Shown here in pieces: positions 1 through 64,000 of a stretch of 64,000 bases of DNA. The notes under the pieces are model-generated. The model saw nothing but the letters and a program-made list of their open reading frames with translations. It had not been told where the DNA came from and ran no database searches. The stretch's first letter is position 1. The number at the start of each line of letters is the position of its first letter. Position numbers and translations under genes: made by a program. Source of the stretch: a virus; the IMG/VR virus record IMGVR_UViG_3300009285_005282, positions 1 through 64,000 of that record; one strand, given 5' to 3'.

Positions 1-1
1 G

Positions 2-166
2 GCGGAGACGGCGGAGGCGTGGGCGGCGGCGGCGGCGTGGGCGGAGGCTGTGGCGCCGTGGGCGGAGGCGGCGTGGGCGGAGGCTGTGGCGCTGGAGGAG
101 GAACAAGTCCGGCAGGCAGAAGATCTCCGCTCAGAGATCCCGGAATGGCCGGGCGAGGTGACGTGA
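2..166 (+). CDS. Partial Ala/Trp-rich paralogue (C-terminal end)
   Basis: C-terminal end of a gene that starts left of the window. Read in the frame of base 2 it gives an Ala/Trp/Glu-rich helical stretch with repeated WAEA units, then RQAEDLRSEIPEWPGEVT before TGA. The same closing block ends the four complete paralogues in this window, which fixes the reading frame. Its TGA shares its last base with the ATG of the next gene (TGATG), so the two are translationally coupled. The function of the family is unknown to me. Confidence 0.75.
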   Translation, partial: AETAEAWAAAAAWAEAVAPWAEAAWAEAVALEEEQVRQAEDLRSEIPEWPGEVT

Positions 167-729
167 TGAACGCGTTTGAATGGGGTCGCGCTCGTGGCTC
201 GTACCCCGAGGAGTTGAAATGGCGAAAATCGCTGGGTCCAGACGCTACCCAAGCCGACGCCTGGCGGCTGTGTCAGCACGGAGGTTGGATGATCTGGCAA
301 CTTCAGCAGGGATTGTCAGCCATTGAGCTTCAAACGGTGATGCCCATGGTATTGCGGGCTACAGACAGAACTGTCGAACGTGTAGTTCGTCGCGGATTGA
401 AGCTGGAGGTGACGCTGGCGGGCGGCTACCGACGATGGGCCAAGGATTGGTTGTCCGAAAAAGACAGAACGAGCTCGGCAGCGGAACACGCAGCGTATTT
501 GACAGCGGAGTGGGCGGCGGAGCAAGCGGAGATCGCCGGGTTGGCGAACGCGGCAACGAATGCAGCAGCGTGGTTGGCGAACGCGAGGATGGAGTGGGCA
601 ACGGAGAACGCGGCAAATGCGCTGAAGTCGGTGCTGATAGCAATGGTGTGGGCGGGAGAGGACAGGACTTTACAAGCGGGGGATCTCCGCATGGAAATCC
701 CGGTGTGGCCGGGCAAGGTGGCACGATGA
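166..729 (+). CDS. Ala/Trp-rich paralogue A (MNAFEWG family)
   Basis: A 187-residue protein of an unrecognised phage family with three parts. Residues 1 to about 105 form a conserved N-terminal domain (MNAFEWG, then a KSLGPDATQADAWRLC block, then a WQL..GLS..ELQTVMP helix and RATDRTVERVVRR). About 60 residues of Ala/Trp/Glu-rich sequence with WAAE-type spacing follow, and the protein ends with the DLRMEIPVWPGKV tail. The ATG is chosen because the conserved domain starts there and because it overlaps the upstream TGA. The ORF can be extended upstream, but only into the reading of the previous gene in another frame. Its TGA overlaps the next ATG (ATGA). Cytoplasmic and mostly helical by inspection; function unknown. 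Confidence 0.82.
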   Translation: MNAFEWGRARGSYPEELKWRKSLGPDATQADAWRLCQHGGWMIWQLQQGLSAIELQTVMPMVLRATDRTVERVVRRGLKLEVTLAGGYRRWAKDWLSEKDRTSSAAEHAAYLTAEWAAEQAEIAGLANAATNAAAWLANARMEWATENAANALKSVLIAMVWAGEDRTLQAGDLRMEIPVWPGKVAR

Positions 730-1340
730 ACGCGTTTGAATGGGGCCTGGCCCACGGGTCGTGTCCTGAGGCGCTGGATTGGCGGAAGTCGTTGGGTCCA
801 GAAGCCACTCAGGCTGACGCTTGGCGGTTGTGTCCGCTGGTAGATTGGATGGTTTGGCAGCTTCGTCATGGGCTGTCGGTCGACGAGCTGCAAACGGTAA
901 TCCCCGCGCTACTGCGGGCTACCGACAAAAGCGTCGTGCACCGAATTCGCTGCACGTTGGCGTCGCTGGAGGGAAACGACGCACCGTGGACTGCCACCTG
1001 GCGACAGTGGGCAGAGCGCTGGCTGTCCGGGGAGAACCGGTCGGTGGTGTCAGCGTGGGAAATGGAGGAAATGATGTGGGGGACGGTGGGGGCGCGGGAG
1101 GCGTGGGAAGCGGCGTGGGCTGCGGCGTGGGCTGCGGAGGCGGAGGCGGCTGCACAGGATGCGGATGCGGGGGTGGCGGTGGCGAGGGCTGCGGGGGCAG
1201 CACGGGCAGCGGGAGCGGGGGCAGCACGGGCAGCGGGAGCGGGGGCTACACGGGCAGCACGGGCAGCGGGGGCGACGGTGGAGGCCGTCCAAGCGGAATA
1301 TCTCCGCGAGGAAATCCCGGAGTGGCCGGGGGAGGTGTAG
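726..1340 (+). CDS. Ala/Trp-rich paralogue B (MNAFEWG family)
   Basis: A 204-residue paralogue of the preceding gene with the same start (MNAFEWGLAHGSCPEAL), the KSLGPEATQADAWRLC block, and the LEGNDAPWTATWRQWAERWLSGE segment that marks the end of the conserved domain. The middle is a simple Ala/Gly/Arg tract (repeated ARAAGAG) encoded by near-identical GC-only DNA, so it probably changes length easily. The end is LREEIPEWPGEV. The start overlaps the TGA of paralogue A. It is the third of three head-to-tail copies at this end of the window. Function not recognised. Confidence 0.82.
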   Translation: MNAFEWGLAHGSCPEALDWRKSLGPEATQADAWRLCPLVDWMVWQLRHGLSVDELQTVIPALLRATDKSVVHRIRCTLASLEGNDAPWTATWRQWAERWLSGENRSVVSAWEMEEMMWGTVGAREAWEAAWAAAWAAEAEAAAQDADAGVAVARAAGAARAAGAGAARAAGAGATRAARAAGATVEAVQAEYLREEIPEWPGEV

Positions 1341-1344
1341 GTCA

Positions 1345-1974
1345 ATGACTTGTACCGGCAGGCTGTTTTCCACGTATGTGCAAGGGAAGCGTGACCTCTG
1401 CGGCGCTAATCTCTGTAGCGCGGACCTTCACGGCGTCAACCTCTGCCGTGCCAATCTCTTCTACGCCAATCTCCGCGGCGCTGACCTCTCTGATGTCAAC
1501 CTCTACGCTGCTGACCTCCGCCATGCTGATCTTTCCGGCGCCAATCTTCGCGGCGCCAATCTCCACCACGCCGACCTCCATAACGCCGACCTCAGTAACA
1601 CTGATTTCTCCAATGCTGATCTCGCTGGCACAGTTCTCGACCCCAACGCCCATGTTCCGCGCTGCTCCGCCTACGTAATTAGGGAGCTTGGGTTGGAGCT
1701 AGGGGTGGAGGATGGCCGCGATGTAGTGCGGGGGTGGAGAACGGCTAAAAGTCAGCATGTCAAGGGATATGAATACGTATGGGGGTGGTACAACGCCCCC
1801 GTGTTTTCGGTGGATACCCGCACCGCGTGCCACCCCGGACTGTACCTCGCAAGCAGGCGATGGCTAAGGGAAGAGTACCCTAACGTTGAGCTCGTGCGGT
1901 GTTGGTGCTACCGTGACGAAATGGTCGTTACATGGGAGAAGGCGCGGGCAAAGTGGCTGTGTATAACGGACTGA
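1345..1974 (+). CDS. Pentapeptide-repeat protein with conserved C-terminal domain
   Basis: A 209-residue protein. Residues about 15-105 are A(D/N)LxxADL-type pentapeptide repeats (GANLCSADLHGVNLCRANL and onward), which in this superfamily fold into a right-handed quadrilateral beta-helix; some members mimic DNA and bind gyrase. Residues about 105-209 form a non-repeat domain with VRGWRTAKSQHVKGYEYVWG, YNAPVFSVDT, CHPGLYLASRRWL and LVRCWCYRDEMVV. That domain recurs almost unchanged in the minus-strand protein at 18131-18826, so the two are paralogues. The ATG has GGAGG 10 nt upstream. What the C-terminal domain does is not known to me; inhibition of a DNA-binding enzyme is only a possibility. 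Confidence 0.85.
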   Translation: MTCTGRLFSTYVQGKRDLCGANLCSADLHGVNLCRANLFYANLRGADLSDVNLYAADLRHADLSGANLRGANLHHADLHNADLSNTDFSNADLAGTVLDPNAHVPRCSAYVIRELGLELGVEDGRDVVRGWRTAKSQHVKGYEYVWGWYNAPVFSVDTRTACHPGLYLASRRWLREEYPNVELVRCWCYRDEMVVTWEKARAKWLCITD

Positions 1975-2066
1975 AGACTTCTGTCGCGCATGTTGCGGCT
2001 GTTGTTCCCCTGTAGCCTGCAGGTGGGCAACGGCGATCCTGCTCGGGTGAGCAGGCCGGCGGTGGT

Positions 2067-2135
2067 TGGGTCGAGGCAGTGGGCCGCGGCGATACACACC
2101 TGTCGCCCGTCCGGGTTCGAGCCCCGGCGATCCGC
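2067..2135 (+). other. tRNA-like leader element (degenerate tRNA or structured 5' leader)
   Basis: A 69-nt element just upstream of the next ribosome site. It has a perfect T-arm-like hairpin (CCGGG TTCGAGC CCCGG, 2111-2127), and a 7-bp acceptor-like pairing between TGGGTCG (2067-2073) and CGATCCG (2128-2134) with two G-T wobbles. A short GGC/GCC arm and a longer central hairpin (GGCGA/TCGCC) lie between. It lacks the usual T at position 8 and a 7-nt anticodon loop, so I do not call a functional tRNA. Its 3' half recurs at 2866-2888. Confidence 0.35.
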
Positions 2136-2149
2136 TGAGGAGGTGACTA

Positions 2150-2344
2150 GTGAACTCCGATTTTCGGGTTTACGCTGGGTGTTCGGGGTGCGGGAGCGCG
2201 CTCGAAATTGCCGTGCTTTCGACACAAGGACCGTTGCACGTAGTTCTGGAAGTCCGTCCGTGCCCGAGGTGTTTGGAGGCTGTCGAAGACAAGGCACGAG
2301 AAGAGGAAAGGGTGCTGTGCGAGGCTGAGGAGGTAGGTCGATGA
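2150..2344 (+). CDS. Small zinc-ribbon protein (64 aa)
   Basis: A 64-residue protein with two CxxC knuckles (CSGC near residue 11 and CPRC near 39) that could hold one zinc, followed by a charged helix (EDKAREEERVL). The GTG start has AGGAGGTG five bases upstream. A close duplicate lies at 3759-3932: both read MNSDF.VYA.CS.CGSALEIAV and then share LSTQGPLHVVLE. No catalytic motif is visible; such small zinc proteins are often nucleic-acid or protein binding, but no specific role can be assigned. Confidence 0.8.
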   Translation: MNSDFRVYAGCSGCGSALEIAVLSTQGPLHVVLEVRPCPRCLEAVEDKAREEERVLCEAEEVGR

Positions 2345-2406
2345 CAGCAGCGGTGAAACTAGTATGCAGATGCTGTGAGTGGGGGGTGGATCGTGGGCAG
2401 CCGTAA
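2341..2406 (+). CDS. Possible 21-aa Cys-rich mini-ORF
   Basis: ATG overlaps the TGA of the preceding gene (ATGA) and has GAGGAGG eight bases upstream. It encodes 21 residues with a CRCC cluster and ends at TAA inside the start region of the next gene. The coupling and ribosome site argue that it is translated; the very short length means it could instead be a coupling leader for the downstream nuclease-like gene. Confidence 0.4.
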   Translation: MTAAVKLVCRCCEWGVDRGQP

Positions 2407-2818
2407 CAAAGAAACCCGCGGAGAGTGGCAGACGGCCCGCGAGCTTCGGGCGGCACTCGGCGGCAACGTGGTCGTGCGCCGCGGGGAGTGGTCTGGTGGG
2501 CTACGGGGCGAGCCGAACGTAGTGGTTGAGGAGCGCCCCTGGTGGATTGACGTGAAAACCTTTCCCTCGCGGAAGCCCTGGCTCGACCACGTCGCGGCGC
2601 TCCACCGGGCGGAGAAGGGCTGCGAGTTTTCGGAGGAACCATGGTGGATTTCCTGGGTGGTGGTACGTGAGAGCCGCCGTCCTCCGATGGTAGTAACCCG
2701 GCTTGGGGTGCTGAACTCGATCTATGCCGGCGAGATACTGCCACATTCGGGGGAGATGGTCGTCATCGCACCATGGGCCGCGGTGCTGACTCATCTGGAA
2801 CGGTGGGGAAGGAGGTAG
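2393..2818 (+). CDS. PD-(D/E)XK-fold resolvase-like protein, possibly inactive
   Basis: A 141-residue protein with the layout of small phage PD-(D/E)XK nucleases (Holliday-junction-resolvase-like). It has an N-terminal GSRNKETRGEWQTARELR helix with Glu11, a VVVRRGEWSGG strand-turn, then PNVVVEERPWWIDVK. In relatives the metal-binding pair is an Asp in the P-D-V position and the (D/E)xK strand. Here the first is Asn42 and the second is Asp53-Lys55, so one acidic ligand is replaced. The GTG at 2393 is preferred because GGGGGGTGG lies just ahead; an alternative GTG at 2375 adds six residues. Nuclease activity is uncertain. Confidence 0.6.
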   Translation: MGSRNKETRGEWQTARELRAALGGNVVVRRGEWSGGLRGEPNVVVEERPWWIDVKTFPSRKPWLDHVAALHRAEKGCEFSEEPWWISWVVVRESRRPPMVVTRLGVLNSIYAGEILPHSGEMVVIAPWAAVLTHLERWGRR

Positions 2819-2865
2819 CGAGTTTACGCCATCACATTGTACGGAGGTGGTCAGGTCGAGGTGGT

Positions 2866-2888
2866 GGTTCAAGCCCCGGTGATCCGTT
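2866..2888 (+). repeat. Second copy of the tRNA-like 3' leader block
   Basis: 23 bases (GGTTCAAGCCCCGGTGATCC and three more) match the 3' part of the tRNA-like element at 2114-2136 with three differences. In both places the block sits directly before an AGGAGGTG ribosome site, and both copies are preceded by a GGTCGAGG stretch. This copy lacks about 37 bases of the middle and cannot form the T-stem, so it looks like a deleted derivative. A TATAAG string follows at 2888-2893 but overlaps the ribosome site. Confidence 0.5.
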
Positions 2889-2907
2889 ATAAGGAGGTGC
2901 TACACAA

Positions 2908-3231
2908 ATGCTTTGTCTAGCTTGCGGAGACTGCTGCGCTCGGTTCTCGCCGTTGACTGAAGACGAAACTATTGAATGTCCGCATCTGCGGCGAAAGGGG
3001 GACGTCGCCTACTGCGCGATCTACCCATGTCATCCCGCGGCGCGCGACATTCGGCCGAAGCAGTGTCGGGATCACGACTACCCCAGCTCCGTGTGTCCTG
3101 TAGGTCGAGACGTGCTGGGAATTCACGACGCCAATGCGTTGGCGGCGCGTGAGTGCGCGTTGACGGCGCTGCTCCCGGTAGGCAGTCGCAGGGACATCAG
3201 AGAGGGTGCTGAGGAGGTGCGTGGTGGGTAG
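2908..3231 (+). CDS. YkgJ-type cysteine-cluster protein
   Basis: A 107-residue protein opening with MLCLACGDCCARF, the CxxCxxCC-type cluster of the YkgJ / UPF0153 family, and continuing with further cysteines (IECPHL, CAIYPCHP, KQCRDHDYP, CPVG). Family members are thought to chelate zinc or iron-sulphur; their biochemical role is not established. The ATG follows AAGGAGGTG at the usual distance. The next gene starts inside its 3' end. A second, more diverged CxxCxxCC protein is at 14171-14416. Confidence 0.72.
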   Translation: MLCLACGDCCARFSPLTEDETIECPHLRRKGDVAYCAIYPCHPAARDIRPKQCRDHDYPSSVCPVGRDVLGIHDANALAARECALTALLPVGSRRDIREGAEEVRGG

Positions 3232-3769
3232 ATACGAGAAAGTCGGAGGTGTGGTCATCGACCACCAAACCGGGTTGATCTGGCAGGAGGACGCGCACGG
3301 TCCTTTCTCCTGGGACGATGCAATGGCCTACCCAGAAACGCTCGGGGGTGGGTGGATAGTGCCGACCATCCACGAGTTGTTTTCGCTCGTGGATACTACC
3401 CGGCTCGCCCCGGCCAGTGGGTTCCCGGGGGTGCCGAGCGCGGTGTTCTGTTCGTCCACGCCTTGTTCCGGCACCATCTCCCGCGTGTGGTCCGTCCACT
3501 TCGCAAACGGCAAGCCTGGGCACACCGACAAGGCGGGCACGTACTACGTGCGGTGCGTGCGTGGAGGACCCATGCGGGAGAAACCAAGAGATCCGCGAGA
3601 AGATGCGATCTTCGGCGCGGAGTTTGTCCAGTCGATGAGGTTTTATCTGAACGAAGTTGGCCCAAATGAAGCGGCCTTTCTGGCAGCCGTCGCCGCCAGA
3701 AAGGCTGTGAGGGCATACCGGGAAGGGGTGAGCGACAGGTGGAAGCGGGAGGTAAGTGATGAACTCTGA
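3224..3769 (+). CDS. Lcl C-terminal / DUF1566-like domain protein
   Basis: A 181-residue protein. Residues about 8-115 match the Lcl C-terminal (DUF1566) pattern: VVIDHQTGLIWQEDA, then FSWDDAMAYPETLGGGWIVP, IHELFSLVD, VFCSSTPC, and the closing TYYVRCVRGG. This is a C-type-lectin-like beta fold seen in secreted or surface proteins, but no signal peptide is visible here. The remaining 60 residues are helical and charged. GTG at 3224 is chosen because AGGAGG lies six bases upstream; GTG 3221 is also possible. It overlaps the previous gene by 8 bases and the next by 11. Ligand unknown. Confidence 0.7.
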   Translation: MGRYEKVGGVVIDHQTGLIWQEDAHGPFSWDDAMAYPETLGGGWIVPTIHELFSLVDTTRLAPASGFPGVPSAVFCSSTPCSGTISRVWSVHFANGKPGHTDKAGTYYVRCVRGGPMREKPRDPREDAIFGAEFVQSMRFYLNEVGPNEAAFLAAVAARKAVRAYREGVSDRWKREVSDEL

Positions 3770-3932
3770 CTTTCAGGTTTACGCTGAGTGTTCAGAATGT
3801 GGGAGTGCGCTCGAAATTGCCGTGCTCTCGACACAGGGACCGCTGCACGTAGTGTTGGAAATACGCCCGTGCCAGAAGTGCCTGGAGGCCGCTGAGGACA
3901 GGGCGCGAGAAGAGGAAGAGGCGGTAAGATGA
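3759..3932 (+). CDS. Small zinc-ribbon protein (57 aa), duplicate of 2150-2344
   Basis: A 57-residue near-copy of the 64-residue protein at 2150-2344, with the same two CxxC knuckles (CSEC, CQKC) and the shared LSTQGPLHVVLE core. It differs at the C-terminus, where it ends EEEEAVR. The ATG overlaps the last codons of the upstream gene and its TGA overlaps the next ATG, so it sits in a coupled run. The strong similarity at DNA level suggests a recent duplication. Role unknown. Confidence 0.8.
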   Translation: MNSDFQVYAECSECGSALEIAVLSTQGPLHVVLEIRPCQKCLEAAEDRAREEEEAVR

Positions 3933-4117
3933 TTTTCAAAATACAGCCGAAGATAGTGTGTGTCTCGTGCGGTGGAGAAATCGAAATCGAGGCCCACGAT
4001 GTGGACAGAGTGTTTGATGGCCCAGTGGTGGTGATAATAAGGGTCAATCCCTGTCAAAAGTGCACCGACGCCGCTGTCGCCGCCGCCGTCGCCGCGGTTA
4101 CTGAGGGGAGCGACTAG
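3929..4117 (+). CDS. Small zinc-ribbon-like protein (62 aa)
   Basis: A 62-residue protein with CVSC near residue 11 and CQKC near residue 42, the same spacing logic as the two zinc-ribbon paralogues beside it, though the sequence between is different (GEIEIEAHDVDRVFDGP). It ends in an Ala/Val tail. ATG overlaps the preceding TGA (ATGA) and its TAG overlaps the next GTG. It is probably a diverged third member of the local zinc-ribbon set. Function unknown. Confidence 0.75.
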   Translation: MIFKIQPKIVCVSCGGEIEIEAHDVDRVFDGPVVVIIRVNPCQKCTDAAVAAAVAAVTEGSD

Positions 4118-4602
4118 TGGCCCACCTACTGACGAAGTGCGGGGCCGGGCACGGGTATGGGGCCGGGTACGGGTCTGGATATGGGGACGGATATGGGTCT
4201 GGGCACGAAAACGGGGCCGGGCACGGAAACGGGAACGGGTTCGGGTTCGGGAACGGGTCTGGGTCCGGGCACGGGTTCGGGTCTGGGTGCGCGTACGGAA
4301 ACGGGCACGGGTTCGGACACGGGTTTGGGCATGGGGCCGGGTCCGGGGTCGGGTACAGGAACGCGGACGGGGAGGGAGCTGGGGCTCCGGTTGGTCGCGC
4401 TGACAGGTTCACAGTCGTCGTGTTCGCGCCCTGGCCCTACGTCCGTGTTGGCTGTGAGATCCACCAGATCGCATGGTGGCGCGAGCACTGGCGTGAGGTT
4501 GCAGGGGAGCACGACGTCGACATTGAAGAGTCGAAAGTGGCCGCCCTGCTCGACAGGGCCACTAAGATCTTGGCGAGCCCTGATAGGAGGGAAAATGGGT
4601 GA
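4117..4602 (+). CDS. Gly-rich repeat protein with C-terminal domain
   Basis: A 161-residue protein. Residues about 9-85 are a low-complexity (GxGxGx)n tract with His, Tyr, Asn, Ser and Phe in the variable places. It is encoded by a hexanucleotide-like GGGnnn repeat that stays open in all three forward frames. Residues about 90-161 look globular (RFTVVVFAPWPYVRVGCEIH, WWREHWREV, KVAALLDRATKIL). The GTG overlaps the upstream TAG and has GGGGAG six bases before it. The tract could be a flexible or assembling segment; no function can be assigned. Confidence 0.65.
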   Translation: MAHLLTKCGAGHGYGAGYGSGYGDGYGSGHENGAGHGNGNGFGFGNGSGSGHGFGSGCAYGNGHGFGHGFGHGAGSGVGYRNADGEGAGAPVGRADRFTVVVFAPWPYVRVGCEIHQIAWWREHWREVAGEHDVDIEESKVAALLDRATKILASPDRRENG

Positions 4603-4927
4603 TATGGACGAGCGAGACAATGATGGACTACCAACCCCGTGGGCGCTGGCCTGCGCTGCACTCAGCGACCACGGCTGTGAGTGCGACGATGACGAGCCGG
4701 GGACGTGCCTCGGCTGCCGTTGCGAGGCCGCGATGAGAGCGGAGCGTGCGCGCGCGGAGAGAGCCGAGCGGGCGTTTAGAATGCTCCGCGCAGCGCTAGA
4801 GGACTTGGAGCGGCGGACTGGCGTTCTTCGGTGTGCCACAGACAGGGAGGAAACTAGGAATTCGAGACTGTCTGAAAACAGGGAAGATAGGCGAGGCGGG
4901 AAAGAAGGAGATCGAGATGGTAATTGA
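4595..4927 (+). CDS. Cys-rich protein with charged helix (110 aa)
   Basis: A 110-residue protein starting MGDMDERDNDGLPTPWALAC with GGAGG five bases before ATG. It has a cysteine group (CECDDDEPGTCLGCRC, residues about 30-45) that could bind metal, followed by a long Arg/Glu/Ala helix and a strongly basic tail (RREDRRGGKEGDRDGN-like). The frame is open far upstream only because it runs through the Gly-rich repeat of the previous gene; that part is not translated in this frame. Function unknown. Confidence 0.65.
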   Translation: MGDMDERDNDGLPTPWALACAALSDHGCECDDDEPGTCLGCRCEAAMRAERARAERAERAFRMLRAALEDLERRTGVLRCATDREETRNSRLSENREDRRGGKEGDRDGN

Positions 4928-5501
4928 AGAGATCGAGCCGATACTTGGAGGAAAGGCGCTGGTGCTCAACGCTGACCGTAAAAAGGAGCTAGAGGACTTG
5001 GCTCGGCCGCTGATCGCGTGGCTCAACACCGCCTGTCATCCGCACGTTCGGGTGTTGATTGAGCCTACCAGGTTCACGCTGTTGGAGGACGTATACAGCG
5101 TCCCGATATACGATTACGAGGAAAGCCAGATGATCGAGCTGATGCCAGAGATCGACGACGACGACGACGATCTCGACTCGGACGGTTCCCCGCCTGGACG
5201 GGCAACGGTAGGAGGTATGACAGTTTGTTACGCCTCCGGGCGTCGGAGTTTGGGGGGACGAATGACCAGAAGACTAATGAAAGTGGATGTGGCTGATGGC
5301 CTCTTTTCTACGGAGAGGACGGTCTCTTTTCAGGGGTCGAAACGGCGCCATGTCCTGGTTGTAGATCAGCGCGTTCTTTCTCAGGATAGGCTACCCGTCT
5401 ACGTAATCAGCGAAGAGAACGGCGAGGCCCTCGTCTGTCTGCCGGCAGAGACTTTTGCAGGGGATTCCCGGGTGAGGGTCCCTGTAGCGTGTTTGGAGTA
5501 G
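4917..5501 (+). CDS. Phage small-protein domain fused to a second domain (194 aa)
   Basis: Residues 1-75 match a pattern I associate with many phage proteins of unknown role (LARPLIAWLNTACHPHVRV, then IEPTRFTLLEDVYSVPIYDY). An acidic linker (EIDDDDDDLDSD) follows, then a second segment (MTRRLMKVDVADGLFSTERT, RRHVLVVDQRVLSQDRLPVY, GEALVCLPAETF). Start ATG 4917 has AAGGAG six bases upstream. Internal ATGs at 5217 and 5262 are in frame with purine-rich stretches before them, so the second half may also be made separately. It could be a natural fusion of two genes. Confidence 0.65.
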   Translation: MVIEEIEPILGGKALVLNADRKKELEDLARPLIAWLNTACHPHVRVLIEPTRFTLLEDVYSVPIYDYEESQMIELMPEIDDDDDDLDSDGSPPGRATVGGMTVCYASGRRSLGGRMTRRLMKVDVADGLFSTERTVSFQGSKRRHVLVVDQRVLSQDRLPVYVISEENGEALVCLPAETFAGDSRVRVPVACLE

Positions 5502-5548
5502 GGAAAGAATTTTATGCGTTGCCATGGCCGCGCTAGTGAAGGAGCAAA

Positions 5549-5806
5549 ATGAAAGTGCACTGTGAAGTCGAAGAGGTGGAGTTAGACAACGACTCCGGCC
5601 GCGAGGTGCCCGGGGTCAGGGTAACTTGCTCAAGGTGTGGGCACAGCACTGAGTCCTTTGGGACCGCGGAGCCATCCGTAAGACGGTGCTATGCGCTGCT
5701 TCGAGAGGAGTGTCCGAACGGGGAGCACAACTACTATTGCGAAGATCCCGATAACCCCGGTCCAAGTACGGGAACGTCTGCCCGGTCGCCAAGGTTGAAG
5801 GAGTAA
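5549..5806 (+). CDS. Small conserved-type phage protein with Cys pair (85 aa)
   Basis: An 85-residue protein with VRVTCSRCGHSTESFGTAEPS, a strand plus CxxC knuckle, then RRCYALLREECPNGEHNYY. The ATG has GAAGGAG at normal spacing after a 47-base gap from the previous gene. The layout (beta strand, CxxCG, helix, CPxxEHNYY) resembles a small zinc-binding phage family of unknown function. No enzymatic motif is seen. Confidence 0.75.
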   Translation: MKVHCEVEEVELDNDSGREVPGVRVTCSRCGHSTESFGTAEPSVRRCYALLREECPNGEHNYYCEDPDNPGPSTGTSARSPRLKE

Positions 5807-5809
5807 GGG

Positions 5810-6217
5810 ATGACGCCGGGCCGTAGCTGCAGTTGTGTCTATGTTGACGTTGAGGGCACTGCCCGGCTGATCTCGGAAAAGGTCGTCCGGGCGCGAACCC
5901 AGCACGTCTGCGGCGAGTGCGGCGAGACCATCAAGCCGGGTCAGCGGTACGAACGTTTTCGAGGTGTGTACGACGACAAGCCCATGACACACCGAACGTG
6001 CGAGACCTGCCTCGACCTGCGCTCGACCTTGTTCTGCGGGGGGTGGACTTACGGCGGGGTCCGTGAGGACCTTCATGAGCACGTCGTCAACCTGTGTGGG
6101 GAAATTGACTCCTCGTGCCTGTTGGCGTTGACCCCGCGCGCTCGTGGCGTGGTGCTCGACATGATTGACACGTACTGGGAGAACGACGACTGGGAGAACG
6201 ACGACGAGGAGGTGTGA
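5810..6217 (+). CDS. Zinc-finger phage protein (135 aa)
   Basis: A 135-residue protein with a treble-clef-like cysteine pattern: HVCGECGETIKPGQRYERF, then HRTCETCLDLRSTLFCGGW, followed by helices (LHEHVVNLCGEI, LTPRARGVVLDMID) and an acidic tail (ENDDWENDDEEV). The CxxC..KPGQRYE form is like zinc knuckles of HNH and LIM type, but no HNH histidines are present. It lies three bases after the previous gene and its TGA overlaps the next start. Function unknown. Confidence 0.78.
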   Translation: MTPGRSCSCVYVDVEGTARLISEKVVRARTQHVCGECGETIKPGQRYERFRGVYDDKPMTHRTCETCLDLRSTLFCGGWTYGGVREDLHEHVVNLCGEIDSSCLLALTPRARGVVLDMIDTYWENDDWENDDEEV

Positions 6218-6537
6218 TGCTACAAGAGAGATTCATAGCGGGGGAGTCGGCCGTGGACCAGGAGATCCTGCGAGAGCTCGCTGAGTTGTTCGAGGCAGAC
6301 GACCCGAGGGAGCCTATGCGGAAGAGTTGGGACGTAGGCCCCTGGGGGCGGGACCGGGCGGTGGTCCGGCTTGAGGTGAAAACCGTGGAGGGGGTGCAGA
6401 AACGGGAGGTTCGGCTAGAGCTTCAGGGCTACCTCGGTACGTCGTTGGCGGCTGCCAGGGCTAACCACCGGATTCACCGGGAAGCCCTGGAGTTCACGGA
6501 GCGCGTGCTGACCCTGGTGGGTCAGCTGGGGATGTAG
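6217..6537 (+). CDS. Unknown protein closing the left plus-strand operon (106 aa)
   Basis: A 106-residue protein with a helix (QEILRELAELFEADD), two charged beta strands (RAVVRLEVKTVEGVQKREVR, then LELQGYLG), and a final helix. ATG 6217 is favoured because GAGGAGG lies four bases before it and it forms TGATG with the upstream stop; GTG 6214 is the alternative. It is the last gene before a perfect hairpin terminator and a convergent minus-strand gene. Not recognised. Confidence 0.72.
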   Translation: MLQERFIAGESAVDQEILRELAELFEADDPREPMRKSWDVGPWGRDRAVVRLEVKTVEGVQKREVRLELQGYLGTSLAAARANHRIHREALEFTERVLTLVGQLGM

Positions 6538-6550
6538 AGTGCTGTACCTG

Positions 6551-6570
6551 TTGCCGCGGAAACGCGGCAA
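6551..6570 (+). terminator. Perfect hairpin terminator, plus-strand copy of the repeat family
   Basis: TTGCCGCG-GAAA-CGCGGCAA is an 8-bp perfect stem with a GNRA-type tetraloop, followed by CTCTTAGCTAGGTATC. The tail matches the AATTCCTTAG(C/T).GGGTA sequence that follows the minus-strand hairpins at 10.3, 18.9, 20.2, 26.6, 27.4 and 27.9 kb. It sits between the convergent genes ending at 6537 and 6585. Confidence 0.75.
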
Positions 6571-6584
6571 CTCTTAGCTAGGTA

Positions 6585-9500
6585 TCAGCCGAGCTGCCCA
6601 CGGGACTGCCAAAGCTCGGTGACGTAGGCCATGACCGCGCTAGCCTTTTCGGAGCGGGTGTCGAGTCGTACCAGGGCGTCCTGGTTGCGCTGTCGGTCCT
6701 CCGAGGTTACTTGCGCTTCCTGCCCACCCTCCAACCGAGAAGACTCAGTGCTGATGCCGAGGATGCGCCGGACGGGGCGGCCCTCGCTATCGGGGGGCAG
6801 TAGGTTGCGCAGGTTGCGCCCGTTCTCCCCGTTGCCGAAGGCACGGGAGTGGAAGCCCTCAACGCCCTGCGTCTCCCCGGTTTCAGCGTTGATGGTCAAG
6901 TCCCGGGAGCCGAGCATGTCAGTCAGTGTCGCAACCGGGCGCCAGGTGTACGCACGGATGAACTCGTGGATGTCCGCGCCGGCTTGCTGTTTGATGGCGC
7001 TGTAGGAACGAACCAGCAGGTCGATGGCTCGCTCCACGCTGATGTGCATCTCCGCCTCTTGCACTGTTCTGCCGTCCACGCGGATAGGGTCTTGGTTGCC
7101 CTGTACTTGCTGATCCTGGGTAGGGGTGTACGGCGGTGTGCGGATTGCGTTCTCGTCAGACGTGTACGCTCCGGAGGCGGACACGCCTGGAGCGTCCCAG
7201 ACCGGGTTGAAGTCAGGTGTATCCCGTAGCGAAAGGTCACTTAGCCTCGCCTGTACGGCGCGCGCATCCGCAGATGCTGTCCTGGTGTCCCCCAGCCGCG
7301 TGTCGATTACGATTGGGTCGGTGATAGCTCCGATGCCAAAGAATTGCTGGTACACTCCGCCGATCTGGTCGTTGCGCCAGCAGTCCGCCATCCACGGCGG
7401 GCGTACAAAGTCCTCTAGTGGTACGTCAACCACCTCCTGTTGGTAGGACTCCACGTCTTCGGTAACTCGGTAGGCGCGAAACTCTACTTCTTCGGTGGTG
7501 CTGCCAATAAGGGTCACGACCTCGGGTCCGTACGCGTCGGCGCGCTGGCTGGTCCCCACGAGGACGGACATTGTGTACCCGCGTGGACCGCGGCTGTTGA
7601 AGGTGCCATACAGGCGATAGGAGCCCGAGCTTTGCTCCAGTGCTGTGACCTCGGTGATACGCCCGTGGTTAGGTCCCAGCTGTCCTACCAATGGTGGGTC
7701 AGAGGGGAGCGCGGCGACGGTGGTTGACACCGTGGTCGTTCCACCCTGACGGTTGGAGGTGCGTATGCGGTTGGCGCCGAGCAGCTCGTCGTTGTCCCGG
7801 TGGGTCCTTGCAGCGGCGAAAGTGTACGAGGTGCTGGCCGAGTCCTGGGTGACGCTGTGCTGTAACCCCATGACCAGCCCCACGTACTGGACGGGAACGG
7901 TGTGCTTCAGGATGTCCCAGGCGTCCAGGATGCCCCAGTCCTCGCTGAAGGTCAGCTCGTTGTCCGCGTCCCGTGTGACCCCGGGGTAGTTGCTCTGCGC
8001 CGCCTGCTCCAAAAATTCCTCCCCCCGCAGCCCTGATAGCGTCAGCTGCTCCGCGGTCATGGGCCTGTCCACCACTACTGCGGGAAAACCACAGACCGCC
8101 CAGGGGTTGAACTTACCGGAGACGGACATGGAACGGGAGCTCCAGCGGTTCTTGAAGAACTGGTGGTTGGCGGCGCGCATGACGTAGGGAACTCGCGCCC
8201 CACGGTAGTCGGTTTGCTGGCCGTTGACCGCTACCATGTTGACTTCGTTCATGCGCTCAAAGATGGGCACCGGCCCCGTGTAGAGCTCGTGCTCCATGAG
8301 CCGTTGCGCGTACGCCTCCCGGCGTAGCGTGGCCCCTTCAGTGGAGCTCTGCTGTCCTTGGCGTACCCGCGCGCCCAGCACCTCCACGTCCGGCGCGAAG
8401 TAGACGGAGTTAAGCAGCTCGTCGGGGCCGAATATCTCGTCCGACACCGTCAGGCGCATTCTGGAGACCTCGCGGAGGTACATGCGCTGCATCTCGATCT
8501 GGGAGTAGAGCTCAGGGAACAGTATGTTGCAGCGAGGCGGAGCGCACATGAAGATGTCCGGCCGGATGATCTGACTGTACAGCCGTTTGGACACGGTTGT
8601 CTCCGACTCTCGCTCCCGGCTGTCCCGCGACGTGTACGTTCCCCCGTCAAGCGCGGTTAGCGTATCGGTCAACGCCGTCCTTGCTTGCTGGAAATGGCTG
8701 CTGTTGCGTTGGAGTATGTTCGTATACCGTGCTCTAACGTCGGTGTGGTTCGCGCTCTCGAAACGGGCGATAGCTGCTCCCGCCGTGCGCAGCTCCGTTG
8801 CTGCGGTTTGTAGATTTGACAGCGCCGCGGTGAAATCGTACTGGCGGCTGTACGGCTCTAGGGCTGTACGGCTCGCTAAAATGTTTCGGGCCAGGCCCTC
8901 CATCGCCCCCGACAATCCACGGTTGCGTACTTGGCGTGTGGTGGTGCTGAAGTCGACGACGGCCTGCCGTTGCGTGGCAATGTCCCCGGATATCTGGTTG
9001 TACGCCGCGGTGCTCCTGAAGTTGTGGGTGCGTGACACCGCCTCCCGGCGGGTGGTGGAGTAAGAGTCCGGTGCTTGGTACCGCGCTACCGGGCAGGGTA
9101 CCGTGTTGTGGAAAATGAAGCCGTTCAGCAGGTTCAGGATTTCGCGGAAGGACGCGATCTGTCCCAGGCGGCCAGCCGAGTTGCGCGCCCAAACGTTGAA
9201 CGCACGCCGTGGAAAGAGTCGTTGGCTTGACGCGTCATCCTCTGCGGCGCCCAGCATGTCGATAAGGTGATAGCGAAGCTCGGCGATGGTGAAGAAGTCG
9301 TTCACCCCTCGAAAGCCGGCGCGGGTGTACACTCCACCAACACGTTCCAGCAGGTGCACCACCCCGCTTAGCAGACCGGTAAGCTCGGGGTGGGACACTG
9401 AGCGTCGGGTGATCACGTCTACCAGTGTGCTCTCCGGGCTCTGGAAGAAGGTGTCGAACAGCGTGGTGCCCGCGCCGACGAACTGCGCAGTGGTGTTGCC

Positions 9501-10229
9501 ATGCAGGCTGGAGACGTTGACCTGGTACTGGTAGCAGGTGTCCCAGTAGACGCTTAGGTCCAGGCAGCTCAGGATGATTGCTCGCTGCGACGCACTTTTC
9601 ATGAACTGGTAGCCGATGACCTCCCCACAAAAGAACAGCTTCCACTTGTTGTCCTCGACACTGTGGTCCTCAACCGGCCCGGTGCTCGCGCTGGACGTCC
9701 CCACCTCCCCAGGCCCCCCCACTCCCGCCCCCCATCCGGTGATCTGGCCGGTGGTTGTGGGGCCGGCGGCGTGGGTGTCCATGCACGCCGGCAACCCGGT
9801 CAGCTCCGCATCAACCGCGTCATCCTCCGGGAGGGACGTACCACCGGAGGGGGACCAACCGCCGGTGTCACCAGAGGCGCTGAAGTCGGGGGTGTCCCGT
9901 AGCGCGAGGTCGCTCATGCCATCGGTCGCGTCAAAACGTGGGGCCGGGCGTAGGGAGAGGTTGCTCAGGTCGGCTACCTCGTCGGCGGTGCCCACGCGTT
10001 CGCTGGACGATGTGGAGACCCGGATGGTGTCCCCTGGACCGTCGTAGAAGTCTAGGAAGAACAGATGCACCAGCGACCGGGGCAGGAACTGGTGTGCCTT
10101 GTCAGTGGCTGGGATCTGAATCTGGCACTGCGCCGGCGCATCCGGTTGGATGCTTACTGACGCCGAGACTACCGGGACCTCGATCCCCTCGATGAAGCAA
10201 CGGAGCTGTAGATGTTGTGCAACGGCCAT
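6585..10229 (-). CDS. Large baseplate/tail hub-like virion protein (1214 aa)
   Basis: A 1214-residue protein. The N-terminus (CFIEGIEVPVVSASVSIQPD, then PATDKAHQFLPRSLVHLFFL) and the segment LFFCGEVIGYQFMKSASQRA followed by CLDLSVYWDTCYQYQ have the form of baseplate-hub (gpD-like) proteins: a beta-barrel that sets origin and units, then a 'coating' domain. A Ser/Gly-rich linker separates them at about residues 110-195. A short motif, (L/M)S(D/N)L(S/A)LR..P.F, occurs three times (about residues 88, 105 and 996). The start ATG has only a weak GGTAGGGG site and no TATAAG box. It is the sole long structural-type gene on this strand here. The hub assignment is by pattern, not homology search. Confidence 0.6.
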   Translation of the reverse strand: MAVAQHLQLRCFIEGIEVPVVSASVSIQPDAPAQCQIQIPATDKAHQFLPRSLVHLFFLDFYDGPGDTIRVSTSSSERVGTADEVADLSNLSLRPAPRFDATDGMSDLALRDTPDFSASGDTGGWSPSGGTSLPEDDAVDAELTGLPACMDTHAAGPTTTGQITGWGAGVGGPGEVGTSSASTGPVEDHSVEDNKWKLFFCGEVIGYQFMKSASQRAIILSCLDLSVYWDTCYQYQVNVSSLHGNTTAQFVGAGTTLFDTFFQSPESTLVDVITRRSVSHPELTGLLSGVVHLLERVGGVYTRAGFRGVNDFFTIAELRYHLIDMLGAAEDDASSQRLFPRRAFNVWARNSAGRLGQIASFREILNLLNGFIFHNTVPCPVARYQAPDSYSTTRREAVSRTHNFRSTAAYNQISGDIATQRQAVVDFSTTTRQVRNRGLSGAMEGLARNILASRTALEPYSRQYDFTAALSNLQTAATELRTAGAAIARFESANHTDVRARYTNILQRNSSHFQQARTALTDTLTALDGGTYTSRDSRERESETTVSKRLYSQIIRPDIFMCAPPRCNILFPELYSQIEMQRMYLREVSRMRLTVSDEIFGPDELLNSVYFAPDVEVLGARVRQGQQSSTEGATLRREAYAQRLMEHELYTGPVPIFERMNEVNMVAVNGQQTDYRGARVPYVMRAANHQFFKNRWSSRSMSVSGKFNPWAVCGFPAVVVDRPMTAEQLTLSGLRGEEFLEQAAQSNYPGVTRDADNELTFSEDWGILDAWDILKHTVPVQYVGLVMGLQHSVTQDSASTSYTFAAARTHRDNDELLGANRIRTSNRQGGTTTVSTTVAALPSDPPLVGQLGPNHGRITEVTALEQSSGSYRLYGTFNSRGPRGYTMSVLVGTSQRADAYGPEVVTLIGSTTEEVEFRAYRVTEDVESYQQEVVDVPLEDFVRPPWMADCWRNDQIGGVYQQFFGIGAITDPIVIDTRLGDTRTASADARAVQARLSDLSLRDTPDFNPVWDAPGVSASGAYTSDENAIRTPPYTPTQDQQVQGNQDPIRVDGRTVQEAEMHISVERAIDLLVRSYSAIKQQAGADIHEFIRAYTWRPVATLTDMLGSRDLTINAETGETQGVEGFHSRAFGNGENGRNLRNLLPPDSEGRPVRRILGISTESSRLEGGQEAQVTSEDRQRNQDALVRLDTRSEKASAVMAYVTELWQSRGQLG

Positions 10230-10258
10230 GCCCCTACCCTACCACAAGTGATGACCAG

Positions 10259-10288
10259 CTAAGGAATTGCCGCAGGAGTTGCGGCTAG
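10259..10288 (-). terminator. Repeat-family hairpin (30-bp element)
   Basis: CTAAGGAATTGCCGCAGGAG plus TTGCGGCTAG on the plus strand. Read on the minus strand it is CTA-GCCGCA-actcc-TGCGGC-AATTCCTTAG: a 6-bp perfect stem followed by the family tail. It lies between the minus-strand gene that ends at 10397 and the start of the hub-like gene at 10229, so it should end transcription of the former. Confidence 0.65.
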
Positions 10289-10396
10289 GGAGGGGTGGCG
10301 ACGTAGCGCGCCGTCGCTTGAGTCAGAGGGGCTTGCAGCGTGTAGCGCGGGTCGTCATTGTTGAGAATGTGGGGGCCGGTCTCGGTTCCGTTCGGG

Positions 10397-10711
10397 TCAC
10401 GTACTCGTCAGCGGATTCGGTCGTAGCTCTCCTTCCTGTTCGACGGTTACCCGCAAGGGGCCGTTCTTCCCCCGCAGACGTAGCTCAATACGAACGGTGC
10501 CGGCGGCGTGCATTACTTTTTCTAGCTGCTGCACAAGTACCTCCAACACCCGCGTGTCTGCCGTGACATCAACGTCGGAGTTGACGTTCTCGGTCGCCCA
10601 GCGGGCGTATCTGTCCACGGTGCACGGGAGTCGTTCCAGCTCACGACTCTCGATCCACGAGGCTACCCCGAGCGCCCAGCGCCCGATCAGTCCCAACAGC
10701 CAGTCCAACAT
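10397..10711 (-). CDS. Small protein with amphipathic N-terminus (104 aa)
   Basis: A 104-residue protein starting MLDWLLGLIGRWALGVASWI, a hydrophobic or amphipathic helix, followed by a helical body (DTRVLEVLVQQLEKVMHAAG) and a beta hairpin (TVRIELRLRGKNGPLRVTVE). ATG 10711 has GGAGG at good spacing; the longer ORF start at 10744 lacks one. The 40 codons after its stop are open in the +1 frame and read like protein, so the true product might be longer (see findings). Function unknown. Confidence 0.65.
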   Translation of the reverse strand: MLDWLLGLIGRWALGVASWIESRELERLPCTVDRYARWATENVNSDVDVTADTRVLEVLVQQLEKVMHAAGTVRIELRLRGKNGPLRVTVEQEGELRPNPLTST

Positions 10712-10795
10712 GCGTTCCTCCACCAGGAATTGTTGCAGAAGCACGTCAAGGGAGAAAGGTGGGGCGGCCGGCCGCTAGCGAAAACGGGTGTTTTG

Positions 10796-11395
10796 TCAGT
10801 TCACTTCGCCCGGCCACTCCGGGATCTCTGAGCGGAGATCTTTTGCCTGCCGGACCCGTTCCTCCTCTAGCGCCACAGCCTCCTCTGCCGCCGTCGCTGT
10901 TGACCGTATCGCGTTTACTGCTATCGCCCACTCTGCTGCCCTCGCCGCTCGCGCCGCGTCCGACGCCCACACTGCGGCCATCGTCGCCCACGTCGCTGAC
11001 CGCATCGCACTTCCTACTGTCTCCCACGCCGCTGCCTTTGTCGCTTGCGTCGCTATCGCTGCCTCCGCTGCTTGCGCTGACCGGTCGTCGCCGGTAAGCC
11101 ACCGTACGGCCCACTCCCACCAGTCAACGGCCCAGGGGGCGTCGTTCCCCTCCAGCGATTTCATCACGTGCCGGATGACGCGCTCGACGACTTTGTCGGT
11201 GGCCCGCAGCAGTGCGGGCATCACTGCTCGCAGTTCAGCGGCCGACAGCCCGTACCGGAGCTGCCAGCCCATCCAGTCGCCGCGCTGACAGAGCTTCCAG
11301 GCGTCGGCTTGGGTGGCGTCTGGACCGAGCGATTTTCGCCATTTCAACGCCTCAGGACACGAACTGTGGGCCAGGCCCCATTCGTAAGCGTTCAT
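10796..11395 (-). CDS. Ala/Trp-rich paralogue C (MNAYEWG family)
   Basis: A 199-residue member of the same family as the copies at 1-1340: MNAYEWGLAHSSCPEALKW, KSLGPDATQADAWKLC, WQLRYGLSAAELRAVMPALL, the SLEGNDAPWAVDWWEWAVRW segment, an Ala-rich middle (about residues 125-180), and the end KDLRSEIPEWPGEVN. The ATG at 11395 has GGAGG upstream; the longer reading frame before it is discarded because it lacks the family start. It lies on the opposite strand from its closest relatives, which implies movement or rearrangement of this gene. Function unknown. Confidence 0.82.
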   Translation of the reverse strand: MNAYEWGLAHSSCPEALKWRKSLGPDATQADAWKLCQRGDWMGWQLRYGLSAAELRAVMPALLRATDKVVERVIRHVMKSLEGNDAPWAVDWWEWAVRWLTGDDRSAQAAEAAIATQATKAAAWETVGSAMRSATWATMAAVWASDAARAARAAEWAIAVNAIRSTATAAEEAVALEEERVRQAKDLRSEIPEWPGEVN

Positions 11396-11483
11396 TGGAG
11401 CCTCCGGAGCAGCCGCCAGATCAGGCGGGCGAGCCGGGCTGTCAGTCGGTCCCACAGTGGGGGGCTTACGCATCCGGGGTGTG

Positions 11484-11750
11484 TCATCGCCAACTCTGTA
11501 TCCTACGGAGAAGGATGTCTAACTGGGATTCGGGGGGCGCGGCGTGCACCCCTGCCTCCAAGTAGTGGTGTAGGCAGCGTGGGCAGAGTGCCCACCATCC
11601 CCAGGCGTCGTACTCGTACCCCGGTGGGGGTACGTTGAACTCATACCCTGTCGGCTCTGCGCATACCGCGCAACTCTTATGTTGCCTGGCCGGTCGGCGC
11701 ATAGTGCACAGTTCTCTGGTCTCTCTGGTTCTTCCCTGTACGCTCAGCAT
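11484..11750 (-). CDS. CxxC/CPRC zinc-binding small protein (88 aa)
   Basis: An 88-residue protein with CAVCAEPTGYEF and ALCPRCLHHYLEAG, two CxxC pairs that could form a zinc ribbon, and an aromatic-rich middle (PPPGYEYDAWGWWALC). ATG 11750 follows GGAGAAAACG; upstream codons in frame belong to the promoter region. A TATAAG box lies 40 bases before the start and two short inverted repeats flank it. Function unknown. Confidence 0.72.
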   Translation of the reverse strand: MLSVQGRTRETRELCTMRRPARQHKSCAVCAEPTGYEFNVPPPGYEYDAWGWWALCPRCLHHYLEAGVHAAPPESQLDILLRRIQSWR

Positions 11751-11790
11751 CGTTTTCTCCTTCCCACTGTAACCCATACAGTGTGAATAC

Positions 11791-11796
11791 CTTATA
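11791..11796 (-). promoter_or_regulatory. TATAAG promoter-like box with flanking dyads
   Basis: Minus-strand GTTATAAGG, 40 bases before the ATG at 11750. CTACA-GT-TGTAG (11804-11815) lies just upstream and CACTG...CAGTG (about 11764-11782) just downstream, so this box has two candidate operator dyads. It belongs to the TATAAG set described in the findings. Confidence 0.6.
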
Positions 11797-11842
11797 ACGA
11801 AAACTACAGTTGTAGCTTTGAGAGAGGTTGCTGGCCGGTACG

Positions 11843-11886
11843 CCCAACTAATTCCCAACTAATTCCCAACTAATACCCAACTAAAA
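11843..11886. repeat. Four tandem 11-bp repeats, CCCAACTAATT
   Basis: Four direct copies: two CCCAACTAATT, then CCCAACTAATA and CCCAACTAAAA. On the minus strand they read TTAGTTGGG, the same sequence that follows the hairpin terminators elsewhere. They sit directly after the large hairpin at 11890-11951 in minus-strand direction and upstream of the 11791 box. Confidence 0.8.
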
Positions 11887-11889
11887 GCA

Positions 11890-11951
11890 GGTGCTCTACG
11901 TTCACCCGCAACTCACCAGATCGGCGAGCCGCGGGGTGAACATAGAGCACC
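11890..11951 (-). terminator. Large two-part hairpin terminator
   Basis: GGTGCTCTA...TAGAGCACC (9 bp) encloses GTTCACCC...GGGTGAAC (8 bp), with a GC-rich loop. On the minus strand it is followed by TGCTTTTAG, a short T-run. It ends the minus-strand transcript of the PcfJ-like gene and the 47-codon gene after it. Confidence 0.75.
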
Positions 11952-11957
11952 GTGCCT

Positions 11958-12101
11958 TTATCTCAGTGCCCAGCCGCACCTCCATGCGGCCCGGACAGCT
12001 CGATAGGCGCGTGCCAGCCGGCCACGCGCCCCAAGGACGTACTCCAGCTCTCGGGCCAAGAGGCCCGGGGCGACCAGCTCCAGTCTCTCGACGGGGCTCA
12101 T
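11958..12101 (-). CDS. Small Arg/Ala/Leu-rich protein (47 aa)
   Basis: A 47-residue ORF (MSPVERLELVAPGLLARELE..., ending AAWRCGWALR). Its ATG overlaps the TGA of the PcfJ-like gene (ATGA) and has GGGAGGGG just before it, which is good evidence that it is translated by coupling. The sequence is a basic helix. It lies between that gene and the large terminator hairpin. Function unknown. Confidence 0.6.
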   Translation of the reverse strand: MSPVERLELVAPGLLARELEYVLGARGRLARAYRAVRAAWRCGWALR

Positions 12102-13918
12102 GTGCCCCTCCCTTCTGCAGCGTGGACCCGCTGCACGTAAGCTCTCAGCACTCGGCAGAGGGCCGGGTGCGGATCAGTGTTCTCTGGGCCACGGTGCTGT
12201 CGCACCAGCCCGTTTCTCGACAACTCGGCGGTGGACCTGACCCCCTTTCGGGGGAGGCGCAGCGACAGGACGACCGACTGGCCGCCCTCCACCGCGCTGG
12301 CGTAGCCGCCGACGCAGTGAGACATCTCCCGCCCCTCCCGCGCCAGCTCCGCGGGGGTGGCCAGGTGTCTCATCACCCGGCGGTATGGGCGGGGCCACTG
12401 CCCTGGGAGTTGGGCGAGGACGCGGTGGTCCTTTCGCGCCTTCTCCTCCCAGTCGGTGGCGAGGCGCCGCGCCGCGGCCTCAAACGCCTCGTCGGGGCGG
12501 GTGGCCACCCCACGGACGAGGTCGGCGTCTTGGATCTCGTCCAGGCGGTCCATAAACCGCCAGACGATCTCTTCGCCCGCGGGGGCGTGGAGGACGCGCT
12601 CCCGCAGAAACGCGCCGTACCCGCCACGACGCTCTACGTCCGCGACCCAACGGACGAGGAGCACGGACCGGAGGCGCGGGAGGTCCTCCAGTCCGGCCAG
12701 CAGATCACGCTGGAGCCACTCCACCAGGTCGGTCCCGCCAGCGAGGAGCCAGCGATGGGCCTCGGCGGCGGACAGCTCGCTACCGCTGACCTGACGGGGG
12801 GACTCCCCGAGGGCCAGTCGGCGAGCCGTATCCAGGGGTACCGTGGGGTAAGCGGGACAGATCATCCCGATTACTCCCTGGACCTGCTGTCTCCCATCCC
12901 AGAGGGTCGTTTCGACCCCCTGGCTCTCGGCGACCTGGGCGGTCCGAGCGCCCTGGTATACCCAGCCGTTCTGGGCCGTCCTCAGGGACAGCGCCAGCCG
13001 GAGTCGCCCACTCCGGTCCTCTGCCAGTCCGCGGAGCAGCGGCCGGGCCGCCTCGACCGCGGGGGCCAGGTCCCGCGCGCGGATCAGCGGGGCGCGGACC
13101 CAGTGCCCGTCCGTCCACCCCCCCGTGTCCTCCCACCCCTTGGGTAGGTGGGAGAGCACTGCCGCCTGCCCCTCGGGGCAGAGCTCCCCGAGGAGGCGGA
13201 GAGCCCCGAGGTCGAGCCGCTCAGCTCGGCCCCCGCCGAGGCTTGCTCGGTTCGCTGCCCGGGCCGCCAACGTGAGTTGGCGTCGGCGTCGGCGGGAGAG
13301 GGACTCCCACCGTGGGAAAAGCACACCCGGGCGGGGGGCGTCCGGCCCGGTGTGCTCCCGCCAGTCCGACCCCCGGCGGACTCCCGCTCGTACCACCATG
13401 GCAGGCCACCCCGCCTGCCAGGCTCCCGCAACCCACTCCGGTTGCGGGTTGTGGCACGACCCGACCGCCGCGGGTCGGGTGGCCACTTGCGCCCAGTAGG
13501 CGAGGAAGTCCGTGAAGACTCTCGCCCACTGGGCCGGGGAGAACCGGTTCCAGCCGGCTGCGACCAGCCGGCCGTCCTCCGGCCACCCTTCCGCCGGGCC
13601 GACGTAGTCCTTCGGCGAGCACACGCCGAAGGTGTTTGGGTGGCGTCGCCGACACGCGGCGACGTAGAGCCCCGCTGTGTCATACCGCGGGGGGCCGGAG
13701 CGCTTGGCCGGCCGCGTGAGAGCCAGCGCGGCCCTCACGGTCCACTCGCCCTCGCGTGGCCCCCACGCCGCGAGCTCGATGTCGCGCTCGGTGGTGGTGG
13801 TGGTGGTGGTGGTGGTGGTGGTGGTGGTGTTGATGCTGGCGAGTCGGCGCGCTGCGCCGCGCCAGCCCTGCACCACCACTGCTGTTACGACCAATTCTGC
13901 TATTGTGGCCCGCAACAT
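12098..13918 (-). CDS. PcfJ-like domain protein with poly-Thr tract (606 aa)
   Basis: The C-terminal about 110 residues carry the PcfJ-like pattern: RVMRHLATPAELAREGREM, then HCVGGYASAVEGGQSVVLSL, a RSTAELSRNGLVRQHRGPEN strand pair, and a final helix. PcfJ-like domains occur in plasmids, phages and 'polyvalent' proteins; their activity is not established. The N-terminus is hydrophobic (MLRATIAELVVTAVVVQG), and residues about 31-43 are an uninterrupted run of 13 threonines encoded by 13 ACC codons. The ATG has AAAGGAGG at ideal spacing and TATAAG 52 bases upstream. The long plus-strand ORF across it is a shadow. Confidence 0.72.
   Translation of the reverse strand: MLRATIAELVVTAVVVQGWRGAARRLASINTTTTTTTTTTTTTERDIELAAWGPREGEWTVRAALALTRPAKRSGPPRYDTAGLYVAACRRRHPNTFGVCSPKDYVGPAEGWPEDGRLVAAGWNRFSPAQWARVFTDFLAYWAQVATRPAAVGSCHNPQPEWVAGAWQAGWPAMVVRAGVRRGSDWREHTGPDAPRPGVLFPRWESLSRRRRRQLTLAARAANRASLGGGRAERLDLGALRLLGELCPEGQAAVLSHLPKGWEDTGGWTDGHWVRAPLIRARDLAPAVEAARPLLRGLAEDRSGRLRLALSLRTAQNGWVYQGARTAQVAESQGVETTLWDGRQQVQGVIGMICPAYPTVPLDTARRLALGESPRQVSGSELSAAEAHRWLLAGGTDLVEWLQRDLLAGLEDLPRLRSVLLVRWVADVERRGGYGAFLRERVLHAPAGEEIVWRFMDRLDEIQDADLVRGVATRPDEAFEAAARRLATDWEEKARKDHRVLAQLPGQWPRPYRRVMRHLATPAELAREGREMSHCVGGYASAVEGGQSVVLSLRLPRKGVRSTAELSRNGLVRQHRGPENTDPHPALCRVLRAYVQRVHAAEGRGT
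13790..13828. repeat. GGT x13 trinucleotide microsatellite inside the PcfJ-like gene
   Basis: Thirteen uninterrupted GGT units on the plus strand (ACC codons on the coding strand). Gain or loss of units keeps the frame. Perfect trinucleotide runs of this length are unusual in phage genes. Confidence 0.95.
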
Positions 13919-13969
13919 CGGGCCTCCTTTCTGCCGGCGTGGCTGCCGGCTTGCTTGTGTCTCTGTTTT

Positions 13970-13975
13970 CTTATA
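13970..13975 (-). promoter_or_regulatory. TATAAG promoter-like box upstream of the PcfJ-like gene
   Basis: Minus-strand GCGTTATAAGAAAAC, 52 bases before the ATG at 13918. A related GTTGTAAGG box lies further upstream at 14037-14042, just after the terminator at 14064-14094, so there may be two start points. Confidence 0.6.
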
Positions 13976-14063
13976 ACGCGGACTTCTACGCGTTCGGCTA
14001 AGTCATGGTGGGGCCACATTCTGCTGGGGTAGTGTCCTTACAACGCAGATTTTGTACTTGGCT

Positions 14064-14094
14064 AAAACGAGGACCAGCTCACGCTGGGTCCTCG
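14064..14094 (-). terminator. Rho-independent terminator with TTTT tail
   Basis: CGAGGACC...GGTCCTCG with an inner AGC/GCT pairing makes an 11-bp stem with one bulge. On the minus strand it is followed by TTTTAGCC. It ends the transcript of the Cys-cluster gene at 14171-14416. Confidence 0.75.
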
Positions 14095-14170
14095 CGGGAA
14101 TGTCGGAACGGAGCCGAACCGCCCAGTCATCCTCCTATGGTCTCCCGCCCCGGGGTGGCGGCCTACCGCC

Positions 14171-14416
14171 TCACGGCACCTCCTTTCTCGTTCGATCCTG
14201 GAACGGCTCCCGCCGCCAGGAGTTCAGGCCGGAGCAGCATCCTTTTCCGATGTCGAGGGCACGCGCTGTCCTGGAGCCTCTTTCCAGGACCAGTCGGCAC
14301 CAGTGCCGACTGTCCCTCCAGACGAGCCCTCCGCACGGTGCGTCAGTCCCGTACGTCACCGCGCCGTAGTAGCAGGGCACTTTGGCGCAGCAGAATCCGC
14401 AGCCGGTGCACTCCAT
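14171..14416 (-). CDS. YkgJ-type Cys-cluster protein (81 aa)
   Basis: An 81-residue protein beginning MECTGCGFCCAKVPCYYG, a CxxCxxCC cluster like that of the YkgJ / UPF0153 family, with later cysteines (APCGG, HWCRL, GKGCC) completing a metal-site pattern. It follows the DUF1874 gene by 45 bases on the same strand and probably shares its transcript. The ribosome site (AAAGGAACG) is far from the ATG and weak. Function unknown; metal binding inferred. Confidence 0.65.
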   Translation of the reverse strand: MECTGCGFCCAKVPCYYGAVTYGTDAPCGGLVWRDSRHWCRLVLERGSRTARALDIGKGCCSGLNSWRREPFQDRTRKEVP

Positions 14417-14461
14417 GTTGGTAGCGTTCCTTTCTGTACCGAGACTTTGTGGAAACTGGTC

Positions 14462-14785
14462 CTACCGCAGACGACAGAGCAGGCCGACCTCCCACTCGTC
14501 GTCCCGGATGGCGAGCTCTCCCTTGAGGTGGGGGTCGTCCACTCGGAAGCGGAGCCGGACGACAGCTGCTTCGTCACCTGGCTTCATGGGGGAGGGGTCC
14601 CTGGAGATGGGGCAGTGTACCCCCGTCATCTCCAGGATCTTTAGTTGGTTGCCGGTGTACCCGACGCACGAGCGGAAGCGGTCGGCGTGCAGCCACGCGC
14701 TGAGCTCCCCCCACGTCAGCCGGTCGTAGGTGTACGTGCCGAACCCTCCGGCCGGGATCACGGCGCTGTTGACGACCCATCTCAT
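14462..14785 (-). CDS. DUF1874 / STIV B116-like protein (viral ring-nuclease family)
   Basis: A 107-residue protein with the family layout: start strand MRWVVNSAVI, then WGELSAWLHADRFRSCVGY, the helix GNQLKILEMTGVHCPISRD, and KPGDEAAVVRLRFRV before the end strand WEVGLLCRL. DUF1874 includes the AcrIII-1 viral ring nucleases that degrade cyclic tetra-adenylate and so switch off type III CRISPR defence. In active members the motif is S-x-I-G-H with a catalytic His; here Tyr43 takes that place (CVGY). Activity is therefore uncertain: it could bind without cutting, or do something else. ATG has GGAGGAAACC; TATAAG lies 19 bases upstream. Confidence 0.68.
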   Translation of the reverse strand: MRWVVNSAVIPAGGFGTYTYDRLTWGELSAWLHADRFRSCVGYTGNQLKILEMTGVHCPISRDPSPMKPGDEAAVVRLRFRVDDPHLKGELAIRDDEWEVGLLCRLR

Positions 14786-14803
14786 GGTTTCCTCCGTGCT
14801 TTT

Positions 14804-14809
14804 CTTATA
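14804..14809 (-). promoter_or_regulatory. TATAAG box nested in the stop codon of the AAA+ gene
   Basis: Minus-strand CCGTTATAAGAAAAG. The TAA inside the box is the stop codon of the AAA+ gene (14805-14807). The DUF1874 ATG is 19 bases downstream with GGAGG between. Confidence 0.6.
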
Positions 14810-15980
14810 ACGGCGGCGCGGCGCGCCATACCCGCTGTAGCTCGTCGGCGTAACTGGCAACTCCGCATGTGGACAGCCGGTACGCTAGCTCTTTCAGGTA
14901 GGCCCCGGTCAGCCCGTCTGTGCCCCCAAGCAGCTCTTGGTGAGTGCGCTCGTCCACGTGGACGTCGAATTTTGCGTAGTAGTAGCGCAGGATAGCGGAG
15001 CGGGTCGTTTCGTCGGGAGCGTGGAGCTGCACCACTTCGTCAACCCGTCCGGGGCGCATTCCTTCGATGTAGTAGCATCCAGGCTTCTCAGGTACTGCTG
15101 GGGTCATGTACGTGAGGATGATCGTACGTCCTGGAGCGTGTAGGAGCTCAAGAATGTCCAAGAGCTGCGCGCCCACGCCACGGTGTAGTTGTTGCACGTC
15201 ATCCAACAGCAAGATCGTTGGGTCGGCGAGGTTGACCAGTGCTGTGAGGTACTCGGTTGAGCACTGCTGCAACACCCGGCCTGAGATCCGTAGGATGTGC
15301 GCGGACGGCGCTAGATGCTGTGCTACCGCCTGCGCCAGAAGGGTCTTGCCGACGCCGGACGGCCCACGAATCAGTAGGGTGCGCCCGCTGGTGCTGCGAA
15401 GCCGTCTTGCCAACTCTGCGGCGTCATCGTTTGGTCCAGACACGTAGCACTCCGGTGGTGCTAGCGGGCCTATAGAAAGTTTCGTGTGGTCAGTCGGTGC
15501 CCCCGATTGGTCGTTTCCTTCCAACAAGTTCACCCTGAGCCACCTCCAGAATAGGGGCCGTGTGGCTTTTGGTAGCCGCGCAATATCCTGCGGTCGTGTG
15601 CAGAGCACGGCGTTGCGAGCGTACTGTACTACGCCGATTTCACATTGTGGAAGCCGATACACCAGTACCTTGGTGGAGTTGTCGTCGGTAGTCAGTGTGG
15701 TGTGCGGCACCGTTGAGTTGTTGAGCAGAGTGATTATCATGTCGCCCTCCACGCAGAAGTAGCGAAGCATGCCACATCGGGCTATCAGCGTGTCGGGGTC
15801 GTTAGTGGCGAGGGCCAGTTCACATACGCTGCCGGCGACCGCCCCCGCGGCCAGCACCTTGGTGATGACCCCTCCACCGCGGGCCGTTCGCAGCGTGTTC
15901 AGCACCTCCCGCGCGGTCGACAGCCCTCGGCGCCATAGCGGCAGGTACGCCTCCTTTAGCATGTATGCAGGGAGGTTCAT
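14805..15980 (-). CDS. AAA+ ATPase (391 aa)
   Basis: A 391-residue protein. The C-terminal half is an AAA+ module: Walker A GPSGVGKT at about residues 206-213, Walker B ILLLDDVQ near 255, a sensor-1-like strand (TIILTYMTP), and the conserved GMRPGRVDEVV, with a lid (LKELAYRLS). The N-terminal about 190 residues are not recognised and include a hydrophobic stretch (VLAAGAVAGSVCELALA); a membrane or partner-binding role is possible. The ATG at 15980 overlaps the TGA of the DHH gene (ATGA), so the two are translated together. It could be a remodeller working with the neighbouring phosphoesterase. Confidence 0.8.
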   Translation of the reverse strand: MNLPAYMLKEAYLPLWRRGLSTAREVLNTLRTARGGGVITKVLAAGAVAGSVCELALATNDPDTLIARCGMLRYFCVEGDMIITLLNNSTVPHTTLTTDDNSTKVLVYRLPQCEIGVVQYARNAVLCTRPQDIARLPKATRPLFWRWLRVNLLEGNDQSGAPTDHTKLSIGPLAPPECYVSGPNDDAAELARRLRSTSGRTLLIRGPSGVGKTLLAQAVAQHLAPSAHILRISGRVLQQCSTEYLTALVNLADPTILLLDDVQQLHRGVGAQLLDILELLHAPGRTIILTYMTPAVPEKPGCYYIEGMRPGRVDEVVQLHAPDETTRSAILRYYYAKFDVHVDERTHQELLGGTDGLTGAYLKELAYRLSTCGVASYADELQRVWRAAPPL

Positions 15981-16831
15981 AGGTCGAATGGCAGAGCATT
16001 GCACTGGAACCCCGCAGCTCCAGCGTGCCCGCCGCCTCTGTGGGCTTTTGCGATCGCCGCGCAGTCGAAGCCGCGGTCGCTGTAGAGCGACACCTCCCAC
16101 TTCCGAACGTCGCCTCTCCAGAGGAATGGGACCATGGCGACGCAGTCTGGGTGTGCGGCCCAGATCTCGTCGAAGCGTTCACTACCCTTGTAGGTGTTGA
16201 GCGCCAGCACTTGGTGTCCGTCCAGCGTCGTCTCGAAGGCGAAGGGGGTCAGTTCGGCGTACTGCTGACGTGCAAACCGCAAGACAACGTTTCCGTGTTC
16301 GATGAGCGTTTGCAGTACCACTGGGGATTCGCAGCTCCACAGGAGCTGTTGCCAGCACTCGTGGGCGACCCCAGGGTTCAGGGCGCGCATGCCGTACTGG
16401 AACTCCTTGATGCGCTCACTGTGGATGTCGTTCACCCACGCTCGGGTGTCCCACCGACCGAGCCATTGGACGGCGAGAGGTTGTTGGGCCGTTAGGTTGA
16501 AGTAGTCCCAACACAGCTCGCAGGCTGCTTGCCCGACCTTGCGCACTCCAGCTATGGTGCTCCCCGCCCACCTCTCCATGGCGGTCTTGTGGTGGTCGAT
16601 CCAGACTAGGTTCGGGACGGTGTCGATCAATCGTTGCATGTCCTGATCGGGAAAGGAGAGGTCTACCAGAAAGACCTTGTTCGCGGCGCCGATTCGATCC
16701 CACGGGATGGGGTCGCCGTGGGTCCACCCGAGAAGTTCCGTGTGAGGTTCGTAGCGCAGTTCGTAGTGCAGCACGATGGCAGCGCTACACACCCCGTCCA
16801 GGTCCGCTCGATGATAGATGCACAGGTTCAA
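15977..16831 (-). CDS. DHH/DHHA1 phosphoesterase (NrnA-like)
   Basis: A 284-residue protein with the DHH motifs: HRADLDGVCSA (His7, Asp10, Asp12), LVDLSFPD (Asp57), WIDHHKT (Asp79-His-His), GRWDTRAW, and the DHHA1 substrate loop GGGHAGAAGF near residues 266-275. Relatives are metal-dependent nanoRNases or cyclic-dinucleotide phosphodiesterases; which substrate applies cannot be read from sequence. The TTG start at 16831 is chosen because AAAGGAGG sits five bases before it and the DHH fold begins there; the longer ORF runs into the promoter. TATAAG is 53 bases upstream. Confidence 0.85.
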   Translation of the reverse strand: MNLCIYHRADLDGVCSAAIVLHYELRYEPHTELLGWTHGDPIPWDRIGAANKVFLVDLSFPDQDMQRLIDTVPNLVWIDHHKTAMERWAGSTIAGVRKVGQAACELCWDYFNLTAQQPLAVQWLGRWDTRAWVNDIHSERIKEFQYGMRALNPGVAHECWQQLLWSCESPVVLQTLIEHGNVVLRFARQQYAELTPFAFETTLDGHQVLALNTYKGSERFDEIWAAHPDCVAMVPFLWRGDVRKWEVSLYSDRGFDCAAIAKAHRGGGHAGAAGFQCNALPFDL

Positions 16832-16883
16832 CGCGTCCTCCTTTGTTAGGTGCTTACCGCACCTTTTAGTAAACGACTGGTCA

Positions 16884-16889
16884 CTTATA
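16884..16889 (-). promoter_or_regulatory. TATAAG promoter-like box for the DHH-AAA+ operon
   Basis: Minus-strand ATGGTATAAGTGACC, 53 bases before the TTG start at 16831 and directly after the terminator at 16913-16936. Confidence 0.6.
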
Positions 16890-16912
16890 CCATAGCGGCG
16901 TGATACCTGGCT

Positions 16913-16936
16913 AAAAGGAAGGTAGCTGTAGCTACC
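16913..16936 (-). terminator. Hairpin terminator after the MYG1-like gene
   Basis: GGTAGC-TGTA-GCTACC, a 6-bp perfect stem, followed on the minus strand by TTCCTTTTAGCC. It separates the MYG1-like gene from the DHH-AAA+ operon. Confidence 0.65.
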
Positions 16937-17173
16937 GACCCTCGACCTACTCCAACCGGTCTTTTTTGGAGTGCGCCCTGGCCTTGTGATTTGTGCTTTG
17001 GCGATCCGGCTCCAACCGGTCCACCTAGCACTCCTCATTCAGCGGGGCGTTGCCCTGCCGCTACCCGGGCGTGGGGTAGCGTGTCCCTCTACAGGGGACG
17101 TCGAACAGGGACTTTCTCTGTGGGGGCACAGCCTACGCTGTCGCGCCTCCCCCACTACGCCGGGGCCTCCTGG
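16937..17173. other. Non-coding spacer with hairpins and a 12-bp direct repeat
   Basis: No convincing gene. It contains CTCCAACCGGTC twice (16950-16961 and 17010-17021), exactly 60 bases apart, the first copy being part of CTCCAA...TTGGAG. It also has perfect hairpins GCTACCC/GGGTAGC (17060-17080) and GTCCC/GGGAC (17083-17099). These follow the stop of the MYG1-like gene in minus-strand direction and may aid termination. A weak minus-strand ORF here is Arg/Pro-rich and not believed. Confidence 0.6.
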
Positions 17174-18031
17174 TTACCGAGGCCCGACGACCGCCCTCTG
17201 GACAAGCTGGAGCGCCTGCTCCAGCCCTACCTTCTCGCGGCTGGCGGTCTTGACAATGAAGCCGCCCGGGTGGGCAAAACTTACATCGTCTCGACCAGCC
17301 AGCCTGGAGAAGTCCAGGCGGCTGTCGTCGTCGTAGCGGTAGAGGGTCCAGCCCGGCCCTCGGTTGTCGTAGACAATCGAGAAGGCCGTGCCGGGAGCGA
17401 ACCTCTCCCGCCACGTCTCGGTCCCGGTGACGTCCTCGCTACGCAGAACGTAGCCAGGGACACCACCGGCCTCAACCATCAGGCACTCGTTGCAGAGGGC
17501 CTTCACCCGCTGCAGCTGCCCGATAGCCGAGTCCAGGAGGGACACCCCCAGGGAGGCCAGCAGCTGGCCCAGGACTTCATCGCCCTGGGCCTCCGTCTGC
17601 TGGCCAAACCCGTCGACCAGGACCTCCTGCACCGGCGACAGGAGCTGGAATACCACCTCGGGGGTGGTTCCCAGCTCTTTCGCCAGGGCGAAAGGCCCCT
17701 TGGAGTCGATAACCTTCAGCGTACGGAACCATTTCTGGTCCGTGAACGCCTCCAGTACCGACTCCCCCCGCCAGCTCATCCCTTCGACGAGAAGGCTCAG
17801 CGCACACGCTGGCTCCGCGTCTCGGGGAAGCTGGTGGTGGTCGAAGTTCGAGCGGGCGGGCTCATGCCTGCCACCCACGTCGAACACGACCACCCGGGGG
17901 TCGTCGAGCTCTTCCCGGGAGGGTTCCCGACGGAGGACGACGTCCACCTGCGCCTGTGCGAAAAGCACCGCGGCACAGAGGAAGTCGTCCAGGTGCGCGT
18001 CACCCGCGTGGGTGACGCCGATCCGCCTCAT
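17174..18031 (-). CDS. MYG1-like DHH-superfamily hydrolase (285 aa)
   Basis: A 285-residue protein of the MYG1 / UPF0160 type. It has VTHAGDAHLDDFLCAAVLF (His8, His13, Asp15-16), RVVVFDVGGRHEPARSNF, then FDHHQ at about residues 63-67. These are the family's metal and phosphoester motifs. Family members are DHH-superfamily 3'-5' RNA exonucleases or hydrolases. ATG 18031 has GGAGG at normal spacing. A 67-base structured leader lies between the TATAAG box and the start. It is the second DHH-type enzyme within 2 kb, in a separate transcription unit. Confidence 0.75.
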   Translation of the reverse strand: MRRIGVTHAGDAHLDDFLCAAVLFAQAQVDVVLRREPSREELDDPRVVVFDVGGRHEPARSNFDHHQLPRDAEPACALSLLVEGMSWRGESVLEAFTDQKWFRTLKVIDSKGPFALAKELGTTPEVVFQLLSPVQEVLVDGFGQQTEAQGDEVLGQLLASLGVSLLDSAIGQLQRVKALCNECLMVEAGGVPGYVLRSEDVTGTETWRERFAPGTAFSIVYDNRGPGWTLYRYDDDSRLDFSRLAGRDDVSFAHPGGFIVKTASREKVGLEQALQLVQRAVVGPR

Positions 18032-18050
18032 GGAACCTCCACTTAGACGA

Positions 18051-18117
18051 GGAGACCGCCGCGTCTCCCCACGTCTGCACCAATGCAGAGTCGGGAGTGG
18101 AGGTCGCAACGGTCTCC
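18051..18117 (-). promoter_or_regulatory. Long structured 5' leader of the MYG1-like gene
   Basis: In minus-strand RNA the ends GGAGACCG and CGGTCTCC pair perfectly (8 bp). Inside, CTCCC pairs with GGGAG, and the core TCTGCA-TTGG-TGCAGA is a perfect 6-bp hairpin, so the whole is an imperfect rod. It lies after the TATAAG box and 20 bases before the ATG. It could be an attenuator, a protein-binding leader or a stabiliser; no known riboswitch is recognised. Confidence 0.6.
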
Positions 18118-18129
18118 TTAGTCTTTATT

Positions 18130-18135
18130 CTTATA
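18130..18135 (-). promoter_or_regulatory. TATAAG box nested in the stop codon of the pentapeptide gene
   Basis: Minus-strand GTGGTATAAGAATAAAG. Its TAA (18131-18133) is the stop of the upstream pentapeptide gene, the same nesting as at 14804 and 60657. It lies 99 bases before the ATG of the MYG1-like gene. Confidence 0.6.
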
Positions 18136-18826
18136 CCACATACAGCCACTTCGCTCGCGCCTTCCGTCTTGCAACGACCATCTCATCGCGGTAGCACCAA
18201 CACCGCACGAGCTCGGTGTAGGAGTATGGCCTTTCCAGCCAGCGCCTGCTCGCGAGGTAAATCCCCGGGTGGCACGCGGTTGTGGTATCCACCGAAAACA
18301 CAGGGGCATTGTACCATCCCCACACGTACTCGTGCCCTTTGATGTACTGACTTTTGGCCGTTCTCCACCCCCTCACTACCTCACGTCCACCTTCTACATC
18401 CAGCTCCAACCCCAGCGTTGTGATCTCTTCGTCGGAGCAGTACGGTATTCTGGCTTTGGGGTCGAGTACGGTACAAGTGAGATTGGCGTGATGGAGAACA
18501 GTGCCACAGAGATCCGCGTTGTAGAGATCGGCGTAGCGAAGATCGGCGTAGCGAAGATCAGCGTAGCGAAGATCGGCGTAGCGAAGATCAGCGTAGCGAA
18601 GATCCACATAGCGGAGATCGGCGTAGCGGAGATCCGCATAGCAGAGATTGGCGTTATGGAGGTCGGCGTGGTGGAGACGGGCGTGGTGGAGATCGACGTG
18701 GCGGAGATTGGCGTGGTGGAGATCGGCGGTGGAAAGATCGACGTAGCGGAGATTACTGTTACTGAGGTTGGCGTGGTGGAAATCACGTTTTCCTGCCTGA
18801 TACCTGGGAAGTAGCATATCTATCAC
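18131..18826 (-). CDS. Pentapeptide-repeat protein, paralogue of 1345-1974
   Basis: A 231-residue protein. Residues about 15-130 are pentapeptide repeats, including seven almost identical ADLRY units encoded by 15-bp tandem repeats (about 18530-18640), so this copy is expanded relative to its paralogue. The C-terminal about 100 residues (VRGWRTAKSQYIKGHEYVWG, YNAPVFSVDT, CHPGIYLASRRWLE, LVRCWCYRDEMVV) match the protein at 1345-1974. GTG 18826 follows AAAGGAGG at six bases. Pentapeptide folds can mimic DNA and inhibit gyrase; whether this one does is not known. Confidence 0.85.
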   Translation of the reverse strand: MIDMLLPRYQAGKRDFHHANLSNSNLRYVDLSTADLHHANLRHVDLHHARLHHADLHNANLCYADLRYADLRYVDLRYADLRYADLRYADLRYADLRYADLYNADLCGTVLHHANLTCTVLDPKARIPYCSDEEITTLGLELDVEGGREVVRGWRTAKSQYIKGHEYVWGWYNAPVFSVDTTTACHPGIYLASRRWLERPYSYTELVRCWCYRDEMVVARRKARAKWLYVV

Positions 18827-18828
18827 GT

Positions 18829-18870
18829 AAACCTCCTTTGGTTGGTTATGGACTTATACCAGATATTGAG
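18829..18870 (-). promoter_or_regulatory. Promoter-RBS cassette, copy 1 (TATAAG box at 18853-18858)
   Basis: 42 bases containing ATATCTGGTATAAG and CCATAACCAACCAAAGGAGG. The same 42 bases, with two differences, precede the small ORF at 20013-20108 (20111-20152). The GTG start of the pentapeptide gene is just downstream. Confidence 0.75.
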
Positions 18871-18884
18871 CACGTCGTACCCAA

Positions 18885-18914
18885 CTAAGGAATTGCCGCA
18901 GGAGTTGCGGCTAG
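18885..18914 (-). terminator. Repeat-family hairpin containing a stop codon
   Basis: The same 30-bp element as at 10259-10288 (CTAAGGAATTGCCGC...GCGGCTAG). The TAG stop of the 63-residue gene at 18911 is part of the element, so the hairpin follows translation directly. The minus-strand tail is AATTCCTTAGTTGGGTA. Confidence 0.7.
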
Positions 18915-19102
18915 GTGGGCGGGGTAGCGGGTTCGTCGTCGCGGGCATCCAGGCCGGCACGGATACCGGCCCGGAGCGCCTCTTGGCGGGTTTCCTCCAG
19001 CGTTCTTTCCGCGAGAGTTAACAGCGTCCAGGAGACCCGGGTCACGGCGACCGCCGTGGCCCAGCTCCCCATCAACCCGCCTACCAGGATCAACGTTAGC
19101 AT
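18911..19102 (-). CDS. Small single-TM protein (63 aa)
   Basis: A 63-residue protein opening MLTLILVGGLMGSWATAVAV, a hydrophobic segment that could be a membrane anchor, followed by a charged helix (TLEETRQEALRAGIRAGLD) and an acidic end. ATG 19102 has GGAGG four to five bases ahead. A GATAAG box (19119-19124) lies 17 bases upstream. Function unknown. Confidence 0.65.
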   Translation of the reverse strand: MLTLILVGGLMGSWATAVAVTRVSWTLLTLAERTLEETRQEALRAGIRAGLDARDDEPATPPT

Positions 19103-19151
19103 TGGAACCTCCAAGAGTCTTATCCCCTTATGGAGGTCCCTTCTTGCACTA

Positions 19152-19610
19152 TTAGGGGGCGGGACTCGGTGGCGTTCCCTCAGGCCCCCATCCCCAGCTC
19201 TTTTGGACTACGGCCGCGACGGTTTTCGCAAGCTCGTGGTCCGCAATGGACGGGTGTCCCGTCCACCAACCGCGCGTGTCCCGCACAGTGATTTGCCACG
19301 GCCCCTCCCCGTGGAGCCAGACCCCTAAGGGCAGCGTGGCGGTCTCGTTCAGGACCGTCGGGTCGACGACTGGGCTGAACTTGAGAAGCAGTGCCGTGCT
19401 GAGGTCAGTGATGACCGACTCCTGCGGTTCGAGCATTGCCGTGAACACTTCCATTTGGTGCTGCAGGGTCGACAGCACGGTGTACCAAAACGCCGCCTCC
19501 TTCGCGTGCGCGTGTGCAAGTGCGTCTCCCAGACGTGCGTGTAGCGTCTGGGAGACAACCACCCAGTCATCTTGCAAGGTTTTTTGCAGCTCAGTACCTC
19601 TTTCGTCCAT
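19152..19610 (-). CDS. Unknown helical protein (152 aa)
   Basis: A 152-residue protein. The first about 85 residues are helical (ELQKTLQDDWVVVSQTLHAR, AFWYTVLSTLQHQMEVFTAM), and the rest has strands (GVWLHGEGPWQITVRDTRGW) and a final helix (ADHELAKTVAAVVQKSW). Its ATG overlaps the TAA of the gene before it (TAATG), so the two are coupled. The long upstream extension of this frame is a shadow of that gene. Not recognised. Confidence 0.7.
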   Translation of the reverse strand: MDERGTELQKTLQDDWVVVSQTLHARLGDALAHAHAKEAAFWYTVLSTLQHQMEVFTAMLEPQESVITDLSTALLLKFSPVVDPTVLNETATLPLGVWLHGEGPWQITVRDTRGWWTGHPSIADHELAKTVAAVVQKSWGWGPEGTPPSPAP

Positions 19611-20032
19611 TACCGCACCCATACCGGCGAGTTGCCGGGAAAGTCGAGGCGAGTGTCCACCACCACCACCACCTCGTAGTTCCACCAACAGCCTTCCTCT
19701 TCCAGCCGGAGAACCTCCCGCTTCGCCGCCTCCCCGACGAACAGCCGGTCGGCGGACAGCATGAGGTAGTCCCGCGTTCCCTCGTTTACCCCATCGGAGA
19801 TCTTGACGTCCATCCCTTGCGCGAGCAGGTAGCAGGGGTAGACGAGCATGTTGAGCACGGTCAGCCACCCCTTCTTGGGGGCACCGTGCAGGGCGGTGTG
19901 CTGCAACCCCCATCCTTGCCACTTCCATGCGTGGAGCACGCATTGTAGCACCAGCTCCCACGTGCGGGAGAAGTCGTTGTCCCCGAAGTTTACGAGGAGC
20001 ACCAGCTCGGTCTCAGCTTTCGGTTCGGTCAT
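19610..20032 (-). CDS. Unknown protein (140 aa)
   Basis: A 140-residue protein starting MTEPKAETELVLLVNFGDND, with WELVLQCVLHAWKWQGWGLQ, a hydrophobic LTVLNMLVYPCYLLAQGM segment, DYLMLSADRLFVGEAAKREV and a C-terminal strand pair. The start overlaps the end of the 31-codon ORF upstream, and the ribosome site is weak, so translation is probably coupled to that ORF. Function not recognised. Confidence 0.65.
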   Translation of the reverse strand: MTEPKAETELVLLVNFGDNDFSRTWELVLQCVLHAWKWQGWGLQHTALHGAPKKGWLTVLNMLVYPCYLLAQGMDVKISDGVNEGTRDYLMLSADRLFVGEAAKREVLRLEEEGCWWNYEVVVVVDTRLDFPGNSPVWVR

Positions 20033-20108
20033 TGGACCCTGCCTTCTCCTCCTCAAGTACCTTCATAAGTGACTCGTCGGTCCCGGGAATGTGCAACAGG
20101 TGTTTCAA
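20013..20108 (-). CDS. 31-codon leader ORF with strong ribosome site
   Basis: TTG start with AAAGGAGG five bases before it, immediately after the duplicated promoter-RBS cassette. It encodes 31 residues (MKHLLHIPGTDESLMKVLEE...) and runs across the ATG of the 140-residue gene, ending inside it. It is either a small gene or a coupling leader for the next gene, which lacks its own good ribosome site. Confidence 0.5.
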   Translation of the reverse strand: MKHLLHIPGTDESLMKVLEEEKAGSNDRTES

Positions 20109-20110
20109 TG

Positions 20111-20152
20111 AAACCTCCTTTGGTTGGTTATGGCCTTATACCAGATATCGAG
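20111..20152 (-). promoter_or_regulatory. Promoter-RBS cassette, copy 2 (TATAAG box at 20135-20140)
   Basis: Nearly identical (40 of 42 bases) to 18829-18870. It drives the minus-strand group 20108-19152. Confidence 0.75.
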
Positions 20153-20166
20153 TGTGTCATACCCGG

Positions 20167-20199
20167 CTAAGGAATTGCCGCGAGAAAGAGCGCGGCTAG
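20167..20199 (-). terminator. Repeat-family hairpin, variant loop
   Basis: CTAAGGAATTGCCGCG-agaaagag-CGCGGCTAG. The minus-strand form is GCCGCG/CGCGGC followed by AATTCCTTAGCCGGGTATG. It lies after the stop of the 87-residue gene at 20225. Confidence 0.65.
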
Positions 20200-20224
20200 G
20201 TGGGTGGAGCGGCGGGTCTCGACA

Positions 20225-20488
20225 TTACTTGGCGCCGGGCTTGGGGACCAGGGCGCTGCTCGTTTCGGCACGCGCCGTTTCCAGCCCCAGCGCGGCCTCA
20301 GCCCGTCGGGCATCGGCACGCGCCGTTTCCAGGGCCACCGCCGCCGCTAGCGCGGCGGCCATGAGCGCGCCCAGCTGCTGCAGCGTCTGGAGCGCTGCCA
20401 GCCCCACTTCCCGGTCGGCTTCGACCCGCCGGAGACAGACGGCCTCCGACAGCTGGACACCCCAGTGCTTTTCCGCCTCTTCTGACAT
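20225..20488 (-). CDS. Ala/Glu-rich helical protein (87 aa)
   Basis: An 87-residue protein, nearly all helix (VGLAALQTLQQLGALMAAAL, then two related segments ALETARADARRAEAALG and LETARAETS). The repeated DNA behind the two ETARA segments suggests an internal duplication. ATG 20488 has AAAGGAG at usual spacing and TATAAG 22 bases upstream. It looks like a coiled coil; no function recognised. Confidence 0.65.
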   Translation of the reverse strand: MSEEAEKHWGVQLSEAVCLRRVEADREVGLAALQTLQQLGALMAAALAAAVALETARADARRAEAALGLETARAETSSALVPKPGAK

Positions 20489-20509
20489 GGTAGAACTCCT
20501 TTCATTACC

Positions 20510-20515
20510 CTTATA
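20510..20515 (-). promoter_or_regulatory. TATAAG promoter-like box
   Basis: Minus-strand CAGATATAAGGGTAATG, 22 bases before the ATG at 20488, facing away from the plus-strand virion gene at 20636. Confidence 0.6.
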
Positions 20516-20541
20516 TCTGAACCGCCTGAGCTATTTGCAGT

Positions 20542-20569
20542 TTGTGATCCTCCGTTTGCGCCGTATAGG
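20542..20569 (+). promoter_or_regulatory. Possible plus-strand promoter before the tape-measure-like gene
   Basis: TTGTGA, 16 bases, TATAGG gives a sigma-70-like spacing 67 bases before the ATG at 20636. The match to consensus is only partial. It would fire divergently from the TATAAG box at 20510. Confidence 0.3.
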
Positions 20570-20635
20570 CTGGAATCGTGATATTCTCGTTGTCGGAGGT
20601 GCCCCCTGCCTATCCCCAGTCATCAGATCACGGCT

Positions 20636-23600
20636 ATGGCGATGCAGCAACAAGCGCTCTTCGCCAACGCTGCCAATTACGCTCTTTCCATTACCCCGCC
20701 AATGGGAGGGATGGCCCCTTACGGTCCGCGTTACACGGCGGGGGCACCTCCGACGATGGTCCCACCCCCGATGATGCCGACTTCAGGCATGGGGCAGTCC
20801 GGCGGGTTGGGCAGCATGGCCATGGGTGCCATGTTCAACACCCCCGGGGGTTACATGGCGCAGGGTATGGGAGAGCAGGTGGCGAGCTCGCTCATCGGGG
20901 GTGCGCAGTCCCTCACCGGCGGTGTTGCCGCCGCTGCGAGTACGATCACCGGAGTCGCTGGAATAGCCAGTCTGTTAGGCGGAGCTGCGCTACCTGTGGT
21001 CGGAGGAGCCGTTGGTGTGCTGGGGGGCCTGCCGGCAATGACCGTTGCTGGCGGTCTGGGTATGGGAGCCTGGGGGGTTGGTCAAGCAGCTACGGGTATG
21101 GACCAACGTCAACAGCTCGCCCGGGTGATGCGCTCGCGGTTTGGGGGCATGATGGGCGCGGGTGGCGGCAACGGCGGTGTCGGGTTCAGCGCCACGGACA
21201 TCGGGGGCATGTCCACCATGGTCCGGGAGATGGCCGGCTCCGACATGTTCACCTCGTTTGAAGAGCTCACGCGAGTGCTGGACCGGACCGGACAGGGAGG
21301 GCTGTATCGGGGTGTCCAGAACGCCCGGCAGTTCCGTGAACGGTTTCGTCAGACCGTCGACACGCTGCGCGAGATTGCCCAGACCATGCACACCTCGCTG
21401 GAGGGGGCGACACAATTCTTGGAGGGGCAGCGCGCCCAAGGTTTCTTCACGGGGAGGGAGATTACCTCTTCGATGATGCAGACGCGGCTACAGGCCGGAG
21501 CGTCAGGAATCTCGGCTGCGCAGATGCAGCAGATCGGTCTGCAGGGCACCCAGATGGGCCGCATGATGGGCATGCGTGGTCGGTCCGGCTCAGCGGCGAT
21601 GCGCGCCATGGCTACGTCGTTGGGGGTGCAAATGCAGACCGGGATGCTCAGCGACGAGATGGTCGCGGAGGCTACCGGCGGGGCTACTGGCGCTGAGGGG
21701 GCACAGATCCTGGCGGCGCAGCAGATGCAGGTCGCACAGCGCTTCTTCGGCGGGAGGCGCGCAGGACGGGTGGTGCTGGCGGGGCTGTGGGACCCGGAGA
21801 CCGGCGGCATCAACGAGGATCGGCTGCGCGAGGCGATGTCGGGCAACATGACCTTTCACCAAGCGCGGAGTCGGGGAAGGGAAAACGTTCGGCGGACTGG
21901 TGGGCGCAACAGCGAGTTCTTTCTGGACCAGAACCGCATCCTGGGCGAGCTCATGGAGACCGGGCAGGGGGTCAACCTGGAGATCGCCATGTTGGAGCAG
22001 CACTACGGTCATCGTGGGTGGACACTGGACGATCCTGCCATGCAGCGGGTCATGCAGCGTCACCTTGGGGTTGGTCGGGAAGAGGTGGACGTGCTTATCC
22101 AGCAGTACCGGAACGCCCCCCAGGCAGCGACGGAGCAGCGTCTCCGTATGAACCAGCAGCTCAACCAAGAAGCGCGGGTCCGCTCCCGTGAAGTGTCCGG
22201 TGTGGAGGGCTTCCGACGACGGTTCTCCAATATGTTGGAGCGCACCATCACCAACCCCTTGCGACAGGCGGGGGATGACCTGACCACGTCTATCGCGCGC
22301 ACCGTGGAGGAGACGGTCCGGGAGATCGAGGGGCGAGTAGAGTTCCAGGCAACCGAGGAGGGACGTCGGGCTTACAGCGCGCTGGCCAGAGGAGAGGGTA
22401 CGGAGGGGCAGAAAGCGAGTCTTCGCTCCGGTCAGCGCCTTCTGGCTGGGGCCACGGTACGAAGTATGTACCAATCGCGTGACCCGTCACTGCTTCGACG
22501 ATTTGGTTCCTGGTCCGGTTTTGGGGCGCAGTCCACCTCCGAGATGCTTACCGCGTCCGGGTTTGGAGCGCCGGGTATGACCGCCCAGGCGGCGCAGGAG
22601 CAACTCTCCCAGATCACCTCCGGGATTACGCGTGGGTACGCTACCACCCACACTGACTTGGGAATGAGTGAAAAGCAGTTTGGGGCCATGCAAGGACAGA
22701 TGGCAGACTTTATCACTTCACGACAACTGACCAACGTGCCCAGTACGTGGGATCGACTTCGCGGTCGAAGTAACGACCTGGCGGTAGCTCGGGAGCGGGT
22801 GCGGCAGCTGGATGAAGCTAACGTTGGTGGGATTTCGCGTGTTTGGGCCAAGCGTGGCGAGGCGGAGAAGATCGGCATGTTGGAGCGGTTCACCGGTGAG
22901 CGTTTCGCCGGTACCGGCTACGAGACCAACGTTGGGGGTGCCGGTCTCAGCCGAGAGGCTACCTTGCGGGGGTTGGAGCGTTTGCACGAGGAGCAGGCGG
23001 AAGGCATGCGCATTCTTGGTAATAGTTTCAATACTCGGAACGGCCGACCTCTTTCGTATGAGATGATGCGCGGTAACATCCATGGGCCGGGGCAGCTCCC
23101 GGACGAGGGTGCGAGCAACACCTTTGAATTTCAGTCGTTGTTCCGCGCCACCGGGGAGTCATCGGAGCTGACGCGGCATCTGCGCGCCGCGTTGGGGGGC
23201 ACGGGGGAAGACATTCGTCAAAACGACGCGCTTACTTCGTTGCGGCTGCTCGCCTCTAACGGGCGCGGCACGGGGGTATTTCAGGGTGTAGACCTGGACC
23301 GTAGCGCCCGCGGCGCCCTGAAGGGGCTGGTACACGGCAGTCCGCGGCAAAAGGACGTGGCTTTGGGCTTGCTTGACCGGCAGACCAGCATAGCGATGGC
23401 TACCGAATTGGTGCAGCGCGGGGAGATGTACACGGGGGTCTGGGAGCGAATCAACCGGAGCAGCGAGAGCTTCAAACAGGATGTGCAGCACAGCTCTCGC
23501 CACCTGCTGGACTCCTACCTGCGTAAGCGCAGTGCCGGCGACCCCGGTGGGGCTGCGGAGGCGGCGCTGTTTGCGCATCTCACCGACCCGGCCAACGCGA

Positions 23601-24229
23601 AGAACGCACAGGACCTGCAGACGCTTACAGTGGTGCTCGGGAGGGACACGAGTACCGGGGCTAAAGCGTTGACCGGGGGGTTGCAGGCTACCCAAGGTTA
23701 CATTGGCCGCTACAGCAGGTCGTCGGGGACTGGGCGCACCACCGAGATGCTGCGTGGGCAGCTGTCTGGGATGCTCGGCGAGGGGCAGAACGTCAACCAG
23801 ATTTTTCGTGGTCGTGAGATGCAGACCTGGGCACGCAAGTTGGAGTTGGGCAAAACCGACACCACGGCGCTCGTCGAGTTCATGCAGAAACGCGGCGCGG
23901 AGTTTACGCTTACGGCAGGCGAGGTGCAGCGGAACCTCGGGGAGTTCGCAGGCTTTGCTAAAGAGGGAATCGACGATAAGGAACTTCGGACGTTGGGGAC
24001 GCGGGTCGGGCGTGGCGTGCTTGACCGCGCCGAGGCAGGGGGTCGGTCCAAGGACACGTTGCTGACCGTGAACCAGCAGCAGCTCAATACGTTGAAGGAT
24101 CTGCTGAGGGCGACCATCGTCGTAGGGGAAAAGACCAGTGGAGTAAAGGATATGCTTGCACAGATGCGCGACGTCACCTTACCGGCCCCCCCGGGGGGCA
24201 CTAACGCGCAAGGTACGGGGACTGACTAA
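20636..24229 (+). CDS. Large tail tape-measure-like or internal virion protein (1197 aa)
   Basis: A 1197-residue protein. It has a Pro/Met-rich start, then a strongly hydrophobic Gly/Ala stretch (about residues 85-165: GVAAAASTITGVAGIASLLG, LPVVGGAVGVLGGLPAMTVA). About 1000 residues of Gln/Arg/Glu-rich, mainly helical sequence follow, including many segments such as ERFRQTVDTLREIAQTMHTS and EERLR-type helices. The size, hydrophobic segments and helical content fit a tape measure or an ejected inner protein. No ribosome site is clear, and a second ATG lies six bases on. It ends by TAATG overlap with the next gene. Naming is by architecture only. Confidence 0.5.
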   Translation: MAMQQQALFANAANYALSITPPMGGMAPYGPRYTAGAPPTMVPPPMMPTSGMGQSGGLGSMAMGAMFNTPGGYMAQGMGEQVASSLIGGAQSLTGGVAAAASTITGVAGIASLLGGAALPVVGGAVGVLGGLPAMTVAGGLGMGAWGVGQAATGMDQRQQLARVMRSRFGGMMGAGGGNGGVGFSATDIGGMSTMVREMAGSDMFTSFEELTRVLDRTGQGGLYRGVQNARQFRERFRQTVDTLREIAQTMHTSLEGATQFLEGQRAQGFFTGREITSSMMQTRLQAGASGISAAQMQQIGLQGTQMGRMMGMRGRSGSAAMRAMATSLGVQMQTGMLSDEMVAEATGGATGAEGAQILAAQQMQVAQRFFGGRRAGRVVLAGLWDPETGGINEDRLREAMSGNMTFHQARSRGRENVRRTGGRNSEFFLDQNRILGELMETGQGVNLEIAMLEQHYGHRGWTLDDPAMQRVMQRHLGVGREEVDVLIQQYRNAPQAATEQRLRMNQQLNQEARVRSREVSGVEGFRRRFSNMLERTITNPLRQAGDDLTTSIARTVEETVREIEGRVEFQATEEGRRAYSALARGEGTEGQKASLRSGQRLLAGATVRSMYQSRDPSLLRRFGSWSGFGAQSTSEMLTASGFGAPGMTAQAAQEQLSQITSGITRGYATTHTDLGMSEKQFGAMQGQMADFITSRQLTNVPSTWDRLRGRSNDLAVARERVRQLDEANVGGISRVWAKRGEAEKIGMLERFTGERFAGTGYETNVGGAGLSREATLRGLERLHEEQAEGMRILGNSFNTRNGRPLSYEMMRGNIHGPGQLPDEGASNTFEFQSLFRATGESSELTRHLRAALGGTGEDIRQNDALTSLRLLASNGRGTGVFQGVDLDRSARGALKGLVHGSPRQKDVALGLLDRQTSIAMATELVQRGEMYTGVWERINRSSESFKQDVQHSSRHLLDSYLRKRSAGDPGGAAEAALFAHLTDPANAKNAQDLQTLTVVLGRDTSTGAKALTGGLQATQGYIGRYSRSSGTGRTTEMLRGQLSGMLGEGQNVNQIFRGREMQTWARKLELGKTDTTALVEFMQKRGAEFTLTAGEVQRNLGEFAGFAKEGIDDKELRTLGTRVGRGVLDRAEAGGRSKDTLLTVNQQQLNTLKDLLRATIVVGEKTSGVKDMLAQMRDVTLPAPPGGTNAQGTGTD

Positions 24230-24504
24230 TGACAACTTACGGCGACGGCATCGGAAGAGTTTACAGCAGGCCAGTTCCCTCCACCGAGACGGGGGTGTAT
24301 CGGCGGGAGAAGGAGGTGGTCATCATGGTTGGAGGACGGCAGGTCACCTTGGTGGTCCGGGACACCGTCGTGCCCGAGGACCCCTACGTGAATTTGGTCC
24401 GTGCGGCGGCCTACCCCTACCAGGTTGGCGGTGGGCCGTTTCCGGTGCCTCCGGTGCCCCGCACCATCAAGGATGTACTGATCAAGCGGACGATCACGAT
24501 CTGA
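24229..24504 (+). CDS. Small protein coupled to the tape-measure-like gene (91 aa)
   Basis: A 91-residue protein with a strand-rich core (KEVVIMVGGRQVTLVVRDTV), a Pro/Gly-rich segment (YPYQVGGGPFPVPPVPRT), and a short basic end. ATG overlaps the upstream TAA, so it is translated with that virion gene. It may be a small virion or chaperone partner; not recognised. Confidence 0.65.
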   Translation: MTTYGDGIGRVYSRPVPSTETGVYRREKEVVIMVGGRQVTLVVRDTVVPEDPYVNLVRAAAYPYQVGGGPFPVPPVPRTIKDVLIKRTITI

Positions 24505-24518
24505 TACTGAGCTAAGGA

Positions 24519-24540
24519 CGGTGAGGAGAAGCCTCGACCG
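24519..24540 (-). terminator. Hairpin terminator of the MNAYEWG cassette
   Basis: CGGTGAGG-agaag-CCTC(G)ACCG, an 8-bp stem with one bulged G, followed on the minus strand by TCCTTAGCTCAG, close to the family tail CCTTAG. It lies after the stop of the paralogue at 24584. Confidence 0.55.
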
Positions 24541-24583
24541 CCCGACCGTAGTGCCGGCGGCGCCCACCACACCAGGACCGGCG

Positions 24584-25276
24584 TTACCCTACCTCCCCCG
24601 GCCACACCGGGATTTCGGTGCGGATATCGTCGGCCTGGCGTTGGCACTCCACCGCCGCCAGCGTCCGCGCCGTAGCCCACGCTGCTGCCCATGTCGCAGT
24701 TCCCACCGCCGCCTCTATCGCCTCCAGCGCCCAGAACACCGCCAGCGCGCTCACTGCCTCCGTCGCATTCGCCGTCCACACTGCTGTTCGCGCTGCCTCT
24801 GCCACTTCCGCTGCTGTCTCCTCCGCCGCATCCGCCTCTGCCGCTAGCGCCGTCTTCGCCGCATCCGCCGCGTCCGTCGCCCACACTTCCGCCCACGCTA
24901 CCCGTGCTGCCCTCCCCGCCTCTGCCGCTGCCTCTGCCGCCCGCGCCGCTGCCCAGGGCGTTCGGTCCTCTCCGGACAGCCAGCGCTCAGCCCACCGTCG
25001 CCAGTCGACGGCCCAGGGGGTGCTCGGCCTCCCAATGTCCAAAAGCGCGCGGCGGATTGCCCGCTCGGTGATTCGCTCGGTTGCTCGCAGCAGTGCGGGG
25101 AGTACGCCCGCCAGTAGATTCGGCGACAACCCGTGCCGGAGTTGCCAGACCAGCCAATCACCGCGTGGACAGAGCCGCCAGGCGTCGGGTTGGGCAGCAG
25201 CGGGACCAAGTGACTCCCGCCACTCCAGCGCGATAGGGCACGAGTGGTGGGCCAGGCCCCATTCGTAGGCGTTCAT
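24584..25276 (-). CDS. Ala/Trp-rich paralogue D (MNAYEWG family)
   Basis: A 230-residue member, the longest here: MNAYEWGLAHHSCPIALEW, RESLGPAAAQPDAWRLC, WQLRHGLSPNLLAGVLPALL, RATERITERAIRRALL, PWAVDWRRWAERWLSGEDR, then about 110 residues of Ala/Glu/Trp-rich sequence and DDIRTEIPVWPGEVG. The ATG has GGAGG seven bases before it and TATAAG 65 bases upstream. It forms a one-gene minus-strand cassette between two plus-strand virion genes. Function unknown. Confidence 0.82.
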   Translation of the reverse strand: MNAYEWGLAHHSCPIALEWRESLGPAAAQPDAWRLCPRGDWLVWQLRHGLSPNLLAGVLPALLRATERITERAIRRALLDIGRPSTPWAVDWRRWAERWLSGEDRTPWAAARAAEAAAEAGRAARVAWAEVWATDAADAAKTALAAEADAAEETAAEVAEAARTAVWTANATEAVSALAVFWALEAIEAAVGTATWAAAWATARTLAAVECQRQADDIRTEIPVWPGEVG

Positions 25277-25340
25277 CGCATTACCTCCGCATGCACCATC
25301 TCTGTCGCACCGTGCGGTTATGATGGTACATTACGGTATC

Positions 25341-25346
25341 CTTATA
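25341..25346 (-). promoter_or_regulatory. TATAAG promoter-like box of the MNAYEWG cassette
   Basis: Minus-strand CACGTTATAAGGATACC, 65 bases before the ATG at 25276. The plus-strand start at 25390 is only 44 bases away on the other side. Confidence 0.6.
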
Positions 25347-25389
25347 ACGTGGATCTACCAGTAGCCAGCGGCTGTGGTATGGTGTGCTC

Positions 25390-26628
25390 ATGGCAGTGTT
25401 CATTGAGGCACGTACCGAGCAGTTTCAACAGGATCGGGAGGAGTACGCGGAGCGGGTGCGCCAGCGGGAGGGAACGTACCCCGTTCGGCGTCCGTTGCGC
25501 GGTTACCAGCTCAAGGCGGATACCTACGCCACGATCCGTATCATGGGTCCAACGGGGTTCCTGCCGGTTATCGACGCTGCGGGAGACTGGCGTCGTGGGG
25601 GGACCGCGGGCACCACCCACTACACCAACTTCTTCGTGCAGCAGGTGGCGGAGGAGCGGCACGAGAAGCAGCAGGTGGTGGACACCTTCGGCGAGTCGTT
25701 CATCTTCTTTTTCGGAGAGGCCCCTCGGCTGCTGCAGGTGCAGGGGTTGTTGCTGAACACCGCCGACTTCAACTGGCGGGCAGAGTTTTGGCACAACTAC
25801 GACATCTACTTTCGCGGCACCAAGCTAGTTGAGCTCGGCGCGCGGCTCTACCTCATCTACGACGACCGTATCGTCGAGGGGTACATGATCAGCGCCCAGG
25901 CGACAGAGAACGAGGCGAGCTTGGCAGCCATTCCGTTCGGCTTCCAGCTGTTCGTGACCGGTCAGACCGAGCTTTCGTTGCTCGGTGACCCCGACTTCCC
26001 AGTCTCCGCGGGGAAGCTGTTCGAGCAGACCAGCAGCTACGACGCCGCGATGCGCGTCTGGCAGCAAAGTCGGGTGGCACAGCGGGCGTTGGTGACCCCG
26101 GCAGTTCAGGCCGCCGCTATGAACCCTCCGTTCGGTACCGGAAGGATGTTGAGCTCGCTGCTGCGGGGGCAGATCATCAACGCGGGCGACCCGTCCATCA
26201 CGGGGTTTGTGCAGCGGGCATCCGCGGCCATGGCGCCGTTTCTGGGTGGGGGGCTCAAGCGTACCAAGCCTCTACGGTCTACCTTGCGCGAGAACGTTGA
26301 CGAGATGATCGGGGGCACGCCGGAGCTGTCCGCCGAGGAGCTCGCGGCGCCGCTCGCGGCCAACGATCAGTGGCTGATGGCAGACCGAATGTTCGACCTC
26401 AGTCTGGGGGGCATGATGTCCACCTTCGACGGCTGCGCACGGGAGTTTGTGGACACGATGGGTAGGATCGGGCGCGCCGTAGACGAGATCCGGGAGGCGG
26501 GGGGTCACCGGTCCCGTTCGTCGTTCTCCCGCGGCGTGGCACTAGGGGACGCCGCTCCGCCACGTCCTCCTCTGGTGGCGCGTAACGTGCCGTTCGGGAT
26601 GTCCGTGCAGGACGGCCTGCTTCTCTGA
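25390..26628 (+). CDS. Tail/baseplate structural protein (412 aa)
   Basis: A 412-residue protein whose middle has the pattern of a phage virion family. It contains YQLKADTYATIRIMGPTGFL, TNFFVQQVAEERHEKQQVVD, TFGESFIFFFGEAPRLLQVQ, LLLNTADFNWRAEFWHNYDI, YFRGTKLVELGARLYLIYDD and VEGYMISAQATENEASLAAI, ending the domain with IPFGFQLFVTGQTE. These strands resemble baseplate or tube-cap proteins that carry a LysM-like or tube fold. The last 130 residues are helical. ATG 25390 is used; GTG 25384 is in frame. It stands alone between minus-strand cassettes. Exact role uncertain. Confidence 0.6.
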   Translation: MAVFIEARTEQFQQDREEYAERVRQREGTYPVRRPLRGYQLKADTYATIRIMGPTGFLPVIDAAGDWRRGGTAGTTHYTNFFVQQVAEERHEKQQVVDTFGESFIFFFGEAPRLLQVQGLLLNTADFNWRAEFWHNYDIYFRGTKLVELGARLYLIYDDRIVEGYMISAQATENEASLAAIPFGFQLFVTGQTELSLLGDPDFPVSAGKLFEQTSSYDAAMRVWQQSRVAQRALVTPAVQAAAMNPPFGTGRMLSSLLRGQIINAGDPSITGFVQRASAAMAPFLGGGLKRTKPLRSTLRENVDEMIGGTPELSAEELAAPLAANDQWLMADRMFDLSLGGMMSTFDGCAREFVDTMGRIGRAVDEIREAGGHRSRSSFSRGVALGDAAPPRPPLVARNVPFGMSVQDGLLL

Positions 26629-26635
26629 TACCCAA

Positions 26636-26665
26636 CTAAGGAATTGCCGCAGGAGTTGCGGCGAG
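26636..26665 (-). terminator. Repeat-family hairpin between convergent genes
   Basis: CTAAGGAATTGCCGCAGGAG then TTGCGGCGAG. GCCGCA/TGCGGC forms a 6-bp stem; the minus-strand tail is AATTCCTTAGTTGGGTATC. It sits eight bases past the plus-strand stop at 26628. Confidence 0.65.
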
Positions 26666-26683
26666 GGGTGGGTGCTAGCGGGG

Positions 26684-26920
26684 TCATTTCACCCGGCATG
26701 ACTCGGAGCGGCCTGTATCAGGCTCCGAGAACGCTCCGGCCGCCCGAAGCGCTGCCTCGGCTTCGTCGCTGATGTCCCAGCCGTCGAGATCGCCGGGGCG
26801 GCGTTGAGCGACCATGCCGCGGAGCGGGTAGCTCCTCGGAGCATAGTCCAGACACTGGATGCCCGCCTTTCGGCAGGCTTCCCGGATCGCGGCGAAATTC
26901 CCTTCAATCCTTTTATCCAC
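26684..26920 (-). CDS. Small acidic protein (78 aa)
   Basis: A 78-residue protein (MDKRIEGNFAAIREACRKAG, then IQCLDYAPRSYPLRGM, DGWDISDEAEAALRAAG). GTG 26920 is preferred, nine bases after GGAGG. TTG 26929 is in frame but too close to the ribosome site, and the ATG at 26925 opens a different Arg/Ser-rich frame that looks like a shadow. A TATAAG box is 21 bases upstream. Function unknown. Confidence 0.6.
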   Translation of the reverse strand: MDKRIEGNFAAIREACRKAGIQCLDYAPRSYPLRGMVAQRRPGDLDGWDISDEAEAALRAAGAFSEPDTGRSESCRVK

Positions 26921-26940
26921 ATCATTCAACCTCCAGTATT

Positions 26941-26946
26941 CTTATA
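26941..26946 (-). promoter_or_regulatory. TATAAG promoter-like box
   Basis: Minus-strand ACGCTATAAGAATACTGGAGG, 21 bases before the GTG at 26920. It is divergent from the winged-helix gene at 27018, with the dyad at 26986-27010 between them. Confidence 0.6.
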
Positions 26947-26985
26947 GCGTTGCCCGCTGCGGGTTTGCCCGTAGTGCGGGTGTTG

Positions 26986-27010
26986 ACCTTACCAGCTAGT
27001 ATGGTAAGGT
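26986..27010. promoter_or_regulatory. Perfect 9-bp inverted repeat, likely operator
   Basis: ACCTTACCA-gctagta-TGGTAAGGT, a perfect dyad with a 7-base centre and a half-site distance of about 1.5 turns. A TATGGT -10-like hexamer and the AAGGT ribosome site overlap it. It ends seven bases before the ATG of the winged-helix gene and lies between that gene and a divergent minus-strand gene, which fits an autoregulated operator. Confidence 0.7.
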
Positions 27011-27017
27011 ACGGGTG

Positions 27018-27368
27018 ATGTCTACCGATCCTGTAGTGGCTGCCGCAAAGCAGCTTCAGCACGCTCGAACGAGGTTAGCTGGCGCACGGCGAGAGCTGGC
27101 GGCGGCACGGCAGCAGTACGCCGACGCGCAGAAACTGGTGCAGCAGCTCGCTCGGGGCGACGCTGCCGACGTGCGCACCCAACCGCACGTACTTCAAACG
27201 GTGCAGTTGGTACAACGCGGTATGACCTGCTCCACGCAGCTGGCTGCGGCACTGGGCATCTCCCCTCGAAGTGCCGCAGTGCGTCTCCATCGTGCGTGGA
27301 AGGCGGGACTGGTGGAGCGCACACGGCGCGGGCAGTACGCTGTTTTGGATGTGGACATACCCCGCTAA
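27018..27368 (+). CDS. Winged helix-turn-helix regulator (116 aa)
   Basis: A 116-residue protein. Residues about 5-50 are an Ala/Arg/Gln coiled coil (LQHARTRLAGARRELAAARQ). Residues about 60-115 form a MarR/ArsR-like winged helix: VLQTVQLVQRGMTCSTQLAA, LGISPRSAAVRLHRAWKAGL recognition helix, and VERTRRGQYAVL wing. ATG 27018 is used; GTG 27015 is adjacent. A perfect dyad lies directly upstream, so it probably represses itself and perhaps the divergent gene. Its TAA stop lies inside the downstream repeat-family hairpin. Confidence 0.75.
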   Translation: MSTDPVVAAAKQLQHARTRLAGARRELAAARQQYADAQKLVQQLARGDAADVRTQPHVLQTVQLVQRGMTCSTQLAAALGISPRSAAVRLHRAWKAGLVERTRRGQYAVLDVDIPR

Positions 27369-27394
27369 GGAATTGCCGCAGGAGTTGCGGCTAG
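27365..27394 (-). terminator. Repeat-family hairpin holding two stop codons
   Basis: The 30-bp element CTAAGG...CTAG lies between convergent genes. Its left end supplies the TAA of the plus-strand winged-helix gene and its right end supplies the TAG of the minus-strand gene at 27391. GCCGCA/TGCGGC is the stem. Confidence 0.7.
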
Positions 27395-27861
27395 TGGAGG
27401 GAATCGAAGTCGAAGTCGATGGTGTCGATGGTGTCGGTGTAGCTACGTATAACTTCCGCGCGGACATCTTCGAGCGACATTTCCACGTGGGGCAGCGCCC
27501 CACGCTCATACGCTGTACGGAGGGTTTTCCGTGTCTCAACGTCCTGGAGGATGGCGTTTCTTGCACGTTTGGCGTACGTCGCCGCCGCCGCCACCATACG
27601 GAGTTGCGCCTCCAGAACTTGGACTCGCATCGGCTGCAGTTCCCGGTGTGCCACCAGCTGCAGCTCCAGGGGAAGCGGTCGCCAGGCTGGCGGAACCAGT
27701 TGCCATACCTTAGACCGGCAATACGCCTTTGACCTCTGGGCGAGTGTCATGAAGGCTTTGGTGGCCAAGAACTCCCAGAATGACACGTCGGTGTTTTTCA
27801 TCAATAATCTTATGCCGGATAGCAGCCTCGATTTGCGCGTTTGTATCCCAATTTCGGGCAT
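27391..27861 (-). CDS. Unknown helical protein (up to 156 aa)
   Basis: The reading frame gives up to 156 residues: a basic N-terminus, hydrophobic FWEFLATKAFMTLAQR, a long helix (LEAQLRMVAAAATYAKRARN, AILQDVETRKTLRTAYERGA) and an Asp-rich end (DTIDTIDFDFDSLH). The start is unsure. ATG 27861 gives the full length but has no ribosome site. ATG 27801 gives 136 residues and lies eight bases after a CATAAG box, which would make a nearly leaderless message. Function unknown. Confidence 0.55.
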   Translation of the reverse strand: MPEIGIQTRKSRLLSGIRLLMKNTDVSFWEFLATKAFMTLAQRSKAYCRSKVWQLVPPAWRPLPLELQLVAHRELQPMRVQVLEAQLRMVAAAATYAKRARNAILQDVETRKTLRTAYERGALPHVEMSLEDVRAEVIRSYTDTIDTIDFDFDSLH

Positions 27862-27867
27862 ACCCCG

Positions 27868-27898
27868 CTAAGGAATTGCCGCAAGGGGTAGCGCGGCG
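27868..27898 (-). terminator. Repeat-family hairpin, diverged copy
   Basis: CTAAGGAATTGCCGCaaggggtagcGCGGC: a 5-bp GCCGC/GCGGC stem with a 10-base loop and the conserved tail on the minus strand. It follows the stop of the 79-residue gene at 27899. Confidence 0.55.
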
Positions 27899-28138
27899 TC
27901 AGGTGGGCTTCGGGCAGAGGATGGACTGCAGGTGGGTAGCTGCTACGACGTGGCGTAGCCCGTCGTCGTACTGAATGACCGCGGACCCCCCGTCCTCCAT
28001 CCACCACTTGACGTGGTGAACGGAGTCGTCCCACTCCCGAACCCACCCTTCGGTGGATGTCGGTGTGCGCTCCGCGTTGTAAGGGCACCCCCCGCAGTCA
28101 CTTGGGGTGCCGTCGCACCAGGTCGGGCTAGTACACAT
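27899..28138 (-). CDS. Small Cys/Trp-rich protein (79 aa)
   Basis: A 79-residue protein with four N-terminal cysteines (MCTSPTWCDGTPSDCGGCPY), then a strand-rich domain (GWVREWDDSVHHVKWWMEDG, SAVIQYDDGLRHVVAATHLQ). The ATG has GGAGG and a TATAAG box 18 bases upstream. The layout suggests a zinc site plus a small beta fold. Function unknown. Confidence 0.65.
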   Translation of the reverse strand: MCTSPTWCDGTPSDCGGCPYNAERTPTSTEGWVREWDDSVHHVKWWMEDGGSAVIQYDDGLRHVVAATHLQSILCPKPT

Positions 28139-28155
28139 ACTGAACCTCCATGGTT

Positions 28156-28161
28156 CTTATA
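28156..28161 (-). promoter_or_regulatory. TATAAG promoter-like box
   Basis: Minus-strand TAGCTATAAGAACCATGGAGG, 18 bases before the ATG at 28138. On the other side a TAGAAT (28193-28198) may serve the plus-strand multi-enzyme gene. Confidence 0.6.
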
Positions 28162-28222
28162 GCTAGCTCTGGCCCCTACTGTTGCTCATCCGGTAGAATG
28201 ACTCCAGCTGGACGGAGCCGAG

Positions 28223-31200
28223 ATGACCGAGAAGATCGGGGTTGGCAAGCAGGTTGGTGGTTTCACGCAACAGAGAAGCGGACGCCGTCCTTATCGGGTG
28301 GAGACGCTGCTCGCCAAAGAGCCTCCTCGAAACCTGGACGTGTTGGACCGAGAGCGGAAACTGGCCAAACGGCTGACCGAGGACGCTGGGGGGGAGTTCT
28401 CCAAGAAGGCTGAGATCACAACCCCGCTGCAGCCGCACCAACAGCGTGTGGTGGATCGGTTGCGGGGCCAATCTGGATTAGTGGTAGCACATGGGTTGGG
28501 TTCAGGCAAAACTCTGGCCAGCATAGCCGCTGCCGACGAGCTCGCTCCTGGAAGGGCGGTTGCTCTAGTACCTGCTGCCTTGCAGGAGAACTACCGCAAG
28601 GAGATGGACAAGCATGTAAAGGGGGGACATCCGGCTGAAGTGCGTAGCCTGCAGAACGCCGTGGTCAAGCAGGACATCCCCAACGCCGACCTGCTGATTC
28701 TGGATGAGGCGCATCGACTACGTAACCCCGCCAGTGCCGGCTACCAGCAGGTCCGAGACGCCAAGACCGGCAAGCGTCTGCTCCTGACTGCCTCGCCGGT
28801 GTACAACCAGCCAGAGGACATTGCTCCGCTGGTCAACCTAGCTGCCGGGGGGCGGGTACTGCCGCTGGGCAGCGACTTTCGCCGTGCCTACGTACGCCAA
28901 CCGGGGGACTCGCTGCTTACGGTGCTCAACCCGTTCGCCAGCACCGAGCCCAAGATCGTCCATCGTGGGGATCTGCAACGCCGACTCCAGCCGTGGGTGG
29001 ACTACCACGCCGACACCGACGAAGGGTATCCGACGCTTCGTTCGGAGATGGTAGAGGTCCCGATGTCTGAACGGCAGACCGCGCTTCACGACGCAGCGTG
29101 GGGCCAGGTGCCGTTCATGACCAAGCTCCGGCTGCGCAAGTCCCTCCCGCCCAACAAGCAGGAGTTGGCCGAGCTCAACCGTTTTCAGTCGCAGGCCCGG
29201 CAGATCTCCAGCTCGGAGGGCAAGTTCTCGGTCGATGGTGTTGCACCACCCTCCCCCAAGATTGTGGAAGCGGTCAATCGGCTTTCCTCCAAGTTGGAGT
29301 CAAATCCTCGCCATCGAGGGCTGGTGTACGCCAACTTCTTGGGTACGCTCAACGATTACTCCGGCGAGCTGCAGCGGCGCGGCATCCCTTACGGCGAGTT
29401 CCGGGGGGACATGCCCAAAAAGCTGCGGGACCAGGCGGTACGGGACTACAACGAGGGCAAGGTCCGCGCCCTGCTGGTCTCTGGCGCCGGTGGGGAGGGG
29501 CTGGATCTCAAAGGCACGCGGCAGGTCCAAGTGCTGGAGCCACACTGGAACGAGGAGAAGCTCAAACAGGTCATCGGTCGTGCTCGACGCTATCAGTCGC
29601 ACGCTGCCCTTCCTCCCGAGGAGCAGAACGTCGCGGTCGAGAACTACGCTGCTATGCCCCGCCGCGGACTGTTCGGCAAGATATTCAAAGGCCGTGCTGG
29701 CGTTGAGACGATGCTGTACAACGTCTCGGCGCAGAAGCAGCGGCTGAACGACCAGGTGTTGGCGCTGCTCCAAAAACAGAGTGCGGATGAGCGGTCGGCC
29801 TTTCTCCGTTCGCTTCGTCCTGGAGACGTGCTGCTCAGTGAGTTTCCCTCCAAAGAGACCCAGGAGGCTGCGGCACGGTACGTGCCCGGGGGTGTTCGGA
29901 CGGTGCTCCCAATGTTCGCGGGGTCCCCCGTGCACGCCGCCCTAGTGGTCGGGGGTGGGAAAGTCATTCATAGCACGGCCGCTGGGGTAAGCAGGGTTCC
30001 AGCCAACACGCTTGACGGAGAGCTGACTGTGATTCGTCCTAACGTGGCAACAACGCTTCGTCGCTTGGCGGTACGACGTGCCGTTGCCGCAGTCGGCACA
30101 CCGTACTCTGGCAGGAACGCCTTTCTGGGGTGGGTGAACCGTGGCGTGCCCGTGCCCGCGCAGTTGGTGACTCGGGACGCCGTCACCTGTTCGGGATTGG
30201 TAGCTGACGCTTACCGGGAGGCGTTGCCGAAGGGCACGACCACCGAGCTGGTCCTTCCATCACAGTTACTGAACGTGTTGCCGGGGGAGGTATCGAAGAC
30301 AGCGGCGGGGGGTCCCGGTGGCCGTCTGGCGGGACACGTCCGTGCCGGCCTTGACGCCGCGGCGCGCGGTGCAGAGTTCCTGGAGGCCGTGGAGCCCCAA
30401 AGTGAAGAACGGGTGAACGAAGAAGCCGACCGCGCGGTCGTGCGGCAACTCTACGCTGCTGCCGCTCCGTACGGTGTCAAGTTGCCTCGCTACCTGTACC
30501 ATGGAGCGCCGGAGGGACATGACGAGTTGGTGAACCGGGGTATCGGAATCCATTTGACCCCGATGCCCGCCCTGGCGTCTGCGTTTGTCATCCCCCGTGA
30601 GGATGTCGCACGGGGACGGAGCGGGAAAATACGTAATGCACAGCAGATCTGGTCGTTGCCCGCGCGGGAACTACGTAAGCCGCATTCTCACCATGTTATC
30701 TCCGTACTCCCCGGGCGGGGCGTTTCGCCGATTGTCCCGGGGGAGGCAGGCGCCGCGTCGGGGTATGTTCATAAGGTTGACACAAAAGGGTTGGAGGGGC
30801 AGTTCCACGTACACCCCGGAGAGCCCCGAGAGGTGGTGTTCGCGGGGCGTAGTTTACCCGTGAAGTCAAAGGTTCCTGTCAAGGTTACTTGGGAGACCGT
30901 ACAGGACCCAAGCATACGCGGCGGACCAGGGCGGAACACGTTTGCTAAATCACTGCTCAAGCAGTCCACGGAGCTACGCCCCCGCGCTGGCGAGCTGGCT
31001 CCAGGTATCCCGAAGGGGCGGGTGATCCGACCCATCCCCGGCGTTCCCGAGGAGGGACCGAATCCGGAGTGGATCGTGAGTCTGAGTAAGCACCCCGCGG
31101 CTATTCGTGGGGATCATCAGGACTTGCGGCTGGTCGATACCGGAGGGGCAGCGCACTCTTGGGCGCTTCCACTGCGGATGCCCGAGCCCGGGGAGAGCGC

Positions 31201-32608
31201 CTACGCTGCGCAGCAGGCCACGCACGGCCGGCGGTACGCTACACGCACCAAACCGTTCACCATCCCGCTCGGGGTCTACGGCGGTACGCGTCCTGGCGCA
31301 CAGGTGGAGCCGGTTTACGTGCAACCTGCGGAGGTGGTGAGCGCGTCGGACAGCCGGGTGCATTTTCTTCGGCATCATGGGCAGGAGACTGATGAGTTCG
31401 TGTTGCGTCGGCTGGGGCAGAGTGGAAAGACCCCGATGTGGGCGTTGCACAACGTAACCGCACGGAGAACACCGGACCTACCGGAGAGCAAGCCCGTGTA
31501 CCGCTCCCTTGCACCGGGGCAGGTGGACCCGGCGAACACCGACCAGGTCATGACCCCCAAGCTCGACGGCGCCCACGTCCTCGTCTCTTTTCCCAAGACT
31601 GGGAAGCCAATGCGGGTGTTCTCCTACCGCCCGACGGAGAGGAGGACCGGGCTGATCGAGCACACCTTCAAGTTCCCGGACTTCCAGAACGTGCGCACTC
31701 CCAAGGGGCTGGCGGGGACGGTACTCCGTGCGGAGACGTGGGCCACCGGTCCAGACGGACGTGCGCTTCCCGCGCCCGAGGTGGGCAGGTTGCTCAACTC
31801 CAGCGTTCCTCGCTCTCGTGTTCTGCAGGCGCAGGGGGCGCAGCTACGGCTGACCGGCATCGACGTCGTGAAGCACCGGGGACGGGACTACGGCGACGCC
31901 AGCTTTGCGGAGAAGCTGGAGGCGATCCGCGCGGTTGAGGGTGCGACTGGTGGGCGGGTGGGTGCCCCGGAGCTCGCCACGACGCCTGAGGAGAAGCAGG
32001 CGCTGTTGGAGGCAATCCGTAGCGGGGCGCATCCGCACACCCGAGAAGGCGTGGTGCTGCAGGAGATCGCGCGTCTGGCGCCACCAACCAAGGTCAAGTT
32101 TCGTGAGGACCAGGATGTCTACGTGCGGGGGATCTACAGCAAGCCTCGAACTCAGGAACTGGGGCAGGCTGCGGGGTTCACCTACTCTTTGGAGCCTGAC
32201 GGCCCTGTTGTCGGGCGGGTGGGTACGGGGCTGTCCCAGCAGCTGCGTGCGGAGCTGGCGCAGAACCCGGAGCGGTTCGTGGGGCGGGTTGCGAAGGTGG
32301 AGTCTGCGGGGAGGCACATGTCAAGCGCCGGAAAGGCTGGCGCGCTGACCGGCTCTCCGGCGTTCAAGGAGTGGCACATCGACAAGACACCCCCCGAGTT
32401 GTTGAAGAGCGGTCAGGAGGACGCGGACGCGCTGGGGTTGATCAACGCTGTCGGTGTTGGTCGGGCCGGGGTGGGGTTGACACCAGAGGAGCTGACGCAG
32501 ATCCGCAGCCTACTGAAAAGCTACGCTCCGCGAGCGGCACGGATGAATGTGTCCTCTGGCAAGCTCTTTGGTATAGTACAGCGTCAGGTGCCCGGAGGTG
32601 GCCAATGA
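28223..32608 (+). CDS. Multi-enzyme 'polyvalent' protein: SF2 helicase, papain-like peptidase, ART-like, LigD-type phosphoesterase, DNA ligase
   Basis: A 1461-residue protein. Residues about 70-500: SNF2-like SF2 helicase (Q-motif region PLQPHQQRVVDRL, Walker A GLGSGKT at 91, DEAH at 161, motif V GEGLDL near 423, motif VI QVIGRARR near 449). About 530-680: permuted NlpC/P60 (YiiX-like) papain fold (RPGDVLL, HAALVV, VIHS, TCSGLVADAY with the likely Cys). About 750-900: ART/KptA-like segment (YLYHGAPEG, GIHLTP, EVVFAG); this part is weak. About 945-1090: LigD-type 3'-phosphoesterase (KHPAAIRGDHQDLRL, SWALP, ATHGRRY). About 1105-1300: ATP-dependent DNA ligase (KLDG lysine near 1113, EGVVL near 1275, KVKF near 1290). 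Such multi-domain proteins are often delivered with phage DNA. It overlaps the next gene. Confidence 0.85.
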   Translation: MTEKIGVGKQVGGFTQQRSGRRPYRVETLLAKEPPRNLDVLDRERKLAKRLTEDAGGEFSKKAEITTPLQPHQQRVVDRLRGQSGLVVAHGLGSGKTLASIAAADELAPGRAVALVPAALQENYRKEMDKHVKGGHPAEVRSLQNAVVKQDIPNADLLILDEAHRLRNPASAGYQQVRDAKTGKRLLLTASPVYNQPEDIAPLVNLAAGGRVLPLGSDFRRAYVRQPGDSLLTVLNPFASTEPKIVHRGDLQRRLQPWVDYHADTDEGYPTLRSEMVEVPMSERQTALHDAAWGQVPFMTKLRLRKSLPPNKQELAELNRFQSQARQISSSEGKFSVDGVAPPSPKIVEAVNRLSSKLESNPRHRGLVYANFLGTLNDYSGELQRRGIPYGEFRGDMPKKLRDQAVRDYNEGKVRALLVSGAGGEGLDLKGTRQVQVLEPHWNEEKLKQVIGRARRYQSHAALPPEEQNVAVENYAAMPRRGLFGKIFKGRAGVETMLYNVSAQKQRLNDQVLALLQKQSADERSAFLRSLRPGDVLLSEFPSKETQEAAARYVPGGVRTVLPMFAGSPVHAALVVGGGKVIHSTAAGVSRVPANTLDGELTVIRPNVATTLRRLAVRRAVAAVGTPYSGRNAFLGWVNRGVPVPAQLVTRDAVTCSGLVADAYREALPKGTTTELVLPSQLLNVLPGEVSKTAAGGPGGRLAGHVRAGLDAAARGAEFLEAVEPQSEERVNEEADRAVVRQLYAAAAPYGVKLPRYLYHGAPEGHDELVNRGIGIHLTPMPALASAFVIPREDVARGRSGKIRNAQQIWSLPARELRKPHSHHVISVLPGRGVSPIVPGEAGAASGYVHKVDTKGLEGQFHVHPGEPREVVFAGRSLPVKSKVPVKVTWETVQDPSIRGGPGRNTFAKSLLKQSTELRPRAGELAPGIPKGRVIRPIPGVPEEGPNPEWIVSLSKHPAAIRGDHQDLRLVDTGGAAHSWALPLRMPEPGESAYAAQQATHGRRYATRTKPFTIPLGVYGGTRPGAQVEPVYVQPAEVVSASDSRVHFLRHHGQETDEFVLRRLGQSGKTPMWALHNVTARRTPDLPESKPVYRSLAPGQVDPANTDQVMTPKLDGAHVLVSFPKTGKPMRVFSYRPTERRTGLIEHTFKFPDFQNVRTPKGLAGTVLRAETWATGPDGRALPAPEVGRLLNSSVPRSRVLQAQGAQLRLTGIDVVKHRGRDYGDASFAEKLEAIRAVEGATGGRVGAPELATTPEEKQALLEAIRSGAHPHTREGVVLQEIARLAPPTKVKFREDQDVYVRGIYSKPRTQELGQAAGFTYSLEPDGPVVGRVGTGLSQQLRAELAQNPERFVGRVAKVESAGRHMSSAGKAGALTGSPAFKEWHIDKTPPELLKSGQEDADALGLINAVGVGRAGVGLTPEELTQIRSLLKSYAPRAARMNVSSGKLFGIVQRQVPGGGQ

Positions 32609-33375
32609 ACAATATGGTGCTTCACGCGTTTCGGTCCGAATTGGGGAAGATCGCGGCCTCCAAGGTCCGAAAGATGCTACGAGCTGGTGAGCTGGGGACG
32701 GAGGAGCTGGCGCGGCTCTGGTATGAAGATGTGCCGCGTGACAGCTACCAGTCCGGTATGTGGCTGAGTCGCCGCAGAGTGCCCCGTCCGCTTCCGGTGG
32801 CGGAGCAACAGACCGCGTTAGGTTTTACCGGGGAGGGTCCGCTAGGTCGCGCCAGGCAGGTGGGGGCTATTCTGAATCCGGGTTCTGTCCGCTTAGACCG
32901 GGCACTGAGCCCGAAGGACACCCGCGCTCACGACCTAGAATTGAGGGATAAGGGGTGGGCGTACCTCAAGAATCACGGAGCACCCTTTAGCTTGCCCGAC
33001 AAGTTCGTACCGACACGTTCCGACCCGGTGCACGAGGCCAACCTGTGGCGTCAGGCGGCACACGAGCTAAAGTGGGACGCACGACGTGCAGCGGAGGCGG
33101 TGCATCAGCCGAAACCCCTCAAGGTGGGGCCGGTGTGGGAGCCGAAGAACGATCCTGAGTTCTTGCAGCGACAGGCGGCGGACAGGGCAGCTCGAATCGC
33201 GCACGTTCGGGAGGAGCTTCATACTCAAGCGGCTGTTCCCCCGAAGGGACTGAGCACTGCCGCCAAGGTTGGTATCGGCGCGGCTATTGGCGTGCCGGTC
33301 GTAGGTGGTGGGTCCCTCCTTGCGTACAAGTTGCACAAGGCGCGGCAGGCGCGAAAGGCTGAAGCAGCGCAGTGA
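32605..33375 (+). CDS. Putative ejected membrane-active protein (256 aa)
   Basis: A 256-residue protein with an N-terminal FRSELGKIAA motif, a mostly charged body, and a C-terminal membrane segment with glycine spacing (AAKVGIGAAIGVPVVGGGSLLAYKL) followed by a basic tail. ATG 32605 overlaps the TGA of the multi-enzyme gene and has GGAGG at six bases. The combination of a soluble body and a Gly-zipper anchor next to a likely ejected enzyme suggests a partner that meets the membrane; that is inference. Confidence 0.6.
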   Translation: MNNMVLHAFRSELGKIAASKVRKMLRAGELGTEELARLWYEDVPRDSYQSGMWLSRRRVPRPLPVAEQQTALGFTGEGPLGRARQVGAILNPGSVRLDRALSPKDTRAHDLELRDKGWAYLKNHGAPFSLPDKFVPTRSDPVHEANLWRQAAHELKWDARRAAEAVHQPKPLKVGPVWEPKNDPEFLQRQAADRAARIAHVREELHTQAAVPPKGLSTAAKVGIGAAIGVPVVGGGSLLAYKLHKARQARKAEAAQ

Positions 33376-34130
33376 ACCCCGTCGAGACATTCCTGGACGC
33401 TGACGCTGCCGAGCTAGAGAAGTTGGCGACAGAGCGTTCTCAACGTGAGTTGGAGCTGTGGCATCGGTGGGACCAGGGCGGCCGTAAAGCGGAGGAGCTG
33501 GAACCGCTCATGCAGAGTCTGGCGCCGCTTATCCATCAACGTTCCAACATCTACGCCGGCAAGGTGAACATTCCGCCTCCAGCGGTTCACGCGGAATTCC
33601 AGATTCAGGCCATCAACGCCATCCGTAGTTTTGACCCCAACCGCGGGGTGCAGCTGAACACGCACGTCACCACGCAGATGCGTCGGGGACAGCGGTTCAT
33701 CACGACCTATCAAAACATCGGTCGGATTGCCGAGCCGCGCATCTACCGCATCACCGAATTCAATGCTGCCAAAGCGACGTTGGGGGACACCCTGCAGCGT
33801 GAGCCGTCTGCGCATGAGCTGGCAGACCACATGAAGTGGTCCGTGAGCCAGGTCTCCGCAATGGAGAGCGAGCTACGCCGGGAGGTTCCCTCCTCAATGC
33901 TCCAGGCCGGTACGGAAGAGCTCCGTCCTTCCAAGGAGGGGGAGCTGCTACGGCTGCTTCAGTACGATCTCTCCCCCCAGGAGAAGACCGTGTACGAGTA
34001 CCTGCTCGGTGAGAACGGCAAGCCCCAGCTCCCACCGGGGCAAATTGCGCAGCGGATGGGGCTCTCCCCATCCAAGGTGTCCCGGATCAAGGCGGACATC
34101 GCCGCTAAAGCGTCGAGGTACACACGATGA
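33372..34130 (+). CDS. Sigma-70-family RNA polymerase sigma factor
   Basis: A 252-residue protein with sigma layout. Region 2: LMQSLAPLIHQRSNIYAGKV, then QAINAIRSFDPNRGVQLNTH and VTTQMRRGQRFITTYQNIGR. Region 3-like: LGDTLQREPSAHELADHMKW, SVSQV. Region 4: LSPQEKTVYEYLLG, then PPGQIAQRMGLSPSKVSRIK helix-turn-helix. GTG 33372 overlaps the end of the previous gene, and its TGA overlaps the next ATG. It lies between the multi-enzyme gene and the tail operon. It could direct a phage-specific promoter class; the TATAAG boxes in this window are a candidate target. Confidence 0.85.
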   Translation: MNPVETFLDADAAELEKLATERSQRELELWHRWDQGGRKAEELEPLMQSLAPLIHQRSNIYAGKVNIPPPAVHAEFQIQAINAIRSFDPNRGVQLNTHVTTQMRRGQRFITTYQNIGRIAEPRIYRITEFNAAKATLGDTLQREPSAHELADHMKWSVSQVSAMESELRREVPSSMLQAGTEELRPSKEGELLRLLQYDLSPQEKTVYEYLLGENGKPQLPPGQIAQRMGLSPSKVSRIKADIAAKASRYTR

Positions 34131-34336
34131 CCAGAGACGAGCTGCTGGACGCGCTGGAGACAGCGGTGACAGAGTGGTCCGACCGGCGAACCCAGGAGCT
34201 GCAGGACGAAGTGGCGTTTCTCCGGTCGGTGTTCGACGGACGTACTGATGGTGGCCGACTGGCGGACTATGTTACACAGCGAGCGTCGGCGTTGGTGGTC
34301 GACTCCATCAACGACCTGCTGACAGGTGCGCAATGA
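34127..34336 (+). CDS. Small helical protein (69 aa)
   Basis: A 69-residue acidic helical protein (MTRDELLDALETAVTEWSDR, ELQDEVAFLRSVF, LADYVTQRASALVVDSINDL). ATGA overlap with the sigma gene and again with the next gene. It may be a small partner of the sigma factor or of virion assembly; there is no recognised motif. Confidence 0.7.
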   Translation: MTRDELLDALETAVTEWSDRRTQELQDEVAFLRSVFDGRTDGGRLADYVTQRASALVVDSINDLLTGAQ

Positions 34337-34746
34337 CCCGTTACGACATCATGCTGAAGTTGGCGGAGGAGCAGGGGCTGCTAGGTTCTATCAGGCAGCT
34401 GGGCAGGGTGGATCGTTCAGACCTGAAGATGCTGAAGCATGAGGTCGGAAAGGTCGCGCCGGCTACCCAGGCCGAGGAGAAAGCCTACGAGCTGGCGGGG
34501 CGTCCGTGGACCAAGGGTCAGTACGTCCGTGCCGGTCTACAGGCTCTTGGGGCCGGGGCTACGGCACATGGGGTGGGCACGTTGATCGAGGGCGGGGACA
34601 AGGAACTCGGCAAGACCGTGTGGAGCGAGCTCAAGAAGCCGCGAAAGCTGGCACGCTCTATGGTGATGGGGGCAATCTTCGCCGCCGGTTTGCCGGCCGC
34701 ACGGCGGATTATGGATATTGAGGCGGCCAAGCGCGGAAAGTTTTAG
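34333..34746 (+). CDS. Putative membrane-active virion protein (137 aa)
   Basis: A 137-residue protein with a helical start (YDIMLKLAEEQGLLGSIRQL), a Gly/Ala-rich central segment (AGLQALGAGATAHGVGTLIE), and a hydrophobic stretch near the end (ARSMVMGAIFAAGLPAARRI) followed by a basic tail. Start overlaps the upstream TGA. The Gly/Ala segments resemble those in the proteins at 32605 and 56392. Role unknown. Confidence 0.65.
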   Translation: MTRYDIMLKLAEEQGLLGSIRQLGRVDRSDLKMLKHEVGKVAPATQAEEKAYELAGRPWTKGQYVRAGLQALGAGATAHGVGTLIEGGDKELGKTVWSELKKPRKLARSMVMGAIFAAGLPAARRIMDIEAAKRGKF

Positions 34747-34757
34747 TGGAGGTAGCG

Positions 34758-35444
34758 ATGTCCCAAGCCCCCAATCGCTCTCAGATCGAACTGTTAGCCG
34801 GAGTGCAAAGAATTGAGGGGGATCTGGCGGAGTTGAAGCCTTTGGTGCGGAGTACCCACACCGAGGTCAAGGTGCTAGCAAACAGCCTCTCTTCGTTGGA
34901 ACGACGGGTGGACAGTCTGGAGCGGAGCCCCCACGGGTGCACCCAGGTGACCACCGTGCAGTCATTGGACCAGCGAGTCTACGACGTTGAAGGGCGGCTG
35001 GAGCAGGTAGACAAGAGCGACGCGGTTGGCAAGACGCTTGCTTCGGGGGTTGACCATCGAGTCAGCGTGCTGGAGGCGCAAAAGGACGAGGAGGACACCT
35101 CCGAACTAAACTTTCGCCGCAGCTCCTGGCTGGCCATGTTTGGCATTGCCTTGACCATCATTGGAATGGCCGGCACCGCGATCTGGTATCTGAGTGGCCA
35201 GGACGCGGCGGCGCGCCAAACAGCGGAGCGAACCCAGGAGAACTCCAACCGAATCACCGCGCTGGAGCGGGCAATCACAGCGAACAACGAAGAGGTTCTC
35301 CGCAGGCTCGATACGTTACGTGGCGAGCTCCGGGGGCGCCCCGTTGTTAATACCAGCCCCTCCTTCGACGAATGGTACGCGGGCCTGACCACGCGGGAGC
35401 GCGCGCAGGTTCGGAAGCTGCAGCCGGCGCTCAGGAGTGATTGA
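34758..35444 (+). CDS. Coiled-coil protein with one TM segment (228 aa)
   Basis: A 228-residue protein: long N-terminal coiled coil (ELKPLVRSTHTEVKVLANSL, LERRVDSLERS, DHRVSVLEAQKDEED), one strong membrane segment (SWLAMFGIALTIIGMAGTAI, residues about 122-145), then a second coiled coil (ERTQENSNRITALERAITAN) and a short tail. ATG 34758 has GGAGGTAGCG; GTG 34746 is too close to the upstream stop. The form is that of a membrane-spanning tether; spanin-like or virion roles are possible. Confidence 0.7.
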   Translation: MSQAPNRSQIELLAGVQRIEGDLAELKPLVRSTHTEVKVLANSLSSLERRVDSLERSPHGCTQVTTVQSLDQRVYDVEGRLEQVDKSDAVGKTLASGVDHRVSVLEAQKDEEDTSELNFRRSSWLAMFGIALTIIGMAGTAIWYLSGQDAAARQTAERTQENSNRITALERAITANNEEVLRRLDTLRGELRGRPVVNTSPSFDEWYAGLTTRERAQVRKLQPALRSD

Positions 35445-35445
35445 C

Positions 35446-36381
35446 ATGCCCCATCGGCTCCACCTTACGGTTCCCGACCCCACTCCGTTGTTGGGGACGT
35501 TCAACAGCCTGCAGATCTGGCGTTCTGTCGACGGCGAAGAGGGGGAGTACACCCCGCTCAGCGCGGCCACGGTGCAGCCGGCGACCTTGACCGGGACGGA
35601 GGATGGGCCGTTTGACGTGGATGGTCTGACGTTTGAGCTCGCGGTGGACGGCAACACCCAGCTGGCAGAGCTGGACTCCCCCGACGGTTCGGTAGCGTCG
35701 GTTGTGGCCGCGGAGCTCGACACGCTGTTCATCGGGGCTTCGGTGAGCGTGTCCGGGGGGGTGCTGCGGATTGCCAGCGACAGCACTGGTTCCGCGTCTC
35801 GACTGACAGTTGGTGGGGGCACGGCTGTTACCGCGTTAGGGTTTGTCGAGAGCGACGACGCCTACGGTATGGAGCTGAACCTGCCGTTGGTGGGTGGAAC
35901 AACCGCCTACACCTTTGTGGACCTGAGTGGTGACCCAGCATACTACTACCGCTACCGTTACTTTCACAGCGGTACCGGCGCCGTCTCGGCGTTCAGCGCC
36001 CCGCTCCAGGCAGTTGCCGACCGCTTGTTGGATAGCTCAGATCTCATTCTGGCGACCCTGGACCTGTCCGATCTGGACGGTAACGCGCTGGCGGACGCGG
36101 ACGTGGCGATCTACCTACGGTATGTGCCCCCCCTGTTAGTGGGTAGCGTAGCCGTGCTCGGCAAGGAGCTCCTGTGGACGACGGACGAGGACGGGCATAT
36201 TGAGGAGTACCTACCTCGTGGGGCGGTGGTGGATGTGGCCATTCTGGGCACGAACATCGTGAGGCAGGTCACTGTACCCTCGACAGGCACGTCGTTCTCG
36301 CTCTTCGACGAGGTAGCCGCGGCTGACGACGTGTTCCAGATCCAGGTGCTGGACATCCCGGAGGCGGTGCGGCGGTCATGA
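35446..36381 (+). CDS. Beta-rich tail/baseplate structural protein (311 aa)
   Basis: A 311-residue protein. Residues about 45-145 match a beta domain seen in phage structural proteins (GPFDVDGLTFELAVDGNTQL, VASVVAAELDTLFIG, GGVLRIASDSTGSASRLTVG, AVTALGFVE). A fibronectin-like stretch (AYTFVDLSGDPAYYYRYRYF, HSGTGAVSAFSAP) and a carboxypeptidase-like beta module (DADVAIYLR..., TDEDGHIEEYLPRGAVVDVA) follow. ATG 35446 lies eight bases after AGGAG; GTG 35437 is the other option. It opens the tail operon proper. Confidence 0.6.
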   Translation: MPHRLHLTVPDPTPLLGTFNSLQIWRSVDGEEGEYTPLSAATVQPATLTGTEDGPFDVDGLTFELAVDGNTQLAELDSPDGSVASVVAAELDTLFIGASVSVSGGVLRIASDSTGSASRLTVGGGTAVTALGFVESDDAYGMELNLPLVGGTTAYTFVDLSGDPAYYYRYRYFHSGTGAVSAFSAPLQAVADRLLDSSDLILATLDLSDLDGNALADADVAIYLRYVPPLLVGSVAVLGKELLWTTDEDGHIEEYLPRGAVVDVAILGTNIVRQVTVPSTGTSFSLFDEVAAADDVFQIQVLDIPEAVRRS

Positions 36382-36653
36382 ACACTACCATCCCAGTTGC
36401 AGAGTTCTTTGCGGCAGCGCGTCAGATGGCTCGACGGTCCATGGTGACCGAGCTCCGCGCTATCGCCGTGGCGAGGGCGCAGGAGAGGGCGCTGCAGGAG
36501 CACCTAGCGACTGAGCGAGTGCGGCAAGTTGCCGCTATGCAGGTCAATGACATGCTGGCGCGGCGCGGGGTGGTGCTGCCAGGCACGATGACCACGCCTA
36601 TCTCGGCGCAGCTGGCGGCAGCTCAATCCGTGGAGGGCGGCTCATGGCGTTAG
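36378..36653 (+). CDS. Helical virion-operon protein (91 aa)
   Basis: A 91-residue helical protein (VAEFFAAARQMARRSMVTEL, ARAQERALQEHLATERVRQV) with a looser C-terminus. ATGA overlap with the preceding gene and 10-base overlap with the next. No recognised motif; probably a small virion component or assembly factor by context. Confidence 0.65.
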   Translation: MNTTIPVAEFFAAARQMARRSMVTELRAIAVARAQERALQEHLATERVRQVAAMQVNDMLARRGVVLPGTMTTPISAQLAAAQSVEGGSWR

Positions 36654-37597
36654 AGACCGTGCGTGTCTACGCGGTGAACGAGCTCGATGACCCGTTGGTC
36701 GGCGTACTGGTACGCGCCTACGATGGTACGGGTACGCTGGTCGGGCAGAACACCACTGCCCTGGTCGGCGTGGAGGCTTACTGCGAGTTGTACCTGGACG
36801 GTGGGAACCCTCCGGTCGAGTACACCGTGCGGCTGAGCAAGACCGGGGTGGCGTTCGACGGGGCGCTCGGCGCCGACAACCGGACCCCGCAGACCGTCGC
36901 CATTTACAGTCCGCCAGCGTTGGCTCCGGTAACCGGGACCAACAACTTTCAGGTGCAGGGCCAGACCTTCTCCCGGCCGGCGGCGCTAGACCCGCGGCTG
37001 TGTCGCTGCTCAGGGGTCTTTCGGGACGCGTCGGGCAGACCACTGGAGGGTCTTTCCCTAGCGATCCACCCGACCTGTTTCAACGACGGGCAGGCGGATC
37101 TGACCCCGCTGATCGTGGATGACGACGCAGTGATGCTAGGTAGTGCCATCCTGCTCAAGACGGACGAGGACGGGTACGTTGTCTGCGACCTGTACCGCGG
37201 CGCGGATGTGGGAATCATGGTTGCGGGGTTCGAGCACTCCTGGCGGCGTGTTCGCGTTCCTGACGCCGCTTCGGTCAACGTGGTGCACCTGCTGTTCCCT
37301 GTGGTGCAGTCCGTCACCTACGACCCAGACCCGGTCTCGGTTGCCGCGGGAGCAGCAGTCGACGTGACCGCTACCGTCCTGGCGACCGACGGGCAGGTTT
37401 TGGATCTTGCTGACGGTGACCTCCTGTTCTCCTCAGATGATGAGGGGGTTGCGACCGTCTCGGTTGTGGATGGACGACTCAGGGTCACAGGCGTGGCCGC
37501 CGGGTCCGCGGAGGTGGTTGCGGTACGGGCTGACGAGACCATTGTGGTTGTGCCCACGCCTGTATACGCGTCGGTGGTGGTGACGGTGACCCCGTGA
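36644..37597 (+). CDS. Tail structural protein with C-terminal Ig-like (BIG2) domain (317 aa)
   Basis: A 317-residue protein. The N-terminal about 75 residues look like a carboxypeptidase-like beta module (VRVYAVNELDDPLVGVLVRA). A Cys-containing middle follows (RLCRCSGVFRDASGRPLEGL, TDEDGYVVCDLYRGADVGIM). The last about 90 residues are a BIG2-type Ig domain (YDPDPVSVAAGAAVDVTATV, SSDDEGVATVSVVDGRLRVT, AAGSAEVVAV). BIG2 domains decorate virions and bind surfaces. It overlaps both neighbours. Confidence 0.65.
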   Translation: MALETVRVYAVNELDDPLVGVLVRAYDGTGTLVGQNTTALVGVEAYCELYLDGGNPPVEYTVRLSKTGVAFDGALGADNRTPQTVAIYSPPALAPVTGTNNFQVQGQTFSRPAALDPRLCRCSGVFRDASGRPLEGLSLAIHPTCFNDGQADLTPLIVDDDAVMLGSAILLKTDEDGYVVCDLYRGADVGIMVAGFEHSWRRVRVPDAASVNVVHLLFPVVQSVTYDPDPVSVAAGAAVDVTATVLATDGQVLDLADGDLLFSSDDEGVATVSVVDGRLRVTGVAAGSAEVVAVRADETIVVVPTPVYASVVVTVTP

Positions 37598-37944
37598 TTG
37601 CGCCGCGCAGGGGGCTGGAGGAGCACTACTGGCGGATCAGCAAGGAGGCCGGGGCGTGCCGTGCGGTGTGCGCTGCGGTGTTGGAACGTACTTTGCGGGA
37701 CCTGTACACGTACCAGGACCAGCGCAACCCGAAGCGGAAGAAGGTGTATCAGGACGCTCTACGGTGGGTTACGGACGAACAGGTCCCGGAGACGGTGGTC
37801 ATGAGCTTTGGTTGGATCTGCCTTTCGCTGGATCTGCAGCCGGAGCAAATTCGGGCGCAGGTGCTGGAATTCCAGCAGGGTAATTTTCAGCACCTGTACG
37901 AGTTTTTGACGGAGCAGCGGTGTCCTACACGGAAGACGAGATAG
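37594..37944 (+). CDS. Small virion-operon protein (116 aa)
   Basis: A 116-residue protein (RTLRDLYTYQDQRNPKRKKV, YQDALRWVTDEQVPETVVMS, FGWICLSLDLQPEQIRAQVL). The pattern of a tyrosine-rich helix, 'ALRWV', 'FGWICLSLDL' and 'EQIRAQVL' is shared by small phage proteins of unknown role. GTG overlaps the upstream TGA. The 3' end overlaps the next gene by 25 bases. Confidence 0.65.
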   Translation: MIAPRRGLEEHYWRISKEAGACRAVCAAVLERTLRDLYTYQDQRNPKRKKVYQDALRWVTDEQVPETVVMSFGWICLSLDLQPEQIRAQVLEFQQGNFQHLYEFLTEQRCPTRKTR

Positions 37945-40910
37945 CCTCCGCCGTTGGCGAGCTGGTCCAGGGCACGTTGACCTTCCCCACCATTGCTGGG
38001 CAGAAGGACCGCGGCGCGGCTTACCGTGAGGTGCTGGAGCTGGTGGTGTCGGTCTTGCTCCAGGACCCAGACAGCGGTTTGCACTTCATTCTTCTTGGTC
38101 TGCGACGACTGGCGGCGCTGGTGACACAGGAGCTTACTGCGTGCTCTAGCTTGCAGGAGGCGCTCGACGATCTGGCAATGCCTAATCTGCCCGTGGAGTC
38201 AGTACAGGCGTTGCGCTCTGCCGCCGCGGGAGCGCAGGCGCTGCAGACCGCAGCTGCACGACGGGGCGGCGTGGCTGGTCCAGAGCTGGTTCGCTGCACT
38301 GTGGCGTTGGGGCGCGTTCGGGAGACGCTGGCCCGCTCGGTTCGGCAGTGCTACGTGCCCCGTGGGGCGGCCCAGAGTGTGACTGACCTGGTACGCCCCG
38401 CCGACGAAGCGCGCCCACAGGTACTGCGCTACCTGGCCGACGTGGAGGAGCTGCACGAAAAAGTGTTGGCGCGAGCCGACCAGCTTCTGGCAGCTCGTGC
38501 CGAGCTCACCGACGGTGGAGTGCAGCAGCTAGCTGCCTCCCGCCAGCTCTCCAGGGTTGCAACACAGCTCGACACCCTGCACTCGACGTTGGATGCGTTG
38601 AACTCCCACGAGCGGGTGTCCATGGCCCGTTCTTCCTTGTTGCAGGTGCTGGCTAGCACCAGCCTCCTGGAGTTGCTACAGCGAACCGGGGGCACAACCC
38701 GGCTTGAACAGATCGTGTCCCCCTCGCCAACGTACCGTGTTCGGGCTTACGGTTCCGGCTCGGCGCCGTCGGTGTCGGGAACGTTGTCCAGTCCCTACAC
38801 CCTGTACCCCGCCGGCCCGCACGTTGTTGGGTTTTCCTCCCTCAACGGGGTCGTCCACACCGTAGATGTGTTCTCCGGTGGGGTTTCGGAAGTTGCCGCC
38901 TCCAGTGTTGCCACCCTGCTAGGTGGAGGAGAGGGTGATTTCGCCATTGCCGGGGACTTGGCAACTCCCTACGTGCTGCTGTCCGCGGTGGAGAACTACG
39001 ACACCAACGTGAACGGCTACATGTTCTACCTGGCCGTAGATGGGGTGCTGTACGAAAAAGCTCTTCCATTTGGTGTCCTTACCGCGGCGCAGGTACAGAT
39101 TGCTCTGTCCGCGGCGCCGGGGTGGACGTGCCACTCCGGGGGCGTAGTGCCGCCCCCGGTAACGTTCGCCGTGGTGGGCGGCAAGGTACAGATCACCTAC
39201 GTGGGTTCCGGTGTTCCTACCAGCTACCGCGGGAGGTCCATGGAGGTTGGACGAGGGTTCCAGTACGCCTCCGATCTTTGGAACTGGACGGTGGACCCTG
39301 GTGCCGGACCCGTGGCGGCAGACCGGTCGGCGGGCTGGGACGCGAACGATAAGTTGTGGGTGCAGCCTAACGATTACCCAGGGAAGATCGAGGTGGCGCT
39401 TCCGGTTGGTGTCTGGCCTGACTACTACGTCACCGCCGGCAACGTGGCGGCAGCTATCGACGCAGCGGCTGTTGCGGCCGGGGAAGCGTTCACTGCGACA
39501 GCGGACGGGACCCGTGTGCGGGTGAGCTCTACGCTGTATGGCGAGGGCTCTATTGTCACCTTACGTTCTGGCGGGCTGTACGGCGCTGGTGCGCCCATGG
39601 CAGACCCCAAGCCGGGCACCGGCACCCCCAGCGAGCTGGCGTTGAGGACCTTGGGCTTCGTGGGGGATGAGGAGTCCCGTGGGGCGGACGTCCCCCTCTC
39701 TTCGGTAGTGACCCGTCTCAACGATGATTCCGCCTTCACGGCTGCCGCAACTGCAACCGCGGAAAAGGTTGTCTATCTGACCAGTCGGCTGGCGGTACGT
39801 TCGGCGGCCAGTGCGCTGCGTGTTCCGGTAGAGGCAGATCCGCTGGCTACCTGGCCTGCGTACGGGGAGCTGCGGGTTACCGTGGTCAACGGTGACAACT
39901 CGGGAGTCTACGCGCTCAGCGGGGCGCCGTCGTGGGCTGCGGGTCTTCTCACCTTACCGCTGACTCGACGGTTGCGGGACACTACCGCTGGCAGGTTGCA
40001 CGCCGTTCAGGTGTACCGGGAACGGCTGGTGCTGACTTCCAAAGACGCAACCCTGACCGGAGAGTTGGAGCTCGATGACCCTGTTGGGTCCTGTCGTGCG
40101 GTGCTCGGGCTCGACGCGGCGAAGCATGCGGGAACGGTGGGCTCACTGCTTTTCGAGCAGAATGACGTCGTGCATGGCTGGCTCGCCATGGACCTTCGCC
40201 GGCTGGGGTTCAAAGTCGCCGACCAGTTGCTCTCCAACGGCGCGGTGCAAACAACCATCTCGGCGCTCACCGACTTGGCGCAGGGAGTGGTCGCGGTGTC
40301 CCCTGGGGTGGTCCCGTCGTTCGGTCTTTCCTCGGCGGGGTTCGTGGTGCAGTCCGGAACCTATGCGGTGTACCTCGCCGGGGTTGCGGTGCTACAGTCG
40401 TGGATGTCCTCATTGGGGGGGTGGGTGGACCTGCGTTTGGTGTATCGCGCTTCAGAGCGGCTGTTGGCGGGCTCCCCCACTCGGGCACAGGTGGACCGGG
40501 TTTACACGTTGGTCGAGGAGCTAGTGACACTGCTGACCGTCTTGCAAATAGGGTTGGCCGCGGTGCAGTTGTCGAGCAACAGCGGCGCCGACCGGGCGCT
40601 GCGCACTTTGGAGTCGCATGGGTATACCCGTGCCCGAGATTTGTTGTTGGCTGGCAGGTTCGCGGAGCTGTTTGCATCGGACGCCGAGGGGGCCACGTAC
40701 AGTCGGGCGCTGCAGAAGACTGCGAACGAAGTGGCGGTGGAGCTGGTGAACAACACTACTGGGGCGCGAGCGCGGGTGGGCTCCTCTTTTGCCCGTGTCC
40801 GCACCTCGTGGTCTGACGTCGACCCGGCGTACACGTTCAACGACGTGGAGGACGAACTCCCGGAGTCACCAGTGCTGGACTATCCAACGACTGAGGATGG
40901 TGGAGCGTGA
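37920..40910 (+). CDS. Large tail/baseplate structural protein (996 aa)
   Basis: A 996-residue protein. Residues 1 to about 260 are helical (VLELVVSVLLQDPDSGLHFI, LRRLAALVTQELTACSSLQE, VEELHEKVLARADQLLAARA). Residues about 270-750 are beta-rich with structural-protein segments (YMFYLAVDGVLYEKALPFGV, VAAAIDAAAVAAGEAFTATA, DGTRVRVSSTLYGEGSIVTL, ALRTLGFVGDEESRG). The end is helical again (VYTLVEELVTLLTVLQIGLA). GTG 37920 with GGAG upstream. The size and position before the baseplate genes suggest a baseplate or tail-tip role; not matched to a named family. Confidence 0.6.
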   Translation: MSYTEDEIASAVGELVQGTLTFPTIAGQKDRGAAYREVLELVVSVLLQDPDSGLHFILLGLRRLAALVTQELTACSSLQEALDDLAMPNLPVESVQALRSAAAGAQALQTAAARRGGVAGPELVRCTVALGRVRETLARSVRQCYVPRGAAQSVTDLVRPADEARPQVLRYLADVEELHEKVLARADQLLAARAELTDGGVQQLAASRQLSRVATQLDTLHSTLDALNSHERVSMARSSLLQVLASTSLLELLQRTGGTTRLEQIVSPSPTYRVRAYGSGSAPSVSGTLSSPYTLYPAGPHVVGFSSLNGVVHTVDVFSGGVSEVAASSVATLLGGGEGDFAIAGDLATPYVLLSAVENYDTNVNGYMFYLAVDGVLYEKALPFGVLTAAQVQIALSAAPGWTCHSGGVVPPPVTFAVVGGKVQITYVGSGVPTSYRGRSMEVGRGFQYASDLWNWTVDPGAGPVAADRSAGWDANDKLWVQPNDYPGKIEVALPVGVWPDYYVTAGNVAAAIDAAAVAAGEAFTATADGTRVRVSSTLYGEGSIVTLRSGGLYGAGAPMADPKPGTGTPSELALRTLGFVGDEESRGADVPLSSVVTRLNDDSAFTAAATATAEKVVYLTSRLAVRSAASALRVPVEADPLATWPAYGELRVTVVNGDNSGVYALSGAPSWAAGLLTLPLTRRLRDTTAGRLHAVQVYRERLVLTSKDATLTGELELDDPVGSCRAVLGLDAAKHAGTVGSLLFEQNDVVHGWLAMDLRRLGFKVADQLLSNGAVQTTISALTDLAQGVVAVSPGVVPSFGLSSAGFVVQSGTYAVYLAGVAVLQSWMSSLGGWVDLRLVYRASERLLAGSPTRAQVDRVYTLVEELVTLLTVLQIGLAAVQLSSNSGADRALRTLESHGYTRARDLLLAGRFAELFASDAEGATYSRALQKTANEVAVELVNNTTGARARVGSSFARVRTSWSDVDPAYTFNDVEDELPESPVLDYPTTEDGGA

Positions 40911-41215
40911 CCGAAGCGCGCGCAACGGACCAACTGCGGGAGGTACTGGCACGAGGGTTCGCGTTCGTTCGGAGTTGCGAGACCACCGAGGCTGTGTCCG
41001 CAGCGACCTTTGAGGAGCTTTTGGCGCGGAGTATCCAGGAGATCGAGGGGGACGCTCCGCTGCGCCCCGGTAAGCTCTCCCAGGTGCAGCGCTTACACGA
41101 CGAGGTTCTAGCCGCCATAGCCCAGGCGCGGGAGATGCCAGCCGAGACGTTCGACCTACGGGGTGCGGCCAGCACGCGTGAAGACGGAACTGGTCAGGAG
41201 GGGCTTGATGGTTGA
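40907..41215 (+). CDS. Helical baseplate-operon protein (102 aa)
   Basis: A 102-residue protein, mainly helical (TDQLREVLARGFAFVRSCET, TFEELLARSIQEIEGDAP, KLSQVQRLHDEVLAAIAQAR). GTGA overlap with the upstream stop and 8-base overlap with the next gene. Function not recognised; probably part of baseplate assembly by context. Confidence 0.65.
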   Translation: MTEARATDQLREVLARGFAFVRSCETTEAVSAATFEELLARSIQEIEGDAPLRPGKLSQVQRLHDEVLAAIAQAREMPAETFDLRGAASTREDGTGQEGLDG

Positions 41216-41861
41216 CCTGCAGGTCATCGAGATCCGAGACCTGTTGCGTGTAAGCTCGGTGGAGCACGTGCCCGGCCTAGCCGTGCCCACCGTGCAGTTG
41301 ACCGGTGAGGACTTTCTGCACGTGCAGGACGTATTCCTCAACGAGACCCAATGCCCGGACGTGGTGGTGCTCTCAGCGACTTCGCTGTTGGCGCAGCTGC
41401 CCGAGTCCGTAGTGGACCGGCAGATCGTTTCGGTGGTGGTCTCCAGCACCCGGCTGACACGAACCGCGCGCAGCACCATCGCTTTCCGGGTCGCCGACAG
41501 CCCTGGGACCGTAGACGGGCTGACCCGGCTGATCCAGACCTTTGTGAAGCTCGTGCTTACCACGCCAGGAACCGATATCTTCTCACGTAAGGTTGGTGGT
41601 GGGCTGCTCGGGGTAGTCGGGAAGCAGACTGCGGACTCCACGGCGCAGATGCTCTCCGCGGACTTCAGCCTGGCGGTTACACGAGCACGGCAGCAGCTCA
41701 TGACGTTGCAGGCGGCCAACCCGAAGCTGAGCCTGTCGGAGCGGCTAGCTTACGCCACCGTAGTTGGGATTCACTACGACCCCTCCGACTTGTCGATGGT
41801 GGGTCGGGTCGCGCTTGGCAACCAAACTGGGCGGGGGTCGGTTGTCGGAATGGGGCTGTAG
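41208..41861 (+). CDS. Baseplate wedge-like protein (217 aa)
   Basis: A 217-residue protein with LLRVSSVEHVPGLAVPTVQL, a beta middle, LTRLIQTFVKLVLTTPGTDI and FSRKVGGGLLGVVGK. It ends with RARQQLMTLQAANPKLSLSE, RLAYATVVGIHYDPSDLSMV. The 'helix, T-T-P-G-T-D, G-G-G-L, arginine helix, strand' order recalls gp25-like baseplate wedge proteins, and it lies directly before the J-like gene, where such proteins are expected. ATG 41208 has AGGAGGGG at good spacing. Confidence 0.55.
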   Translation: MVDLQVIEIRDLLRVSSVEHVPGLAVPTVQLTGEDFLHVQDVFLNETQCPDVVVLSATSLLAQLPESVVDRQIVSVVVSSTRLTRTARSTIAFRVADSPGTVDGLTRLIQTFVKLVLTTPGTDIFSRKVGGGLLGVVGKQTADSTAQMLSADFSLAVTRARQQLMTLQAANPKLSLSERLAYATVVGIHYDPSDLSMVGRVALGNQTGRGSVVGMGL

Positions 41862-41863
41862 CC

Positions 41864-44800
41864 ATGATGACCGGTGACGACTGGCGATTGTTCGTTCAGG
41901 AGCGCCTTCGCGCGCTGGACCCGACCCTCAGCTTGGAGGATGGTTCGGCGGCAGCGCTGCAGGTGGTGGAGCCTCTGGTAGCACGTCTCTCTCCCAGTCT
42001 GTTTGAGACGTCGGTGGAGACGTTCATTCGTACTCGGTTGCAGCAAGAGCACCCTCAGCTCTACGCTGACGAAGGCTCGGCCCTGGCGGATCTGTTCGCC
42101 AAGCCCATGCTCACGCTGCTGGAGCCTATCCGTCGTGAGGGGCGCACCCTGCGACCGCAGCAGTACTTGCAGGACCCTTCACGGTTGAGTGCGGCAGAAG
42201 CAGACGCGCTGCTGGCCAATTTCTTTCTGACCCGCAACGCAGGGACCTACTCCAAGGTGGTGGTTCGTGCCTTCTTCCGCAACGCGCTCTCAGTGACCGT
42301 TGGCGGGAGCAACATCGCCTACACTGCTAACGGCCTGCGCTTCCTGCCGGTCCGTATCCAGAGCGTCACTGCGGAGTCCATGCTGCTCAACCTGCATAGC
42401 AGTGGGCTATACTACTTCGACATCGAGTACCAGGCCGAGCGTCCGGGGGCGCTGTACAACGTTGCGGCCTCCCAGGTCATCGGCATCACCGGTCTCTCAT
42501 CGGCGGTACGCGTCACCAACTTCACTGCCAGCCCGGGTGTGGACGATGAGAGCACCACTGCCCTTGTTTCACGTGGCGAAAGCAGCTTGGGAGAGCGTTC
42601 GGCGAACACGCTGTCCGGGCTGGTGGCGGTGCTGCGGCTCAACTATCCGTCACTTCGTGTGCTGCAGACCATCGGCTTCAACGACGCCGAGATGCACCGG
42701 GATGTGCTCAAAGGTGGTGGGCGTGGCCCCGTGCTGGCGTCGGGTGTGGATGGTGCGACCGTTGACGACGGCGATGGGGACTGGTTCACCCCTTACTTCG
42801 ACTCGGCCACGGGGGTGTTCACAACTGTCCTCGGTCCGGTGGGAACCGATCTATCGGACTACGTGCTGGAGGTGTGGTACAGCGGGGCTCCCCACGAGTT
42901 CGTCTTGGGACAGGTGGAGGGTGCTACCCAGGTGCGCATCTCCACGGATTACGACGGCGCTACGGCGCTGCCGGACACGCTGGCCGGTTCCTTCTGGACC
43001 GTCCGTCGCGGAAACGCGTTGACCCTCTCCGACATCCCGGGAGGTGTCCTGTTTCCAGACGTGGTTGGCGGCGCGGAGGTAACGGTTCCGGCGGACGAGG
43101 TGCACGTTGGGGGGTGCGCAGACATTTACATCCGTGGCGGGGATGTCACGCGGGCGTTGCTGAACCTGAGCCTCGTGTCCGATGAGGACGTGCTGGCTCG
43201 GAGGGAGGATCTGCGGACCCTTGGCGGGAGTGACACGGTGCTGCTGAACGACCTGACCGCTGATGAATGGTCCTCCATTACCGAAGGCAGGAGCTCGGTC
43301 TACATCGAAGAGGGTGCGGACTCCGGGGGTTACCGGGTGGTCGAGAAGCTGGCCGGTCCGGGGTACTCAGTGCGCCTGAGCTCCGCCATGGCCGCCCCGG
43401 GGGTAGCAACGAACCTCTCGTATCTGGTCGTGGACGACATCGACATCAACCTGGTCGCGCCCCGCGAGCTGCGGTGCTCCGCGTCTGACTTGCGGACGGT
43501 GGCGGGGCTGGCGGATGTTCAAACGGTCAGCGGCTCAACCAACTTCCTGGACGTTGGTGTGGTTGACACCGACCATGTGCGTATCCTATCCGGCGACGAC
43601 GCCGGGGAGTACACCATTGCTCCCGGCGGGGTGGCGGCGCTGACCATCACGCTGGATACGCTCATGACCGTTACCGAATCGCCGCTGGCATTTGAGATCT
43701 ACCGGAAGCTGGATGGAATCGAGCTACCGTTGTTGCGGGTCTGCGCGGTAGAGTTGTTGGACGGCAACCTCAACCCCACCGGCGCCTACGTTCCCTACCG
43801 GCACCCGGTGGATGTTCGGTCGAGCAGCTTCCAGAATCCGGGGCGGGAGCCCAAAGCTGGCACTGACGTGGTCTCTACATCCGGCACCTACCTGGCCGCG
43901 GTCGCTGGGTCGGACGTGGTAACGGCGGTGGACGAGATTGGGAACGCGTTGGGGTCATTCGACTGGTACGCCGTCGGACTTCGTATTGGTGATCTGGTCA
44001 ACGTCGAGACCGGCGACGACATGGGCTTTTACACCGTGGTGGACGTTGGCGGCGCACCCGGAAGCAGTTTGGGCAACGCCTACGACTTACAACTAGACCG
44101 TCTGCTACGTTGGACCGTGCCCACGATGGAGTTCGTGGCGGGTCCCCCCTCCTACGGGTCGTTCCGTCTTTACTTCACCGACCCGGTGACCTTTGAGGCG
44201 ACCTACGCAGAAACCGAAGTCTGCGTGGTCGTTGGGAGCGCCACCCGAGTCTTTCGGCCGGACCCTGACATTTGGCACGAGTACGCTCCTTCTACGACCA
44301 CGCAGTTCACCTCACCGCTGACACCTGGAGCGAGCGAGGTCATACCGTACACCCCTGATGGAGGGACCAACCTGGACTTGCGGGTGTACGAGACTCTCGC
44401 GGGAGACCGCGCGGAGATCACCTACGCGCCGCTGGTTGGTTCGGTGGACTTGGCGGCTGGTGGCCCGTACAACTTGGACGGGCAGACATTGCTGATTGAC
44501 GTTGGGGACGGGGATGAGCGTGTTACCTTCTCCGGCACCGCGCTCGACTACGGGGTCATCGTCTCCCAAATCAACTCTCAGCTCAGCGCGGCTGTAGCCG
44601 CAGCATTCAACAATCCGGCCACGGGCGAGTACTACCTGATGCTGCGCGCCGACCGGTCCATCACGCTGCGGGACAACAGCGCTGCCGCTGCGGATGCCAC
44701 GGCGACACTGTTTGGGGCGCAGGACACTTGGAACCCCTGGCTGCCCGCAGCGCCCTTCGCGGGGTCCAGTGTGGACAACGACTCACCGGAGAAGGGTATC

Positions 44801-45667
44801 TATTTAGTTTCCGTGCTTGCGGCGTACCCCACCGGTGACGCGACGTTGACTCAGCTGGACGGCACCCCCTGGATCATCGACCCCCTGGCGGGCTGGTCCG
44901 GGTCGGTGACCAAGGAGCTCGGGCACTATCTACATCTGAGCCGCCAAGGTCTTCAACGTGTCAGCTCTACGGCCATGGAGGAGCAGGGTACGGACGAGCA
45001 CGGGCTGTACTACTTCGACCTGGAGTGCATCTCGCAAGGGCACGGCACGCCGTGGAATATCGCTGACGAGCTGTCGGGGACAGCGAGCGGCTACTACTCC
45101 GAGGGGTGGGACGTCACCACCGACGACGCGGACACCTCGTACTCCACCGTAGAGGTACCACGGCTGCACCTCAGTCCGCGGGTGCTGCTTGCTGGTGTGG
45201 AGGACGACCCTGCGGAAAAGGAGGAGCTGGTAGGCAGGAGCATCCAGATCGCTTACGAGCGTGACCCGTTGGTCGAGCAGATCCAGGACTTTCTCCGTGA
45301 GCCTCGGTATCGGGTTCTGGTGTCGAACCCGCTGGTCCGCTCGTTGCTGCCGACGTTCGTGCGCACCTACATCGAATACCGCGGCGGCGGAACCGTGGAG
45401 ACGGTGCGGACGCTACTGACCGCGCACATCACCGCGGTACTTCCCAGCAACATGCTGGAGGTGGACGCGCTGGCGGCGCTGATCCGTTCCACCGGTCCCA
45501 CCAAGGTCACCTACCCGGTCACTTTGGTGGGGTTGGCACATCAACGGGACCGCACCATCGTGACCCAGCGGTCGGTAGACCAACTCTCCACCGACCGGCT
45601 TTCGGCGTTGATCCCCGACACCGCCTGGGACGGGACCAGCCTTATCGCCCTTTTGCGGACGGTGTGA
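41864..45667 (+). CDS. Baseplate J-like protein, enlarged (1267 aa)
   Basis: A 1267-residue protein. The first about 290 residues carry the baseplate-J pattern: LTRNAGTYSKVVVRAFFRN, RFLPVRIQSVTAESMLLNLH, YYFDIEYQAERPGALYNVAA, SQVIGITGLSSAVRVTNFTA, then ESTTALVSRGESSLGERSAN. J-like proteins form the wedge-tail fibre interface of contractile tails. The family is usually a few hundred residues, so about 800 extra beta-rich residues are inserted. The end (VEQIQDFLREPRYRVLVSNP, LVRSLLPTFVRTYIEYRGGG) is helical again. ATG 41864 or 41867. Confidence 0.7.
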   Translation: MMTGDDWRLFVQERLRALDPTLSLEDGSAAALQVVEPLVARLSPSLFETSVETFIRTRLQQEHPQLYADEGSALADLFAKPMLTLLEPIRREGRTLRPQQYLQDPSRLSAAEADALLANFFLTRNAGTYSKVVVRAFFRNALSVTVGGSNIAYTANGLRFLPVRIQSVTAESMLLNLHSSGLYYFDIEYQAERPGALYNVAASQVIGITGLSSAVRVTNFTASPGVDDESTTALVSRGESSLGERSANTLSGLVAVLRLNYPSLRVLQTIGFNDAEMHRDVLKGGGRGPVLASGVDGATVDDGDGDWFTPYFDSATGVFTTVLGPVGTDLSDYVLEVWYSGAPHEFVLGQVEGATQVRISTDYDGATALPDTLAGSFWTVRRGNALTLSDIPGGVLFPDVVGGAEVTVPADEVHVGGCADIYIRGGDVTRALLNLSLVSDEDVLARREDLRTLGGSDTVLLNDLTADEWSSITEGRSSVYIEEGADSGGYRVVEKLAGPGYSVRLSSAMAAPGVATNLSYLVVDDIDINLVAPRELRCSASDLRTVAGLADVQTVSGSTNFLDVGVVDTDHVRILSGDDAGEYTIAPGGVAALTITLDTLMTVTESPLAFEIYRKLDGIELPLLRVCAVELLDGNLNPTGAYVPYRHPVDVRSSSFQNPGREPKAGTDVVSTSGTYLAAVAGSDVVTAVDEIGNALGSFDWYAVGLRIGDLVNVETGDDMGFYTVVDVGGAPGSSLGNAYDLQLDRLLRWTVPTMEFVAGPPSYGSFRLYFTDPVTFEATYAETEVCVVVGSATRVFRPDPDIWHEYAPSTTTQFTSPLTPGASEVIPYTPDGGTNLDLRVYETLAGDRAEITYAPLVGSVDLAAGGPYNLDGQTLLIDVGDGDERVTFSGTALDYGVIVSQINSQLSAAVAAAFNNPATGEYYLMLRADRSITLRDNSAAAADATATLFGAQDTWNPWLPAAPFAGSSVDNDSPEKGIYLVSVLAAYPTGDATLTQLDGTPWIIDPLAGWSGSVTKELGHYLHLSRQGLQRVSSTAMEEQGTDEHGLYYFDLECISQGHGTPWNIADELSGTASGYYSEGWDVTTDDADTSYSTVEVPRLHLSPRVLLAGVEDDPAEKEELVGRSIQIAYERDPLVEQIQDFLREPRYRVLVSNPLVRSLLPTFVRTYIEYRGGGTVETVRTLLTAHITAVLPSNMLEVDALAALIRSTGPTKVTYPVTLVGLAHQRDRTIVTQRSVDQLSTDRLSALIPDTAWDGTSLIALLRTV

Positions 45668-45941
45668 CATGGACTGGACGGTTCCCAACTTCGACAACCA
45701 GGCCCGCCCGGGAATCGAACAGGCAGCGGCACTCTGGGCAGCGGCTGAGATAGACCGGCAGCAGCCTACCGGCGTGCAGAGTGCGCTGTACGTCGAGCTC
45801 CTTGAGAGTCCGTCCACCACACTGTGGACAGGTAACCCCGGCGAGGAACTCTTGCTCCTGCTGCACCAACGGGGTAAGGATATCCCGCTGGTCCCGCAGC
45901 AACTCGGCGCGTTCTTTGGCATCCATCTGAACGAATCGCAT
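45642..45941 (-). CDS. Antisense zinc-ribbon protein inside the tail operon (99 aa)
   Basis: A 99-residue protein with a helix (DAKERAELLRDQRDILTPLV) followed by a zinc ribbon: VTCPQCGGRTLKELDV (Cys38, Cys41) and RCPECRCLFDSRAGLVVEVG (Cys68, Cys71). This reads as a real protein, whereas the plus-strand ORF over the same bases does not. ATG 45941 has GGGAG seven bases before it; ATG 45926 is also possible. It overlaps the 3' end of the J-like gene by 26 bases. It is the only minus-strand gene in a 32-kb plus-strand block. Function unknown. Confidence 0.65.
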   Translation of the reverse strand: MRFVQMDAKERAELLRDQRDILTPLVQQEQEFLAGVTCPQCGGRTLKELDVQRTLHAGRLLPVYLSRCPECRCLFDSRAGLVVEVGNRPVHVTPSAKGR

Positions 45942-45949
45942 GTCCGTCT

Positions 45950-45972
45950 CCCGCAATGTAGTATACTGCGGG
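45950..45972. promoter_or_regulatory. Palindromic divergent promoter/operator candidate
   Basis: CCCGCA...TGCGGG (6-bp arms) encloses AGTATACT, itself a perfect palindrome, so both strands carry a TATACT -10-like hexamer. It sits between the divergent starts at 45941 (minus) and 45987 (plus). No good -35 is seen on either side. Confidence 0.5.
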
Positions 45973-45986
45973 CGTAGGAGGTCGTC

Positions 45987-47171
45987 TTGCCCTACCCAGC
46001 TACCGATTGGCCAGCGTCATTGGACGCCCCGGTGGTGCGCGCGGACGGCGTGCACACCGTGGCCGGAGACAACTTCAACTACCAAGACGTCCAGCTGCGC
46101 CGGTTACAGCAATGGCTCGGTGCTACCGCTGACTTGATCGGAAGCGGTGTTACCGGCGCTGGCCCTGGGGGGTTGGTGAGCCCGGTCGTTGACGGGCCGG
46201 GCGTCAACGCCATCACGCTGGCAGCCCGGAACGGCTTCGGCGTTGGCAACGTGCTCTCGGTGGGGGACGATGACGATGTAGCGTACGTCGAAAAGTTGCG
46301 GTTGGATTACGCCGGGCGGCTTTGGCTGGCGGGCGGTCTACAGCTCCAAGCCACCCAGGCGGTGACCGAGATCCTCGACGAAGACACGATGGTCTCGGAC
46401 AGTGACGCCGCGCTAGCCACCCAGCAGTCTATCAAGGCGTACTCGGACACGCTGTTCGCGCTCGCGGTGTTGCTTGCTGGAAGAGCAGGTGGGCAGCTTG
46501 TGCACGGGGGTGTGGCGGCGGGTGAGAACCTGACATTGGAGAGCACCGCGCACGCCACCAAGGGGGACGTCGCTCTCTCGGCGGGTGAGCGTTTGGTGCT
46601 TGGGGACTCTGCCGCCCGACCCCCGGTCAACCTAACAGCACGAGCAGCGGAGCCTACCACCCCCGCTGCTTCGGACATCTACCTTGACGATGGCACGAAC
46701 ACCGCTAGTGGTTTACCGGGGCTGCGTCGGTGGTCTGGGGCGGCATGGGCCGACCTGGACACGGGCGTCGAGCGGCACGTTACCGGCGCCATCAACGAAA
46801 CCGTTGCCTTTGGCGCTCCGGAGGCCCCGCTGGGGGACTTCGTGTACAACGTTTCCAAGCGGGGGGCGCTGCCGGTGGTGTTTCAGGCTGTAGTCACTTC
46901 GACTGCGGTGGGGGCCAACACCTGCTTGATACGGCTGTACGATGTCGGTCCTGCTGCTGGTCCCCCTGCCGTTCCAGTGTTGATGGCCACGTTGACCTCG
47001 AACGCTGCTGGGGGTGAGGGTCCGGTGCTGAAACAGAGTGCTGACCTATCTGGCACGCTGACGGCTGGTTCCCGGCTGTACCGCGTTACCGCGGAGGTTA
47101 CAGTTGGAGGAGCAGGCCCACCGCCTGACGAAATTTACGTAGGTAAGGCCGAAATTTACATTGGGAGTTAG
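45987..47171 (+). CDS. Tail-fibre-like protein (394 aa)
   Basis: A 394-residue protein. The N-terminus is short and extended (DGVHTVAGDNFNYQDVQLRR). The middle has fibre segments (VTEILDEDTMVSDSDAALAT, QQSIKAYSD, then GGQLVHGGVAAGENLTLEST, AHATKGDVALSAGERLVLGD), typical of phage fibre shafts that end before a receptor domain. The C-terminal about 130 residues are a beta domain (FGAPEAPLGDFVYNVSKRGA, LTAGSRLYRVTAEVTVGG). TTG 45987 has TAGGAGG five bases ahead. It follows a divergent promoter region and may start its own transcript. Confidence 0.7.
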   Translation: MPYPATDWPASLDAPVVRADGVHTVAGDNFNYQDVQLRRLQQWLGATADLIGSGVTGAGPGGLVSPVVDGPGVNAITLAARNGFGVGNVLSVGDDDDVAYVEKLRLDYAGRLWLAGGLQLQATQAVTEILDEDTMVSDSDAALATQQSIKAYSDTLFALAVLLAGRAGGQLVHGGVAAGENLTLESTAHATKGDVALSAGERLVLGDSAARPPVNLTARAAEPTTPAASDIYLDDGTNTASGLPGLRRWSGAAWADLDTGVERHVTGAINETVAFGAPEAPLGDFVYNVSKRGALPVVFQAVVTSTAVGANTCLIRLYDVGPAAGPPAVPVLMATLTSNAAGGEGPVLKQSADLSGTLTAGSRLYRVTAEVTVGGAGPPPDEIYVGKAEIYIGS

Positions 47172-47180
47172 GAGCGCACA

Positions 47181-48167
47181 ATGGCCTGGCACGATAACGT
47201 CAATCTTGGCGCGTATTCGAGCGGTAACGACCCGGTGTTTCAGCTCAAGGACTTTTTGAAAAACGTCCTGGGCTGGACGATACCCTGGTCGAACAACCAG
47301 ACGCTGACCAACTCCTGGACGAACGTTGACAACATTGCCTCCTCAGCGGATCTGAACGGGCAGTATCGAGGCTTTGTTGCCCGCTCGCCAGACGGGTTGC
47401 GCGCATACCTTGTCGTCCGTGGGTCGCAAAGTTACTCCTGGAAGTGCTTGTTCAACCGGGATGAAACTGGAAACCCGCTGACGTCCGTGGGTGGCAACGA
47501 GCCTACCTCCGCCACCGCGAAAGGTGCAACGAACGGAACCGGGACCGCAGCAGCGAATGTGTTCCCCACCAGTGGTTCCTGGTATACGCACATCACGGGG
47601 TCTGACGCCGAGGACCCTGCCGGGGTCGGGGTTTATCCATTTTGGGCGGTGTCTCGCGTGGTCGGGACCGGCGTGGCGGCACACGCTTTTATCTACGACT
47701 CGCTGATGGACGGCACTCGGTCGGCTGCGGATCAGTCCCCGGAGTTTATGCTGTTCACGGGGTTGGAGCTGTTCGCGACATACGGCGCGTATCTCGCTTA
47801 TGGTGCGTACGCCACCGCTCCTCTCGTTGGATGGATGCTGTATAACCAGACCGGAGCCGAGTGGGGGACGCTTTACTCTAGGGGTCTCGTAGACATTTAT
47901 TATACAACGGAAGGAGCACCAATTTCAGAACCGGATAATCCCATGGACGTGGCTGCTGGGATACCGATCTGCGATCTGAATCTGTTCAAGGTTGTTCGGA
48001 GGTCCGGTGTGGCTGTTGGTCCCAAAGGATACGCCTCCAACATACGGTGGAACCCAACTAGAGCACGAGGGTTCCCCTACGTTTACACAGTTGGAGCTGA
48101 CAGTTGGCTACTGGTCGATGATCTTGTGCTGAAGCACTGGCCCACCGGGGTGGTGCCGGCTCTGTAG
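47181..48167 (+). CDS. Tail/fibre-associated structural protein (328 aa)
   Basis: A 328-residue beta-rich protein (QLKDFLKNVLGWTIPWSNNQ, ADLNGQYRGFVARSPDGLRA, SQSYSWKCLFNRDETGNPLT, VYPFWAVSRVVGTGVAAHAF, FTGLELFATYGAYLAYGAYA). It looks like a compact globular structural protein placed between fibre genes, ten bases after the fibre stop. It could be a fibre tip, chaperone or decoration protein; no family is recognised. Confidence 0.6.
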   Translation: MAWHDNVNLGAYSSGNDPVFQLKDFLKNVLGWTIPWSNNQTLTNSWTNVDNIASSADLNGQYRGFVARSPDGLRAYLVVRGSQSYSWKCLFNRDETGNPLTSVGGNEPTSATAKGATNGTGTAAANVFPTSGSWYTHITGSDAEDPAGVGVYPFWAVSRVVGTGVAAHAFIYDSLMDGTRSAADQSPEFMLFTGLELFATYGAYLAYGAYATAPLVGWMLYNQTGAEWGTLYSRGLVDIYYTTEGAPISEPDNPMDVAAGIPICDLNLFKVVRRSGVAVGPKGYASNIRWNPTRARGFPYVYTVGADSWLLVDDLVLKHWPTGVVPAL

Positions 48168-48176
48168 GAGTGTTCG

Positions 48177-48443
48177 ATGCCGACCTACGCAGCTCGAACG
48201 AACCCAACGACGCTGAACGACCGAGCAGTGCCCGTTGGTACCGCACCGGCGCGCGGTGGACCCTCCTCTGGTGGAGGCGCGCCCACCGTGTACTATCGGA
48301 ACCAGGCTTGGGACGACGTGAAGGTAGGGTACGTTCCTTGGGTCACCGTCGGTGGCTACGACCTCACCGGTGCAAGCTACCCGGGTCCTGGCGCTTGGGG
48401 GGTCAACACCAGTTTTTACATGGGTAGGGGGTTTTACAGCTAA
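48177..48443 (+). CDS. Small virion-operon protein (88 aa)
   Basis: An 88-residue Gly/Pro/Tyr-rich protein (TAPARGGPSSGGGAPTVYYR, VKVGYVPWVTVGGYDLTGAS, GAWGVNTSFYMGRGFYS). TAGGAG lies before the ATG, and the stop overlaps the next ATG. It may be a small fibre or spike component. Function unknown. Confidence 0.6.
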   Translation: MPTYAARTNPTTLNDRAVPVGTAPARGGPSSGGGAPTVYYRNQAWDDVKVGYVPWVTVGGYDLTGASYPGPGAWGVNTSFYMGRGFYS

Positions 48444-51400
48444 TGGCTGTGTACGGGACATTCATGTACGGGGGGGCGCTGTACGGCACCACCCCGCTGC
48501 CCTACTCTGGCGTCTGGGACATCTTTGACTTCTGCGAGCCTACCGACGCCGCCATGCTGCTCCTGCTCGGCTACTCCGGCGTTCGCCCGGCCAGGTTTGG
48601 CGGGGTCTACTCGTGGTTCAACGGTGCGAACGACTACGTCATGGCCAGCGCCGACGGGGCCGACTCCGGCCTGCGCGTGGACGTGCCCGTTCCATCCGGA
48701 ACCTTCAGTTTGCAGTTCACCATCCTGCCCACCGACCTGCCGGACGACTTCGCGGACGTGGAGCACGCCCGGGTGCAGGTCGGGGTGTTCAACGCGCAAG
48801 GATCGTGTTGTGTACTGTTTCTGTCCGAGCACGGCGGGATCGCCATCTCGGACGGTACGGGCTCCCCAACCGTACTTACGGATTCAGCAGACATTTTCTC
48901 GGCGGGCACCGACTACTACACCTTTCGCCTGACCGTCAACGAGCTGACCGACGTTGTGCACCTTTACGTCACCCGCAAGGACGTGTTGGCCGCAACCGGT
49001 GTTTCGGAGCTGCGCTACACCTTCGCGCCGTTTCCTACACCGGCAGCCGAGGTGGACAACGTCCGCATCGAAATATTGGGGTCGGTCGCCGACCCGGTTG
49101 AGATCGGGCTGGACTGTCTCAAGCTCTCTTCGTCGGAGGTCATCACCGACCGGTGCCCGGTTGCGGTTATCGCCGCTGACCGGGCACACCCCCTCACGCG
49201 CTACGCCTGGTTTGACGGGCGGGCAAGCTACGACCCCGACGTTCCTCCAGCGGAGCTGGTCTATTGCTGGACGGTGACGGACGCGCCGATGGCGTCGGCG
49301 CTCTGGACCACTGTGGAGGGGTCGTCTCCGGCTGATGCGAGCGGCTACACGAACATTCTGACCGGAGCGGTGGACGCGTTCTCCGAAGTGTCCGAGGGGG
49401 ACCTGCTTTTTGGAGAGCTTGGCGGTTCCACCGTGATGCGCGTCGCCACCGACGGAAGCTGGCTGGCGCTGGAGAACGACGTGCTCGCCGCGAGTACTAC
49501 CGCCTCCTGGAAGATGCTTCGTCAAGCCCTTTGGGGTGGTGAGCGCTTGACCGGTACGGTCATGACCGACGTGCTGGCGCGTTTGGACGTGCCGCCCGGC
49601 GGACCCGTCTTGGGGGACACCTACCTGGTCGTCGCCACCGCGGTTGGGGTCTGGGTGGGTCATGAAGGTGAGCTCGCCACCTGGGACGGACTGGCGTGGA
49701 CCTTTGCCGCCCCCGCTGCCCGTCAGATGGTGTTCGTGCTGGCTGAGTTGGAGGCGTACCGCACCACCGGTCCGGCGCCTGCCTATTGGTATCCCGACGA
49801 CCCGGAGCCGTGGGAGCTCGACTGTTGGGAGGGACGTACCACAGCGGTGGGCGTAGCATTGGGGGATACGGTCGGGCTTTACACCGTCCAGCTGGTGGTC
49901 AACGACGGGTTCTACAACAGCACACCGGCCTACGCGCTGCTCAACCTGTATGAGAACACCGTTCCCCTCGGGCTCGTACCCGATCTGAGCTTCATTTGGA
50001 ACTACCTGTCGGACTTTTGGGGTCTGGTAGAGGGCAAGGAGTTCGCCGAGACCTTCTGGTCGGCGGCAGCGCAACTGCTGACCGACGAGCTCATGCGCCT
50101 GTGGCAGGATGACTACGCCAAGAGCTTGGTGGACATCCAGCGTAGCTTTCAACGGAGGTGGCTGGACTACCCATTGCGGTACGAAGAGCCCAGCTACGTC
50201 GACCTGCCCGCTACTATTACGACTGGGTACGCCGCGTCGGGGTACGCCGCGACTCCGGTGCCGGTATCGGTGCCCGGCGATCTGCCCGTAGACGCCCCAC
50301 GGGTTTACGTCATGGACCCCGGCACGCTGCCTGCTGGGTCCGTATCTGGGCTTTTGTTGGTGCTGGACGGAATTGGCTACCGTATCAGCCAGGCGGCTAC
50401 CGACCAGGTCATAGTCCAGGACGCCCTTCCCACTACCCCCTCCAGCGCGTGGCTCATTGACGCGGCGGTGACCTCGCGTTCGTCAGACTTCGGGTTGCTG
50501 GGAGTGACCGCGGGGGACACAGCGGTGTTCGAGGTGCAGCTCGCCACCGGGGAGACCGTGGAGGTTGGCTGCCACGTTTGGGGCGTTCACGGGACGCAGT
50601 TGTCGTTCGACGCTACGGGGTTAGCCGCCTACTTGGCGGACGACAGCTACCAGGTCCTGTTCAAAGGGGTGCTGCGCCGTTCGGTCATCCCGCTCGACGA
50701 CCTGGTGCTGGACCTGCCGCGGCTGCAAGAGGTCATCAACTACCGAGCGGTGTCGGGTGCTCCCGCACCCCTGGAGTCCGGTCACGACTTTCGGCTCGAA
50801 CCCTTCACGACGTTTGATGGGGTGGAGGTCAACAGCGTCCAGCTCCTCAACAGCTACTTCATTGAGCAGGCGCGGGGCTGGACGGGGTACACGGACGCGT
50901 TCAACCACGAGTTCCTCTATGACACCGCGGTCGACTTCGAGGTGCTGTTTGGTGTGGGCGCGGACCTTACCGGCTACGTGCTGGAGCTGGATGGGGTTCG
51001 TTATCGTCTGCGGCAAGTTGTAGGCGCAAACCAGATCGAGCTCTACTCTTCCGCGCTGGCGTTGTCCCAAACCGGGCTGGCGTGGCACATGAGGTCGGTA
51101 GAGGTGGTCCCCGACCAGCTGTGGGCGGAGGTCACCTACCTGGACAACGGCGACAAGATCGAAGCGTTTGGGCGTCTGGCCGGGTTCACGCTGGATGACT
51201 GGCGGAGCCGGACGGACGAGCTGGACTATCGTTCCGCAGTCCAGGGGCTCTGGTACTACTTGTGGCATGGACGGACGCTGGAGAACACCCGCAGCGCCAG
51301 CCAGGTCATCCTGGGCCTGCCATTTGCCGAGGTGGCGGGGGTGGTTGCTGACGTCAAGAGCCCGTTCGACTCCACGCGTTCTCGGGTGTTGGTGCAAGAC

Positions 51401-52981
51401 CGCGACAACCTCACCACCTACCGAACCTACTACTACCCCACGGCGGTCGGGCTCGCCATCAACCCGGAGACTGACGCCCCGTACACGCTCGGGGACGCTG
51501 TGGAGCAGTTCGCGGCCCTTTCCGGTGGGGTGGTGGTCACTGACTACGTGGAGGACCCGACGTGGATCGCGCCCTACGTGGGTTCCGGCGACCTGCACGA
51601 GCCACAGAAGGTGCATACCTGGGGGGTGTTGGTCGACTCCGCGGTCTTCTCGCTGGTCAACCTGCTGTTCCTTATCGACTACCTGCGCCGGTACAAGCCG
51701 CAGCACACCGACCCGTTCTTCGCGGTCATCAAGTCACTGCACGACGACATCGACGTCGGTGACCCGTGCATGGTCGGTCCGGTGGTCCCCTTCGGGTACA
51801 CCTACCCGGACACTTGGGAGCCCTACAACTACCCGGTGGATTGGGCCAGTTCGCCACATGAGGTGCCCCGTGCACCGGTAACTTTCCACTCGCCGGTCAC
51901 GGTTCCTCCGGTGCCTTTGGTGTCCGACACCTACGGCGGACTGCGCCTTGCGGACGTGCCTGGGCGCGTTCCGGATGGTTCGACCTGGGTTCGTCTGGAC
52001 GGGACCACCCACTCCCCGACCCGTGCGGATGGTACCTTTGCGCTCAATGACATCGACGGTAGTGGGCACACAACACACATCGTTGGGGACTCGCTACTCG
52101 CGGTGAACGAGTTGTCCGACGGCGACATGGAGAACGGGATCAACCCCGGCGCTCTCCTCAGCCCGTGGCAGATGGTCGACGTCGGGGGGATGGGTCTGCC
52201 GATCGCCGCGGTAAAGTCGGCGTTGCAGAACCACACCCCTGGGGGTGCCGACAGCATGTACGTCATCTCCACCGGGACGCACACCGGGGTGGAGCAGGAA
52301 ATCGCCGTCGGGGACGAGGGGTGGCAGATCGGCGTCCGGCTGTGGGTGTATCTGGTAAGCGGGCAAGTGTACGTGCGGCTGTTGGACCAAGACGCCGGGC
52401 AGACGGTACTGGCCGAGTGGCGTCACGCGGTACTTCCCAACCAGTGGGTGCAGGTCACCCTGCACGCGTGGGAGCTCTCCGCGGCAGCTGGTAACGTTCC
52501 CACCCTGCAGATCCTTACTGGACCGGGCGGCGGGGAGTTCTACGTAGATGACGCGGCGGTGTACCACAAGCAGATGCCTTGGTCGCAGTGGGGGCTGAAC
52601 CGCTCTGTGGTTGGGCGTACCGGGGGCTACACCTTGGGCGGGCTGCCCGACGACGTACCTGAGATCACCGTGGCGGTACCCGTGGTTGGCGTGCCCACGC
52701 TCAACTCGGGGTTCGTGCTCAACGCTGCCAACTCTCCAGACGTCCAGCGACTGGCAGGTCCGGCCCCGGGACCCTTACCCCCGGCGGACTGGACCGTGCC
52801 GGGGGTGTCCACTACCCCCTGGTACGGCCCCTATGGCCTCCCGGTGGACGAGTGGAAAGCGGCAACCGGCTACGGCGTTCCTTACGGTGCTGCGCCGGAG
52901 CCGACATCGAGCTGGTTGGTAGGTGTGCCTTTGCCTGCTGGGTGGTACACTCGCATCGTGGGTCGGAGAACGCTGCAATGA
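48443..52981 (+). CDS. Giant baseplate/tail-fibre protein (1512 aa)
   Basis: A 1512-residue multi-domain protein. Residues about 35-230 form a lectin-like beta sandwich (PARFGGVYSWFNGANDYVMA, FSLQFTILPTDLPDDF). A PKD-like domain (WFDGRASYDPD, LVYCWTVTDAP, YTVQLVVNDGF) is interrupted at about 373-432 by a DUF2793-like domain (GPVLGDTYLVVATAVGVWVG, HEGELATWDGLAWTFAAPAA). Residues about 510-580 carry a baseplate-linked motif (LVPDLSFIWNYLSDFWGLVE, DYAKSLVDIQRSFQRRWLDY). The remainder is beta-rich with a carbohydrate-binding-like module near the C-terminus (about 1210-1370). It probably links the baseplate to fibres and reads host glycans. Confidence 0.65.
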   Translation: MAVYGTFMYGGALYGTTPLPYSGVWDIFDFCEPTDAAMLLLLGYSGVRPARFGGVYSWFNGANDYVMASADGADSGLRVDVPVPSGTFSLQFTILPTDLPDDFADVEHARVQVGVFNAQGSCCVLFLSEHGGIAISDGTGSPTVLTDSADIFSAGTDYYTFRLTVNELTDVVHLYVTRKDVLAATGVSELRYTFAPFPTPAAEVDNVRIEILGSVADPVEIGLDCLKLSSSEVITDRCPVAVIAADRAHPLTRYAWFDGRASYDPDVPPAELVYCWTVTDAPMASALWTTVEGSSPADASGYTNILTGAVDAFSEVSEGDLLFGELGGSTVMRVATDGSWLALENDVLAASTTASWKMLRQALWGGERLTGTVMTDVLARLDVPPGGPVLGDTYLVVATAVGVWVGHEGELATWDGLAWTFAAPAARQMVFVLAELEAYRTTGPAPAYWYPDDPEPWELDCWEGRTTAVGVALGDTVGLYTVQLVVNDGFYNSTPAYALLNLYENTVPLGLVPDLSFIWNYLSDFWGLVEGKEFAETFWSAAAQLLTDELMRLWQDDYAKSLVDIQRSFQRRWLDYPLRYEEPSYVDLPATITTGYAASGYAATPVPVSVPGDLPVDAPRVYVMDPGTLPAGSVSGLLLVLDGIGYRISQAATDQVIVQDALPTTPSSAWLIDAAVTSRSSDFGLLGVTAGDTAVFEVQLATGETVEVGCHVWGVHGTQLSFDATGLAAYLADDSYQVLFKGVLRRSVIPLDDLVLDLPRLQEVINYRAVSGAPAPLESGHDFRLEPFTTFDGVEVNSVQLLNSYFIEQARGWTGYTDAFNHEFLYDTAVDFEVLFGVGADLTGYVLELDGVRYRLRQVVGANQIELYSSALALSQTGLAWHMRSVEVVPDQLWAEVTYLDNGDKIEAFGRLAGFTLDDWRSRTDELDYRSAVQGLWYYLWHGRTLENTRSASQVILGLPFAEVAGVVADVKSPFDSTRSRVLVQDRDNLTTYRTYYYPTAVGLAINPETDAPYTLGDAVEQFAALSGGVVVTDYVEDPTWIAPYVGSGDLHEPQKVHTWGVLVDSAVFSLVNLLFLIDYLRRYKPQHTDPFFAVIKSLHDDIDVGDPCMVGPVVPFGYTYPDTWEPYNYPVDWASSPHEVPRAPVTFHSPVTVPPVPLVSDTYGGLRLADVPGRVPDGSTWVRLDGTTHSPTRADGTFALNDIDGSGHTTHIVGDSLLAVNELSDGDMENGINPGALLSPWQMVDVGGMGLPIAAVKSALQNHTPGGADSMYVISTGTHTGVEQEIAVGDEGWQIGVRLWVYLVSGQVYVRLLDQDAGQTVLAEWRHAVLPNQWVQVTLHAWELSAAAGNVPTLQILTGPGGGEFYVDDAAVYHKQMPWSQWGLNRSVVGRTGGYTLGGLPDDVPEITVAVPVVGVPTLNSGFVLNAANSPDVQRLAGPAPGPLPPADWTVPGVSTTPWYGPYGLPVDEWKAATGYGVPYGAAPEPTSSWLVGVPLPAGWYTRIVGRRTLQ

Positions 52982-53700
52982 GGTTCAAGGACACGGTACA
53001 CGTCAACCCCTCGCTGCCCCCCGGTAAGCCGCGGCTGCTGCCGGAAGGGCCGTTTGGGGAATCCAACGTTCGCATCCGCCTCATCGACCCCAGCACGGGG
53101 AGGGTGGTAGAGGAGCGGAACGGTCACAACATCTTCGTCAACTACGGACGGGACTGGATCGCGCACCTGGTTGGCTACGACGTTGGGCACACCACGTTTC
53201 GGGATGACCGGCTGCGCTACATGGCGTTTGGCATTGGTGGTACCCGTCAACGTGTGCCGTCAGCGACCATTCGCGCTGCGCACGCTGAGTGGGCGGGCTT
53301 TGCCGACGACTGGGCCATCCCGCCGCCCGGTGTTGGGACGGCAGACGCGGTGCAGACCGACGAGGACCCCACGGTAACCGCGCTGGAGTGGCCGGTGGAG
53401 TGCATCGCCGGCAGCTACTACGATCCCATCTCGACCCCTGCGACCTTCCCGACCACCGGGGTCATTCGGTTCACTTCGGTGCTGGGAATCAACGAGGTGA
53501 GCTTCGGGGCGTTCGCCAGCGTCCCTATTTCGGAGATCGGTCTCTTCACCTCGGGCATCGTGGGGGCGCTGGGGACCCCCCCGGTGGTGCATGGTGCACT
53601 GCCGAGTGAGAAGTTCATGGTGGCGTACCACACATTCGACGAGCTCTCCAAGACCGCCGCGTTCGTGATGCAGGCGGATTGGGAGTTGAGGTTCTCGTAG
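52978..53700 (+). CDS. Tail/fibre structural protein (240 aa)
   Basis: A 240-residue protein: VRIRLIDPSTGRVVEERNGH, NIFVNYGRDWIAHLVGYD, LRYMAFGIGGTRQRVPS, then VIRFTSVLGINEVSFGAFAS and VPISEIGLFTSG with VMQADWELRFS at the end. The 'N..FVNYGRDWIA..V', 'MAFGIGGT' and 'SEIGLFTS' blocks occur in phage tail proteins that assemble near fibres or collar. ATGA overlap with the giant upstream gene. Specific role unknown. Confidence 0.65.
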   Translation: MRFKDTVHVNPSLPPGKPRLLPEGPFGESNVRIRLIDPSTGRVVEERNGHNIFVNYGRDWIAHLVGYDVGHTTFRDDRLRYMAFGIGGTRQRVPSATIRAAHAEWAGFADDWAIPPPGVGTADAVQTDEDPTVTALEWPVECIAGSYYDPISTPATFPTTGVIRFTSVLGINEVSFGAFASVPISEIGLFTSGIVGALGTPPVVHGALPSEKFMVAYHTFDELSKTAAFVMQADWELRFS

Positions 53701-53709
53701 GAGAAAACG

Positions 53710-55929
53710 ATGAGTTACGTTCCAGCAGCAACGTTGAAGGGCGCGTGCAACGCGCTTGTGGCGGATACCCCCGGTGGTGGAGTCGGCTCCCGTTTCATGG
53801 CCTTTGGGGAGCAGGCGGACGACGACCGGTTCAACCGGGGGGTCTACGCCATCGCGCTCAACTGTGACCTGCTTTACGGGACACGTGGATGGGACGCGGT
53901 GGTTGGACCTGCTGGGGATACCGACTGTGACTACGCCGGGGACGACGCCCTGAGCACCGCCCTAGCCGCGTTAGGGGACAACTGCCGCATTTTCATCAAG
54001 AGTGGGCTCTACACCCCATCTGGGGCGATAGACATCACCCAGAACCAGGTGACCATCGTTGGGGATGCCGGGGACCCGTCGGGTGTCGGAGGTGTCCGCT
54101 TCGACTGCACCGCGGGCAACCTGACCTTCTCAGGGACCCGTATCGCGGCTCAGAACTTCTACGTTGACCTTGGTGGCAGCAGCTTTGAATGGTCAGGGGC
54201 GGACGGTGTCGGACAGCGGGTGACCCTGACCGGCGGCGCAGCGGTCATAGCGTCTGGGGCGCGGGTGTTGCTCGCCGACTTTTCTGTGACCGGCGCTGTG
54301 GCAATCACCGGGACCGGCGTTGCCTGGGGGCGGTCGGAGGTAGTCGGTGACGTCGTCGTAGCCGCACAGCAAAGTGCTTTGTGTGAAATGACCATTACGG
54401 GCAGTATTCAGCTTAGCGCCTGTAGCTCCGTGCAGCTGTCCCGACTGACGGTTACCTCCTCCGCCAATGTTCCAGCGTTACTGCTGAACGGCTCCAACGT
54501 AAGGGTGTGCATCGACGCCTGTCACTTCGTCGGGAGTGGAGCGAGCCCCGCAAACCCGGGCGATGGCGCCGCGTTATCAGTGACTGGTGACAACGAAGTG
54601 GCCTTCCGTAGCTGCCACTTTGAGAGTACGCACTGCGGTATTTGGGCTCCAACGGGTAGTCTGGGACGGTTGCAATTCGCTAACTGCCTCGTGGTGCAAA
54701 CAGCAGGATTGCTGCTTGCAGCACAGCAGGAGTTTGTGCACTTCAACCTGGACGGCGGTGGGGACGGCGTGCTCTTGAGCAACTTCCAGATCGCGGCACA
54801 GGGGGATTGGGTGGTGGGGGCGGGCCTCTCCTGGGTGAACTTTGCCACCAACGTTCACGGGGACAACGTGGTGCTGGACTTCTCTGGCAATTCGGCGCCG
54901 ACTCCCGACGACGCGGCGTTGGTGGTGGTCGGGGACAACGCGCTGTTGGTGGGCGAAGACTGCCCGGTGGAGCTCCATCGGGTGCTGGTCCGTCCGCACA
55001 TCGCCATGGCGGGTACCGGGGGAGCGTTGGGGCTCGTCGAGGTTGGCGGGGTGGCTGTTATTGACGGGCTTCGTGTCGTCGGCATCGGCGGAACGTGGCT
55101 GCACCCGGTGTTGTACTTGGAGGGGCTGGCACCCTACCGTGCGGTGGTTCGTAAGGTCACTGTCGACGCCGCCAACTGGGTCGGGTGCGGTTATGGCAAC
55201 CCTCCCACGGCGGACACAGCGGTTCTGGCCACGGCAGCCCACCACGCAGAGTTGGCCGGTGTCGTACTCACCGACCCCGGACTGGTGGGTGGTGGAGCCA
55301 ACAGCTACAACGCGCTCATTTTGGTCGGCTCAGCGGGTTTTGAGGACGTGGTCATACGCGATTGCCGCATTGTGCTCAACACCGCGAATCGTTTCTTGCG
55401 CGTTATCTCAACACCGATCGGCGCTCCAATCGACGGTTACGATCTGAGGATTCTGGACAACGACATCTATCTCGGAAGCCACCCTTCCGGGGTTGCGCAG
55501 TCGGTGGTGTACATTCTCGGCAAGACCGTACTTGCAATCGTTACGCCTTTTGGCGGGGTCAAGTACGGAGTTATTCGCGGGAATCACTTCAAAGTCAACA
55601 AGATCGGCACTTTTGGCGGTTCGATGGAGATATGTGTGGTGCTGGACACGTTCACCTACCTCTGGGACGTTTGCGGCAACACGTTTGAGGCAGAGCTGGA
55701 TGACAGTTCTGGCGCGTATCACCTCGCACGTTTTGCCGAGACCGACAGCGTTGGTGGTACGCAGCCCGGCGGTGGCGTGACCTTTTCTGGTAACCGCCTA
55801 ATAAATTTAGCGACGGGGCACCTCCCGGGGCCAGGACATCTCCCGAGCATTGTGTTTGGTGGTGCGGTGACCGGACCTGCCGGGTGGGACCCAGCGCTTG
55901 GTGACTACGCTCAAGCGTACTTTGTGTAG
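53710..55929 (+). CDS. Right-handed beta-helix tailspike-like protein (739 aa)
   Basis: A 739-residue protein. After a short head (FMAFGEQADDDRFNRGVYAI, ALSTALAALGDNCRIFIKSG), it has a long series of short strands of the pectate-lyase type (GAIDITQNQVTIVGDAG, RIAAQNFYVDLGGSSFEW, VQLSRLTVTSSANVPALLLN, EVAFRSCHFESTHCGIWAPT, VVIRDCRIVLNTANRFLRVI), typical of tailspikes that bind or cut surface polysaccharide. No catalytic pair can be assigned from sequence. GGAG precedes the ATG. Confidence 0.75.
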   Translation: MSYVPAATLKGACNALVADTPGGGVGSRFMAFGEQADDDRFNRGVYAIALNCDLLYGTRGWDAVVGPAGDTDCDYAGDDALSTALAALGDNCRIFIKSGLYTPSGAIDITQNQVTIVGDAGDPSGVGGVRFDCTAGNLTFSGTRIAAQNFYVDLGGSSFEWSGADGVGQRVTLTGGAAVIASGARVLLADFSVTGAVAITGTGVAWGRSEVVGDVVVAAQQSALCEMTITGSIQLSACSSVQLSRLTVTSSANVPALLLNGSNVRVCIDACHFVGSGASPANPGDGAALSVTGDNEVAFRSCHFESTHCGIWAPTGSLGRLQFANCLVVQTAGLLLAAQQEFVHFNLDGGGDGVLLSNFQIAAQGDWVVGAGLSWVNFATNVHGDNVVLDFSGNSAPTPDDAALVVVGDNALLVGEDCPVELHRVLVRPHIAMAGTGGALGLVEVGGVAVIDGLRVVGIGGTWLHPVLYLEGLAPYRAVVRKVTVDAANWVGCGYGNPPTADTAVLATAAHHAELAGVVLTDPGLVGGGANSYNALILVGSAGFEDVVIRDCRIVLNTANRFLRVISTPIGAPIDGYDLRILDNDIYLGSHPSGVAQSVVYILGKTVLAIVTPFGGVKYGVIRGNHFKVNKIGTFGGSMEICVVLDTFTYLWDVCGNTFEAELDDSSGAYHLARFAETDSVGGTQPGGGVTFSGNRLINLATGHLPGPGHLPSIVFGGAVTGPAGWDPALGDYAQAYFV

Positions 55930-55939
55930 GAGGAGAGCG

Positions 55940-56332
55940 ATGAACGAACTTGGAGCGGTGTTTACAGCCTGGCCGATCATCCTGATTGGCGTAGCGGTCT
56001 ACCTGTGCATGTACCTGTTCCTGTGGTGCGGCGCGTGGCTGTGGGCGCGGGACAAGCTATGGCTCCGCAAGATGCTCAAGACGCTCAACGTCATCGCGCC
56101 GTGGCTGCCCTGGCTGTTTGGTGGTCTGTTGGGTGCGCTACCGTTCTGGCCGCGGCCGGAGCTGGTAATGCTGCTGCCAACCCAGTACCAGGGTTGGGGC
56201 ATGGTCCTGCTGGGAGTCTTCTCCGGTGCGCTGTATGAGCGCATCTGGAAGGGGTTTCGGCAGCATCTGGACGCGCAGGGCATTGACCTGGACATTGACC
56301 TGCCGCCGAGCCGCCAGGGTAGTCGAAGGTAG
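55940..56332 (+). CDS. Holin-like membrane protein (130 aa)
   Basis: A 130-residue protein with three candidate membrane segments (AWPIILIGVAVYLCMYLFLW, APWLPWLFGGLLGALPFW, GWGMVLLGVFSGALYERIW) and a short charged tail. ATG 55940 has AGGAGGAG before it. The size, segment count and position after the tailspike and before two other membrane proteins fit a holin. No endolysin gene is visible beside it, so this remains a pattern call. Confidence 0.65.
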   Translation: MNELGAVFTAWPIILIGVAVYLCMYLFLWCGAWLWARDKLWLRKMLKTLNVIAPWLPWLFGGLLGALPFWPRPELVMLLPTQYQGWGMVLLGVFSGALYERIWKGFRQHLDAQGIDLDIDLPPSRQGSRR

Positions 56333-56391
56333 CCGCCCGGTGGGGGAGTGAGCGCGGTGCGTGAGTAGCAGGCGCACCTAAGGAGGAAGTG

Positions 56392-56955
56392 ATGAGTGAA
56401 CTGGCCGAGAAGGTGCTGCTCGCGCGGCGCAGTGGTAACGGTGCTCCCGTGGAGCTTACACGGAGGCCGCCTTTCGACGACTATACCAACGACGATTGGG
56501 AGAGGCAGGAGTACGCGCGGCAGACCAGGGGTTTGGAGGCTCCTGCTGGAATGCGTCTTGGTACCTACGACGAATGGGAGGGTCCTGAAGGAGTCGGAAG
56601 TCAGTATTGGACCCCCCGCGGGACCGCCGTCAGTGTGCTACCGCTGGACCCGCACGAGCGGCGGGCGGAGTATCTGCGTGCCACACGCGGCCATCCGACG
56701 GCGCTTGGCGTCGCAATGGGTGTGGGTGGTGGGCTCGTGGGATCGGTCTTTGGCCCACGGGCGGCGGCGACTGGCGCGCTTATCGGGGCCGGAGTTGGGC
56801 TCGGCGGTGGCTACCTGGTGCGACATCGGGTAGGACGGGGTATCCACCAATGTGCGCTAGAGGAGCAAGCGCAACGCGAATCCACGCCATCGGTGAAGAC
56901 CGCGTGCTGGCGGGGGTTCACCACCGAGTTGCTACGGATGTCGAGGCCCGCGTGA
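56392..56955 (+). CDS. Glycine-zipper membrane protein (187 aa)
   Basis: A 187-residue protein. The first about 105 residues are soluble and charged (MSELAEKVLLARRSGNGAPV, WTPRGTAVSVLPLDPHERRA). Residues about 108-150 are a Gly-zipper membrane region (ALGVAMGVGGGLVGSVFGPR, TGALIGAGVGLGGGYLV), followed by a basic tail ending GFTTELLRMSRPA. ATG 56392 has AAGGAGG at five bases. Gly-zipper segments of this kind insert in membranes and occur in ejected virion proteins; a lysis role is the alternative. Confidence 0.65.
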   Translation: MSELAEKVLLARRSGNGAPVELTRRPPFDDYTNDDWERQEYARQTRGLEAPAGMRLGTYDEWEGPEGVGSQYWTPRGTAVSVLPLDPHERRAEYLRATRGHPTALGVAMGVGGGLVGSVFGPRAAATGALIGAGVGLGGGYLVRHRVGRGIHQCALEEQAQRESTPSVKTACWRGFTTELLRMSRPA

Positions 56956-57278
56956 CCTGGTGGGGGCGCTGGAAGTCGTGGTGGGCGGCCAACTGGAAGT
57001 GGGTGGTGTTCCCTGTCGGGGTAGCCTCAGCTATCATAGGGGTCGTAGCGGCCGTACTCCGGCCGAGACCGGTGTCGAGACCACCTGAGCCGGAGAGGGT
57101 CCGGTCGGTGTTGGAGCAGCTCCGCACCGCCGACGCCGAACGGCGCAGCAAGGTTGAGGAGCTGGAACGGGAGCACGCTGAACAGTTGCGAACCATGTCT
57201 GAGGAACAGCTGGTGCAGTTGGAGCAGCTCCAGGATAAGTCATTGGAAGAGGTTGTTGAGTGGTTCAACAACCTGTAG
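56952..57278 (+). CDS. Inner-spanin-like protein: TM plus coiled coil (108 aa)
   Basis: A 108-residue protein with a Trp-rich start and one membrane segment (WKWVVFPVGVASAIIGVVAA, residues about 16-38), then a Pro-rich hinge and a coiled coil (ERVRSVLEQLRTADAERRSK, EELEREHAEQLRTMSEEQLV). The layout is that of inner spanins (Rz-like). GTG 56952 overlaps the upstream TGA. An outer-spanin lipoprotein is not recognised nested in it. Confidence 0.6.
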   Translation: MTWWGRWKSWWAANWKWVVFPVGVASAIIGVVAAVLRPRPVSRPPEPERVRSVLEQLRTADAERRSKVEELEREHAEQLRTMSEEQLVQLEQLQDKSLEEVVEWFNNL

Positions 57279-57328
57279 CCCGCCGCCCAGTACGGGTGCG
57301 CGCTGGATCGAGATGAGAGGAGAGAACC

Positions 57329-59941
57329 ATGGGCGACACGTTTTTTGTCCCGTATGAGCGAGCGAAGATCGCTCACCTGATTCAGGGCGGCGGCAAGGGC
57401 GGCGAGATCCGTGACTTGCGTGAGGACCTGGAGCGCGCTTTCGGCCGGGTGGGCTCGGCGTTCGACGCGCTCAACGAGAAGGCGCCGGTGCGCCTTTGCA
57501 CAGCGGCGGCGCTCAACCTCTACACCGTGGCCGGGTCGGGTGACGGGAAAACCCTGACGCAGAGCGTCGCCGCGGTCGAGAACATCGACGGGGTGGCCCC
57601 GGTAGTTGGAAACCGTGTCCTTGTCAACAACGCCGGGACCGCGACCGCTGCCGACCGCGGCATCTACACTGTCACGACCGTAGGCACGGTGGCTGTCCGG
57701 CAGGTACTGACTCGGGCAACCGACGCCGACGATAATGCGGACGTGACCTCGGGCATGGGTGTACGGGTGCTGGCGGGATCGACGCTGGCGGGTCACCACT
57801 TCTACCTCTCGACCGCCAACCCCATCGTGGTGGACACCGACGGTCTCTCCTTCACCGAGGATGACCCGGGGTTTCACGCCTCGCGGCACATCTTCGGCGG
57901 CCTGGATGTGGTAGACGGCGACCGACTGGTCATCACCTGGACCCCCACTACCTTCACCAGGACGCTGGACATTGGCGGGCTCGCTGGCGACCTGACCGCG
58001 CTAACCGCGCATCTCAACGGCATCGACCTCTACGCGGCCGGGTTGACCTCCAGCATCGCGCTGATCAACGCCACTTTGGCCGCACGGGATCGCAAGGAGA
58101 GCGCCCGGCTCTGCACCGCGGCAGCGCTCGGCCTCTATACCGCCTCCGGTGGTCCGGGTCTCGGGCGTACGCTGACTCAGAACGGTGCGGGGGTGCAAGA
58201 GGACATCGACGGCACTGCGGTAGTGGTTGGGGATCGTATCCTCGTCAATGACACAGGTACCGCGACCGCTGCCGACCGCGGTATCTACACCGTGGACACG
58301 GTGGGCGCCCCCGGGGTGCCCCAGGTGCTGGTCAGGGCTACCGACGCCGACGACGATGTAGAGGTCACTTCGGGCATGTTCCTTCGGGTCACTGAAGGCG
58401 CGACCTTGGCGGATACGGTGTGGCACCTGACCACCAACGATCCTATCGTGGTGGACACCGACGGTCTTTCCTTCTCCAGTCTGCCCAACGCGCACGCTGC
58501 CACCCACACGGTCGGAAGCACCGACGTCGTGGATGGTGACGAGGTGGACATCACCTGGACCCCCACTACCTTCACCCGTACCGTAGACGTCGGGGGGCTG
58601 GCCTCGGGGCTAACCTCGCTGACCGCACATCTCAATGGCATCGACCTCTACGCCGGCAGTCTGGCCTCCAGCATTGCGCTGATCAACGCGACCCTGGCAG
58701 CGCGGGATCGTAAGGAGAGCGCGCGGCTTTGCACCGCGGCGGCGCTCAACGCCTACACCGCTTCTGGCGGCCCGGGGCTTGGGCACACCCTGACTCAGGA
58801 CGGTGCTGGGGCGCAGGAGGACATCGACGGCACCGCGGTGGTCGCCGGTGACCGTATTCTGGTCAATGACACGGGCACCGTGACCGCCACCGACCGTGGT
58901 ATCTACACCGTGACTGTAGCGGGCGCCTTCGGGATACCCCAGGTGTTGGTCCGGGCTACCGACGCCGATGACGACGTAGAGGTTACCGCAGGCATGTTCC
59001 TCCGGGTCACCGAGGGAGCGACCTTGGCGGACACGGTGTGGTGCCTGACTACCGACGACCCTATCGTGGTGGACACCACCCCCCTCTCCTTCTCCAACCT
59101 GCCCAACGCGCACGCGGGTACCCACACGGTTGGGAGCACTGACGTCGTGGACGGCGACGAGGTGGAGATCACCTGGACTCCGGCCAACTCTACCCCCACG
59201 GTGGACCTTGGTGGGTTGGCCTCAGGGGTGACCTCACTAACGGCGCACCTCAATGGAGTCGACCTGCAGCTCGGGTTGCAGGCAGCGGATATCCTGACCA
59301 ACGCTGCGGGTATCGCCGCGCTCAACGCGCACTCCGCCTTCCCGGAGATTTGGGGTGTCCGGCCAGACGTGGCTCCCACCTTGGCGGTGGACGGCAGCGC
59401 GAACTTCAGGCTGATCGGCGCTGCGTTCCTGCAGGGGCAGAGCTTCTCCCATTTGGCTATCGGTGGCCTCGACATCATCGCCGAGGAACCGGGGGTAGGC
59501 GGGGACAGTATCTCGGTCGAGGTGGTGGACACCGGAATAGGTGGTCTGGCGATCACCTACGTAGGCGGAACTTTGTCCATCGACCAGGGCGGCTCCGGTT
59601 CCAATGAGGACGCGGTTGCCGTCGCAATCAACGTCGGCGCAGCGCTGTGGACGGGGGTGTTGCGCGCCAACAGTCTCGGTGGCGGCGCAGTCCCGGTCAC
59701 GGCGCTCACCCCCCTGGCTGGTGGTCTGGGTACGGGGCTGTCCGTTTACTGCGGTGGCGTGCTTGGGGCTCCGACCGGAGAGGCCGGCGGTCTGGCGCTC
59801 TCTACCGCCTCCTACACCGATACGCTGCTGCTGGTCAACCCAGCGAGCATGGCTGGAGACCTGGCTGCCAACGACACCGCAACGATCCGGGTGGTCAGCA
59901 ACGACATGACCTCCCTTCCCGTCACCGTGCTGCTGGCGTAG
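57329..59941 (+). CDS. Tail-fibre protein with three tandem repeats of about 206 residues (870 aa)
   Basis: An 870-residue protein. After a short helical head (DLREDLERAFGRVGSAFDAL) it holds three copies of one domain, each beginning VRLCTAAALNLYT or ARLCTAAAL, with a (D/E)DIDGTAVVVGDRILVND core and ending PIVVDTDGLSF plus TVDVGGLASGLTSLTAHLNG. The second and third copies start 618 bases apart (58091 and 58709) and are very similar at DNA level. The RVLV(K/N)N..TA..RGIYTV pattern is common in phage fibres. The C-terminal about 200 residues are a different beta domain (ISVEVVDTGIGGLAITYVGG). Probably a trimeric fibre with variable length. Confidence 0.7.
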   Translation: MGDTFFVPYERAKIAHLIQGGGKGGEIRDLREDLERAFGRVGSAFDALNEKAPVRLCTAAALNLYTVAGSGDGKTLTQSVAAVENIDGVAPVVGNRVLVNNAGTATAADRGIYTVTTVGTVAVRQVLTRATDADDNADVTSGMGVRVLAGSTLAGHHFYLSTANPIVVDTDGLSFTEDDPGFHASRHIFGGLDVVDGDRLVITWTPTTFTRTLDIGGLAGDLTALTAHLNGIDLYAAGLTSSIALINATLAARDRKESARLCTAAALGLYTASGGPGLGRTLTQNGAGVQEDIDGTAVVVGDRILVNDTGTATAADRGIYTVDTVGAPGVPQVLVRATDADDDVEVTSGMFLRVTEGATLADTVWHLTTNDPIVVDTDGLSFSSLPNAHAATHTVGSTDVVDGDEVDITWTPTTFTRTVDVGGLASGLTSLTAHLNGIDLYAGSLASSIALINATLAARDRKESARLCTAAALNAYTASGGPGLGHTLTQDGAGAQEDIDGTAVVAGDRILVNDTGTVTATDRGIYTVTVAGAFGIPQVLVRATDADDDVEVTAGMFLRVTEGATLADTVWCLTTDDPIVVDTTPLSFSNLPNAHAGTHTVGSTDVVDGDEVEITWTPANSTPTVDLGGLASGVTSLTAHLNGVDLQLGLQAADILTNAAGIAALNAHSAFPEIWGVRPDVAPTLAVDGSANFRLIGAAFLQGQSFSHLAIGGLDIIAEEPGVGGDSISVEVVDTGIGGLAITYVGGTLSIDQGGSGSNEDAVAVAINVGAALWTGVLRANSLGGGAVPVTALTPLAGGLGTGLSVYCGGVLGAPTGEAGGLALSTASYTDTLLLVNPASMAGDLAANDTATIRVVSNDMTSLPVTVLLA

Positions 59942-60463
59942 ATGATGCGCGTCCTCCTTGCCGTACTGGCGCTGCTCTACCCCGGCCATGTTTGGGCGGA
60001 GTCCTGCACACCGCAGGACTACACCTCCACCACTGCACCGAATTTCGAGTGCCCCAGCCCCGAGGAGGAGGCGCTCACCCCTAACCTCTCCCCACCTCCA
60101 GCCATCCCTGTTCACACCGGTGAATGCTCCCCTGCTCCGTGGGACGGGGCGCTGGTCCACCGGGACCGTTTGGTGCTGTTGGGGCTGAAGCTCCAAGCTG
60201 TGCGTCGACTACGCTGGTCGGATACTCTGCGGTTCCGTGCGTTGTACACGGTCGAGCTCAACCACGCTCGCAGGGAGGAGGAGCTGGTCACCCGAGCGCT
60301 GGAGGAACAGGTGGTGACGTACCGTGAGCGCGCCTTGCAGGCGGAACAGCGTACAGGGAACGCGACGGCGTGGTACCGCTCCTGGTGGTTTGGCTTTGTG
60401 CTGGGTGTGGTCTCCGCTGGTGGGTTGGTGGCACTCGCCGCCTACGTCGTCACTGCGCTCTGA
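59942..60463 (+). CDS. Secreted/anchored phage protein, signal peptide and C-terminal TM (173 aa)
   Basis: A 173-residue protein. The first about 20 residues are a signal peptide (MRVLLAVLALLYPGHVWAES), followed by a Cys-containing Pro-rich region (CPSPEEEALTPNLSPPPAIP) and GECSPAPWDGALVHRDRLVL. A coiled coil comes next (LYTVELNHARREEELVTRAL, EEQVVTYRERALQAEQRTG), then a final membrane segment (WWFGFVLGVVSAGGLVALAA). This signal-coil-TM layout is shared by spanin-like phage proteins (unimolecular spanin type). ATG 59942 or 59945; no clear ribosome site. Confidence 0.7.
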   Translation: MMRVLLAVLALLYPGHVWAESCTPQDYTSTTAPNFECPSPEEEALTPNLSPPPAIPVHTGECSPAPWDGALVHRDRLVLLGLKLQAVRRLRWSDTLRFRALYTVELNHARREEELVTRALEEQVVTYRERALQAEQRTGNATAWYRSWWFGFVLGVVSAGGLVALAAYVVTAL

Positions 60464-60512
60464 CTAAGCGCCCCAACCGGCGCTCAACGTCGGGCTCATC
60501 CTCAACTAAAAA

Positions 60513-60545
60513 GGTGCTGCCAGGGGGATTACCCCCGGCAGCACC
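60513..60545 (-). terminator. Strong hairpin terminator with TTTTT tail
   Basis: GGTGCTGCC-a-GGGGG-atta-CCCCC-GGCAGCACC is a 14-bp stem with one bulge; on the minus strand it is followed by TTTTTAGTTGAGG. It ends the right-hand minus-strand operon. A smaller hairpin, GCGCC/GGCGC (about 60468-60482), lies nearby and may help stop plus-strand reading. Confidence 0.8.
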
Positions 60546-60645
60546 GTAGCACGTCCGGCAAAGCTCTACCACCCGGCAGGGGAGTTCCAGGCACCGCCGC
60601 GGCAGGAGCGGCGGGGGCATTAGTCCCCCGCAAGCTGCTGGACAC
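60529..60645 (-). CDS. Possible 38-aa ORF in the terminator region
   Basis: GTG start seven bases after GGAGG, itself directly after a TATAAG box (60657-60662). It encodes 38 residues rich in Ala/Pro/Arg with a CC pair near the end, and its TAA lies in the loop of the terminator hairpin. The box is so close to the ribosome site that a -10 function would remove the site from the message, so translation is uncertain. Confidence 0.35.
   Translation of the reverse strand: MSSSLRGTNAPAAPAAAVPGTPLPGGRALPDVLRCCRG
60611..60631. other. Perfect GC-rich hairpin
   Basis: GCGGGGG-cattagt-CCCCCGC, a 7-bp stem, in the spacer between the plus-strand late block and the minus-strand recombination operon. Confidence 0.7.
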
Positions 60646-60656
60646 GCTCTGTCCTC

Positions 60657-60662
60657 CTTATA
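60657..60662 (-). promoter_or_regulatory. TATAAG box nested in a stop codon
   Basis: Minus-strand TTGGTATAAGGAGG. The TAA (60658-60660) is the stop of the 62-residue gene. A GGAGG ribosome site follows at once and a GTG ORF starts at 60645. Confidence 0.45.
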
Positions 60663-60846
60663 CCAATTCCGGGGTCTCCCACGTCCCCATTTCGCTGTCC
60701 TCGACGTCGTCCCAGTTGCTGTCGTCGTTGGACTCCACCGTGTCTAGGAACTGAAGAAATGCTTCGGAGCACTCCTCCGCGGTCTCGCCAGAGAGGCGCT
60801 TGTACCGATGCACGCTCCGGCTCTGAACGAACATCACGGACACCAT
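60658..60846 (-). CDS. Small acidic protein (62 aa)
   Basis: A 62-residue protein (MVSVMFVQSRSVHRYKRLSG, ETAEECSEAFLQFLDTVES) with a very acidic end (NDDSNWDDVEDSEMGTWETP). ATG 60846 has GAGG five bases ahead, overlapping the stop of the 51-residue gene. It is the last recognised gene of the minus-strand operon. Function unknown. Confidence 0.65.
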   Translation of the reverse strand: MVSVMFVQSRSVHRYKRLSGETAEECSEAFLQFLDTVESNDDSNWDDVEDSEMGTWETPELV

Positions 60847-60853
60847 GTTGTCC

Positions 60854-61009
60854 TCAGAAGCGCGCAACCTCTTTACTGCTGAGTTGCAGCACGTACAGGT
60901 TGTGCTCAGGGTTGACGCTTACCGGAAGTCCAGCTGACCGGCAGTGCTGAACGAGCTCCGCGTTCGTAGCGGGAAGCTCGATGGTGAGGTACTGCCCGCT
61001 GTCCCGCAA
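60854..61009 (-). CDS. Small protein, TTG start (51 aa)
   Basis: A 51-residue ORF (RDSGQYLTIELPATNAELVQ, HCRSAGLPVSVNPEHNLYVL, QLSSKEVARF) between two operon genes. It has strand-helix-strand logic and balanced composition, unlike other frames here. It starts with TTG 15 bases after the previous stop; no clear ribosome site is present, so coupling to the upstream gene is likely. Function unknown. Confidence 0.5.
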   Translation of the reverse strand: MRDSGQYLTIELPATNAELVQHCRSAGLPVSVNPEHNLYVLQLSSKEVARF

Positions 61010-61024
61010 CGGAGCCGGTGTTGC

Positions 61025-61720
61025 TCACTTTGGGCTATCGGCAAGCCCGACCTTCCGCAGGATGGCGGCGAACCCCGCCAGTGGCTTGTCGAGCCCGCGT
61101 GCAAACGCCAACGCCCCCGCGTTGACCGCCAGGTCGACCAGCGACTGGAGTTGGTCGTTTACGGTGAGCAGCACGTTACCCTGGGCGACCTGCGTTTGTT
61201 CTAGGCGGTCCAGCCGCTGGTTGATGTCCTCCAGCAATTTGGTCACAAGGACCAATCCGCCGGGGTCGGGGGTTGGGTCCGGGGTGAGCGGCGTGTGCCG
61301 GGGTTCATCGGCGGGTAGAATATGGTCGAGCCCCAACCTCCGAAGCGCCTCCTCTGGGTCCTCTTCTGCGCTCTCCTCTAGGTCCTCTTCTGGGTCCACG
61401 GTCCCGGGAAGTTCCTTCTGCACGGGGGTCTGCGTCTGCGTCTTACGAGCAGCGCGTTTCTTGGCAGGCGCAGGGGTTGTCGCTGCGGGAGCCGGCGTTG
61501 GCGGTGCGTCCGGGGGGTTCTGTACGGGGGTAGTAGCCGGTGCTGACGCGTGGTCTTCGTCCCACTTCGACAGCAGTAGGGCGATGAGCTGGTCCTTGCC
61601 CCCGTCACGCAGGGCCTGTTGCCACACCTCCGTGGGTAGCTGCGCCTTGGCGGCGCGCCATCGTAGAGCGCGCTCGCTGGTCTCCACGAGCTCCTCTCTG
61701 TACGCTGTTCTCTCATCCAT
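61025..61720 (-). CDS. Protein with Pro/Ala linker and helical C-terminus (231 aa)
   Basis: A 231-residue protein. Residues 1-55 are helical (RALRWRAAKAQLPTEVWQQA, DQLIALLLSKWDED). Residues about 60-150 are a low-complexity Pro/Ala/Thr then Glu/Asp linker (PPDAPPTPAPAATTPAPAKK, DPEEDLEESAEEDPEEALRR). The C-terminal about 75 residues are helical with heptads (LVTKLLEDINQRLDRLEQTQ, VAQGNVLLTVNDQLQSLVDL). The start overlaps the upstream gene's end. It could be an oligomeric adaptor or single-strand-binding-like partner; no motif supports a specific call. Confidence 0.65.
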   Translation of the reverse strand: MDERTAYREELVETSERALRWRAAKAQLPTEVWQQALRDGGKDQLIALLLSKWDEDHASAPATTPVQNPPDAPPTPAPAATTPAPAKKRAARKTQTQTPVQKELPGTVDPEEDLEESAEEDPEEALRRLGLDHILPADEPRHTPLTPDPTPDPGGLVLVTKLLEDINQRLDRLEQTQVAQGNVLLTVNDQLQSLVDLAVNAGALAFARGLDKPLAGFAAILRKVGLADSPK

Positions 61721-62114
61721 GCTCTCTCTCCTGTTCTATACGGCGTCGATTCAGCTCATAAATTATGAGCACCTCGACGTCGTGTTTTGCGAAATACTGC
61801 GGGTTACCCGCGTCGATCATCTGGTCACGTAGCTTCTTTTGGAACTTTGTCACGAAGTCGTACAGGCGGTTGCGTAACTCGTCGATAGGGTTATGGACCT
61901 GAACAGACTCCCCCTGTAACCGGCGCAGCAGTAGCTCCTGTAGGGTAGCGGTGTCCTGGCCTCTCCAAGCGCGAACGTCCAGCAGGCGCAATAGCTCTAC
62001 CAATTCGGAGTCGTTTAGCCACGGGATAGCCTCAATGTCAAAACGCACTCTTCCTCGCCGGATGAGCCGTTCGTGGTTTAGCTTTGGCCAGGCCCATTTA
62101 GTGTGCCGTCCCAT
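61713..62114 (-). CDS. Helical protein next to RusA (133 aa)
   Basis: A 133-residue protein (MGRHTKWAWPKLNHERLIRR, FDIEAIPWLNDSELVELLRL, DTATLQELLLRRLQG, IDELRNRLYDFVTKFQKKLR). It is mostly helical with a basic end (LNRRRIEQEREHG). ATG 62114 overlaps the end of the RusA gene. A DNA- or protein-binding role is possible from the charge; not recognised. Confidence 0.65.
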   Translation of the reverse strand: MGRHTKWAWPKLNHERLIRRGRVRFDIEAIPWLNDSELVELLRLLDVRAWRGQDTATLQELLLRRLQGESVQVHNPIDELRNRLYDFVTKFQKKLRDQMIDAGNPQYFAKHDVEVLIIYELNRRRIEQEREHG

Positions 62115-62116
62115 CG

Positions 62117-62524
62117 TCAGCACCACTGGGGCAGGGGTTCGATGTCGAACTCTACCCGGGGGTGCGCGGCGTCCATGTACTTCAAGAGCTGAAGGTTCAT
62201 GATGCAGCTGTCGTCGATCCCCAACGCGTCCATGACCGCGTCTATGAGTAGCTTTTGGCGGTTTGCCACGTCTAGCTTGAGAAAACGGCGGCCCGCCCCG
62301 CTCCGTTTCCAGTTCAGCTGTTCCATACGGTCAAAGTAGATCATGATGATGACCCGATACGGAACATCCTGACAAAACGGGATTGAAGAACGTATGGCCT
62401 GTTCCGCGACCGCCGCACGGACAAGGTTGACGTACCGTTCCGCCTCACTGGTTTTGACCCGGCGGCGCTTCACGGTGAAGTAGACGTGGTTGTCCGACGG
62501 GGGTAGAGGCAGAGTGACTCGCAT
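62117..62524 (-). CDS. rusA: RusA-family Holliday-junction resolvase
   Basis: A 135-residue protein with the RusA pattern: LPLPPSDNHVYFTVKRRRVK at the start, VIIMIYFDRME, and the core RRFLKLDVANRQKLLIDAVM followed by DALGIDDSCI. Asp85, Asp95 and Asp104/105 are the expected metal ligands, with Lys83 or Lys91 nearby. RusA enzymes cut four-way DNA junctions as dimers, here probably to resolve replication or recombination intermediates before packaging. ATG 62524 has GAGG seven bases ahead. It sits in an operon with a RecB/Cas4-like nuclease. Confidence 0.9.
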   Translation of the reverse strand: MRVTLPLPPSDNHVYFTVKRRRVKTSEAERYVNLVRAAVAEQAIRSSIPFCQDVPYRVIIMIYFDRMEQLNWKRSGAGRRFLKLDVANRQKLLIDAVMDALGIDDSCIMNLQLLKYMDAAHPRVEFDIEPLPQWC

Positions 62525-62525
62525 G

Positions 62526-63080
62526 CTATATCCTCACTGGACGTCGGCGGTTGCCAACGTTGTGCTCACGTAGGGAATCAGTGAGCTCTGCCTCCCGCAG
62601 CCCAACATAGCGCGAAGCTGGTTTTCTGAGTGCCTCAAGCCCGTCCCAGTGCGCCTGGAGCTTCGTAACCACGAGTTCGCACTCCAGGAGCTGCGCGGAT
62701 AGCTCTATAACCCGCGGGTCAATGTTTACCTTGTCCTCCTTTTGGTTAGCGGCGCAAGTAAGCCGCTCCTTGATGCTCGACCGTAGTACCTTCATCCGGT
62801 ACATCAGTCCGGACTGTTGCATTTTAGCGTCGGCCAGCACGCCACCAACGTAGGCCATCCACGCTCCAGCAGCCCCCTGTACGTCCATCAGCGCGTCGTT
62901 GGGCATACTGCTCAGACTCTGGGTGAGTATCGGGCTGGCGAGTGTTGGGGCGGTCATGTCTGGGATTCCTAACCGTCTAAGCGCTGTCTGCGCCGCCACT
63001 TCGGCCTGGGTGAACCGGTCGTCCACGTCGTCCCATTCGGTGAGCAACAGGTTGAAGTTGGGCACTGTTGCACGGGTCAC
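62526..63080 (-). CDS. Helical protein, possible recombination mediator (184 aa)
   Basis: A 184-residue, nearly all-helical protein (FNLLLTEWDDVDDRFTQAEV, MDVQGAAGAWMAYVGGVLAD, AKMQQSGLMYRMKVLRSSIK, VIELSAQLLECELVVTKLQA, WDGLEALRKPASRYVGLREA). The order, with a helical N-terminus, 'AWMAYVGGVL', a charged central helix and a C-terminal 'SRY..LRE.E', recalls small phage recombination-mediator proteins that sit beside RecA-like or nuclease genes, but I see no decisive motif. GTG 63080 overlaps the nuclease TGA (GTGA) with AAAGGAGG ahead. Confidence 0.6.
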   Translation of the reverse strand: MTRATVPNFNLLLTEWDDVDDRFTQAEVAAQTALRRLGIPDMTAPTLASPILTQSLSSMPNDALMDVQGAAGAWMAYVGGVLADAKMQQSGLMYRMKVLRSSIKERLTCAANQKEDKVNIDPRVIELSAQLLECELVVTKLQAHWDGLEALRKPASRYVGLREAELTDSLREHNVGNRRRPVRI

Positions 63081-63871
63081 GAGTCCTCCTTTCCGGCGAG
63101 TTTGCGGGGCTGGCATACGGCGTTGTAGCGACACCAGTGGCAGCTTCTCCCGATCCGGCGGGGGGGAATCTGGTACTGGTCCATCTGCGCTTGTATCCGC
63201 TCCAGCCGTTGTTGGATTGGCGTCCACACCCCGTAGTCGAACGGGACGTAGAGCGCCCGCATGTTGCTGTTGTCCTTGTTGAAGTACAGGATGCACCCCA
63301 TCGGCACATCCAGTGCCTTTAGGTACCCGTGGAGCTGTTTTACGTAGCTGCTTCCAGGGGTATTCCCCAGCTTGTTGAAGGTGGTGGAGTTGCAGCTTTT
63401 GTAATCCAGCACCATCCGAAACCGCAGTTGTTGCCCACCAATAGCGACAACAGCTGCGAGAAGACCGTCAGCGTGCCCGGTCATTTCCAACGCGTCGTGC
63501 CGTACGCGCACCTCCGCGTGGTAGTCGTGCCCCTCCAGGCGCGCCCAGGTTCCCATGTAGTATTGCAGCAGTTCGTGTATTACGGTGCCAGTGTCGAAAA
63601 TACGGCGCTGCTCTACACGCTCCTTCCGTTCTTCCTTCTCCCCTACCAGTTGAAACGCCAGAAAGGCGTCGCAGGGGTTGCTGTACTCCGACGGGTGGAA
63701 CGCCCCCTTTTGGCGGTGTGCCCCCCACTGGAACGTAGACGTCCACGGCTCGGGCTGCCGAATCAGCCGTGCAACGTGATCCTCCAGCACCTGAACCAGA
63801 GGCCAGGACGTGAGCAGCTTGGCCGCAGTTGGACTTCGTTCCAGGTCCTCGATGTGCTCCAGCGTCAACAT
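63077..63871 (-). CDS. Cas4/RecB-like PD-(D/E)XK nuclease with iron-sulphur cysteines (264 aa)
   Basis: A 264-residue protein of the RecB/Cas4 nuclease group: TGTVIHELLQYYMG (His99 region), EMTGHADGLL (Asp135), RMVLDYKS (Asp156, Lys158), and a QLHGYLKALDV helix. Four cysteines placed as in the Fe-S members are present: SNPCDAF (Cys67) near the N-terminus and CHWCRYNAVC at the C-terminus. Such enzymes process DNA ends for recombination. ATG 63871 has GGAGGAGCA; it overlaps the end of the gene to its right by 7 bases and the next gene by GTGA. Confidence 0.85.
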   Translation of the reverse strand: MLTLEHIEDLERSPTAAKLLTSWPLVQVLEDHVARLIRQPEPWTSTFQWGAHRQKGAFHPSEYSNPCDAFLAFQLVGEKEERKERVEQRRIFDTGTVIHELLQYYMGTWARLEGHDYHAEVRVRHDALEMTGHADGLLAAVVAIGGQQLRFRMVLDYKSCNSTTFNKLGNTPGSSYVKQLHGYLKALDVPMGCILYFNKDNSNMRALYVPFDYGVWTPIQQRLERIQAQMDQYQIPPRRIGRSCHWCRYNAVCQPRKLAGKEDS

Positions 63872-64000
63872 TGCTCCTCCGGTTGGAGATGCTCCAAAGC
63901 AGTGTTCCAAGCCAACACCGCGACCTTGGTGCCGTCCCCAAGGGTAATCCGTAGTACCGCTTCCCGGCCCGTCGCCGCCGCCTGGTGTAGGGCCTTTCTG
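63865..64000 (-). CDS. Partial gene at the right edge (C-terminal end)
   Basis: The last 44 codons of a minus-strand gene continuing beyond the window: RKALHQAAATGREAVLRITL, GDGTKVAVLAWNTALEHLQP, EEQC, then TGA. It has ordinary strand-helix composition and overlaps the nuclease ATG by seven bases, as expected for the same operon. Too short to identify. Confidence 0.65.
   Translation of the reverse strand, partial: RKALHQAAATGREAVLRITLGDGTKVAVLAWNTALEHLQPEEQC

Follow-up and report, generated by a model that had tools for sequence, protein, structure and literature searches.

Proteins of phages and conjugative elements that carry unrelated enzyme domains in one chain, among them SWI2/SNF2, GNAT and inorganic pyrophosphatase (InPase) domains, and that swap these partners have been described as polyvalent proteins (Iyer et al. 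2017, PMC5512222), with SNF2-methylase pairs, GNAT, InPase, 2H and others treated in the main text of that study. DarB of phage P1, a methylase-SNF2 helicase and head-packaged antirestriction protein, is a large SNF2 phage protein thought to be active on incoming DNA (PMC5512222). In SPN3US, head proteins are cut at a short shared motif, A-X-E for gp245, and the head contents are believed to leave the virion together with the DNA (PMC10052503). Phage use of nonhomologous end joining (NHEJ) is illustrated by mycobacteriophage Corndog, which supplies the Ku component (PMC4351075). In bacterial LigD, a 3'-phosphoesterase (PE) precedes an ATP-dependent DNA ligase (LIG), and the catalytic residues of the PE are taken here from PaeLigD (PMC8656161).

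The stretch of DNA analysed here, the window, comprises bases 1 to 64000 of a 119,736-base virus record (G000). At 28223..32608 (+) it encodes a polyvalent-type protein of 1461 aa in a single frame of 1461 codons; this frame, reported by the earlier note as uninterrupted, is real and open throughout, with the opposite (-) strand across it crowded with stops. The protein had been read as a helicase, a papain-like peptidase, an ART-like segment, a LigD-type PE and a LIG, and of these the helicase, the PE and the LIG held, the papain-like part was weakly supported and the ART-like part was not confirmed. The SNF2-type (SF2) helicase/translocase occupies aa 58-521 (28394..29785, +), and its identity is beyond doubt: two Pfam models exceed their gathering scores on the window protein, PF00271 with an E value of 2e-15 and PF00176 with one of 7e-12, the PHROG profile phrog_62, "DNA helicase", matches it with an E value of 8e-42, and motifs I, II, V and VI, already listed in the earlier note, are kept across 14 relatives. 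Relatives of this helicase lie close to head genes in Pseudanabaena phage PA-SR01 and, in Salmonella phage Arash, among structural genes.

The LigD-type PE spans aa 935-1084 (31025..31474, +), as assigned from profiles, relatives and the residue list of PMC8656161, and the LIG, composed of a nucleotidyltransferase and an OB fold, spans aa 1086-1388 (31478..32386, +) according to profiles, motifs and a model; the limits proposed earlier (945-1090 and 1105-1300) were near these. Both domains of the window protein are too divergent for Pfam to recognise directly: in this region DNA_ligase_A_C alone appears, with an E value of 0.13, and LigD_N gives no match above cut-off in the window protein itself but does so in many aligning relatives. 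The NCBIfam model PRK09632 (LigD), however, covers aa 944-1348 (E 4e-6). A relative that aligns to window aa 954-1361 (L016, E 2e-39) scores above cut-off with two Pfam models, LigD_N (9e-12) and DNA_ligase_A_M, many more relatives do so with LigD_N (e.g., L065, 1e-15), and the OB profile PF14743 is above cut-off in L042 and L073. When L039 was compared with solved PE domains, it matched 3p43 (7e-14), 3p4h, 3n9b/3n9d and 2lj6 with E values of 7e-14 to 4e-8, and the best PDB match of a profile (A1) was the PE-like 5dmp (E 0.027). An AlphaFold2 model of PE-LIG, built from a 14-row alignment (A3), had a pLDDT of 82.7 and a pTM of 0.72; its best 50 PDB matches in Foldseek were all ligases, almost all of them ATP-dependent DNA ligases (best E 8e-13), and included the mycobacterial LigD ligase 6nhx (E 1e-9, TMt 0.50) and 1vs0. 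The PE part had no match among these best 50; its assignment comes from sequence. A tblastn search with the PE-LIG of L065 reached 381 plasmid records; among the ten listed, most are annotated as ligD or DNA ligase D, and one spans 85% of the query.

The catalytic residues of the PE point the same way. PaeLigD H42, H48, D50, R52, S61, H84 and Y88 correspond to H957, H965, D967, R969, S979, H1001 and Y1005 of the window protein and are invariant in all 29 PE-LIG proteins compared. The sole variable residue on the published list is Gln40, the loss of which severely reduces the activity of PaeLigD (PMC8656161); the window's clade and its close relatives have Ser, Ala or His there. In the ligase, the corresponding residues of the window protein are K1113 (KLDG), E1171, E1275 (EGVV), K1290 and K1292; motif I never varies in its Lys, Asp and Gly (29/29), the Glu residues of motifs III and IV are likewise invariant, and motif V (KxK) is kept except for one Lys-to-Arg change and one truncated row. 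Motif I of ATP-dependent DNA ligases is usually KxDGxR. Its Arg is absent from all 29 proteins, with His, Ala, Ser, Leu or Tyr instead (mostly Ala, Ser or His), which looks like a family signature. Between the window and L008, PE-LIG has been under purifying selection (dN 0.31, dS 2.1 over 480 codons). Altogether, LigD and ligase profiles match and the catalytic Lys and His residues are kept, and the fusion of a LigD-type phosphoesterase and an ATP-dependent ligase to an SNF2 helicase that the earlier note described is borne out by profiles, relatives, the model and intact catalytic residues. Chance occurrence of these motifs was rejected as an explanation, given the profile matches, the relatives, the fold and the conserved residues.

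Two further segments lie between helicase and PE. A probable permuted papain-like (C92/YiiX, NlpC/P60-like) domain lies at about aa 531-680 (29813..30262, +), where Peptidase_C92 (PF05708) matches with an E value of 0.019, under its cut-off, and the candidate residues are about His571 followed by Cys656, an order that fits a permuted papain-like fold; matches to PF05708 elsewhere were just other genes in two records. This part is probably a hydrolase of the permuted C92/YiiX type, on weak support, while the peptidase function once ascribed to it is weakly supported. The segment formerly called ART-like (YHG...HLT; about aa 755-905, 30485..30937, +) matched neither Pfam nor PF18760. A search for relatives of either segment found none, and a single-sequence model of the stretch reached a pLDDT of 33 and was unusable.

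The polyvalent gene occupies a conserved position. A possible start ATG of the next gene (32605..33375, +; about 256 aa, with ..ELGKIA.. near the start and a hydrophobic C-terminal stretch) overlaps its stop, and a sigma-factor gene (33372..34130, +) overlaps that next gene in turn, which suggests one operon; the same downstream sigma-factor neighbour is conserved in four other records. Since flanking genes on both sides are common to the loci in G001-G004 (L002, L004, L005 and L008), the position is shared with these four records. The gene is within the structural region, and a tail/baseplate module lies downstream. At the N-terminus, a conserved tag (aa 3-64, 28229..28414, +; GKQ..GF...R.G.RP..VETLL) is shared by L004, L005 and L008, with its first half in L002, and is present in same-position orthologues with or without helicase or PE-LIG. 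Behind this one tag, five related phages carry five distinct module sets: PE-LIG is accompanied by helicase and NUDIX in L002 and by P-loop kinase and GNAT in L008, while L004 keeps tag and helicase and has PE-LIG neither in the gene nor elsewhere in its record. The label "polyvalent", given earlier, fits, as disparate enzyme domains share one chain and partners exchange at a conserved gene position.

Several further features of these regions were observed. A common unassigned segment (..TDFALGGNSARYSYVPEGELWVE..HEDREENLM..AH..) is found between the tag and the following module in L002:9155-10006 and L005:9521-10003. The window also has a 1214-aa orthologue (6585-10229, -) of the gene that immediately precedes the polyvalent gene in G001-G004; in G000 this orthologue sits 18 kb from the polyvalent gene on the other strand. 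Window 18131-18826 (-) and L022:17328-19323 (-) are paralogues with internal repeats, evident by multiple register-shifted BLAST matches.

A pattern-based search of 2.9 million viral contigs gave 34 PE-LIG loci, a lower bound that includes some near-duplicates. The partners of PE-LIG vary: InPase and helicase, both behind PE-LIG (L028), HAD (L034 and L040), 2H and P-loop kinase (L037), InPase and GNAT (L039), 2H and InPase (L061 and L067), His_Phos_1 (L062), and NUDIX and DUF5661 (L065). In L033:5118-9425, an RNA polymerase (RNAP) beta' domain (Rpb1_5, E 3e-17), PE and ligase form a single 1436-aa protein. Among these partners, 2H, P-loop kinase, HAD, NUDIX and InPase handle ends, nucleotides or pyrophosphate. 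The fusion in the window is unusual, as the earlier note held, but no one-off, because many phages of this group carry the PE-LIG module. In addition, the polyvalent-type inorganic pyrophosphatase (PF18823) was seen beside a helicase gene (L007:11533-12405) or in the PE-LIG chain (L028, L039, L061 and L067), and G009:C1:13015-13464 matched the PE part only (E 5e-21), with no ligase, in a record that carries a helicase. In named phages of the collection PE-LIG was not found: tblastn with L029 gave none, and L039 matched only ligase stretches, at weak E values, in one record of an archaeal virus and another that is unannotated. A pattern scan of bacterial genomes for PE-LIG relatives also found none; that scan was too narrow, because tblastn with L065 does reach plasmid LigD.

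A helicase homologue is linked to PE-LIG in 8 of 29 records, being fused in five (G000, G001, G015 in reverse order, G027 and G028), overlapping in two (G012 and G017) and 2.4 kb away in one (G029). Because the scan behind most of these eight used PE-LIG alone, the choice of query does not account for the linkage. It is scattered on the PE-LIG tree and requires several separate changes, and no helicase was seen in the other 21 records, many of which are fragments. The tie between the two is strong and not obligatory, the modules also being found apart.

An RNAP beta gene is present in 26 of 28 PE-LIG records, and the module recurs among large uncultured phages, nearly all of which have their own RNA polymerase. 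The head genes of G004 group with the cultured Salmonella phage Arash and Vibrio phages D69, D148 and D181, with Bacillus phage G more remote. The terminase of G000 was missed by phrog_2 and found by another profile. Compared to G004, G000 has in-frame insertions of about 340-470 aa in the terminase (L022:13927-17025), portal-like (L023:2311-5436) and RNAP beta (G000:C1:83674-85803 and L022:6-6962) genes; the ends of the terminase insert are intein-like (..SEKS|LVEHSMVLLADG.. to ..VTHN|S..), and this one phage probably carries several inteins.

The junctions between modules share a short motif, [LMFIV]xKx[AGS]. Of its six occurrences in the window protein, five fall at such junctions: F-S-K-K-A at the tag/helicase boundary (aa 59-63, 28397..28411, +), L-Q-K-Q-S at the helicase end (aa 516-520, 29768..29782, +), V-S-K-T-A past the papain-like part (aa 690-694, 30290..30304, +), L-L-K-Q-S preceding the PE (aa 911-915, 30953..30967, +) and L-L-K-S-G immediately past the ligase (aa 1393-1397, 32399..32413, +). 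Every module junction has one except that between PE and LIG. For the window protein alone, the placement of the motif has a P value of 0.001 in a simple binomial test. Across five syntenic proteins, the motif occurred at 25 of 2391 linker residues versus 2 of 3054 core residues (P = 1e-7), linkers and cores differing also in residue composition; in 28 proteins, the hxKxA form was found 39 times outside domains versus 18.4 expected and 6 times inside versus 21 expected from shuffles.

The same motif recurs in head-cluster proteins. In G000, G003 and G004 it is enriched in the cluster around the terminase, portal-like and capsid genes, whose functions are partly guessed from gene order. When all residue pairs were counted irrespective of the motif, K.A was the most over-represented in head-cluster proteins (98 versus 37 expected), with no excess in other conserved genes (192 versus 206); this cluster was chosen post hoc, after the enrichment was seen in G000, G003 and G004, and Arash serves as an independent check. 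There, the structural proteins gp220 (10 versus 1.4 expected) and gp223 (8 versus 1.5) are enriched, whereas the helicase and RNAP are not. Strong enrichment of the motif was also noted in the structural-region proteins gp218, gp220, gp222, gp223 and gp225 of Arash (L020). A head-protease site would be the simplest interpretation, given the A-X-E precedent of SPN3US; the motif could instead serve in sorting or binding, or as a recombination-friendly linker. That junctions and head proteins share it suggests head packaging with cutting between modules, and delivery at infection, raised in the earlier note, gains indirect support because a head-protein motif lies at the module junctions. The likeness to SPN3US is one of a short shared motif; the motif itself differs (A-X-E versus [LMFIV]xKx[AGS]), and cleavage and ejection would be the counterparts of what is described there.

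We propose, at about even confidence, that the phage polyvalent protein is a virion-delivered, Ku-independent kit for healing and sealing DNA nicks or ends, where virion packaging, proteolysis, DNA substrate and timing are what we infer. The protein would probably be made late and then packed in the head, where a head protease may cut the chain between modules at the [LMFIV]xKx[AGS] junctions; because no site lies between them, PE and LIG would remain joined. Ejected together with the phage DNA, the SNF2-type motor would track double-stranded DNA and deliver the kit where nicks or ends occur, the PE would convert blocked 3' ends (3'-phosphate, 3'-ribonucleotide) to 3'-OH, and the ATP-dependent ligase would seal the healed ends, such that nicks or breaks of the incoming genome might be mended ahead of host nucleases. 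Counted against this reading are the helicase-free records (21/29), the missing motif I Arg and the replacement of Gln40 by Ser or Ala in the window's clade. More tentatively, large uncultured phages with their own RNAP may use head-packed, one-chain modular repair machines, i.e., motor, healing enzyme and ligase with exchangeable modules (kinase, 2H, HAD, NUDIX and pyrophosphatase), cut at a head-protease motif and injected for Ku-free repair.

It is unlikely, by comparison, that the protein acts outside the virion, as an enzyme produced during infection to serve replication, recombination or the sealing of Okazaki nicks, its fusion merely securing co-expression. Stand-alone PE-LIG genes of 460-523 aa do exist (L029, L031, L032 and L036), and ATP-dependent DNA ligases are common among the replication genes of large phages (PMC7824862); however, the gene belongs to the structural region, upstream of a tail/baseplate module, its junctions carry the head-protein motif, and partners unrelated to replication (GNAT, NUDIX and InPase) come and go.

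The substrate could also be RNA, PE-LIG healing and sealing, e.g., tRNAs cut by host anticodon nucleases, with 2H, kinase and HAD opening cyclic phosphates and preparing ends. T4 Pnkp and Rnl1 repair tRNAs cut in this manner. What makes RNA repair the main rival is the presence of 2H, P-loop kinase and PNKP-like HAD partners in some relatives and of a motif I in which KxDG is mostly followed by Ala, Ser or His in place of the DNA-ligase Arg; moreover, L029 and L065 match the RNA_ligase Pfam model, below cut-off. We nevertheless consider it rather unlikely, because the C-terminal OB fold fits DNA-ligase OB models (PF14743), nearly all of the best 50 structure matches, all of them ligases, are DNA ligases, and the recurrent partner is an SNF2 translocase, a double-stranded DNA motor. 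The PE and LIG families of LigD, too, work on DNA ends.

Strict NHEJ was not upheld. PE and LIG do make up the end-processing half of LigD, and under this reading a phage half-LigD would rely on Ku from the host for joining double-strand breaks or for circularising the genome, the mirror image of Corndog, whose Ku is a precedent for phage use of end joining (PMC4351075). LigD without Ku is found in many bacteria (PMC7719229). Ku (PF02735), however, was absent from 20 records, whereas the control genome was found, and only half of LigD was identified, no POL domain being present in the Pfam matches of the proteins scanned; because of the missing Ku, we regard strict NHEJ as quite improbable. 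Like bacterial LigD, the phage protein has the PE-then-LIG order, the catalytic residues of both domains and a profile and BLAST relation; unlike it, it shows only PE and LIG, lacks the motif I Arg, has no accompanying Ku in those records, and is phage-borne and fused to an SNF2 motor and other modules. Membership in a whole LigD/NHEJ system was accordingly rejected for want of Ku in the 20 records. Compared to Corndog, which supplies Ku, these phages supply the PE-ligase.

Finally, that the SNF2 motor (RapA/Rad25-like) works with the phage RNAP while PE-LIG mends template nicks met by it is very improbable, for in spite of the RNAP beta genes in 26 of 28 records, the RNAP beta' fusion in L033, the Arash helicase gp217 coming after RNAP gp216, the sigma-factor gene near the polyvalent gene and the RNAP-linked Swi2/Snf2 helicase described in other jumbo phages (PMC7824862), RNAP lies about 50 kb from the fusion gene in G000 and far from it in several relatives.

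The architecture belongs with the known polyvalent proteins, and a phage-borne LigD-type PE-ligase appears new to the literature searched, in which none was found; the terms "LigD", "end joining" and "NHEJ" are all absent from the main text of PMC5512222. In the polyvalent proteins of that text, SNF2 is paired with DNA adenine methylase, whereas here it is paired with PE-LIG; no zincin peptidase was recognised in the window protein, and the junctions bear a head-protein motif. Compared to DarB, the motor is tied to end healing and ligation rather than methylation, and head packaging would be the shared trait. If the virion-delivered kit proposed above is true, these phages carry a repair kit for incoming DNA, which would help to explain why nicks, damage from packaging and the nucleases of the host do not stop large phages within minutes of entry. 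The fusions provide a Rosetta-stone link between the SNF2 motor and the PE-ligase, the motif would predict head-processed proteins, and the ligase clade with KxDG and no Arg could become a new enzyme reagent. LigD-type end healing would also be extended to phages without Ku.
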